In this document: positions 1 through 36,068 of the stretch, piece by piece
How positions within the stretch are numbered: position 1 is the stretch's first letter
Layout of the letters: each line of letters starts with the position of its first letter
Assembly (NCBI RefSeq): GCF_001679925.1
Contig: NZ_LYUZ01000093.1
Coordinates: forward strand, 10,486-46,553
DNA length: 36,068 nucleotides
Source: Leisingera sp. JC1
Lineage (GTDB): Bacteria; Pseudomonadota; Alphaproteobacteria; Rhodobacterales; Rhodobacteraceae
Reading direction: 5' to 3'
Program-made: the position numbers and the translations under genes
The notes under the pieces: model-generated
Database searches by the model: none
What the model was told of the DNA's origin: nothing
The model's input: the letters and a program-made list of their open reading frames with translations, nothing else

Positions 1-190
1 CCCGCACCACCTGCCCCGCCTCGACGCGGGTATTGGCCTTGACCCGGCCGCCGTCCAGCCGCAGCTCGCCCTTGCGGCACATCTTCTCGATGCGGCCCTG
101 GTTCACATGCGGAAACAGCCGCCGCAGCCAGCGGTCGATGCGCTGGCCGCCGTCGTCTTCGCTGACGGTAATCATCTGAACGCCGCTCAT
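1..190 (-). CDS. rluC: RluC/RluD-family pseudouridine synthase, N-terminal part
   Basis: Partial gene running off the left edge of the window; about 63 N-terminal residues are visible. They contain an S4-type RNA-binding segment (RIDRWLRRLFPHVNQGRIEK, then CRKGELRLDGGRVKANTRV), the usual N-terminal domain of large-subunit rRNA pseudouridine synthases of the RluC/RluD type, which isomerise specific uridines of 23S rRNA. The catalytic domain lies outside the window, so the exact paralogue cannot be settled. The start codon overlaps the crcB stop by four bases (ATGA), suggesting translational coupling in a degP-rarA-crcB-rluC operon. Confidence 0.8.
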   Translation of the reverse strand, partial: MSGVQMITVSEDDGGQRIDRWLRRLFPHVNQGRIEKMCRKGELRLDGGRVKANTRVEAGQVVR

Positions 191-567
191 GCGAACACTC
201 CCCTTGCGGCCATCAGGCCCAGAAACAATCCGCCGACTGACAGGCCCACGGACAAACATACGTACAGCGCCGCCTGCCCGAAGGCGCCGCGCTCGATCAG
301 GTTGGCGGTCTCCAGCGAGAACGCCGAGAAAGTGGTGAATCCGCCCAGCAGGCCAGTCATCACCAAGGGGCTCAGATGCGTCAGCCCGCGCATCGCGGCA
401 GCGACCACAAACACCCCCATCAGAAAGGAGCCGATCACGTTGACAGTGATCACTGCCACCGGGAAATCGTGATGCCCCAGCAGCCGGACAATGCCCAGCC
501 CGGCCAGATAGCGGCACACCGCCCCGATTGCGCCGCCGAGGGCCACCATGGAAACCGAAGAAATCAT
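187..567 (-). CDS. crcB: CrcB/FluC fluoride ion channel
   Basis: Small membrane protein of about 126 residues with four hydrophobic segments, the usual size for CrcB/FluC channels, which export toxic fluoride as dual-topology dimers. Family signatures are the N-terminal GGAIGAVCRY and the GGFTTFSAFSLE segment, whose Phe and Ser/Thr residues line the pore in characterised members. The open frame extends upstream to 660, but I chose the ATG at 567 because a purine-rich GGACGGGG precedes it and the family starts there. It is the third gene of the degP-rarA-crcB-rluC run and overlaps rluC. I saw no fluoride riboswitch upstream, as expected for a gene inside an operon. Confidence 0.9.
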   Translation of the reverse strand: MISSVSMVALGGAIGAVCRYLAGLGIVRLLGHHDFPVAVITVNVIGSFLMGVFVVAAAMRGLTHLSPLVMTGLLGGFTTFSAFSLETANLIERGAFGQAALYVCLSVGLSVGGLFLGLMAARGVFA

Positions 568-650
568 CCCCGTCCTGTCGCCGGCACAGGCAGGGATGTC
601 AAGTTTTGCCCGTGTTGCACGGCGCGCAGGGCTGCCTGTTACAGGCTTCC

Positions 651-710
651 GCCCTTTCATCTTTCCCCAAATACTCCCGCCGGAGGCAGCGGCTTTGCCG
701 GCAAAGCCGC
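651..710. repeat. Palindromic intergenic repeat, copy A
   Basis: Between rarA and crcB lies a perfect 22-bp palindrome at 689-710 (GCGGCTTTGC and its complement), starting right after the rarA stop codon. It is followed by a short conserved-looking string that reads CGGGAGTATTT then AGATGAAA on the minus strand. The same string occurs in copy B at 3524-3598. No T-run follows the hairpin on the minus strand, so it is not a textbook terminator. It may mark the 3' end of rarA or act as an mRNA-stabilising element. Confidence 0.55.
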
Positions 711-711
711 T

Positions 712-2034
712 TTACTTGTTCCGCTTCAGCCTGAGGTTCGCGAAGTAATCCGTGCGCCGCTTCAGCTCGCGCTCAAACCCGCGCTCCACCGGCTGATACA
801 GAACCGGGCGCTTCACCCCGTCGGGGAAGTAGTTCTGGCCGGAAAATCCGTCCTCTGCGTCATGGTCATAGGCATAGCCGTCGCCATAGCCCTGCTCCGC
901 CATCAGCTTGGTCGGGGCGTTCAGGATATGCTTGGGCGGCGGCGCGCTGCCGGTTTGCTTGGCCAGCCGCCGGGCGGCCTTGATGCCGACATAAACCGCG
1001 TTGGATTTCGGCGCCAGCGCCAGGTAGACCGCGGCATTGGCCAGCGCCAGCTCGCCCTCCGGGCTGCCAAGCCGCTCATAAGTCTGCCAGGCATTGAGGC
1101 AAACCGTGTTGGCCTGCGGGTCGGCCATGCCGATATCCTCGGTCGACATCATCGTCAGGCGGCGGGCCAGAAACCGCGGGTCCTCGCCGCCCTCCAGCAT
1201 CCGCGCCAGCCAGTAAAGCGCTGCATCCGGGTCAGAGCCGCGGATGGATTTGTGCAGGGCGGAAATCAGGTTGTAATGCTCGTCGCCGGACTTGTCGAAC
1301 TTGGCCGCGCGGCGCATCAGCCGGGCTGACAGCGCCTCACGCCCCAAGGGCGCCTCCACCTTCCAGGCGGCAACCTGTTCGATCAGATTAAGCAGCGCCC
1401 GCCCGTCACCATCGGCCATCTCATGCAGCGCATCGCGGGCATCCCCGCCCAGCGGCAGGGCGCGGCCCAGCTCCTTTTCGGCGCGCTGGTTGAGGCGCTC
1501 GAGGTCCGCCAGCGACAGCCGCTCCAGCACCAGCACCTGCGAGCGTGACAGCACAGCGGCGTTGAGTTCAAACGACGGGTTCTCGGTGGTCGCCCCCACC
1601 AGCAGGATGGTGCCATCCTCCATATGCGGCAGGAAGCCGTCCTGCTGAGCCTTGTTGAAGCGGTGGATCTCATCCACGAACAGCAGCGTGCCCTGCCCGT
1701 TCTGACGGCGGATCTTGGCTGCCTCGAACACTTTGCGCAGCTCCGGCACGCCGGTGAAGATCGCCGAGATCTGCACGAAATGCAGGTCGGTCTCCTGCGC
1801 CAGCAGCCGCGCGATGGTGGTCTTGCCCACCCCCGGCGGCCCCCAGAAGATCAGCGACGACAAAGACCCCGAGGCCAGCATCACCCCCAAGGGCGCCTCC
1901 GGCCCCAGCACCTGTTCCTGCCCGATCACATCCGCCAAGGATTGCGGCCGCAGCCGGTCGGCCAGCGGCCGGTTTTTGCTGGCCTGCTGCGCCTCGCCCT
2001 TGGCAGGCTCAGGGCTGCCGAACAGATCCGCCAT
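712..2034 (-). CDS. rarA: Replication-associated recombination protein A (AAA+ ATPase)
   Basis: 440 residues, full length for RarA/MgsA, a clamp-loader-like AAA+ ATPase that acts at stalled or gapped replication forks. The Walker A loop GPPGVGKTT is at about residues 65-73 and Walker B LLFVDEIHRF at about 117-126, with D121 and E122. The sensor stretch LLVGATTENPSFELNAAVLSR follows, and the C-terminal tetramerisation domain includes SIRGSDPDAALYWLARML. The start codon shares one base with the degP stop (TGATG), so the two are probably translationally coupled. Family assignment is secure; the precise role at forks is inferred from E. coli and yeast homologues. Confidence 0.95.
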   Translation of the reverse strand: MADLFGSPEPAKGEAQQASKNRPLADRLRPQSLADVIGQEQVLGPEAPLGVMLASGSLSSLIFWGPPGVGKTTIARLLAQETDLHFVQISAIFTGVPELRKVFEAAKIRRQNGQGTLLFVDEIHRFNKAQQDGFLPHMEDGTILLVGATTENPSFELNAAVLSRSQVLVLERLSLADLERLNQRAEKELGRALPLGGDARDALHEMADGDGRALLNLIEQVAAWKVEAPLGREALSARLMRRAAKFDKSGDEHYNLISALHKSIRGSDPDAALYWLARMLEGGEDPRFLARRLTMMSTEDIGMADPQANTVCLNAWQTYERLGSPEGELALANAAVYLALAPKSNAVYVGIKAARRLAKQTGSAPPPKHILNAPTKLMAEQGYGDGYAYDHDAEDGFSGQNYFPDGVKRPVLYQPVERGFERELKRRTDYFANLRLKRNK

Positions 2035-3440
2035 CAGGTGCGGAACCGCAGGGTGACGCGCTGGCCGCGGCGGTTCAGGTCCAGCTGAATCCAGCGGCCG
2101 CTGTTGGCGAGGATGGCATAGACGTCCTCAGTTCCGGTGACCGCCTGGCCGTTCACCGCCAAGAGCGCATCGCCGGGCTGCACCCCGCCGCGGCCCGCGT
2201 ATGGGCCGGGATCGGTGACCACCACGCCCTCCGCCGACAAGGGCAGGCCAAGCCGGGCAATCACCTGCGGATTGATCTGGGCCACGGTCAGGCCGGGCAG
2301 CGCGGTCTTTTCGTCCAGCTGCACCGGGTTGGCGGGCGGCTGGTCCGGCGCGGTGATCATAGGCACCGCGACCACGTCGCGTTCCGCCCCGCGCAGGCGG
2401 GTGATCTCCGCGGTGCCGCCCAAGCCGGAGACCGACATGCGGAACACCATCTCGGACGGCGAATTCACCACCTCGCCGTCCACATGGGTGATCACGTCGC
2501 CCACCTTGAACCCCGCCTTGGCAAACGGGCTTTCCCGGTGCAGGTCGGACACCACCATGCCCTCCGGCACCTCCATGCCCATGGAGGCCGCGAGGTCCGC
2601 ATCCACCGGCTGCCCGGCCATGCCGGCCCAGGGGCGCTGGAATTCCTCGGCACCGGTTTTCGCCTGTTCCACGAACTGTTTGACCAGATTGGCGGGAATG
2701 GCAAAGCCGATGCCGTTGGAGCCGCCGGAGCGCGACAGGATACGGGTGTTGATGCCGATCAGGTCGCCGTTGACGTCGATCAGCGCGCCGCCGGAATTGC
2801 CCGGGTTGATCGGCGCGTCGGTCTGGATGTAGTAGCCAAAGCCGTCGCCGGCCCCCATGCCGGTGCGCGCCAGGCCCGAGATGATGCCGCTGCTGACGGT
2901 CTGACCCACCCCGAACGGGTTGCCGATCGCCAGCGCCAGCTCACCCACCTGCACTTCGTCGCTGTTGCGCAAGTCCAGATGGGGCAGGTCCGCGGCCTCA
3001 TCCAGCTGCAGGATCGCCAGGTCGCTGGCCTTGTCACCCAGGATCACCCGCGCATTGTATTCGCGCCGGTCATTGGTCACCACGCGGATTTCGGTGGCGC
3101 TGCCGACGACATGGTAGTTGGAGACCACGATGCCGTCGCCCGACAGGATCACCCCCGACCCCAGCGAGTTCTCCACCCGCGGCTGCGGCTTGGCGAATCC
3201 GCGGAAGAAATCATCGAAGAACGGATCGTTCATGAACGGCGAGCGGCGGCGCTGCTGCACTTGGCGCACCACCTTGGCATAGATGTTCACCACCGCCGGC
3301 GAGGCCTCCTTGACCAGCGGCGCAAACCCCAGCGCAATCTCCGCCTGGCTCTGCGGCACCTTGGTTTCAGCCGCCGCGGGCAAGGCCAGCGCAGGCAGGG
3401 CAAGACACAGGGCAAGGGCGGTCAGGGCTGGGCGGATCAT
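2034..3440 (-). CDS. Periplasmic Do/DegP-type serine endopeptidase with two PDZ domains
   Basis: About 468 residues. An N-terminal signal peptide (hydrophobic core about residues 4-21, cleavage near the AAA at 22-24) sends it to the periplasm, where HtrA proteases degrade or refold damaged envelope proteins. The trypsin-like triad is visible: H110 in VSNYHVVG, D140 in KASDLAIL and S216 in PGNSGGAL. Two PDZ domains follow at about 265-365 and 375-465. The frame opens at 3509, but the ATG at 3440 begins a clean signal peptide and is preferred. It could be called degP, degQ or mucD; the sequence alone does not decide. It heads the operon with rarA, crcB and rluC. Confidence 0.92.
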   Translation of the reverse strand: MIRPALTALALCLALPALALPAAAETKVPQSQAEIALGFAPLVKEASPAVVNIYAKVVRQVQQRRRSPFMNDPFFDDFFRGFAKPQPRVENSLGSGVILSGDGIVVSNYHVVGSATEIRVVTNDRREYNARVILGDKASDLAILQLDEAADLPHLDLRNSDEVQVGELALAIGNPFGVGQTVSSGIISGLARTGMGAGDGFGYYIQTDAPINPGNSGGALIDVNGDLIGINTRILSRSGGSNGIGFAIPANLVKQFVEQAKTGAEEFQRPWAGMAGQPVDADLAASMGMEVPEGMVVSDLHRESPFAKAGFKVGDVITHVDGEVVNSPSEMVFRMSVSGLGGTAEITRLRGAERDVVAVPMITAPDQPPANPVQLDEKTALPGLTVAQINPQVIARLGLPLSAEGVVVTDPGPYAGRGGVQPGDALLAVNGQAVTGTEDVYAILANSGRWIQLDLNRRGQRVTLRFRT

Positions 3441-3523
3441 GGGGGCTCCCGTTTGTTGCTGCGTGAAGGATATGCGGAGCGCGCGCCCGGATTGCAAGGC
3501 TGGAGGCAAGCCACATCGCTGCT

Positions 3524-3598
3524 GGGGCGGAGGGGCGCTGCCCCTCTTGGCCTGACGGCCAATTCACCCCGGGATATTTTCAGCCAGATGAAAAAAGG
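3524..3598. repeat. Palindromic intergenic repeat, copy B
   Basis: The 198-bp gap between degP and aroF contains GGGGCGCTGCCCCTC, GGCCTGACGGCC, then CCCCGGGATATTTTCAGCC and AGATGAAA. The first two parts match a block at 13460-13520 (GGGCGCTGCCC followed by GGCCTAACGGCC), and the last part matches copy A at 651-710. I recognise this as a multi-copy intergenic element type in Rhodobacteraceae genomes, which is recollection rather than a search result. Its distal end runs into the T-run of the aroF terminator. Confidence 0.55.
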
Positions 3599-3624
3599 AT
3601 CAGACCGCTACATTCAGCGGTCTG
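3591..3624 (-). terminator. Intrinsic terminator downstream of the DAHP synthase gene
   Basis: Read on the minus strand, a perfect 9-bp stem (CAGACCGCT with AGCGGTCTG, 6-nt loop) is followed by ATCC and six T residues. It begins 15 bp after the aroF stop codon. Confidence 0.85.
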
Positions 3625-3638
3625 TCCTCTGGCGGGCC

Positions 3639-4718
3639 TCAGGCCTCCGCCAGTTCCGCCTGCGGGGCAGCCGCGCGGCGTTTGGCAACGGCTGCTGCCA
3701 GATGCTCCAGTTCTGCCACGGTGTCCTCCCAGCCGAGGCAGCCGTCGGTGATGGACTGGCCGTAGGTCAGCGCGCCCTTGCCCAGGTCCTGACGGCCCGC
3801 CACCAGATGGCTTTCCACCATCACGCCGGTGATGCGGCTGTCGCCGCCGGCGATCTGCGCCGCCACATTGCGCAGCACCGCGGGCTGCTGCATCGGGTCC
3901 TTGCCGCTGTTGGCGTGGCTGGCGTCGATCATCACATGGCCGCGGATGCCGTCCTTTTCCGCCAGCTTGCAGGCCGCATCGACCGAAGCTGCGTCATAGT
4001 TGGTGCCGCCGCCGCCGCGCAGGATCAGGTGGCAGTCCGGGTTGCCGCTGGTGGCCGCAATCGCCGCGCGGCCCGATTTGGCCAGCGCCATGAAATGATG
4101 CGGATGGGCGGCGGAGCGCACCGCGTCCACCGCGATCTGCACATTGCCGCGGGTGCCGTTCTTGAAACCGACCGGGCAGCTGAGGCCCGACGCCATCTCG
4201 CGGTGGATCTGGCTTTCAGTGGTGCGGGCGCCGATGGCGGCCCAAGCGACCAGGTCAGAGATGTACTGCGGCACCGCGGTATCCAGGAACTCGGTCCCGA
4301 CCGGCAGGCCAAGCGCGTTGATGTCGAGGCACAGGCGGCGCGCCAGCCCCAGCCCCTCGTTGATGCGGAAGGAGTTGTCGAGGCCGGGATCGTTGATCAG
4401 CCCTTTCCAGCCGCTGATGGTGCGGGGTTTTTCGAAGTAGACCCGCATCACGATCTCCAGCTCTCCGGCAAGACGCGCGCGCAGCGGGGCCAGACGTTCG
4501 GCGTACTCCATCGCCGCCTTGGGGTCGTGGATCGAACAGGGGCCAACCACGGCCACAACGCGTCCGTCGCGGCCGTGCAGCACGTCCTGGATGGCAGTGC
4601 GGCTGGCCAGAACGGTATCCGTGGCCGCCGCTGTAGAGGGCATCTGGGCGGCGAGGTCCTCGGGGGAGATCAGTTCCTGCATGCCGGTAATGCGGAGGTT
4701 TTCTGTTTGGGGTGTCAT
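3639..4718 (-). CDS. aroF: Class I 3-deoxy-7-phosphoheptulonate (DAHP) synthase
   Basis: 359 residues, typical of the AroFGH type I enzymes that condense phosphoenolpyruvate and erythrose 4-phosphate in the first step of the shikimate pathway. Recognisable parts are the metal-ligand cysteine C61 in VVGPCSIHDP, VYFEKPRTISGWKGLI in the PEP-binding region, SCPVGFKNGTRGN, and IDASHANSGKDP with its conserved histidine. The N-terminal extension of about 50 residues is the region that carries feedback inhibition in homologues; which amino acid inhibits cannot be read here. A 25-residue aromatic-rich leader ORF and an intrinsic terminator lie directly upstream (4763-4902), so attenuation by aromatic aminoacyl-tRNA supply is predicted. 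The symbol could equally be aroG or aroH. Confidence 0.93.
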   Translation of the reverse strand: MTPQTENLRITGMQELISPEDLAAQMPSTAAATDTVLASRTAIQDVLHGRDGRVVAVVGPCSIHDPKAAMEYAERLAPLRARLAGELEIVMRVYFEKPRTISGWKGLINDPGLDNSFRINEGLGLARRLCLDINALGLPVGTEFLDTAVPQYISDLVAWAAIGARTTESQIHREMASGLSCPVGFKNGTRGNVQIAVDAVRSAAHPHHFMALAKSGRAAIAATSGNPDCHLILRGGGGTNYDAASVDAACKLAEKDGIRGHVMIDASHANSGKDPMQQPAVLRNVAAQIAGGDSRITGVMVESHLVAGRQDLGKGALTYGQSITDGCLGWEDTVAELEHLAAAVAKRRAAAPQAELAEA

Positions 4719-4762
4719 GTTTCAGCTTCCTTGGCGGGAGGCCCTTGGCGTTGCGGCGGATA

Positions 4763-4792
4763 CAAAAATACCGCCTGCGGGCTGCGGGCGGT
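4763..4792 (-). terminator. Predicted attenuator terminator in the aroF leader
   Basis: On the minus strand, ACCGCC (4792-4787) pairs with GGCGGT (4775-4770), with two further pairs inside, and is followed directly by ATTTTTG. It lies between the leader peptide stop codon and aroF. The upstream arm ACCGCCCGC can alternatively pair with GCGGACGG in the last third of the leader ORF (about 4844-4852). That gives a classical antiterminator/terminator choice. The pairing was found by eye and not scored. Confidence 0.75.
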
Positions 4793-4824
4793 TGGTGGTA
4801 TCCTGGTGCGTTTCCTGTCTGTGT

Positions 4825-4902
4825 TCAGAACGCGCTGACCCCTCCGTCCGCCATGTGGCGCGGATAAAAGAAATACCAGAATGCGGCATAGCTACGGGTC
4901 AT
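4825..4902 (-). CDS. Aromatic-rich leader peptide of the DAHP synthase gene
   Basis: A 25-codon ORF reading MTRSYAAFWYFFYPRHMADG followed by GVSAF. Seven of the nine residues at positions 5-13 are aromatic (Y, F, W, Y, F, F, Y), including Phe, Tyr and Trp codons, as expected of a sensor for charged aromatic tRNAs. It is followed by an intrinsic terminator and then aroF, the standard order of an attenuated biosynthetic gene. No Shine-Dalgarno sequence is visible before the ATG. A possible promoter at 4911-4938 would start transcription within a few bases of the ATG, so the leader may be translated as a leaderless mRNA, as reported for trpL of Sinorhizobium. Normal gene callers would miss it. 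Confidence 0.8.
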   Translation of the reverse strand: MTRSYAAFWYFFYPRHMADGGVSAF

Positions 4903-4910
4903 GGGCCGGA

Positions 4911-4938
4911 CGCTAACGGAGATTCGCGGGGCTGTCAC
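4911..4938 (-). promoter_or_regulatory. aroF: Candidate promoter of the aroF leader
   Basis: On the minus strand GTGACA (5 of 6 to TTGACA) is followed after 16 bp by TTAGCG, a weak -10. The expected start site falls at about 4902-4905, on or next to the leader peptide ATG. The weak -10 keeps the call tentative. Confidence 0.4.
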
Positions 4939-4963
4939 CCCGGAAATGCGCCAGCAGGACAGC

Positions 4964-4989
4964 AAAAGGCCCTCCCGTGCGGGAGGGCC
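4964..4989 (-). terminator. Intrinsic terminator downstream of the chemoreceptor gene
   Basis: A perfect 9-bp GC-rich stem (4968-4976 with 4981-4989, 4-nt loop) is followed on the minus strand by TTTT. It lies 26 bp after the chemoreceptor stop and separates that gene from the aroF leader. Confidence 0.85.
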
Positions 4990-5014
4990 CTTGGCATTTT
5001 CCTGGCGGCAGGGA

Positions 5015-7438
5015 TCAGAAGTCCTGCCACAGATCGCGGGCGGCATTGCCGTCGCTGGCGGCGGCTGCAACCGGCGCCGGGCTGGGCTCGGCCGCCCAAT
5101 CCTCATCGCCCCAATCATCATCGCCATGGGCGGAGGGCTGCGTCGCGGGCGCTTCCGCCGGGGCCGCAAGCGCCGCGCTGCTGCCGTCCACCTGGAAGCG
5201 CGTCACCAGGTCGGCAAGTTTCATCGCGTCGCTGTTCAGCATGTGGCCTGCGGCGGTGGCTTCCTCCACCATGGCGGCGTTCTGCTGGGTCACCTGATCC
5301 AGCTGGGTGACGCCGGTGTTGATCTCATGCAGGCCGGTCGACTGTTCCTCTGCGCCTTCGGCGATTTCGGAAACCAGCTGCGAGATATGGCTGACCCGTC
5401 CCACGATGGACTGCAGCGCCTGTCCTGCCCGGCCGACCAGATCGACACCCTGATCCACCTGGCGGGAGCTGTCGGAGATCAGCGTCTTGATTTCCATCGC
5501 CGCATCAGAGGATCGCTGCGCCAGCGCCCGCACCTCGGACGCAACCACGGCAAACCCGCGGCCCGCTTCGCCTGCACGGGCGGCCTCGACGCCTGCGTTC
5601 AGCGCCAGCAAGTTGGTCTGGAAGGAAATGTCGTCGATCACCCCGATGATCTGGCTGATCTTGTTGGAGCTTTCCTCAATCCCGCCCATGGCGGCAACCG
5701 CATCCTGCACAACCTCGCCGCTGGTCTCGGCCTCCTGGCGGGCCTCGCGGACGGTGTTTTCCACGTTGCGGGCACCCTCGGCTGCCGATTTGACGCTGGC
5801 CGTCAGTTCATCGATGGCAGCGGCGGTTTCTTCCAGCGTTGCCGCTTGGCTTTCGGTCCGGTGCGACAGGTCGTCAGAAGCCTGGCTGATCTCGGCAGCA
5901 CCGCTGCGGATGCTTGTCGAAGCCTCGATCACCTGTTGGACGGTGGCGTTCAGATTGTCGATCGAACCGTTGAAATCGGCGCGCAGCTGTTCGTATTCCT
6001 CGGGGAATTCCTCAGCGATGCGAATAGTCAGATCGCCATGGGCCAGACGCGACAGACGTTCGCTCAGCTCGCGCACAACGCCCGCCAGTTCGGCGTCCTT
6101 GCTCTCTGCCTTCTGCGCCTCAGCCTCCTGCATCCGCACCAGCTCGTCGCGGAATTTCTCCAGCGCGCGGGCCATGTCGCCGACCTCATCGCCGCGGGTC
6201 TGGCCCTGGATCTCAACCGCGTTGTTGCCCTCTGCCAGGCCGCGCATCGACATCACGATGCGGCGGATGCCGGAAGCAATGCCGGAGGCGATCACAAGCG
6301 CCAGGAGACCGCCGATCAGGATGGCGCCACCGATGGCCGCGGGGATCATGGTGCGGGTCTGGGCGCCCAGTTCCTCGTTGGCGGCACGGCGTTCAGCCAT
6401 GGCCGCGGTGCCGGCGGCCTGCAGGGTTTCCATGGTGGCGCGGAAGCTGTCAAAATATTCCTTGCCGCGGCCCTCAGCCACCATGTCGGCCATGTCGTCC
6501 ATGGTGGCTGCGCTGCCGATCACCCGGCGCAGCTGCAGCATCGGCACCACCACCTCGCTGCGCCATTCGTCAATGATCCCCGCCACCTTGTTCAGGCGGT
6601 TTGACTGCATCAGGTTGTCTGCCAGCGCCAGACGGAGATCGGCCATCACTTCGTTGAAGCGGCCGTTGCCCTCCATGTAGGGATCCAGAAACTCCCGGTC
6701 GCCAGCCAGAAGGAAGCCGCGCATGCCCGTTTCCATATCCACCGCAGCAGCCAGCAGGTCCTTGGCCCGGCTGATGATCTTGTGGGTCTGCTCCACCGCC
6801 TGCAGTGAGGTGTTCAGGTAATCCGCATCAGCGATGCCCGCGTTGACCAGCGACATGAAGGTGTTGCGGCGGTTGTTGAGCTCGACTTCCTCCTCCTCGA
6901 TGACATTGATCATCTCGGTGCGGAACTGCTCGAAATAGACCCGGCCCTTGGATTTCTTCACCTCGGCGGCCATGTCGTTCATGGTCATGGCGTCGCCGAT
7001 TTCCTGGCGCAGCGCGATGGCGCCGGCAGCCACGTTTTCCTGCCAGCCCGCCAGGGTCTGTTCCGCCTCGTCCAGAGTGGCAAGAATCTCCGCGTCGCCT
7101 GCTGCCAGAGTGCGCAGGCTGGCGAGGGTTTCGGCGACCTGGCTCTTTCCCGCCTCGAACGGGACCAGGTATTCCTCCCGGCCTGCCAGGAGATAGCCGC
7201 GCAGGCCTGCCTCCATCTGCGAGGCGGCCTCAGCCAGGGTCTGTGAGCCGGTCAGGATTTCCTGGGTGTGATCCACGGCTTTGGCCGACTGGTCCATCCG
7301 GCCCAGGTTGAAGACGGCAAGCACCCCCACCCCAAGCACCAAAAGAAGCGGCAGTACCGCGACGGAAACGATTTTCACCTTGGTACTGAGATTTGCCAGT
7401 GAAAACCGCCTGGCCGCGGATGTCTTCTTCTTTGCCAT
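5015..7438 (-). CDS. Methyl-accepting chemotaxis protein with doubled CHASE3-like sensor
   Basis: About 807 residues. There is one N-terminal membrane helix (about 22-44), a long periplasmic helical sensor, a second helix near residues 365-390, a HAMP region, and a cytoplasmic signalling coiled coil. The sensor contains two similar CHASE3-type repeats, marked by MEAGLRGYLLAGREEYL and METGMRGFLLAGDREFL. The hairpin tip IDDISFQTNLLALNAGVEAA is the conserved CheA/CheW contact; it carries NAGVEAARAGEAG where many receptors have NAAIEAARAGE. The C-terminus ends in WQDF, which fits the x-W-x-x-F tether that binds the methyltransferase CheR, and it follows an acidic Trp-rich linker. ATG at 7438 was chosen over GTG at 7441. 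No other che genes are in the window. Confidence 0.93.
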   Translation of the reverse strand: MAKKKTSAARRFSLANLSTKVKIVSVAVLPLLLVLGVGVLAVFNLGRMDQSAKAVDHTQEILTGSQTLAEAASQMEAGLRGYLLAGREEYLVPFEAGKSQVAETLASLRTLAAGDAEILATLDEAEQTLAGWQENVAAGAIALRQEIGDAMTMNDMAAEVKKSKGRVYFEQFRTEMINVIEEEEVELNNRRNTFMSLVNAGIADADYLNTSLQAVEQTHKIISRAKDLLAAAVDMETGMRGFLLAGDREFLDPYMEGNGRFNEVMADLRLALADNLMQSNRLNKVAGIIDEWRSEVVVPMLQLRRVIGSAATMDDMADMVAEGRGKEYFDSFRATMETLQAAGTAAMAERRAANEELGAQTRTMIPAAIGGAILIGGLLALVIASGIASGIRRIVMSMRGLAEGNNAVEIQGQTRGDEVGDMARALEKFRDELVRMQEAEAQKAESKDAELAGVVRELSERLSRLAHGDLTIRIAEEFPEEYEQLRADFNGSIDNLNATVQQVIEASTSIRSGAAEISQASDDLSHRTESQAATLEETAAAIDELTASVKSAAEGARNVENTVREARQEAETSGEVVQDAVAAMGGIEESSNKISQIIGVIDDISFQTNLLALNAGVEAARAGEAGRGFAVVASEVRALAQRSSDAAMEIKTLISDSSRQVDQGVDLVGRAGQALQSIVGRVSHISQLVSEIAEGAEEQSTGLHEINTGVTQLDQVTQQNAAMVEEATAAGHMLNSDAMKLADLVTRFQVDGSSAALAAPAEAPATQPSAHGDDDWGDEDWAAEPSPAPVAAAASDGNAARDLWQDF

Positions 7439-7545
7439 CACATCTGTCCCGGAAATTTCGGATGGCAGAGTTAAGCCAGAAGAAAATTACGATTCCCTTT
7501 CACCTGAAAAGTGAATCTTAAACGCCCGGGAACTGCCGTGGCGTA

Positions 7546-7577
7546 AAGAAAAACCCCCGGTCCTGTTGGAGCGGGGG
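7546..7577 (-). terminator. Terminator of the rpsM-rpsK-rpoA-rplQ block
   Basis: Minus-strand stem CGGGGG/CCCCCG (7572-7577 with 7554-7559) followed by five T residues and TTCTTT. It lies 33 bp after rplQ and marks the end of the ribosomal block. Confidence 0.8.
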
Positions 7578-7610
7578 CCAGACAGTGAAACCTTAAAGGT
7601 TCAGCGCGTC

Positions 7611-8039
7611 TTATTCGTCTGCTTCAGCAGCTGCTTCTTCTGCTTCCAGGCGGGCCTTGTCGGCAGCGCCTTTGGCGGAAACGTCGCGGTCGACGAACTC
7701 GATGATGGCCATCGGAGCCATGTCGCCGTAACGGAAGCCGGCCTTCAGAACACGGACATAGCCGCCCTGACGGTCCTTGTAGCGCGGGCCCAGAACCTCG
7801 AACAGTTTCGCGACGTCCTTGTCCTCTTTCAGCTTGGCTGCAGCCTGACGGCGGGCGTGCAGGTCGCCGCGTTTCGCCAGGGTGATCAGTTTTTCAACGA
7901 TCGGGCGCAGTTCTTTTGCCTTGGGCAGGGTGGTTTTGATCTGCTCGTGCTCGATCAGCGAGCCGGCCATGTTGGAGAACAGGGCCTTGCGGTGCTCATG
8001 AGTACGGTTCAGGCGGCGGTAACCACGTGCGTGACGCAT
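7611..8039 (-). CDS. rplQ: 50S ribosomal protein L17
   Basis: 142 residues opening [20 protein letters not shown], an unmistakable L17 start. It has an acidic, Ala/Glu-rich C-terminal tail common in alphaproteobacterial L17. L17 sits near the exit of the polypeptide tunnel on the 50S subunit. It is the last gene of the alpha-operon part, 136 bp after rpoA, with two hairpins in the spacer and a terminator behind it. Confidence 0.98.
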
Positions 8040-8074
8040 TTTTCAATTCCTTATCTTGCGTTTTGCTTTGTCAG

Positions 8075-8168
8075 GCGGCTGATGCGTGTCAGCCGCTCAC
8101 CTTGGGGCGGGTGCCCATGTTGTCCCCGGCAGTCCCGGGCATTGAAGAGGAGGGCCGGAGCCCTCCTC
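8075..8168 (-). other. Two hairpins in the rpoA-rplQ spacer
   Basis: The 136-bp spacer holds GCGGCTGA/TCAGCCGC (about 8076-8095) and a perfect 9-bp stem GAGGAGGGC/GCCCTCCTC (8147-8155 with 8160-8168, loop of 4) starting 7 bp after the rpoA stop. Neither is followed by a T-run. They may be RNA processing or stabilising structures that help set separate levels of RpoA and L17; that role is inference. Confidence 0.5.
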
Positions 8169-8175
8169 GAAACCT

Positions 8176-9192
8176 TTAGAAGCTGTCTTCGAACTTCTTG
8201 GCCAGATCTTCGATGTTGTCCGGCGGCCAGTCCTCGACGTCCATGCCGAGGTGCAGGCCCATGCCCGACAGCACTTCTTTGATCTCGTTCAGCGACTTGC
8301 GGCCGAAGTTCGGGGTGCGCAGCATCTCCGCTTCGGTCTTCTGGATCAGGTCGCCGATGTAGACGATGTTGTCGTTCTTCAGGCAGTTTGCCGAACGGAC
8401 AGACAGTTCCAGCTCGTCCACTTTCTTGAGCAGAAGCGGGTTGAACTCCAGACCATCGTCCTCGTCCTGGCGGCCAGCCGATTCCGGCTCGTCGAAGTTT
8501 ACGAAGATCGACAGCTGGTCCTGCAGGATGCGGGCGGCATAAGCCACGGCATCGTCAGGGGAGATGGAGCCGTCGGTTTCCACCTTCATGGTCAGCTTGT
8601 CATAGTCCAGAACCTGGCCCTCGCGGGTCGGCTGAACGTCATAGGAGACCTTCTTGACCGGCGAGTAGATCGCGTCGATCGGGATCAGGCCGATCGGTGC
8701 GTCTTCCGGCTTGTTCTTGTCTGCCGAGACATAGCCTTTGCCGGTGTTCACGGTCAGCTCCATGAACAGGTCGGCGCCGTCGTCCAGGTGGCAGATCACG
8801 TGGTCGCGGTTCAGAACCTCGATGCCTGCGGTCTCGGCAATGTCGCCAGCGGTGACAACTGCCGGGCCCTTGGCATTGATCGACAGGCGCTTGGGGCCTT
8901 CGACTTCCATGCGCAGGGACACGCCCTTGAGGTTCAGGATGATGTCGGTGACGTCTTCACGGACACCGGCCACGGACGAAAACTCGTGCAGGACGTTGTC
9001 GATCTGCACGCTGGTGATGGCCGCGCCTTGCAGCGAGCTCATCAGGACGCGGCGCAGCGCGTTGCCCAGGGTCAGGCCGAAACCGCGTTCCAGCGGCTCT
9101 GCGACGACAGTTGCCTGGCGTGCAGGATCGTTGCCCGGCTTCACTTCCAGCTGTGCCGGCTTGATCAGCTCTGCCCAGTTCTTATGGATCAT
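8176..9192 (-). CDS. rpoA: DNA-directed RNA polymerase alpha subunit
   Basis: 338 residues from [20 protein letters not shown], the usual alphaproteobacterial length. The N-terminal dimerisation domain (for example [20 protein letters not shown]) scaffolds the polymerase. The C-terminal domain ([20 protein letters not shown], then [16 protein letters not shown]) contacts UP elements and activators. The frame opens at 9222, but GGAGGGAA stands correctly before the ATG at 9192 and homologues begin there. It lies between rpsK and rplQ as usual, with a hairpin-bearing spacer on each side. Confidence 0.98.
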
Positions 9193-9261
9193 GCGTTCCC
9201 TCCATTCCTGTCCCTGCCCCATGTCCGGAAGGCCAAGGACGCCCGAGGTTTAAATGACGCA

Positions 9262-9292
9262 CTGGGGCCCTGCGAATCAAGCGGGGCCCCAG
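9262..9292 (-). other. Hairpin in the rpsK-rpoA spacer
   Basis: A perfect 9-bp stem (CTGGGGCCC with GGGCCCCAG) lies in the 113-bp spacer between the rpsK stop and the rpoA start. A T-run lies on the 5' side of the stem on the transcribed strand, not the 3' side, so it does not fit an intrinsic terminator. It may be a processing or stability element. Confidence 0.5.
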
Positions 9293-9305
9293 CAAAAAAT
9301 GCGAA

Positions 9306-9695
9306 TTAGACGCGGCGGCGCTTCGGCGGGCGGCAGCCGTTGTGCGCAATCGGGGTCACATCACGGATCGAGGTGATGTTGAAACCGATGGCGGCCAGTG
9401 CGCGCAGAGCCGATTCACGGCCAGAGCCGGGGCCCTGAACTTCGACTTCCAAGGTCTTCACACCGTGTTCCTGGGCTTTTTTGCCCGCGTCCTCAGCAGC
9501 CATCTGAGCCGCGTAAGGAGTGGATTTCCGGGAGCCTTTGAAGCCCATGGTGCCGGCGGACGACCAGGAGATCGCGTTGCCCTGCACGTCGGAGATCAGG
9601 ATCTTGGTGTTGTTGAACGAAGAGTTCACGTGAGCAACGCCGGAGGCGATGTTCTTGCGCTCTTTACGCTTAATGCGGGTTTTATCGCGTGCCAT
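9306..9695 (-). CDS. rpsK: 30S ribosomal protein S11
   Basis: 129 residues. The conserved core [20 protein letters not shown] and the C-terminus [11 protein letters not shown] are diagnostic for uS11, which lies on the 30S platform and contacts the mRNA exit region. It follows rpsM by 14 bp and precedes rpoA, as in most bacterial alpha operons. Confidence 0.98.
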
Positions 9696-9709
9696 TGATC
9701 AAGCCCCCC

Positions 9710-10078
9710 TTACTTCTTCTTGCCGGCGATCGGCTTCGCCGGGCCCTTGCGGGTGCGGGCGTTGGTGTGGGTACGCTGACCGCGGACCGGCAGGTTGCGG
9801 CGGTGGCGCAGGCCACGGTAGCAGCCCAGGTCCATCAGGCGCTTGATGTTCATGGTCACTTCACGGCGCAGGTCGCCTTCGACGGTGTAGTTGGCGTCGA
9901 TGTGCTCGCGCACGGCCAGAACTTCAGCGTCGGACAGTTCGTTCACACGACGGGTTGCGTCGATGCCAACAGCCTCACAGATGGCTTTCGCCGAGGTGTT
10001 GCCGATACCGGTGATGTAGGTGAGGGCGATGGGAACCCGCTTTGCAGTCGGGATGTTAACGCCGGCAATACGTGCCAC
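9710..10078 (-). CDS. rpsM: 30S ribosomal protein S13
   Basis: 122 residues beginning [20 protein letters not shown]. The helix-hairpin-helix segment [13 protein letters not shown] and the basic tail [20 protein letters not shown] are typical of uS13, which sits in the 30S head and contacts P-site tRNA and the 50S bridge. There is no rpmJ or infA between secY/adk and rpsM. A 270-bp gap with an adk terminator lies upstream, so rpsM probably starts its own transcript. Confidence 0.98.
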
Positions 10079-10348
10079 GTGTCACTTTCCTTTTCGTTGC
10101 GGTTCCGTAACGCCGGAACCTTTTTTCACAACACTTGACCGTGGCAGTGTGGCCAGAGGGTCCAGCATTTCGAGGTGGTAAGGCAGACAGACGAATCCAT
10201 CCGCCGGGAATCATTCCCAGAAGGGATGGGGTTGCCTATGTGGAATTACCGCGGGGGTCAACCCGTGATCGCGCAAAAGCCGCCCCCGGAAATGAAAACG
10301 CCCCGCGGCTTGGCGCCTCGGGGCATTCCGGTCCGGCAGACAAGCGGG
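10079..10348 (-). other. Gap between adk and rpsM with adk terminator and likely rpsM promoter
   Basis: 270 bp with no believable gene. The adk terminator is at 10294-10324. Downstream of it on the minus strand is TTGACC (10256-10261), a possible -35. The nearest -10-like string, ACATAG (10236-10241), is only 14 bp away, which is shorter than normal, so the rpsM promoter is not pinned down. Some promoter is expected here because transcription from adk should stop at the terminator. Confidence 0.4.
10294..10324 (-). terminator. Intrinsic terminator after adk
   Basis: On the minus strand GCCCCG (10324-10319) pairs with CGGGGC (10305-10300) around a loop that is itself partly paired, followed by GTTTTC. 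It lies 25 bp after the adk stop and closes the rplO-secY-adk block. Confidence 0.75.
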
Positions 10349-10992
10349 TTATTCGCCCATGATCCAGGCCATGCTCTTGCGGACGTCCTCAATCGAGGCG
10401 AGGCCGTCCAGGCGCTGCAGGTTGCCCTTGGCGTAGTAGTAGCCGATCAGCGGCGAGGTCTTCTTGTAGTATTCCATCAGGCGGGTCTTGAGGCTGTCCT
10501 CATTGTCGTCCGCCCGGCGCTGCACGTTGTCGCTGCCGCAGTTGGCGCATTTGCCGTCGGCCGGCCAGGGTTTGGTCTGGTCGTGGTAGACCTCGCCGCA
10601 GCCGCCGCAGGTGGAGCGGCCGGTGATGCGGGCGACCAGCGCGTCGTCATCCACCTGCATCTCAATCACGGCGTCAAGCTTGAGATCCATTTCATCGAGC
10701 AGCTTGGCCAGCGCATCGGCCTGGGCCAGGGTGCGCGGGAAGCCGTCGAAGATGAAGCCGCCCTCGGCTCCGCCCTGCAGCTTTTCGCGGATCAGGCCGA
10801 TCACGATCTGGTCGGTGACCAGCTTGCCTTCGGCCATGATGGCGGCAACTTTCTTGCCCATTTCGGTGCCGGAGGTCTGGGCCTCCCGCAGCATGTCGCC
10901 GGTGCTGAGCTGCACCATGCCGCGGGATTCAACCAGGTAACGCGCTTGCGTACCTTTGCCCGCACCAGGCGGGCCAAGGAGAATAATGTTGG

Positions 10993-10996
<4 letters not shown>
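10349..10996 (-). CDS. adk: Adenylate kinase, zinc-type LID
   Basis: 215 residues. It interconverts ATP + AMP with 2 ADP. The P-loop [10 protein letters not shown] is at residues 8-17, and [13 protein letters not shown] is the AMP-site signature. The LID domain carries four cysteines in a zinc-finger arrangement ([10 protein letters not shown] ... [10 protein letters not shown]), as in many alphaproteobacterial and Gram-positive enzymes and unlike E. coli. Its start overlaps the secY stop by four bases, so the two are cotranslated, and a terminator follows. Confidence 0.98.
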
Positions 10997-12357
<1,361 letters not shown>

Positions 12358-12379
12358 GAAAAGGTCTCTTCTTTAGCGA

Positions 12380-12417
12380 AACGCCGCCCGGAACCGTTTT
12401 CCGGCTCGGGCGGCGTT
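12380..12417 (-). other. Strong hairpin between rplO and secY
   Basis: A perfect 11-bp stem (AACGCCGCCCG with CGGGCGGCGTT) encloses a 16-nt loop that can pair further. On the minus strand it is followed only by TCGC, so it is a poor intrinsic terminator. Its base is 23 bp from the secY start codon. It could lower secY expression relative to rplO by partial termination or 3'-end protection; this is inference. Confidence 0.6.
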
Positions 12418-12468
12418 CTAGGAAAACTCGGAGACTATGTAAGCGGCATTGGCGCCGCTCACAAGCCG

Positions 12469-12939
12469 TTACTCTGCGGCGGCGGGGGCTGCCACAGTCA
12501 GAGTGCCGCCAGCTTTTGCCACGGCATCAACAGCAGCAGCGGATGCGCCGGTGACTGCGATGGTTGCTTTGGCGGTGATTTCGCCTTTGGCCAGGATGCG
12601 GACGCCGTCCAGTTTGCGGCGGACCAGGCCGGAAGCAACCAGCGAATCCTCGGTGATGGAGGCTGCGTCCAGCTTGCCTGCCTCGATGAACTTCTGGATC
12701 AGGCCCAGGTTCACAACGGCGTATGCCTTGCGGTTCGGCTTGTTGAAGCCGCGCTTGGGCAGACGCTGGTACAAGGGCATCTGGCCGCCTTCGTAGCCAT
12801 TGATCGAGACGCCCGAACGGGATTTCTGGCCTTTGATGCCGCGGCCGCCCATTTTGCCTTTGCCGGAACCCGGGCCACGGGCCACACGGGTGCGTTTCTT
12901 GGCGGCGCCAGCATTGTCGCGCAGTTCGTGAAGTTTCAT
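12469..12939 (-). CDS. rplO: 50S ribosomal protein L15
   Basis: 156 residues starting [20 protein letters not shown], followed by the Gly-rich [20 protein letters not shown] typical of uL15, which threads into the 50S subunit. The frame opens at 13029, but AAGGAG stands 8 bases before the ATG at 12939 and homologues start there. Unusually, it is not next to rpmD: two DUF1127 genes and two probable small RNAs separate them, and a promoter candidate for rplO lies at 13037-13064. Confidence 0.97.
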
Positions 12940-13036
12940 GTCGCTTCTCCTTGCCGGATGTGGCCCCCGAAGCGTGATGGGCCAAACACGGCGTTTCTTG
13001 ATTGGTGATTCCGTGGCGCGGAACGCCACCGGGTGC

Positions 13037-13064
13037 CTATAGACGGGATGGGGAGTGGGATCAA
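13037..13064 (-). promoter_or_regulatory. rplO: Candidate sigma-70-type promoter of rplO-secY-adk
   Basis: On the minus strand TTGATC, a 16-bp C-rich spacer, and CTATAG followed by GCACCC. The rpmC candidate at 19024-19051 has the same layout (TTGCCC, 16 bp, CTATAG, then GGACCC). The agreement between the two makes each more believable. The predicted leader is about 90 nt. Confidence 0.6.
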
Positions 13065-13533
13065 GCCCTGCAGGCTATGTCGGCAATGGGAATGCATTGG
13101 CGGCCGCCAAGGCCCCTGCCCTGCCGGTTGCGCATCCTGCCGTCTGTCTCTCTGTGTCCGTTCCGCCGCTGGCCGTCCGTTAATGGGTGGCGGCGCCGCC
13201 GGGGTGGAGATGGGATGGGGATGACCCCATGCGAAAACGCATTTCACGCGCTCCGGGTGCCAGACCGGAGCCCAGTTCCAGGTGCCGGGGGTGTCAGGCC
13301 CGGCGGGTGATCATGACCGGGGATGATTTTGACTTAGACGGGTTAAAACCCCGTAGGCGGTGCGTACGGTGGGTACGCAACGGGTGTTTTGCTTTTCGCC
13401 GCCCGGCTCAAGTCGCGGCGATCCCGGAGGGCGGCGCCCGGCCCGGCGGGGTGGGAAGCGAAGCGCCCGCCCCTTGGGGGCGGGACGGGCGCTGCCCGGC
13501 CTAACGGCCGGGCGCGGCGCTGAACCTGAAAAT
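13065..13533. other. Non-coding stretch with palindromes upstream of rplO
   Basis: No convincing gene. It holds a 7-bp hairpin TGCGTAC/GTACGCA at 13361-13379. At 13460-13520 is a palindromic block (copy C of the repeat at 3524) with CCCGCCCC/GGGGCGGG and a perfect 8-bp stem GCCCGGCC/GGCCGGGC at 13494-13513. The plus-strand open frames here are GC-driven and lack family features. Confidence 0.5.
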
Positions 13534-13618
13534 CAAAAACGCCCCCGCCTGGATGGCAGGGGCGTATTTGGGCCGGGCGTTCGGAGAGGGAGGAGGATCC
13601 GTCAGCCGGCCAGAGAGA
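13534..13618 (-). ncRNA. Probable CcsR/cuckoo-type small RNA downstream of the first DUF1127 gene
   Basis: Directly after the DUF1127 stop codon, the minus strand folds into a stem GGCCGG/CCGGCC (13606-13611 with 13571-13576). Its loop contains exactly CCTCCTCCC (13596-13588). A second hairpin follows, ACGCCCC/GGGGCGT (13565-13559 with 13545-13539), then TTTTT: an intrinsic terminator. Length is about 80 nt. This is the plan of the alphaproteobacterial 'cuckoo' RNAs, including CcsR1-4 of Rhodobacter sphaeroides: two hairpins, an anti-Shine-Dalgarno CCUCCUCCC loop, and a DUF1127 gene just upstream. Such RNAs are processed from the 3' UTR of the DUF1127 message. Confidence 0.8.
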
Positions 13619-13834
13619 TCACTTGCCGTAGACGTGCTCGCGGGCGGCGCCGGGGATGGCGCAGCGGCTGAGACCGATGTCGGCCAGGTCGCGGGCCGAA
13701 AGCGCGCGCAGGGCGTGCACAGTCTGGCGGTATTCGCGGCGCAGCTGCCAGTTCCGGTAGAGGCCGGAGGCTACGCTCAGGAAACGGGTGAAAAGACCGG
13801 CGGAGACCGGTGCGGAAAGAGTTGAATAAGCCAT
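13619..13834 (-). CDS. DUF1127 family small protein, copy 1
   Basis: 71 residues starting MAYSTLSAPVSAGLFTRFLS. The C-terminal half has the family signature: Arg-rich YRQTVHALRALSARDLADIG followed by LSRCAIPGAAREHVYGK. In Rhodobacter sphaeroides the DUF1127 protein CcaF1 binds RNA and affects maturation of the small RNAs encoded behind it, and the same arrangement is present here. The longer frame to 14248 is not credible; GAAGGAA precedes the ATG at 13834. It has its own promoter candidate (13910-13938) and a small RNA with terminator. A second, diverged copy follows at 14100. Confidence 0.85.
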   Translation of the reverse strand: MAYSTLSAPVSAGLFTRFLSVASGLYRNWQLRREYRQTVHALRALSARDLADIGLSRCAIPGAAREHVYGK

Positions 13835-13909
13835 TGTTCTTGTTCCTTCGCTGCGCTGCCGGAGCGTGCCTCCGGCGCGTCGCTTGATCTGTTCGTCTGA
13901 AGTGACAGG

Positions 13910-13938
13910 GAGATAAGGTTGGCCCGGCAAGCCCGCAA
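13910..13938 (-). promoter_or_regulatory. Candidate promoter of DUF1127 copy 1
   Basis: Minus strand: TTGCGG, 17 bp, TATCTC, then two bases and TGTCAC. The copy 2 promoter shows the same -10, the same spacing and the same TGTCAC. The shared form suggests both genes answer to the same sigma factor. RpoH-type stress control is known for the ccaF1-ccsR operon of R. sphaeroides but is only inferred here. Confidence 0.5.
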
Positions 13939-14012
13939 CGGCTGCTTTGGTCTGGCGGCTATGCGGCGCACGCATAGCACAAATGCGTGAGATATCTTGA
14001 AGTCCCTCAATA

Positions 14013-14099
14013 GAAAACGCCCCCGCCCTGGAAGGGCAGAGGCGCTTTGGCCCGGGCATGAAGAGGAGGAGGAGAGGAGCGCCCGGGAAAAGGGAATTC
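14013..14099 (-). ncRNA. Probable CcsR/cuckoo-type small RNA downstream of the second DUF1127 gene
   Basis: After the second DUF1127 stop, the minus strand has a perfect 7-bp stem CCCGGGC/GCCCGGG (14087-14081 with 14057-14051). Its 23-nt loop contains CTCCTCTCCTCCTCCTC. A second, imperfect hairpin (about 14045-14018) ends in GTTTTC, an intrinsic terminator. Length is about 85 nt. Architecture matches the copy at 13534-13618, but the stem bases differ completely while the C/U-rich loop is kept: compensatory change that supports a functional RNA. Confidence 0.8.
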
Positions 14100-14312
14100 T
14101 TAGCCGTAGACGTGCTGGCGCGCGATGTCGGCGATATCGCTGCGGCGGACGCCGATGTCGGACAGCTCGTGATCGGACAGCGCGTCCAGCTCGTTGTAAG
14201 TGCGCTGGAATTCGCGGGCTTTGGTCCAGGAGTCCACCAGGCCCTCAACAGTTGCGCGGATGCGGGCGGTCAGGCTGTGGCCGGTGTGTGCAGCGGAAAT
14301 AACATGTGCCAT
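14100..14312 (-). CDS. DUF1127 family small protein, copy 2
   Basis: 70 residues starting MAHVISAAHTGHSLTARIRA. The family signature is FQRTYNELDALSDHELSDIG followed by VRRSDIADIARQHVYG. It shares the ending HVYG and the LSxxxLxDIGxxRxxI pattern with copy 1 but differs through the N-terminal half, so the duplication is old. By analogy to CcaF1 it may be a small RNA-binding protein acting on its own 3' UTR RNA; not shown for this protein. Its promoter candidate is at 14383-14411. Confidence 0.88.
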   Translation of the reverse strand: MAHVISAAHTGHSLTARIRATVEGLVDSWTKAREFQRTYNELDALSDHELSDIGVRRSDIADIARQHVYG

Positions 14313-14382
14313 CGTTCAGGTCCTTGTCTCTGATGCCGGGCCTATTCCCGGCGGTCCGTGTTTGGTCGTTTGCTGTGACACC

Positions 14383-14411
14383 GAGATAGGACCGGGGGAT
14401 GAGTCGAACAA
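14383..14411 (-). promoter_or_regulatory. Candidate promoter of DUF1127 copy 2
   Basis: Minus strand: TTGTTC, 17 bp, TATCTC, two bases, TGTCAC. It matches the copy 1 promoter in spacing, -10 and the downstream TGTCAC. Confidence 0.5.
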
Positions 14412-14504
14412 CTGACGGAACGGACTGCCCGCTATGCACGCGCTGCAAGGGGATTGCTGCCGGGTTAACCGCCCCTGCAGCCACTAGAGTGCGCTCGGAA
14501 AGCG

Positions 14505-14535
14505 AAAAACGCCCCCGGCGGACCGGAGGCGTTTT
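14505..14535 (-). terminator. Terminator after rpmD
   Basis: Perfect stem AAAACGCC/GGCGTTTT (14506-14513 with 14528-14535) with inner CCGG pairing, flanked by A/T on both sides so it could work in either direction. It lies 26 bp after rpmD and closes the rpmC-rpmD block. Confidence 0.85.
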
Positions 14536-14560
14536 CCAAAGTCAGTGCTCGAAAAGGGGC

Positions 14561-14749
14561 TTAGCCGCGCTCTTCGATGATCTGAACCAGGTGCGGGATC
14601 GATTCGACCATGCCGCGGACCGAAGGAGTATCCTCCAGCTCACGGGTCTTGTGCATCTTGTTCAGGCCCAGGCCAACCAGGGTTGCGCGCTGTTTGGCGG
14701 GGCGGCGGATCGGCGAGCCGATCTGCTTGACGACGATGGTTTTTGCCAT
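14561..14749 (-). CDS. rpmD: 50S ribosomal protein L30
   Basis: 62 residues: [20 protein letters not shown], then the conserved [20 protein letters not shown] and [14 protein letters not shown]. Typical uL30. It follows rpsE by 13 bp and ends the block at a terminator; in most bacteria rplO would come next. Confidence 0.97.
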
Positions 14750-14762
14750 GTCTCTCTACTCC

Positions 14763-15332
14763 TTACGCTTCAGCTTCGGCAGCTGCCGGTGCGTCGTCCC
14801 GCTTGGGCAGGATGTCAGCAACCTTTTTGCCGCGGCGCTGAGCCACCGAGCGCGGGCTCTGCTCTTTCTGCAGGCCGTTCAGGGTGGCGCGGATCATGTT
14901 GTAGGGGTTCTGCGAACCGATCGACTTGGAGACCACGTCCTTGATGCCCAGCATCTCGAACACGGCACGCATCGGGCCGCCCGCGATGATACCGGTACCT
15001 TCAGGTGCGGTCCGCATCACAACTTTTCCTGCGCCGTGACGGCCGGACATGTCGTGGTGCAGGGTGCGGCCTTCTTTCAGCGGCACGCGGATCATCTGGC
15101 GCTTCGCCTGCTCGGTCGCCTTGCGGATCGCCTCGGGCACTTCTTTCGCCTTGCCCTTGCCAAAGCCGACGCGGCCTTTCTGGTCGCCAACGACAACCAG
15201 GGCTGCGAAGCCAAAGCGCTTACCGCCTTTTACGGTTTTCGACACGCGGTTGATCGCGACCAGGCGATCTGCAAATTCCGGTGCTTCTTCACGCTCGCGG
15301 CGGGGGCCGCGGCGGTTTTCACGTTCTGCCAT
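14763..15332 (-). CDS. rpsE: 30S ribosomal protein S5
   Basis: 189 residues from [20 protein letters not shown]; core [20 protein letters not shown] is typical of uS5, which shapes the mRNA entry site and decoding fidelity. The Arg/Glu-rich N-terminal extension is normal for this group. The frame opens at 15416, but AAGGAATGCCTG before the ATG at 15332 and homology fix the start. The 116-bp spacer upstream carries two hairpins. Confidence 0.97.
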
Positions 15333-15386
15333 CAGGCATTCCTTTCTTAGGGCGCCAGGCGCCTGTTCTATCAATCCTTGGTGAGA

Positions 15387-15440
15387 ACCGGCCCGGAGGC
15401 CGGTCTCCCGGATCATCGGGGCAGCCCCGAGAGGCTGCCC
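15387..15440 (-). other. Two GC-rich hairpins in the rplR-rpsE spacer
   Basis: Perfect 7-bp stem ACCGGCC/GGCCGGT (15387-15404) and perfect 8-bp stem GGGCAGCC/GGCTGCCC (15419-15440), no T-runs. They sit between closely cooperating ribosomal genes and may be processing or stability signals. Confidence 0.5.
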
Positions 15441-15448
15441 GCATGGGA

Positions 15449-15808
15449 TTAGATCTTCAGGCCGCCTTCACGCGCAGCGTCGGCCAGAGCCTTCACTTTG
15501 CCGTGGAACAGGAAGCCGCCGCGGTCGAAGTAGGCTTCGGTCACGCCGGCCGCTTTTGCGCGCTCGGCGATCGCTGCACCAACTTTGGACGCTGCGTCGA
15601 TGTTGTTCTTGCCGACAACACCGAGATCTTTTTCCAGGGTCGACGCTGCTGCCAGGGTCACACCGCGCAGGTCGTCGATCAGCTGAACAGAGATGTTCTT
15701 GTTCGAACGGTGCACGGACAGACGCGGACGGCCTGCGTTCACTTTGCGAAGCTTGTTCCGGACGCGCAGCCGGCGCTTCAGAAACAGGGTACGTTTGCTG
15801 TTTGCCAT
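15449..15808 (-). CDS. rplR: 50S ribosomal protein L18
   Basis: 119 residues starting [20 protein letters not shown], with [20 protein letters not shown] and the C-terminal [20 protein letters not shown]. Typical uL18, which binds 5S rRNA with L5 and L25. It lies 11 bp after rplF and 116 bp before rpsE. Confidence 0.98.
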
Positions 15809-15819
15809 TTTGCTGGTCC

Positions 15820-16353
15820 TTACTTCTTCTTGCCTTCCTTGCGGAAGATGAACTCGCCCTTGTAGCGGATGCCCTTGCCTTTGTACGGCTCGGGACGGCG
15901 CCAGTCGCGGATTTTCGCCGCCACTTCGCCCACCTGCTGCTGGTCGATGCCTTCCACAACGATTTCAGTCTGCTTCGGTGCGGTGATGGTGATGCCATCG
16001 GGTGCAACGAAGTCGACGTCGTGGCTGTAGCCCAGGTTCAGCTTCAGGGTGTTGCCCTGCATCTGAGCCCGGTAACCCACACCCTGGATCTCCAGCTCTT
16101 TCTTGAAGCCCTGGGTCACGCCGGTCACGAGGTTGGCCACCTGAGTGCGGGACATGCCCCACTGCTGACGGGCACGCTTGGACTTGCCGCGCGGCTCGAT
16201 GGTGACAACGTTGTCGTTCACGGAGAGGGTGACGTCGTCGGTTGCGGTGAAGGTGCGGGCGCCTTTCGGGCCTTTCACTTCGATGGTCTGGCCGGACACA
16301 GAGGCGGAAACGCCGCTGGGCAGTTCGACCGGTTTCTTACCAATACGGGACAT
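15820..16353 (-). CDS. rplF: 50S ribosomal protein L6
   Basis: 177 residues starting [40 protein letters not shown] at the C-terminus is diagnostic for uL6, located near the sarcin-ricin loop. Two repeated alpha/beta domains, normal length. Spaced 12 bp from rpsH and 11 bp from rplR, standard spc-operon order. Confidence 0.98.
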
Positions 16354-16365
16354 TGCGAGGCCTCC

Positions 16366-16758
16366 TTAGAAGACGGTGCAAAGCACTTCGCCGCCAACGT
16401 TGGCTGCGCGTGCGTTTGCGTCCGACATCACACCCTTGGGGGTGGAGACAATCGACACGCCCAGGCCCTGGCGGACCGACGGGATGTCATTGACGCCCAT
16501 GTAAACGCGGCGGCCGGGCTTGGAGACCCGCTTGAGCTCGCGAATGACAGGTTCGCCGTCGAAGTACTTGAGGCTGATTTCGATGGCCGGGTGGCCATTT
16601 TCACCAGTGGTTTTCTCATAACCGCGGATGTAGCCCTCGTCTGCCAGCACGTCCAGCACCCATGCCCGCAGCTTGGAAGCCGGGGTCATGACGGTGGATT
16701 TGCCGCGCATCTGAGAGTTACGGATACGGGTGAGCATATCGCCGATAGGATCGTTCAT
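16366..16758 (-). CDS. rpsH: 30S ribosomal protein S8
   Basis: 130 residues: [20 protein letters not shown] opening and the C-terminal [20 protein letters not shown]. Typical uS8, a primary 16S rRNA-binding protein that in E. coli also represses the spc operon by binding near rplE. I did not identify a matching S8 target structure here. Confidence 0.98.
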
Positions 16759-16771
16759 ATCAGTCTCTCCC

Positions 16772-17077
16772 TTACCAGCTCGATTTCACCAGGCCGGGGA
16801 TCTGACCAGCAGAGCCCAGCTCGCGCAGCGCAATACGGCTGACCTTCAGCTTACGGTAGTAAGCGTGCGGACGGCCGGTGAGCTGGCAGCGGTTGTGAAG
16901 ACGGGTTGCCGACGAGTTGCGCGGCAGTTTCGCCAGTTTCAGACGCGCCTTGAAGCGCTCTTCCATCGGGCGAGATTCGTCGTTTGCGATTTCTTTCAGC
17001 TCGGCACGCTTTGCGGCGTATTTTGCCACCAGGCGCTCGCGCTTCTTCTCGCGTTCGATCATGCTTTTCTTAGCCAT
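16772..17077 (-). CDS. rpsN: 30S ribosomal protein S14 (long, zinc-free form)
   Basis: 101 residues: [20 protein letters not shown], with [20 protein letters not shown] near the C-terminus. This is the long form lacking the CxxC pairs of the short zinc-binding type. uS14 sits in the 30S head. Normal place between rplE and rpsH. Confidence 0.98.
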
Positions 17078-17097
17078 GGTCTCTATCCTTCCCGCGC

Positions 17098-17661
17098 TTA
17101 GCTGTTGAAGGGCATGTTGAAAGCTTTCAACAGCGCCTTTGCTTCCGCGTCGGTATTCGCGGTGGTGGCGATCACGATGTCCATGCCCCAGGCTTCATCG
17201 ATCTTGTCAAAGTCGATTTCCGGGAACACGATGTGCTCTTTCAGGCCCATGGCATAGTTGCCGCGGCCGTCGAAGGAGGTGCCCGAAACGCCGCGGAAGT
17301 CGCGGATACGGGGCATCGCAATGGTGATCAGACGGTCGAGGAATTCGTACATCCGGTCACCGCGCAGGGTCACCTTGGCGCCCATCGGCATGCCTTCGCG
17401 AACGCGGAAGCCGGCGATGGAGTTCTTTGCCACGGTGGTCAGAGCCTTCTGGCCCGCAATCGCGGTCAGGTCGGCCTGGGCGGATTTGGCTTTCTTGCTG
17501 TCTTTGACAGCAGCGCGGCCGCAGCCAATGTTCAGAACGATCTTGTCCAGCTTGGGGATCATCATCTCGTTCTTGTAGGAGAACTCTTCCTTCAGGGCGC
17601 CACGGATGGTGTCCTTGTAGAGAGTTTTCAGGCGCGGGGTGTAGGTTGCAGCGTCAAGCAT
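17098..17661 (-). CDS. rplE: 50S ribosomal protein L5
   Basis: 187 residues with the uL5 signatures [36 protein letters not shown] and [21 protein letters not shown]5 binds 5S rRNA and contacts S13 and P-site tRNA. Its start shares one base with the rplX stop (TGATG), indicating coupling. Confidence 0.98.
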
Positions 17662-17966
17662 CAGACAGTCTCCCCGGTGGTCTTGGCGAAGCGCACCTTC
17701 TTGCCGTCTTCCTCACGGAAGCCGACGCGGGTTGCTTTGCCGTTGCTGTCCAGCAGTGCCAGGTTCGACAGGTCGATCGGCAGTGCCTTGGGCAGACGGC
17801 CGCCCTGGCTGTTTTGGGTCTGGCGGGTGTGGCGGATTGCCATGTTCACGCCTTCGACGACGGCTTTGCCGGCTTTCGGGTCAACGGAGGCGATGGTGCC
17901 TTCTTTGCCCTTGTCGCGGCCTGCCAGCACGACGACCTTGTCGCCTTTACGGAGTTTCGCAGCCAT
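17661..17966 (-). CDS. rplX: 50S ribosomal protein L24
   Basis: 101 residues: [20 protein letters not shown], a KOW motif, then [20 protein letters not shown]. Typical uL24, an assembly initiator of the 50S subunit. It is 2 bp from rplN and overlaps rplE by one base. Confidence 0.98.
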
Positions 17967-17968
17967 AA

Positions 17969-18337
17969 TTACAGCACCTCCGGAGCCAGCGAGATGATCT
18001 TCATGAAGTTCTTCGCGCGCAGTTCACGAACAACCGGGCCAAAGATACGGGTACCAACCGGCTCGTTGTTGTTGTTCAGGATGACAGCTGCGTTCCGGTC
18101 AAAACGGATCGCGGTGCCGTCTTCGCGGCGGACTTCTTTGGCGGTGCGCACGACAACGGCCTTACGGACGTCGCCTTTTTTCACGCGGCCGCGCGGGATG
18201 GCTTCTTTAACCGAGACGACAATGATGTCGCCAACGGAAGCGTATTTACGCTTGGAGCCACCCAGAACCTTGATGCACTGAACTCGGCGGGCGCCGGAGT
18301 TGTCAGCAACATCCAGATTTGTTTGCATCTGGATCAT
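17969..18337 (-). CDS. rplN: 50S ribosomal protein L14
   Basis: 122 residues: [20 protein letters not shown] and the conserved [20 protein letters not shown]. Typical uL14, which forms inter-subunit bridges and is a docking site of the silencing factor RsfS. A 100-bp spacer with a hairpin separates it from rpsQ. Confidence 0.98.
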
Positions 18338-18418
18338 GTGGTTTCTCCCGACCTATGGGGCAGCGATGCGTGCTGGTATCCCCCAGGGTTTCGACTGACT
18401 GTTAAGTCTAGCCGCCAG

Positions 18419-18437
18419 GAGTCTCGAGTTGAGACTC
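18419..18437 (-). other. Hairpin directly after the rpsQ stop codon
   Basis: Perfect 7-bp stem GAGTCTC/GAGACTC with a 5-nt loop beginning at the base after the rpsQ stop; no T-run follows. It lies in a 100-bp spacer before rplN, unusually wide for this cluster, and could be a processing or 3'-end protection site. Confidence 0.5.
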
Positions 18438-18668
18438 TTAGGCTTCCAGAACTTCCCAGCGTTTCGTTTTCGATTTCGGCGCGCATTCGATGATGCGTAC
18501 GGAATCGCCGACCTTGAAAGCGTTCTTTTCATCGTGAGCCCGGTATTTCTTGGACTTACGGATGGTTTTCTTCAGAACCGGGTGCGTGAAGCGGCGTTCA
18601 ACCGAGACGGTGACGGTCTGGGCGTTTGCGTCGCTGGTCACAACGCCTTGCAGGATACGTTTGGGCAT
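18438..18668 (-). CDS. rpsQ: 30S ribosomal protein S17
   Basis: 76 residues: [40 protein letters not shown] and [17 protein letters not shown]. Typical uS17, a primary 16S rRNA binder. It follows rpmC by 11 bp. Confidence 0.98.
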
Positions 18669-18679
18669 TGTGTCGCTCC

Positions 18680-18880
18680 TTATTCGGCTGCTGCTGCAGC
18701 TTTTTCGTTCAGGATGGTCTTGACGCGGGCAGCGTTGCGGCGGGCCGCTTTGATGCCGGAGGTCGATTCCAACTGACCGGTTGCCTGCTGAAAGCGCAGG
18801 TTGAAGCTCTCTTTTTTCAGGGATGCGAGCATATCGCGGAGTTCATCCACGGTCTTCTCGCGCAGATCATTGGCGTTCAT
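18680..18880 (-). CDS. rpmC: 50S ribosomal protein L29
   Basis: 66 residues: [20 protein letters not shown], then [20 protein letters not shown]. Typical uL29 at the tunnel exit, a partner of L23 and a docking site for SRP and trigger factor. The frame opens at 18925, but homologues begin at the ATG at 18880. Unusually, rplP is 5.2 kb upstream rather than adjacent, and rpmC heads its own block with a promoter candidate at 19024-19051. Confidence 0.96.
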
Positions 18881-19023
18881 CGCCTTTGTTCCTTGTCCAA
18901 AGCACCAGAAGGCCCCGAGGGTCACCTTGTTACCTGGTGGGTTATGTCAACCGCCCGGATCGGGCAGCAAAAAAGAATCACCTGACCCGGATCCAAGATG
19001 GATTGGGTTCAAGCGATGGGTCC

Positions 19024-19051
19024 CTATAGAGGAGACGGGGGTGAGGGGCAA
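19024..19051 (-). promoter_or_regulatory. rpmC: Candidate sigma-70-type promoter of the rpmC-rpmD block
   Basis: Minus strand: TTGCCC, 16-bp C-rich spacer, CTATAG followed by GGACCC. It matches the rplO candidate in hexamers, spacing and flanks. The predicted leader is about 140 nt and contains an imperfect hairpin at about 18986-19009 and a run of six T at 18968-18973, too far apart for a standard terminator. A second -35-like TTGACA lies closer to rpmC without a convincing -10. Confidence 0.6.
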
Positions 19052-19092
19052 GGGAAAGATTGGAGCGCCCAAGGGCTGCCAGCCAAAGGCGG

Positions 19093-20136
19093 TCAGATGA
19101 TCTCATCCTCATCGAACATCGCCGCCCCGTCCAGCTGGGCGTTCAGGCTTTCGATGCGGGTTTCGGCCTCCTCCGGGGCGGACACCTTGGCAATGTGGAA
19201 CAGGGCGTCGCCTTCGTTGACGATGGGCATGTTGGCGCGGCCGATGATCAGGCCCGGCTGGCTGGCGGTCAGCTCTACCTCCTCCTCGCCGAAGGGGTCG
19301 GCGACGATGCCCAGCACGTCGCCCTCCTCTACCATCTCGCCGGTGGTCTTGTAAGCGCGCAACAGCCCTCCGGCAGGCGCACGCTCCCAGCTGCTGTCGC
19401 TGGCCTTGACCGGCACCGCCTCGGCCAGCGGCACGCCGTCGTCAGGGATCATGCCCAGCGCGTGCATCACCCGCAGGATGCCGGCCACGCCGACGCGGGC
19501 GGACTGCTCGTCGAACCGCAGCCCCTCCCCCGCCTCGTAGAGCAGGATATCAACGCCCGCCTTCTGCGCTTCCTTGCGCAGGGAGCCGTCGCGCAGGGAA
19601 GACCGGATCACCACCGGCGCGCCGAAGGCATCGGCGTATTCCAGCGTCTCCTTGGCCTTGGGCGACACCCGGATCTGCGGCATGTTGGTGCGGTGGATGG
19701 CGGCCGAATGAAGGTCGATGCCCAGGTCGCAGCGCGCCACCACCTCTGTCATGAACAAATGCGCCAGGCGGCTGGCCAGCGAGCCGCCCTCGCTGCCTGG
19801 AAATGAGCGGTTCAGGTCGCGCCGGTCCGGCAGGTAGCGGGAGTGGTTCAGGAAGCCGAAGGTGTTGACGATCGGCACCACGATCAGCGTGCCCTTGAGG
19901 CGCGAGAACTGGCGGCTGCGCAGCAGGCGGCGGGCGATTTCCACCCCGATCACCTCGTCGCCGTGAATGGCGGCGGAGACAAACAGCGCCGGCCCCTCCT
20001 CCGCGCCGTGGATCACATGGGCGGACATGGTGACCGGGGTGTGGTCCGACAGCACGCTCACAGGCATATCCACCGTGCGGCGGGTGCCGGGCGGAATGTG
20101 GAAACCGCCGATTTCAAAAGGGGAACGAAGCGCCAT
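19093..20136 (-). CDS. Succinylglutamate desuccinylase/aspartoacylase family zinc deacylase
   Basis: 347 residues. The fold is that of M14-like zinc carboxypeptidases. The zinc site is read from SAAIHGDEVIG (H59, E62) and IDLHSAAIHR (conserved His in DLHS), with LNRSFPGS as the substrate-binding Arg-containing motif. A C-terminal beta-rich part (GLLRAYKTTGEMVEEGDVLG) resembles the lipoyl-like domain of this subfamily. Members remove acyl or glutamyl-like groups from amino acids or proteins; the substrate here is unknown. It has a good Shine-Dalgarno (GGGAGG). It lies just upstream of rpmC on the same strand, but the rpmC promoter candidate is between them. Members of this subfamily are often found beside rimK, so a link to ribosomal-protein modification is possible but unproven. 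Confidence 0.8.
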   Translation of the reverse strand: MALRSPFEIGGFHIPPGTRRTVDMPVSVLSDHTPVTMSAHVIHGAEEGPALFVSAAIHGDEVIGVEIARRLLRSRQFSRLKGTLIVVPIVNTFGFLNHSRYLPDRRDLNRSFPGSEGGSLASRLAHLFMTEVVARCDLGIDLHSAAIHRTNMPQIRVSPKAKETLEYADAFGAPVVIRSSLRDGSLRKEAQKAGVDILLYEAGEGLRFDEQSARVGVAGILRVMHALGMIPDDGVPLAEAVPVKASDSSWERAPAGGLLRAYKTTGEMVEEGDVLGIVADPFGEEEVELTASQPGLIIGRANMPIVNEGDALFHIAKVSAPEEAETRIESLNAQLDGAAMFDEDEII

Positions 20137-20266
20137 CTATACCTCCCGCAGAGCCGTTCCGGGAAACTAGGCGGCTTTTCAGGGTTTTACAATTGCGCCT
20201 GTTACCCTCGACGGCAAAGGAACCCAACTTGGGGGCGGCATATTGATGGCCAGGACTGGCAGAAAC

Positions 20267-20587
20267 TCAACCGTCCTCAGATAGCTTTTTAACGTTGCGC
20301 TCCGGCCATTTCGTACAGAAGAAATACAGCGCCACTAGAACGCAGATAATTAGATAACCCCCAGGGAATACTAACTGTGAAACGTCTATATTGAGGTCGA
20401 GCTCACGTTCAAGAACAGTAAAAATTGCAACGATTGGCAAGAAAACGGCCATGGCGCACAATTGAACGATCAGACTCCACTTGAACAGCCAGACGAAAAT
20501 GGTTTTGAAGTTTACCACAACATAGAGCAGCGGCACCACGACCCCGAGACCGCCCAATATTAGTGCTAAGTGATAAACTAGCTCCAA
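20267..20587 (-). CDS. Small membrane protein, unknown function
   Basis: 106 residues with about three hydrophobic segments (roughly 5-27, 31-58 and 72-92) and a charged C-terminal tail. The start would be TTG at 20587, with GGGGGGCGG upstream. I do not recognise a family. The stretch 20280-20640 is visibly richer in A and T than its neighbours, suggesting recent acquisition. It is less certain than the other genes. Confidence 0.5.
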   Translation of the reverse strand: MELVYHLALILGGLGVVVPLLYVVVNFKTIFVWLFKWSLIVQLCAMAVFLPIVAIFTVLERELDLNIDVSQLVFPGGYLIICVLVALYFFCTKWPERNVKKLSEDG

Positions 20588-20646
20588 AACGCACCGCCCC
20601 CCCTACATGCTAAGACTTACTATCGTTCAACCGAACGCCAAAAGCC

Positions 20647-21267
20647 TTAATCCCACTTGTAGTTGAAGCTCACCGAAATCCGCTCATCCTCAGCCATGTT
20701 CATCGGCACCTCGTGGCGCAGCCAGCTTTCCCACAGCAGAACGTCGCCCACCTCAGGCTTCATGTAGATGAAGGGCTGCAGCTCGCGCCGGGCATCTTTG
20801 GTGCGGGTGGGCGCGGCCATCATCCGGGCAGAGCGCGGATCCTCCAGCTTGAGCGCGCTGGCGCCGTCTGGCATCGACACATAAGTGGTGCCGGAGATCA
20901 CAGAATGGGGGTGCAGGTGGCTGGAATGGGTGCCGCCCTCGGGCAGGATATTGATCCAGAGATCCTCCAGCTTCAGCGCGCGCCCGTCCAGGTCGAACTC
21001 CAGATCCTTGGCAAACGCTGCGACGTGCTGGTCCAGCGATTTCACCAGGTCGGCAAAGATCGGGAAGCGCCAAGGCAGATCGGTCAGCGAGGCATAGGAG
21101 GTGTAGCCGGGATAGCCGTTCTCCTCGCACCAGTCCTGACCGGCATCGTCATCGCCGGCGATGACAAGGCAGGAGTTTTCCAGTTCCTGCGCGTCAACCG
21201 ATGGTCCGTATTCGGACAGATGCGCGCGGTAGAGGCGGGTCACGAAGAGCGATTCAATCTGGGCCAT
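20647..21267 (-). CDS. Putative 2OG-Fe(II) oxygenase (TIGR02466-like)
   Basis: 206 residues. The sequence HSSHLHPHSVISGTTYVSMP (His at 117, 119 and 121) and the later VGDVLLWESWLRHEVPMN (H185) and ERISVSFNYKW (R197) fit the double-stranded beta-helix of the TIGR02466/PF13759 family. Its iron-binding histidines and 2-oxoglutarate-binding Arg lie in these places. Substrates of this family are mostly unknown. It sits in the island inside the ribosomal cluster; some 2OG oxygenases of another class hydroxylate ribosomal proteins, so a ribosomal substrate is a testable idea only. Confidence 0.75.
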   Translation of the reverse strand: MAQIESLFVTRLYRAHLSEYGPSVDAQELENSCLVIAGDDDAGQDWCEENGYPGYTSYASLTDLPWRFPIFADLVKSLDQHVAAFAKDLEFDLDGRALKLEDLWINILPEGGTHSSHLHPHSVISGTTYVSMPDGASALKLEDPRSARMMAAPTRTKDARRELQPFIYMKPEVGDVLLWESWLRHEVPMNMAEDERISVSFNYKWD

Positions 21268-21358
21268 GGCGCCGTCTTAGCGCAGCACCGGGCAAGAGGC
21301 GAGACACCTCCTGCACCAGGCCAAGGATTCCACTCCGCCCCCGGGGTTTTTGCCGGCC

Positions 21359-21688
21359 CTAACCGTCCACCACGGTAATCGGGCAGTCACGGTGCGCGTT
21401 TGGCATTCCTATGTGAAAGGGGTTTTGCACCAGGTACCAGACCGGCGCATATCCCGGAGCCTGGGTGCGGGAATACGTGCAGCCGTCAGGCGACGTCCAA
21501 TGCGTGGCGTTGCCGTCGGGGGATACGGTTTCCTGGGAAACAAAACTGTTGGAGATCTGACGTGTCGCCACCGGATTCCGGTAGTTCGTCGCAGGGCCAT
21601 ACATATTGGACAAATCATTGCGGTCGAATTCCAACCCGCCGCAAGCGGACAGGCCAAAACACAGGGCTGCAGGAACGATCATTCGCAT
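21359..21688 (-). CDS. Small lipoprotein, conserved Rhodobacteraceae type, unknown function
   Basis: 109 residues. A short signal ends in the lipobox LSAC (Cys16), so it should be lipidated and membrane-anchored facing the periplasm. The C-terminal half TSPDGCTYSRTQAPGYAPVW and QNPFHIGMPNAHRDCPITV matches a motif I recall from small exported Rhodobacteraceae proteins; no function is known to me. GGGAAG stands before the ATG. It has two further cysteines that could form a disulfide. Confidence 0.7.
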   Translation of the reverse strand: MRMIVPAALCFGLSACGGLEFDRNDLSNMYGPATNYRNPVATRQISNSFVSQETVSPDGNATHWTSPDGCTYSRTQAPGYAPVWYLVQNPFHIGMPNAHRDCPITVVDG

Positions 21689-22045
21689 CTTGGGCTTCCC
21701 TTTCCTCGTTACTCACGCTGCTGCAAAACACCCAGGAGAGGCTGCATTGAAGGCAGCAATCAATCACAAGCAGAGTATGGGAACAAAAGCTGTACATATC
21801 GTTAACTGACGCTTGGACGCGGCACAGGCCTTAGCCTCAAGTCCCGGCGATGAACGGAACTGGAGCGCGGCACCAGTCATGCCAGCACTTAGCTGCCGTG
21901 CGGCGACCTGATCCTGCAAAACCAGCCGCAAGTGCGCCACTGCGGAACATGCAGGAAGCCAGGCTTTCCGCTCCCCAAACTTACCGCAATTTAACCCCCC
22001 CCGTGCAAGATCCATTGGGAACCGCAGAAGCGAAGGCATTGGGTC
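21689..22045. other. Divergent intergenic region
   Basis: 357 bp between the lipoprotein and the hydrolase, transcribed away from each other, so it must hold both promoters. I see no strong promoter, terminator or repeat. The minus-strand open frame at 21764-22177 has no family features and runs into the hydrolase gene. Confidence 0.4.
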
Positions 22046-22819
22046 ATGCACATTATTTATGAAGACGATACGTTGCGGCTGGAAACCCTGAAACCGGGCC
22101 CCGCTCCGGCAGGGGGAACCGTGCTGCTGTCCTTTCCCGGCATTGGTCAGGCGGTGGAGCTGATCGACGTCCAGCAACCTGAATTTGCCGGGTCGGGGCG
22201 CAATTGCAGCAATGTCATCTTTTGCTATGACAAGACCCGGTCCTGGGGGAACCGGCTGGACTGGGACGCGCTGACTAGGACCGTTCTGGAGGCGGCAGCG
22301 GGCTGCACCCTGTTTTCAATCGGCAACAGCATGGGCGGCTACCTGGCCATCGTTGCAAGCGCCTTCCTGCCAATTGCCAGATCGATCGCCTTTGTGCCGC
22401 AGTTCAGCGTTGACCCGGAAGCCGCGCCCGGTGACAGGCGGTGGCGGGTGTATTCCAAGAGCATCAAGAGCTTTCCGATGAAGCCTGCGGACCACTACTT
22501 TGTGCCGGAGACGGAATATTTTATCTTCTCCAGCGGCACGGGCATGGACGGCCAGCACGCCCAGCTGTTCCCCAAAGGCGCCAATATTCACCACTGGGTC
22601 TTTCCCGGCGCCGTCCATTCGCTGGCGGCGGACCTCAAGGAGCAGGGTGAACTGGACAACTGCATTCAGGCCAGCCTTGCCGGGGACACAAGTCTCAGCT
22701 TCTCGCAAGCCTGCGAACGGCTTAGCCCTGCCGCCGCCCCCAGCCATTTGGTTCCGCTGGCGGCCAGCCTGCCCCTGCCCGGCCTTGCCAGCAGCTCCGG
22801 CCTGACGGGCGCCGTCTAG
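22046..22819 (+). CDS. Alpha/beta-hydrolase fold protein
   Basis: 257 residues. The nucleophile elbow GNSMGG (Ser95) and a late FPGAVHSLAADL (catalytic His candidate) are typical of alpha/beta hydrolases; the N-terminal VLLSFPGIGQ is the usual oxyanion-hole region. There is no signal peptide, so it is probably cytoplasmic. Substrate unknown. The Pro/Ala/Ser-rich C-terminal 40 residues look like a tail added to the domain. It is separated by a regulated promoter from the secreted pair downstream. Confidence 0.7.
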   Translation: MHIIYEDDTLRLETLKPGPAPAGGTVLLSFPGIGQAVELIDVQQPEFAGSGRNCSNVIFCYDKTRSWGNRLDWDALTRTVLEAAAGCTLFSIGNSMGGYLAIVASAFLPIARSIAFVPQFSVDPEAAPGDRRWRVYSKSIKSFPMKPADHYFVPETEYFIFSSGTGMDGQHAQLFPKGANIHHWVFPGAVHSLAADLKEQGELDNCIQASLAGDTSLSFSQACERLSPAAAPSHLVPLAASLPLPGLASSSGLTGAV

Positions 22820-22852
22820 CGGGGTGAGGCCACCGGGCCGGCCGAGAAATCG

Positions 22853-22930
22853 TGAACGTCGTTCAAAAAATGTTTGACAAAAACGCGCGGGGCGCGGCAT
22901 GATCTGAACATCGTTCATGAACGGAGTTCA
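22853..22930 (+). promoter_or_regulatory. Three TGAAC-N3-GTTCA palindromes around a promoter
   Basis: Palindromes of the form TGAAC-N3-GTTCA occur at 22853-22865, 22905-22917 and 22918-22930. The last two abut exactly, and the first is 52 bp (about five helical turns) from the second. A sigma-70-type promoter lies between them: TTGACA (22874-22879), 18 bp, CATGAT (22898-22903), so the start site falls in the second palindrome. This layout suggests strong repression by a dimeric regulator, for example of the TetR family. No regulator gene is adjacent. Confidence 0.75.
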
Positions 22931-22934
22931 TATC

Positions 22935-23234
22935 ATGCTTATTTCCAAAACCCTGATGACAGCTGCAGCGGTTTGCGCCGCATCCCAGGCGGGGGCAGGC
23001 CCCAGCACCCAGCATTCGGCGCAAAGTCTTCAGCATTCCGGCTACAGCGCCGCCGCCAGCAGTGAAGCTGCTGCTACCACCGCTGTGGCAGTTGTTGCCA
23101 TTCCCGTTCTGGCCGTTGGCGCCGGGCTTGTCGTGTCCGCAGGCGCGCTGGCCTCCCCCCATCCGCATGGCCATGCCCACAGCCACCCTGCCCCCGGTCA
23201 AAACCCGGGCATTGCTCAGGGGGGCAACCGATGA
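22935..23234 (+). CDS. Small exported protein, unknown function
   Basis: 99 residues from MLISKTLMTAAAVCAASQAG, a signal peptide, with GGAG eight bases before the ATG. There is a second hydrophobic Ala/Val-rich segment (about residues 46-74) and a His/Pro-rich tail (SPHPHGHAHSHPAPGQNPG) that could bind metal. No family recognised. It is the first gene behind the triple-palindrome promoter and overlaps the DUF2145 gene by four bases (ATGA), so the two should work together. Confidence 0.65.
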   Translation: MLISKTLMTAAAVCAASQAGAGPSTQHSAQSLQHSGYSAAASSEAAATTAVAVVAIPVLAVGAGLVVSAGALASPHPHGHAHSHPAPGQNPGIAQGGNR

Positions 23235-24031
23235 TCCGCCGGATATTCATTGCGATGGCTGCTGCGGCAACTCTCCATGCCGCCCCTGCTGCTGCTGGCA
23301 GCAGCGAAACCGGCAAGACGCATTTGCCGGTGTCAGAAACCGCCGCCTTCTCAAATCAGGTGCAACTGGATCTGGCAGCCCGCGGCGCCGGTATCGCAAT
23401 TGTCGCCCGGACCGGGCGGCCGCCGCACACGCTGCCGGAGGGGGTGAACTACACACATACCGCCCTGTGGGTGTATTCGACGATCAAAGCCCCGGATGGC
23501 AGCAGCGCCAAGGGTTACCGGGTGTACAATCTCTATCAGGACCAGGACGACCTGACCCGCAGCTCCCTGGTGCAAGAGGCGCCGGCAGATTTCTTCAGAA
23601 GCGCCCACACGCTGGATACGGGCATCATCATCCCCGCGCCGCACCTGCAGCGCAAATTGCTGAAGGCCATCGCCAGCCCGGCCTATCCCGCGCTGCACAA
23701 CCCCAATTACTCGGTGCTGTCCAACCCCAACACAACGCAGTTCCAGAACTGCAACGAGCTGACCCTGGACCTGCTGATCTCAAGCATCTACGGCACGGCG
23801 GACAAAGCCCGGATCAAGGCCCGGATCGCCGCCGAGTTTCACCCCCAGCCGATCCGCATCAGCGGGCTGAAGCGGTTTCTGGCACCTGCCGCCTCTGCTG
23901 CGCTGACGACATCCGACCATGGCAAGGGCGTCGCAACCGTGACCTTCGGCGCCTTGGCACGCTATTTGCGGGCCAAGAACCTGGCCTCCGAGGTCTACCA
24001 GTTCACGCCTGACAGGGTGGTGCGGCTATAA
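23231..24031 (+). CDS. DUF2145 family exported protein
   Basis: 266 residues with a signal peptide ending near AAAGSS (about 24). The DUF2145 pattern is clear: FSNQVQLDLAARGAGIAIVA, then LPEGVNYTHTALWVYSTI (H76), GYRVYNLYQ and FQNCNELTLDLL (C174). The conserved His and Cys suggest a papain-like or NlpC/P60-like catalytic pair, but the function of the family is not established. It is coupled to the small exported protein upstream and ends before a shared bidirectional terminator. Confidence 0.8.
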   Translation: MIRRIFIAMAAAATLHAAPAAAGSSETGKTHLPVSETAAFSNQVQLDLAARGAGIAIVARTGRPPHTLPEGVNYTHTALWVYSTIKAPDGSSAKGYRVYNLYQDQDDLTRSSLVQEAPADFFRSAHTLDTGIIIPAPHLQRKLLKAIASPAYPALHNPNYSVLSNPNTTQFQNCNELTLDLLISSIYGTADKARIKARIAAEFHPQPIRISGLKRFLAPAASAALTTSDHGKGVATVTFGALARYLRAKNLASEVYQFTPDRVVRL

Positions 24032-24053
24032 ACAGCCCCAGCCGAAAAACAAG

Positions 24054-24087
24054 AAAGCCCCCCGCTGATTGCTCAGCGGGGGGCTTT
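24054..24087. terminator. Bidirectional terminator between DUF2145 gene and rplP
   Basis: A perfect 15-bp stem (24054-24068 with 24073-24087, loop TTGC) starting AAAGCCCCCC and ending GGGGGGCTTTT. It serves the plus-strand DUF2145 gene and the minus-strand rplP, 23 bp away. It ends the rplB-rplP block, so rpmC and later genes cannot simply be read through from rplP. Confidence 0.95.
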
Positions 24088-24110
24088 TAATTCTCCATGA
24101 CCGGCAGAGT

Positions 24111-24524
24111 TTACCAGTCTTCGCGGACCACGACGCGGGTCTTGACCGGCAGCTTCATCGCGGCCAGGCGCAGGGCCTCGCGTGCGATTTCATCGCTGAC
24201 GCCGTCGATCTCGAACATCACGCGGCCAGGCTTAACCTTGGCTGCCCAGTAGTCCACGGAGCCTTTACCTTTACCCATACGGACTTCGGTCGGCTTCGAG
24301 GTCACCGGAGTGTCCGGGAAGATACGGATCCAGACACGGCCCTGACGCTTCATGTGGCGGGTCATGGCACGGCGGGCAGCTTCGATCTGGCGTGCAGTCA
24401 CACGCTCAGGCTGGGTCGCCTTCAGGCCATAGGTGCCGAAGTTCAGGTCGGAACCGCCTTTTGCCAGGCCGTGGATCCGGCCCTTGTGCATTTTGCGGAA
24501 TTTAGTGCGCTTTGGCTGAAGCAT
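24111..24524 (-). CDS. rplP: 50S ribosomal protein L16
   Basis: 137 residues: [40 protein letters not shown] and [20 protein letters not shown]. Typical uL16, near the A and P sites; E. coli L16 Arg81 is hydroxylated by a 2OG oxygenase. It is followed not by rpmC but by a terminator and a 5.2-kb island. Confidence 0.98.
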
Positions 24525-24536
24525 CTCAAATCCTCC

Positions 24537-25247
24537 TTAGCGACGGCCGCCACCAGCACCACGGGGTGCAGGGCCGTCCTGGATTTCTTGTGCTTTACGG
24601 TCACGCGCCGAAGGATCGTGCTCCATGATCTCGCCTTTGAAGATCCAGACCTTGATCCCGATGATCCCGTAGGGGGTCATCGCTTCGGAGTGTGCGTAAT
24701 CGATGTCGGCACGCAGGGTGTGCAGCGGCACGCGGCCCTCACGGTACCATTCGGTACGCGCGATTTCCGCACCGCCCAGACGGCCAGCGACGTTCACCCG
24801 GATACCCAGGGCGCCCATGCGCATGGCGTTCTGCACGGCCCGTTTCATGGCACGGCGGAAGGACACACGGCGCTCCAGCTGCTGGGCGATGGACTCGCCG
24901 ACCAGCTGAGCGTCCAGTTCCGGCTTGCGCACTTCAACGATGTTGAGGTGCAGCTCGGAGTCGGTCATCTTGGCGATTTTCTTGCGCAGGACTTCGATGT
25001 CCGCGCCTTTCTTGCCGATGATGACGCCCGGACGGGCGGTGTGAATGGTCACGCGGCATTTCTTGTGCGGGCGTTCGATGATGACGCGCGCAATGCCAGC
25101 CTGCTTGCATTCTTCCTTGATGAACTCGCGGATTTTCAGGTCCTCGAGCAGCAGATCACCGTAGTCTTTGGTGTCGGCGTACCAGCGGCTGTCCCAGGTG
25201 CGGTTGACCTGAAGGCGCATGCCGATCGGATTGACTTTCTGACCCAT
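24537..25247 (-). CDS. rpsC: 30S ribosomal protein S3
   Basis: 236 residues: [20 protein letters not shown], the KH domain with [18 protein letters not shown], and [20 protein letters not shown]. uS3 lines the mRNA entry channel. The start shares one base with the rplV stop. The Gly-rich C-terminal tail ([12 protein letters not shown]) is common. Confidence 0.98.
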
Positions 25248-25627
25248 TAGGCTTGCTCCTCAACTTGACGCACCTTGATGGTGATCTCCGCGAACGGCTT
25301 CAGGATTTTGCCGAACCGGCCACGGGCACGCGGACGGCCGCGCTTCATGGTCAGGTTCTTGCCAACCCATGCCTCGGCGACGATCAGTTCATCGACGTCC
25401 AGGTTGTGGTTGTTTTCAGCATTCGCGATGGCGGACTGAAGGCATTTCTTCACGTCCTGCGCGATCCGCTTGTTGGAGAAAGTCAGGTCGGTCAGGGCCT
25501 TCTCGACTTTCTTGCCGCGGATCATCTGCGCCACCAGGTTCAGTTTCTGCGGGGAGGTACGGAGCATGCGCAGTTTTGCCATTGCTTCGTTGTCTGCCAC
25601 GCGGCGGGGGTTCTTTTCCTTGCCCAT
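25247..25627 (-). CDS. rplV: 50S ribosomal protein L22
   Basis: 126 residues: [20 protein letters not shown] and [20 protein letters not shown], then [20 protein letters not shown], the extended loop that reaches into the exit tunnel. Three bases separate it from rpsS and it overlaps rpsC by one base. Confidence 0.98.
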
Positions 25628-25630
25628 GAC

Positions 25631-25909
25631 TTACTTCCGCTTCGCTTTTTTGTCTGCGGCGTGGCCATAATAGGTGCGGGTCGGCGAGTATTCACCGAAC
25701 TTCTGACCGATCATGTCTTCCGAGACGTTGACGGGGATATGCTTCTGGCCGTTGTACACACCAAAGGTCAGGCCGACGAACTGCGGCAGGATGGTGGAAC
25801 GGCGCGACCAGATCTTGATCACTTCATTGCGGCCCGATTCACGCGCTGCTTCGGCCTTCTTCAGGACGTAAGCATCAACGAAGGGGCCCTTCCATACGGA
25901 ACGTGCCAT
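25631..25909 (-). CDS. rpsS: 30S ribosomal protein S19
   Basis: 92 residues: [20 protein letters not shown] and [20 protein letters not shown], then [20 protein letters not shown]. Typical uS19 in the 30S head, next to S13. It is 3 bp from rplB and 3 bp from rplV. Confidence 0.98.
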
Positions 25910-25912
25910 GGA

Positions 25913-26755
25913 TTAGCGGCCTTTCTTCTTGGCGTGGCGCGAGCGGACGATGAGCTTCTGCGACGCCTTGTTTTTGTTGCGGGTCCGTTTGCCCTTGGTC
26001 GGTTTGCCCCAGGGGGTCACCGGGTGGCGGCCACCGGAGGTCCGGCCTTCACCACCGCCGTGGGGGTGGTCGATCGGGTTCATGACGACACCACGCACGG
26101 AAGGACGCTTGCCCTTGTGGCGCATACGGCCGGCTTTACCGAAGTTCTGGTTCGAGTTGTCCGGGTTCGACACGGCACCGACGGTGGCCATGCATTCCTG
26201 ACGGACCAGGCGCAGTTCGCCCGAGGACAGGCGGATCTGAGCGTAACCGCCGTCACGGCCAACGAACTGAGCATAGGTACCGGCTGCACGGGCGATCTGG
26301 CCGCCTTTGCCGGGCTTCATTTCGATGTTGTGAACGATGGTACCGATCGGCATGCCCGAGAACGGCATTGCGTTGCCCGGCTTGATGTCGGCTTTTGCAG
26401 ACGCGACAACCTTGTCGCCAACAGCCAGACGCTGCGGCGCCAGGATGTAGGCTTGCTCGCCGTCTTCGTATTTGATCAGCGCGATGAATGCGGTCCGGTT
26501 CGGGTCGTATTCGATCCGCTCAACGGTGGCCGCAACATCAAATTTGTTCCGTTTGAAGTCAACGATCCGGTAGAGGCGCTTTGCGCCGCCGCCACGGCGG
26601 CGTGCAGTGATCCGTCCGGTGTTGTTCCGGCCGCCCGATTTGGTCAGGCCCTCAGTGAGGGATTTGACCGGACGCCCTTTCCAAAGCTCCGAACGGTCGA
26701 TCAGAACCAGCCCACGCTGGCCCGGCGTCGTCGGTTTATACGACTTGAGTGCCAT
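25913..26755 (-). CDS. rplB: 50S ribosomal protein L2
   Basis: 280 residues: [40 protein letters not shown] and [20 protein letters not shown], including the conserved His near the peptidyl transferase centre. It is the first ribosomal gene of the block; rplW, normally just upstream, is absent and the next gene on that side is a membrane sensor. Confidence 0.98.
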
Positions 26756-27112
26756 GCTTTCTGTCTTCCGTTTAGCGTGCCAGGCCTTAGGTTCTTGTCT
26801 TTGGCCCAGCTATGTTGAAGGCCCCCGTAGGTGCCTGAGTTATAGGGCCCCGAAGGTCCCCGAGTTCGTGTGTCCTGACAAACATAACGACCCCGGAAAC
26901 GAATCCGGGGCCTTCAGGATGGATGGCGTTTAGCAGAGTCGCCGGAAGGTGGCAATGACAGACTTCCGGCTTTTCGCGGTTTGGCCGCAGTGCGGCCTGG
27001 GACCTGTGCCAGCCAATGTAACTGCTATGCCTGTCCGGTACCACAGCACAACGCGGCCCTGCACCGCCGCCGCCCGGTGCCAAGCAGCCGCGAAGCCTGC
27101 CAGCCCCCTTGC
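26756..27112. other. Gap upstream of rplB with hairpins and direct repeat
   Basis: 357 bp, no believable gene. It should hold the rplB promoter: a good -10-like TATAAC is on the minus strand near 26842 but has no clear -35. An imperfect direct repeat (GCCCCCGTAGGTGCCTGAGTT and GCCCCGAAGGTCCCCGAGTT) lies at about 26820-26868. A hairpin CCCCGGA/TCCGGGG is at 26891-26910. Another, GCCGGAAG/CTTCCGGC at 26941-26970, is followed by TTTT on the plus strand, as a plus-strand terminator would be, although no plus-strand gene precedes it. Confidence 0.45.
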
Positions 27113-29827
27113 CTACCCGGCTTGAAGCGGTCTGTGTTCAGCCTGCCATTCACGGGCCCATGCCAGGAACCTTGTGCTGTTCATCGGGCGCCCGAAGGCA
27201 TAGCCCTGCAGGATGGCAGCGCCAAGCCCGGACAGGACTTCCGCCTCACCGGCGGTTTCGACACCTTCCACCACCGCCGCGGCGCCAGCACTGGCGGCCA
27301 TTTCGATCAGTCCCCGCATCAGGTCGCGGCGGGCCGGCTTCTTGTCGATCCCGGTGGTGAACATGCGGTCGATCTTGAGCCTGTCCGGCTTCAGCGCCAG
27401 CACGCCCGCGATACTGGCGTGGCCGGTGCCGAAGTCATCAATCTCGATACCGATGCCCATTGCCTTGATCGCGTCGATCTGCTTGGCGTAATCGTCATTC
27501 ACATGGTCCAGGAAGACAGTCTCCAGAAGCTCAAACGCCAGTCCGCTGGGCGGGATGTCAGTCCGCTGCCGCAGCTCTTCGATCAGACCCGGATGCCCCA
27601 GCCGCTCTGCTGAGACATTCACCGAGATGCTGGGCAGGGCAATCCCCTGGCGCGCAAACTCCCAATAGGCCGACAGGGCAATGTCCAGAACCCGCCGGTC
27701 CAGGTCCGCCAGCATGTTCACCTCCTTGGCGATCGGCACAAAGACGTCCGGGCCGACAATGCCGCGGCGGGGATGGTGCCAGCGTGCCAGCGCCTCGCAT
27801 CCCGCCAGCGCCCCTGTTTCACCGTCAATCTGGGGCTGGAAGGTGACTTCAATCTCGTTTCTCTCGAACGCCTGCTTGAAATCACGGATCAGGTCCATCT
27901 TCTCGTCATGAGCGGAACCGATGGAGTCGGAATAGGCATTCACGCAGGAGCGCCCGTCCGCCTTGGAGGCATAAAGCGCCAGATCGGCGCGGCGCAGTGC
28001 TGACTGCAGGGGTTCTTCCGGCGCGCAAAGCGCAAACCCGATGGAGGCGCCGACCTGAAGGCCGGCATCCTTGTAAGTGACCGGCTGAAGCAGCGCGAAC
28101 AACAGATCAGAACAGAATTCACAGGCCTCTGCCTCGCTGCCGGAAAACTCCATCAGCACGGCGAACTCGTCGCCGCCGATACGGAAGGCAAAATCCCGTC
28201 CGTTCTTGATATGGGATGAAATCCGCTTGGCAGCATGTTCGAGAACCAGATCTCCGGCCTCGTGGCCATAGGTGTCGTTGATTTCCTTGAACCGGTCCAG
28301 ATCCAGTGCAACGACCAGCGTGCCGGATTGCTGCCCTGCCGCAGGCGCCGCCGCGATTTCCTCAAGGTGCTTGCGGTTGCCAAGCCCGGTGAGCTTGTCG
28401 TGCCGTGCTGACCAAGCGCTCTCCTCCTGGGCTTCGCGCATGGCTTCAAACGCTTCCTCCGCCAGCTCCCGGCTCATCCGCTCCTTGCGGATCGAGTCCA
28501 CGCGCAGGCTGATCTCATCCTCCACCCGGTCGAGTACCCGGTTGTAGCGGAACGCCAGCGCGCCCAGCTCCGACGACCGTTCAACGCGCACGCGGCTGCT
28601 GAAGGATCCGGACCGCTGGTGCCGCTTCATTTCTTCAAGCAGTTCCAGCAATGCATTTCGCTGGTTGTTTTCCGCGAGGTTCAGCCCCCGCACCTCGTCC
28701 CTGGGGCGCGCCCGCAGCAGCCCCACCGCCTTGAGGAAAATTGCCAGCGGTACCGTGCAGCAAATAACCCAGGCGGCAACGGCAGCAGCGCCCATCGCCT
28801 GCACCCCCAGCTGGCCCAGCCTGCTGCCTGCCGGCAACAGGTCCAGCGGGACCGTGAACGCCACTGTCAATGTCCCCACCAGCCCCGCGGCCAGATGCAC
28901 CGGAACCGCGCCCACCACGTCATCGATCTTCAGTGCATCGAGAATGTCCCGGGCAACGATCACAGTGACCGATCCCGCGATCCCGATCACAAAGGCCATC
29001 GGCCCCGTCACCAGATGAATCCCGGCAGTGCCCGCCACCAGCCCGCCCAGAAAGCCGTTGACCAGAATCTCGGCCCGGACACAGCGGAACAGCCCGAGGC
29101 CGATGGCAATACTGGCGATGCCCGCCCCGGCGGCCGACAGCATGGTGCGGGCAATCACTGGCCCGACATCCGCGCTGAAGGCAAGGGCAGATCCGCCGTT
29201 GAAGGCGCCCCAGCCGACCCACAGCAGCAGCCCGCCCAGGGTCACAAGGGAAATGGAGTTCTCCTCGAAGAACCGTTTTTTCGGGCCGTAGCGGCCCAGC
29301 CGCGGCCCCAAGAAGACCACAGCCACCAGCGCGGTCCAGCCGCCGACGCTGTGCACCACCGTCGCGCCGGCAAAATCGATAAAGCCGGCCTGCCGCAGCC
29401 AGCCCGCCTCATTCCAGACCCAATGGCCCGCAACCGGGTAGATGAAAGCCCCCAGCATGACCGACATGACCATGTAGCCGAGGAACCTTTCGCGCTCGGC
29501 CACGGCGCCGGACACAATTGTGGCTGCGGTGGAGGCAAAAGCCATCTGAAACAGGAAAACCGCGGCCGAATGGCCGGCGGAATTGTCGAGCCGCGGCCAA
29601 AAACCGCCGGCACCGAACAGCCCGCCGAAACTGGGACCAAACATCAGACCGAAACCGGTCAGCCAGAAGGCTGTGCTGACGACACAGACATCCGACAGGT
29701 TCTTGAGGGCAACATTGGCAGCATTCTTGGCCCGTACAGTACCGGATTCCAGGCAAAGGAACCCGGATTGCAAAACAAGCACCAGCAGCGCAGAGAGCAG
29801 GATCCAGATGGCATCAGCTTCAGACAT
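27113..29827 (-). CDS. Ammonium-transporter-domain GGDEF-EAL fusion protein
   Basis: 904 residues. Residues 1-372 are an Amt/Rh domain with about eleven helices. The pore residues are kept: D151 and H159 in DFAGATVVHS, H311 in PVHLAAG (the twin histidines) and F209 in AFNGGSA. Residues 375-445 form a HAMP-like helical linker (SSELGALAFRYNRVLDRVED). A GGDEF domain follows (IGGDEFAV at 550-557) with an intact motif; the usual RxxD inhibitory site reads NGRD. The EAL domain starts at about 650 and keeps EAL (678-680), EIDDFGTGHAS, KIDRMF and VVEGVET. It is therefore a candidate ammonium sensor that makes and/or breaks cyclic di-GMP. No glnK is adjacent. GAGGG precedes the ATG. Confidence 0.93.
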   Translation of the reverse strand: MSEADAIWILLSALLVLVLQSGFLCLESGTVRAKNAANVALKNLSDVCVVSTAFWLTGFGLMFGPSFGGLFGAGGFWPRLDNSAGHSAAVFLFQMAFASTAATIVSGAVAERERFLGYMVMSVMLGAFIYPVAGHWVWNEAGWLRQAGFIDFAGATVVHSVGGWTALVAVVFLGPRLGRYGPKKRFFEENSISLVTLGGLLLWVGWGAFNGGSALAFSADVGPVIARTMLSAAGAGIASIAIGLGLFRCVRAEILVNGFLGGLVAGTAGIHLVTGPMAFVIGIAGSVTVIVARDILDALKIDDVVGAVPVHLAAGLVGTLTVAFTVPLDLLPAGSRLGQLGVQAMGAAAVAAWVICCTVPLAIFLKAVGLLRARPRDEVRGLNLAENNQRNALLELLEEMKRHQRSGSFSSRVRVERSSELGALAFRYNRVLDRVEDEISLRVDSIRKERMSRELAEEAFEAMREAQEESAWSARHDKLTGLGNRKHLEEIAAAPAAGQQSGTLVVALDLDRFKEINDTYGHEAGDLVLEHAAKRISSHIKNGRDFAFRIGGDEFAVLMEFSGSEAEACEFCSDLLFALLQPVTYKDAGLQVGASIGFALCAPEEPLQSALRRADLALYASKADGRSCVNAYSDSIGSAHDEKMDLIRDFKQAFERNEIEVTFQPQIDGETGALAGCEALARWHHPRRGIVGPDVFVPIAKEVNMLADLDRRVLDIALSAYWEFARQGIALPSISVNVSAERLGHPGLIEELRQRTDIPPSGLAFELLETVFLDHVNDDYAKQIDAIKAMGIGIEIDDFGTGHASIAGVLALKPDRLKIDRMFTTGIDKKPARRDLMRGLIEMAASAGAAAVVEGVETAGEAEVLSGLGAAILQGYAFGRPMNSTRFLAWAREWQAEHRPLQAG

Positions 29828-30103
29828 TCAACAACCCTCATAAGGAGCGAAAACTCATCATGTACGCCACCTTAGGTTGTGATTGTCAAAATTTCCTTTC
29901 CACTCCCTGATCGTTGCCTGTACGCGGCCGGACTTTTGCCAGCTCAGCCGGGGCCATCTCTGCTGCCCGGCCATCAAGGCAACGCACAAGGTCCTGCGTC
30001 CTCCTTCACAGCGGATGTGACAGCCTGGCAACCCCTGGCGCATTTACCGGATCAGCCATGGCTTGCCCTGCTTCCAGCGCCGGGACGCGTTTCAGGGCAG
30101 GCG

Positions 30104-30994
30104 TCAGGACAGGAACGCCGACGCGGCATGCCGTTCGAGCAGCTCCTGGACCAGAGGGTTCGGGAACCGGCGGCGGAGCGTGACCGCATAGAAGGTTTCC
30201 TGAATCCGGGGATGCTCGCTGGCTTCCCTGAGCCTGCCGGAGTTCAACTCGTCCGTCACAACAATGGGCGCAACGAGAGCCAGCCCGATATCTTCCCGCG
30301 CCAGAAGCCGCATCATGGCCATGTCATCCACCTCGGCGGCGATTTGCGGGCGGACCGACAACCGGCTGGCCAGGGCATCAAAAGCCGTACGCACGCTGCT
30401 GCCGGCGGTGGGCAGGATGAAGGGCTGCTCAAGGAGAAGTTCCCTCAGAGGGCGGTCCGGCTCCAGCCGCGCAGGGCTGCCGACAATGCTGACGTCCTGC
30501 TCGCCGATCTTGTGCGTCTCATAGGGGGTCAGGCTGTCATCAGGCGGCGGCCGGTTCATCAGAACCAGGTCAACGTTGAGCGTCCCCAGGCCTTCGAGCA
30601 ATTCCGCCGGGCTGCCTGAGCGCAGGACAACCTCAACATCGCTGCGGGACAGGATCGGCCTCAGAAACCCGATCTGAAAATTGCGGGACAGGGTTGCGAG
30701 CGCGCCGACGCGCAGGGCTTTCCGGCTTTGGACCGTCCCCGACAGAGTGGCGACAAGCTCCTGCCCGGCCGAGAAAATCGCATCCGCGTGGCCCAGCGCG
30801 ATACGCCCGGCCTCAGTCAGATGAAGCTGCCGTCCGCGGCGTTCGAACAGGTCGTGGCCCAGGCGTTCCTCCAATTGCTTGATCTGAACCGATAGCGCCG
30901 ACTGCGACAGGTTCAGCCGCTGCGCCGTGCGGGTCAGGTTGCCGTCGTGCGCAACTGCCCAGAAGTACCGGAGGTGATGATAGTTCAATGGCAT
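30104..30994 (-). CDS. LysR-family regulator divergent from dabBA
   Basis: 296 residues. The N-terminal winged helix-turn-helix (LNYHHLRYFWAVAHDGNLTR, then SQSALSVQIKQLEERLG) resembles the NhaR subgroup, and the rest is the usual two-lobed effector domain. It is transcribed away from dabB across a 111-bp gap with a LysR-type box (31016-31034). It is the likely regulator of the inorganic carbon genes, as LysR regulators flank dab operons elsewhere. A small-molecule signal is not readable. Confidence 0.88.
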   Translation of the reverse strand: MPLNYHHLRYFWAVAHDGNLTRTAQRLNLSQSALSVQIKQLEERLGHDLFERRGRQLHLTEAGRIALGHADAIFSAGQELVATLSGTVQSRKALRVGALATLSRNFQIGFLRPILSRSDVEVVLRSGSPAELLEGLGTLNVDLVLMNRPPPDDSLTPYETHKIGEQDVSIVGSPARLEPDRPLRELLLEQPFILPTAGSSVRTAFDALASRLSVRPQIAAEVDDMAMMRLLAREDIGLALVAPIVVTDELNSGRLREASEHPRIQETFYAVTLRRRFPNPLVQELLERHAASAFLS

Positions 30995-31015
30995 TCATTC
31001 CATTTATTAGAACGA

Positions 31016-31034
31016 ATTCTCCAAAACAATGAAT
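31016..31034. promoter_or_regulatory. LysR-type box between the regulator and dabB
   Basis: ATTC-N11-GAAT is an inverted repeat with the T-N11-A core expected of LysR regulators. It lies in the AT-rich divergent gap 30995-31105, 22 bp from the regulator start and 72 bp from dabB, a typical place for coupled autoregulation and activation. Confidence 0.5.
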
Positions 31035-31105
31035 TTTTACAAAGTGAAGCTCTGTCTTATGCATTTCCAAATGTCTCTGACTGAGAAAACTGAAGGGTTC
31101 CGATC

Positions 31106-32656
31106 ATGACCTATCTTCTTTTACCCCTCCTTAGCCCGCTGGCCCTGCTGGCGGCGGCTTTCTATGCGTTGCGCCATCCCGGCAAACGCCCGGGGCGGGT
31201 GCCTGAGCTGGCCGAGGCCGCTGCCTTTACCGCCTTTGCCTTCGCGGCGGCGGCTGCCGCGCTGCTGATTTTGAATGGCTCCGGCACTTCGGTATTGATC
31301 GGGCTTTTCGGGGCCGGGCTATCGGTACGGCTGGACGCGGTGAGCGCGGTGATGCTGGTTCTGGTCAGCTTCATCGGCTGGATCGTTCTGCGCTTTTCCA
31401 AGACCTACCTGGACGGCGAAGACCGGCAGGGCGCCTTCACGGGATGGGTGAGCACCGCACTGGCCGCCGTACTGCTGCTGGTGATGTCCGGCAACCTTGT
31501 TCAGCTCATTGCGGCTTGGACATTGACCAGCCTGGCGCTGAACCAGCTGCTTCTGTTCTACCCCGAACGCGCGACAGCCCGGCGGGCCGCCCGCAAGAAG
31601 GCCGTTGTGGCACGGCTGAGCGAGGGCGCCCTGGCCGGTGCAGGTGTTCTGCTGATCGCCGCAACCGGTACGACGGACATCGAAACGATCCTGTCCGCGG
31701 CCGGAGCAGGCTGGCTGACGGCTGCAGCCGCCCTGCTGATCGCCGCGGCGGCGGTGCTGGCCTCGGCGCAGTTCCCGCTGCACGGCTGGCTGACCGAGGT
31801 GATGGAAGCGCCCACTCCTGTGTCCGCCCTGCTGCATGCAGGTGTGATCAACGCGGGCGGGTTCCTGCTGGTCCGCTTTGCCGACGTGATGCTGCTGGCG
31901 CCGGGTGTGATGGCGCTGCTGGTCATGCTCGGCGGGTTCACGGCGCTGTTCGGAGGCCTGGTGATGCTGACTCAGCCTGCAGTCAAGACATCGCTGGCCT
32001 GGTCGACCATCGCGCAGATGGCCTTCATGATCATGCAATGCGGCCTGGCACTGTTCCCGCTTGCCCTGCTGCACATCGTGGCGCACTCGCTTTATAAGGC
32101 ACATGCTTTCCTCAGCTCTGGCGAAGCGGTGCGCAATGTCGCCGCGATCCGCCGTCCCGGTCCGGTAGCGGTGCCAAGCGCGCGCAACGTGCTGCAGGCG
32201 TTTGCCATCGCAATCGTGATCTACTGCGGCGTGGGTGCGGTTCTAGGATTCGACGGCAAGTCGGTCCAGGCCATTGCCCTGGGTGTGATCCTGATCTTCG
32301 GTGTCGCCTATCTGCTGGCGCAGGGCTTTGCCGATGCGGCACCGCGGGCACTGATGCAACGGACCGCAGCCTATGCCCTGGCAGCCTCGGTCAGCTACTT
32401 TGCTCTGCAGGTCATTGCCCAGCATCTGACCGCCGGCAGCCTGCCGCCACCCCCCAACCCCGGCCCGCTGGAATGGGCGCTCATCCTCCTTGCCCTCGCA
32501 AGTTTCGGCCTGGTGGCCGTGGCGCAAGCAACCTTCCCGCTCTGGGCCTCTCACCCGGCGGCCGCCGGGCTGCGCGTCCACCTGACCAACGGGCTCTACG
32601 CCAATGCGATCTTCGACAAGCTGCTGGACGGATGGTCCAAGCGCGCTGCTGCCTGA
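31106..32656 (+). CDS. dabB: DabB, membrane subunit of the DAB inorganic carbon complex
   Basis: 516 residues with about 13 or more membrane helices, related to NuoL/MrpA-type proton-conducting subunits. The conserved half-channel segments are visible: [20 protein letters not shown] followed by [12 protein letters not shown], and [17 protein letters not shown] with its conserved Lys. In DAB complexes DabB is thought to couple ion flow to CO2 hydration by DabA. It would be annotated as an NADH dehydrogenase/antiporter subunit by similarity alone; the dabA neighbour decides. GAAGGG precedes the ATG, and dabA follows after 14 bp. Confidence 0.92.
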
Positions 32657-32670
32657 AAGGAAACACACTG

Positions 32671-35079
32671 ATGTTTGCGAAACTCGAGTCCTACCCCGCC
32701 GCCCTGCTGGAACTTGTTGCCGAAGCCAACACTGCTGCAAAAGCGATCCCGCCGCTCTTCCCGCTTTCTGCCAATGTTGCGGTGAACCCGTTCCTTGGCC
32801 AGACGGGCGAGCCTCTGGCCGTCACTGCAGCGCGCCTTGAGCGCGCAGGAGGCGCCCGGATTACACCGCCGCGCGCGTATTGGCGGCAGAAGCTGGAGGC
32901 AGGCAGCATTACCGAAGCCGACCTGCAGGACGCTCTGGCTGCGGTCGAAGGCCGCTTCAATGCGCCAAACCTGCAAGACATCAAAGCCGCCCTGGCCAAT
33001 GAGACCGCTGAACCCAAAGCCCTTCCCACTGTGGCCGAACTGGCAGCAGAGGTTTCGGGCATCGACTGGCCCGGACTGGTCGAAGGCCGCATCAGCATAT
33101 GGGCCGCCAGTCATTTCGATCAGGGGCAAGCCCTGTGGCAGCAGGACGGAACCGGCGGCGCTTTCAGTGCCTGGCGGGACTTTGCCGCGCGTGATCTGAC
33201 GCCTGAAATCCATGGCCTGACAGGTTTCTGCGCCTTCGTGACGGACACCAACCGGTCGCATTGGCGTGCCATCGGCCGGGCGTCGGAAACCCTCGGCGTG
33301 ACCTCCAGCGCCGCGGCAACTGCATTCCACCGCTGGCTGATGACGCTGGGCGGCTGGGCCCAGTACAGCCGCTATCTCCTGTGGCAGGCGGAACTGGAGG
33401 GCAAGCAGGACAGTACGGTGACGGAGCTTCTGGCCATCCGCATGGTCTTTGATGAAGCCCTGTTCGAATTGTACAAAGAACAGATCTCTGCGCATTGGGC
33501 AGAGGTTGTTGCAGCCCATCAGGCCCCGATTACCCCGTCGCCGGATCAGGTCATCGACGTCGTTCTGCAGGACGCCGCAGAACGGGCCGGTCAACGCGCC
33601 CTGGAGGCCAGGTTGCTGCAGGGTAAACCGCAGGAAACTGAAGGGCGCCCGGAGGTGCAGGCAGCCTTCTGCATCGACGTGCGGTCCGAAGTTTTCCGCC
33701 GCGCCCTGGAAGCGCAAAGCAACAGCATCCAAACCATCGGTTTTGCGGGTTTCTTCGGCCTTGCTAGCGCCCATAAGGCAGCAGGCTCGGATGTAAACGA
33801 AATGCGCAACCCGGTGCTGCTGCAGCCCGGCCTGGCCTCTAAGGCAGGCGAACCCGAGCAAGCCGACCTCAACCGCCGTTACTCGGCACGGGCCAAACGC
33901 GCCTGGGGCCGGTTCAAGCTCGCCGCTGTTTCGTCCTTTGCCTTTGTGGAGGCTGCAGGCCCGATCTATGTGGGCAAGCTGCTCCGGGATGCACTGGGCC
34001 TGACCAGCCACCCGGCCGCCGATCCCGCACCGGTGCTGGGCCCGGCAATCGATCTGACGGCCCGCGTGGGCATGGCCAAGTCGGTGCTGTCGGCCATGTC
34101 GCTGACGGAGAATTTCGCGCGGATCGTGCTGCTGGCAGGCCACGGCGCCCGGGTGACCAACAATCCGCACGAAAGCGCGCTGCATTGCGGTGCCTGCGGC
34201 GGTTACGCCGGCGATGTGAATGCCCGCCTGCTGGCCGGTCTTCTGAACGATCCCCGGGTGCAGGCCGGCTTGAGGGACAAGGGGATTTGCATCCCGTCCG
34301 ATACGGTCTTCGTGCCGGCCCTGCACCATACCACAACCGATGAGCTGGTCTTGTTTGAGCAGGACCTGCCGGAAGAGAAGCCGGAGCAAGACCTGAAGCA
34401 GCTGAAGAAATGGCTCGCCGCAGCAGGCAGCTTGGCGCGTGCCGAACGCGCATTGCGCCTGCCGCGCGCGGACCGCGCCGCTGAGATCGCCCGCCGGGCA
34501 CGGGATTGGGCTGAGACACGCCCGGAATGGGGTCTGGCCGGGTGCCGCGCCTTTGTCGCAGCGCCGCGCCACCGTACCGGCGGCGCAGACCTTGCCGGCC
34601 AGGCTTTCCTGCACAATTACGACTGGCAGCGGGACGAAGGGTTCGGAGTGCTTGAACTGATCATGACGGCCCCGGTGGTTGTCGCAAGCTGGATCAGCCT
34701 CCAGTACTACGGCTCTACCGTGGCACCGTCCCTGTTTGGCGGCGGCAACAAGCTGCTTCACAACGTCGTTGGCGGCATCGGCGTCCTCGAAGGCAACACC
34801 GGTGCGCCGCGCCCGGGGCTGCCATGGCAATCCGTCCACGACGGCACAAGCCTGCAGCACGATCCGCTGCGCCTGACCGTGGTCATCGAAGCCCCGCGCG
34901 AAGCAATGTCGGAAATCCTGAAACGACACCCCGGAGTACGCGAGCTGTTTGACAACGGCTGGCTGCACCTGATCGCAATGGACGGCGAAGGTAATATGGC
35001 CTGGCGCTACCGCCCCGGCCTGAAATGGGTACGCTTCAACGAGCGCTCCGAGCTCCCGCGCGCGATGGCTGCGGAGTGA
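32671..35079 (+). CDS. dabA: DabA (DUF2309), zinc subunit of the DAB inorganic carbon complex
   Basis: 802 residues. DabA is a beta-carbonic-anhydrase-like protein that, with DabB, accumulates bicarbonate from CO2. The four zinc-site residues known from Halothiobacillus are present: C334 and D336 ([10 protein letters not shown]), H491 ([11 protein letters not shown]) and C506 (LHCGACGGY). Their spacing is the same as in the characterised protein (C-x-D, and 15 residues from His to Cys). The open frame extends upstream into dabB to 32473, but AAAGGAAAC stands before the ATG at 32671. I saw no T-run terminator behind it. Confidence 0.95.
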
Positions 35080-35544
35080 CCCGCCGTTCCCGGACTTGGA
35101 AAGACGGCAAACGGGCGGCACTGGTCTGGACATTGCGGCAAAGGAAGCAGCGGAGGCTGAAAATTCAAGCTGGACCAGGCCGCCCCGGCAACAGAAGCCG
35201 AAGAGCTCGCAAGTGACATTAACGCGATCCTCTATGAGCTCGCGTTTATTAGTTCGCTCTGTTCATGGGCCGGTCCTCTACCGGCCGTTGGTGATACTCC
35301 CACAGACAGGCTGGGCTCACTTCTAGCGCTTACGAAAGACATAGCCGCCCCATAGCAGCCGAATGGTATGGGCGGCTATGCAGCGCGTCAAACCAGCCGT
35401 TCGCCTCAGCGCAATTTCCCCAGCAGCCCGAAATCACACTATGCGGGACAAATCCGTATTTCGCCGCAGACGCGCGATCGATGCTGAAGTTGCGACGGCA
35501 TCAGCGGGCCGGGCGACTTCTTCCGGCAGGAATCCGCTACTGGA
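35080..35544. other. Non-coding or decayed stretch after dabA
   Basis: 465 bp with no believable gene on either strand. It holds GGCCGGT/ACCGGCC (35268-35286) and a 10-bp stem ATAGCCGCCC/GGGCGGCTAT (35341-35379), neither with a T-run. Given the insertion sequence nearby, this may be debris of decayed genes, but no recognisable protein remnant was found. Confidence 0.4.
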
Positions 35545-35819
35545 CTAAGCCGCCCCGGCTTCGCGAAGATGCACGCCCAGCAGGATCAGGCCTGGCCAAA
35601 GCATATAGGCTTCGATTTCAATATTCTCCCCGAAAGAGAGCAGCACCATTGTCATCAATATTCCCAGCGGCAGGCGGCCCCGCATGTGTTTTGCTGCATC
35701 CGCCATGACAAAGCCGATGTGCCAAACCAGCGGAATGAGCAGTGCGGCAAAACCGGCAGCACCTTTGACGAACAGCAGCCCGTACCAGGTGTGATGGCTG
35801 CCGATTGGCATGTATTCAA
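35545..35819 (-). pseudogene. C-terminal remnant of a membrane protein (O-antigen ligase/polymerase-like) cut by an insertion sequence
   Basis: About 90 codons on the minus strand. Segment MPIGSHHTWYGLLFVKGAAG followed by two hydrophobic helices and a late FGENIEIEAYMLWPGLILLG resembles the C-terminal part of O-antigen ligase/polymerase (Wzy/ExoQ-like) membrane proteins; the match is from memory. The open frame continues upstream into the insertion sequence to 36060, but that part has no homology and simply reads through the transposase gene in another frame. The true 5' part should lie beyond the window on the other side of the element. Confidence 0.6.
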
Positions 35820-36068
35820 GGCTCTGACTCAGTTTTGGTGCAACTTCGGCCTCCCTCAGATCAGAGCGCTTGAACGAGCCGCGCTTTGAGCAGGTCGATG
35901 TTCGCCCTTCCATACATCTGGCGTTTGAGCGTCTTGAGGCGGTTAATCTGCCCTTCAGTCTGCCCGTTCGACCATGGTTCCCGAAGCGCCGCGGCGACGG
36001 CTGCCTGATCGCGCCGCAGCCCGCGGGCAAAGGCACCGAGCAGCCCGTCTTCCGCTTCATTCAGCCAT
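35820..36068 (-). mobile_element. End of an ISL3-like insertion sequence
   Basis: The element boundary is proposed at 35820, where GGCTCTGACTCAG begins; ISL3-family ends typically start GGCTCT. The preceding 8 bp, GTATTCAA (35812-35819), would be the target duplication, since ISL3 elements usually make 8-bp duplications. The transposase 3' end lies 41 bp inside the boundary. The other end is outside the window. Confidence 0.65.
35861..36067 (-). CDS. ISL3-family transposase, C-terminal fragment at the window edge
   Basis: 68 codons in the frame starting at 36067, reading off the window edge: LREPWSNGQTEGQINRLKTL, then KRQMYGRANIDLLKARL. The PWSNGQTEGQINRLKxxKRxMYGRA block is the conserved C-terminal part of ISL3 (IS204/IS1001/IS1096/IS1165) DDE transposases, including the last catalytic Glu. 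It reads in a different frame from the longer open frame in this place. Confidence 0.9.
   Translation of the reverse strand, partial: WLNEAEDGLLGAFARGLRRDQAAVAAALREPWSNGQTEGQINRLKTLKRQMYGRANIDLLKARLVQAL

Follow-up and report, generated by a model that had tools for sequence, protein, structure and literature searches.

What are the two hairpins that follow, one each, a pair of small DUF1127 genes lodged between the ribosomal protein genes rpmD and rplO of Leisingera sp. JC1, and does their place in a cluster that makes the ribosome tell us anything about their role? The original prediction saw here two small RNAs of the cuckoo/CcsR kind, with loops complementary to Shine-Dalgarno (SD) sequences, and read a link to growth or stress into the location. 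The locus is real and conserved, and it is a known kind of locus in a new form and a new place.

All its features lie on the minus strand of the window (the whole stretch of DNA analysed, 36,068 nt), in the order rpsE, rpmD, terminator, DUF1127 gene A, hairpin and terminator A, DUF1127 gene B, hairpin and terminator B, rplO and secY, rpsE and secY being identified from the translations of their open reading frames; rpsE has its best match, at 99%, in Leisingera sp. ANG59. The two genes were correctly placed between rpmD (L30; 14561-14749; PF00327, 66.3 bits) and rplO (L15; 12469-12939; PF00828, 61.4 bits), though rpmD is followed by an intrinsic terminator (14505-14536; fold of -23.3 kcal/mol, z -4.16), which sets the DUF1127 genes apart from the spc operon. 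Gene A (14100-14312, 70 aa) and gene B (13619-13834, 71 aa) match PF06568 with 49.7 and 47.6 bits (cut-off 23.3). By sequence and fold, gene A is followed by an anti-SD hairpin (14051-14087) with the stem CCCGGGC(G) and CCTCCTCC in its loop, then by an intrinsic terminator (14014-14048), and gene B by an anti-SD hairpin (13571-13611) with the outer stem GGCCGG/CCGGCC, then by its own terminator (13534-13570). The folds have z-scores of -3.87 for unit A and -4.65 for unit B, and none of 200 shuffles folds as well in either case. The predicted plan of gene, C/U-loop hairpin and terminator holds for both units. Between terminator B and the region upstream of rplO (13400-13520), GC-rich palindromic stretches can be seen by eye.

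The loop of hairpin A reads ..CTCCTCTCCTCCTCCTCTTC.. (also given as CCUCCUCCUC and CCTCCTCCTC) and that of hairpin B ..CCTCCTCCCTC... The exact nonamer CCTCCTCCC is present in loop B (13588-13596) and absent from loop A, which also lacks the 9-mer CTCCTCCCT. The claim that the loops agree while the stems differ is right for the loop core, which is constant in 19 congener regions and in the units of the rpmD-rplO gap while the stems vary yet stay paired, but it does not extend to an exact nonamer common to both.

The check on conservation in relatives came out in favour of the original prediction. A tandem DUF1127 pair was found in 20 of the 21 genus genomes, our own included, among the matches listed; we fetched the 19 other pairs and, from the one genome that had no tandem pair among those matches, a single DUF1127 region. 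Nineteen of these 20 congener regions keep the two genes in their place between rpmD and rplO, each with its loop core and with CTCCTCC 3' of it, and in the 20th region no query gene matched. Beyond the genus, we examined 80 rpsE loci of the wider Rhodobacterales (L010-L089), and since five of the 19 congener regions appear identical to loci L010, L011, L012, L013 and L014, the two sets overlap. One of these, L012 (JAHVJD010000009.1), is titled Nocardioides marinus, yet its ribosomal and DUF1127 genes are Leisingera-like, and it seems to be either mislabelled or a mixed genome. In the gap, 21 of 32 DUF1127 genes, those of the window among them, have CTCCTCC no more than 60 nt 3' of their stop codon; of 1696 control ORFs, which are all open frames of at least 120 aa, real or not, 1 has it. 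This count, like that of the operator below, omits six other DUF1127 genes of the host genome. Counted by locus, the motif follows at least one gap DUF1127 gene in 14 of the 21 Rhodobacterales rpsE loci with DUF1127 in the gap and none in the other 7, so DUF1127 protein and hairpin separate in evolution. In one locus (L017:8262-8270) the terminator hairpin itself has CCTCCTCCC, and terminator and anti-SD hairpin look merged.

The pairing itself shows covariation. Hairpin and terminator together contain 12 double-change cells in unit A (shuffled 3.7 +/- 1.5) and 6 in unit B (shuffled 1.0 +/- 0.9), of which the anti-SD stem holds 4 of 12 in A, in one pair, and 4 of 6 in B, in three pairs, the rest falling in the terminator. 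In unit A, pairs showing a double change are no more numerous than in shuffled alignments (217/500). Sliding the alignment of unit B by one column also gives 6 double-change cells, but with 56% of cells paired as against 95%. When 5' and 3' arms were exchanged among 22 units, 10 paired best with their own partner; window units A and B ranked 8 and 4, neither being its own best partner, because orthologous stems are alike. A DUF1127 tree built on few columns places the B proteins in a well supported clade (100/99) and leaves most A rows without a resolved placement. Taken as a whole, we regard it as nearly certain that the 3' hairpin is functional.

How do these units stand to the anti-SD RNAs already described? 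Cuckoo, CcsR and ar14 RNAs carry two to four adjacent motif hairpins in each RNA; the units of the window, and those of the 19 congener regions that keep both genes, have one motif hairpin and a terminator. RS0680a is described with two motif hairpins and SmelA075 and SmelA099 with three and four (PMC3927594), and three or four CCUCCUCCC hairpins are given for SmelA075, SmelA099 and NfeR1 (PMC3927594, PMC10746234). With these last three, Sinorhizobium members of the cuckoo/ar14 group (RF02344), the window units share variable stems and, in part, loops of the CCUCCUCCC type (the exact nonamer in loop B, CCUCCUCCUC in loop A), and they differ in having one hairpin each instead of three or four in one RNA. 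The CcaF1-CcsR1-4 operon of Rhodobacter sphaeroides is likewise built of a 71-aa DUF1127 protein, anti-SD RNAs directly 3' and a terminator at the end; there, four RNAs follow one gene behind a promoter reported to depend on RpoHI/RpoHII (PMC10253847), and RNase E is reported to take part in releasing CcsR1-4 from the 3' UTR of ccaF1 (PMC8625941, PMC10253847), whereas in the window, at the boundary of rpmD and rplO, two genes have one hairpin apiece and a putative LysR-type operator. The arrangement of DUF1127 gene and CcsR-like RNA goes under the name CIN1 (PMC10253847, citing the cuckoo paper), and, as in such a locus, the hairpin of each window unit has a short DUF1127 gene immediately 5' of it and in the same orientation, with PF06568 in both.

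The covariance models gave a different answer. The check proposed with the original prediction yielded no Rfam match at gathering score on the site, an outcome that the prediction had named as counting against it, the window's one gathering match lying elsewhere, and a scan by E-value listed only matches far below the gathering scores; with RF02344 (ar14), the window units were not listed at E <= 10 among the 150 of 308 first-look candidates scored. RF02344 does list another host locus, on contig C13, at 40.1 and 36 bits, below its gathering score of 58.8; this array has four CTCCTCCTCCCT hairpins 3' of a DUF1127 gene (L090-L093, G000 C13:36260-36415), and it is the host's canonical CcsR/ar14-like locus, a closer relative of ar14 than the window units. 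As judged from their sequence, the latter are a variant of the known CcaF1-CcsR/cuckoo/ar14 kind, in single-hairpin form; we say variant because the family plan is followed but the hairpin number and a match to the covariance model are missing. The prediction of cuckoo/CcsR RNAs thus stands for the plan of DUF1127 gene, anti-SD hairpin and terminator, and is not supported for membership of the family itself. In the open-access literature searched, which does not include the original cuckoo, CcsR and CcaF1 papers (these may say more), there is no report of DUF1127/anti-SD RNAs between rpmD and rplO, nor of their being tied to LsrB in roseobacters, and the main text of a small-RNA paper on R. 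pomeroyi (PMC4809877) is without mention of rpmD or rplO.

Across the host genome, CTCCTCCCT has 34 matches against 8 for the reversed pattern; this excess is inflated by SD copies on the opposite strand, and we rejected it as evidence. Within 28 of the 30 loci drawn from the 34 matches, clear hairpins with the motif in the loop are those of the C13 array and of window unit B, the copy on contig C86 being only partly in the loop. In all, the host has seven motif copies 3' of four DUF1127 genes, that of C86 included.

The most interesting part of the locus may lie upstream of the genes. Most gap DUF1127 genes are preceded by a nearly ungapped block that begins with an inverted repeat; some 22 nt further on comes TTG, and then a -10-like CCTTATCT or CCTATCT. 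In the window, block A (14373-14450; model R1, 58.9 bits) has an inverted repeat with the exact TGCA-N6-GCAT, a -35-like TTGTT and the -10-like CCTATCT, and block B (13900-13977; 50.1 bits) has the inverted repeat TATGCG-N5-CGCATA, which fits only the relaxed TGC-N7-GCAT, a -35-like TTG and the -10-like CCTTATCTC; both blocks are training rows of the model. The exact operator occurs in 16 of 32 gap DUF1127 upstreams against 2 of 1653 control upstreams, the relaxed form in 25 of 32 against 5 of 1653. With the predicted start set 7 nt after the -10-like box, the operator lies at about -71 to -58. In S. meliloti, LsrB is reported, from gel shift and reporters, to activate the anti-SD RNA NfeR1 at TGCA-N6-GCAT, -72 to -57 (PMC10746234), that is, at the same box and a position matching the one predicted here. 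An operator apparently shared with a rhizobial anti-SD RNA is, we think, new here.

Alignment A4 and the sequence model R1 built on it use 28 of 38 upstreams, so that their figures hold for the selected rows. In the host genome all four R1 hits at E <= 0.001 precede DUF1127 genes (three training rows and one outside the training), six weaker hits are not before DUF1127 genes, and the model misses four of the eight host DUF1127 genes over the Pfam cut-off, among them that of C86 with its downstream motif. Among 120 other genomes of the order, 36 have a match at E <= 0.001, and 84 of the 121 genomes in the order search have none. Taking one locus per genome, a DUF1127 domain lies within 320 nt in 26 of 29, although some of these loci seem to come from species already present among the training rows; a DUF1127 ORF at a contig end (L218) is a probable 27th, and L223 and L231 have the match with no DUF1127 nearby.

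Which regulator might read this operator? VtlR is reported to activate three DUF1127 genes in Brucella (PMC12595884), and its box in Brucella and Agrobacterium is given as GCAT-N3-TG-N3-T (PMC7486931). This box occurs in 6 of 38 upstreams, overlapping the inverted repeat in 5 of the 6, window unit B included, and it is absent from the upstream of window unit A. The vtlR gene is described as lying beside trxB (PMC7486931); by a motif pattern that can miss some, a LysR gene stands beside trxB in 9 of 30 loci, and one of these proteins matches structure 9HH1, the LsrB of A. tumefaciens. The best host match to that protein reaches 298.1 bits with 50% identity, the next host LysR protein 132.4 bits, and all 13 Leisingera genomes searched contain a best match of this kind. 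Conversely, the best solved match of the host protein is 9HH1 (247.4 bits; next 100.7). Synteny of trxB and vtlR, which we also considered, is absent in the host: its trxB stands next to an Lrp-type gene, and the same motif pattern shows no LysR gene in the stretch examined, unlike vtlR. From the matches we suggest that the host encodes a single outlying LsrB relative, a candidate regulator; against it stand the missing synteny and the statement that LsrB appears unique to Rhizobiales (PMC11975290). The LsrB/VtlR regulons of Rhizobiales (NfeR1 and the AbcR RNAs, the three Brucella DUF1127 genes) resemble our case in having DUF1127 genes and small RNAs as targets, and the host has both a LysR protein closest to LsrB and the LysR-type box of the NfeR1 site; they differ in that the host regulator gene is not beside trxB and that the VtlR box is found in those few upstreams only. 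Weighing these points, we lean slightly towards LsrB-type control of the DUF1127 units.

Between promoter and start codon lies a further hairpin of 5-8 bp, whose core ends 14-26 nt before the ATG. In unit A it is GCCGGG-AATAGG-CCCGGC (14332-14355), adjoining the ribosome-binding site on its 5' side, and in unit B GCCGGAG-GCACG-CTCCGGC (13856-13878), found by stem search and alignment. Leader alignment A6 comprises 29 of 32 rows, three gap genes being left out, and its figures hold for the selected rows: 83.3% of cells are paired (shuffled 68.8), with 36 double-change cells (shuffled 15.6) and a score of 0.551 against 0.310. Since the best stem was picked per leader, pairing is favoured in these figures, and two measures are less striking: 11 of 500 shuffles equal the alignment in pairs that carry a double change, and 50 of 500 in pair types. 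Slid by one column, the alignment falls to 64% pairing or less. A stem score of at least 15 is reached by 81% of all 32 leaders and by 22% of 1679 control ORF leaders, and the loop class, which was written after seeing the loops, is found in 25 of 32 against 6 of 1679; leader alignments and stem and loop counts, too, omit the six other host DUF1127 genes. On the 29 order loci the model R2 gave 18 hits at E <= 2, 10 of them at the expected leader place, some in species related to training rows; run on the whole genome it did not single the sites out (best E 0.125), and Rfam has no gathering match at the leader hairpins. A literature search for a conserved DUF1127 leader hairpin listed a single DUF1127 paper, on attenuation in S. 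meliloti, where the leader works via an upstream ORF. We propose that a covarying leader hairpin common to gap DUF1127 genes is new here, and is a candidate new RNA element. Whether DUF1127 proteins bind RNA or protein is debated (PMC12501420), and that they bind this hairpin is, in our opinion, doubtful. Predicted duplexes between the anti-SD loops and the leaders of the same units came to -10 to -15 kcal/mol, an uncontrolled value, and we do not claim such pairing.

The anatomy, conservation, covariation, promoter block and LsrB relative can be read from the sequence, and the reading that we prefer, and think probable, is that each DUF1127 gene would be a transcription unit of its own, with a LysR-type operator, an LsrB/VtlR-type switch and a 3' hairpin acting as a small RNA of the CcsR/cuckoo type. 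Each unit would run from LysR-type operator and promoter through leader hairpin, DUF1127 ORF and one C/U-loop hairpin to the terminator. An LsrB/VtlR-type LysR regulator would bind TGCA-N6-GCAT and most likely activate transcription there, as for NfeR1 in Sinorhizobium, turning the two small units on under stress. The presumed mRNA would yield an arginine-rich DUF1127 protein and end in the anti-SD hairpin which, together with the terminator (about 80 nt), may act in the mRNA tail or after processing by RNase E. Its exposed CCUCCUCC loop would pair with G-rich SD regions and so lower the translation or stability of chosen target mRNAs, and the DUF1127 protein, whose relative CcaF1 binds RNA, might help to process or deliver the hairpin RNA. 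Such anti-SD pairing in trans seems to us likely. As a more tentative extension, which we hold as possible but less likely than not, an ancient circuit of Alphaproteobacteria would have brought DUF1127 proteins and anti-SD RNAs together with a redox LysR regulator of the LsrB type; roseobacters would have packed it into single transcripts (operator, a leader hairpin with loop AAUNSG or GCACG bound by DUF1127 protein for autoregulation, ORF and 3' anti-SD hairpin) and copied it into the rpmD-rplO boundary.

A cis-acting element deserves the most attention among the other explanations. The C/U-loop hairpin would then serve the tail of the DUF1127 mRNA, as a site for DUF1127 protein or RNase or as protection of the end, with no separate small RNA acting in trans. 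The hairpin lies within tens of nucleotides of the stop codon and is directly joined to the terminator, one hairpin per gene leaves little room for a mature RNA, and CcaF1 is reported (PMC10253847, PMC12501420) to bind RNA and to contribute to the processing by which its own transcript matures. The loop, however, is a clean anti-SD sequence whose core is kept while the stems change, where the site of a protein that reads the stem would hold the stem, and the related RNAs already described with such a loop have other mRNAs as their targets (PMC10746234, PMC8307010); we consider this explanation rather unlikely. Still less probable, in our view, is that many CCUCC loops compete with 16S rRNA for SD sequences and so act as a general damper that ties DUF1127 expression to ribosome availability. 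Such competition would agree with the loops, which we take to match the anti-SD core of 16S rRNA, and with the number of motif copies after host DUF1127 genes. It would also agree with reports that S. meliloti DUF1127 genes are over-represented among the genes most strongly induced by tetracycline and that one of them is attenuated in response to translation (PMC12218461). The published relatives act instead on particular mRNAs, as CcsR does on flhR (PMC8307010).

Two further explanations bear directly on the place and density of the motif. Chance C/U-rich stretches in a GC-rich genome might be suggested by the six copies of CCTCCTCC in the window (1.69 expected), and we rejected this count as evidence because four of the six lie outside the two hairpins; the position and conservation of the motif exclude chance, which the counts of 21 of 32 genes against 1 of 1696 controls, the genus-wide conservation and the covariation already refute. 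The other explanation is that the place in the ribosomal cluster couples the RNAs to ribosome synthesis, from which the original prediction drew its growth or stress link. The location is indeed kept in nearly all the congener regions, and DUF1127 genes, in the gap of 21 of 80 loci, are the most frequent recurring ORF family there (two of the 80, with less than 150 bp of gap, were skipped in this survey). In 68 of 79 loci, however, a terminator-like hairpin lies 3' of rpmD; promoter block and terminator are separate for each DUF1127 gene, and unrelated genes share the gap; we therefore abandon the inference from location and hold such coupling to be highly improbable. The distance from rpmD to rplO ranges from 117 to 5374 bp, with a median of 1477 over the 65 loci whose stretch includes rplO (15 others do not reach it), and the five other spc junctions checked are all below 200 bp. 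Because of the terminator-like hairpins, the simplest reading of the rpmD-rplO site is an insertion-tolerant operon boundary, which does not point to shared regulation with the ribosome genes. Other recurring gap ORF families include one on the opposite strand in 6 loci, presumably, from its motifs, a DEAD-box helicase.

The variability of this gap was noted in 2012, with 0.1-1.5 kb, and 1.8 kb in R. pomeroyi (Ruegeria), where two gap genes are described as co-transcribed, with no RT-PCR product joining them to rpmD or rplO (PMC3305630), a result that also speaks against a ribosome link. These genes, SPO_PG027 and SPO_PG009, likewise add protein genes to this gap that belong to neither ribosomal operon; they differ in that the main text does not name DUF1127 and that SPO_PG027 has 207 aa.

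If our preferred reading of LysR-controlled units with anti-SD hairpins is right, marine roseobacters would have a stress-RNA system whose candidate switch can be named and whose parts can be tested, and the recurring pairing of DUF1127 genes with anti-SD RNAs would be explained in part by one type of regulator from rhizobia to roseobacters. The leader hairpin would then offer a defined RNA, possibly a natural ligand of DUF1127 proteins. The one gathering match of Rfam in the window (26758-26836, minus strand) is the ribosomal protein leader L2-Alphaproteobacteria, at 62.1 bits, an ordinary element of its kind.
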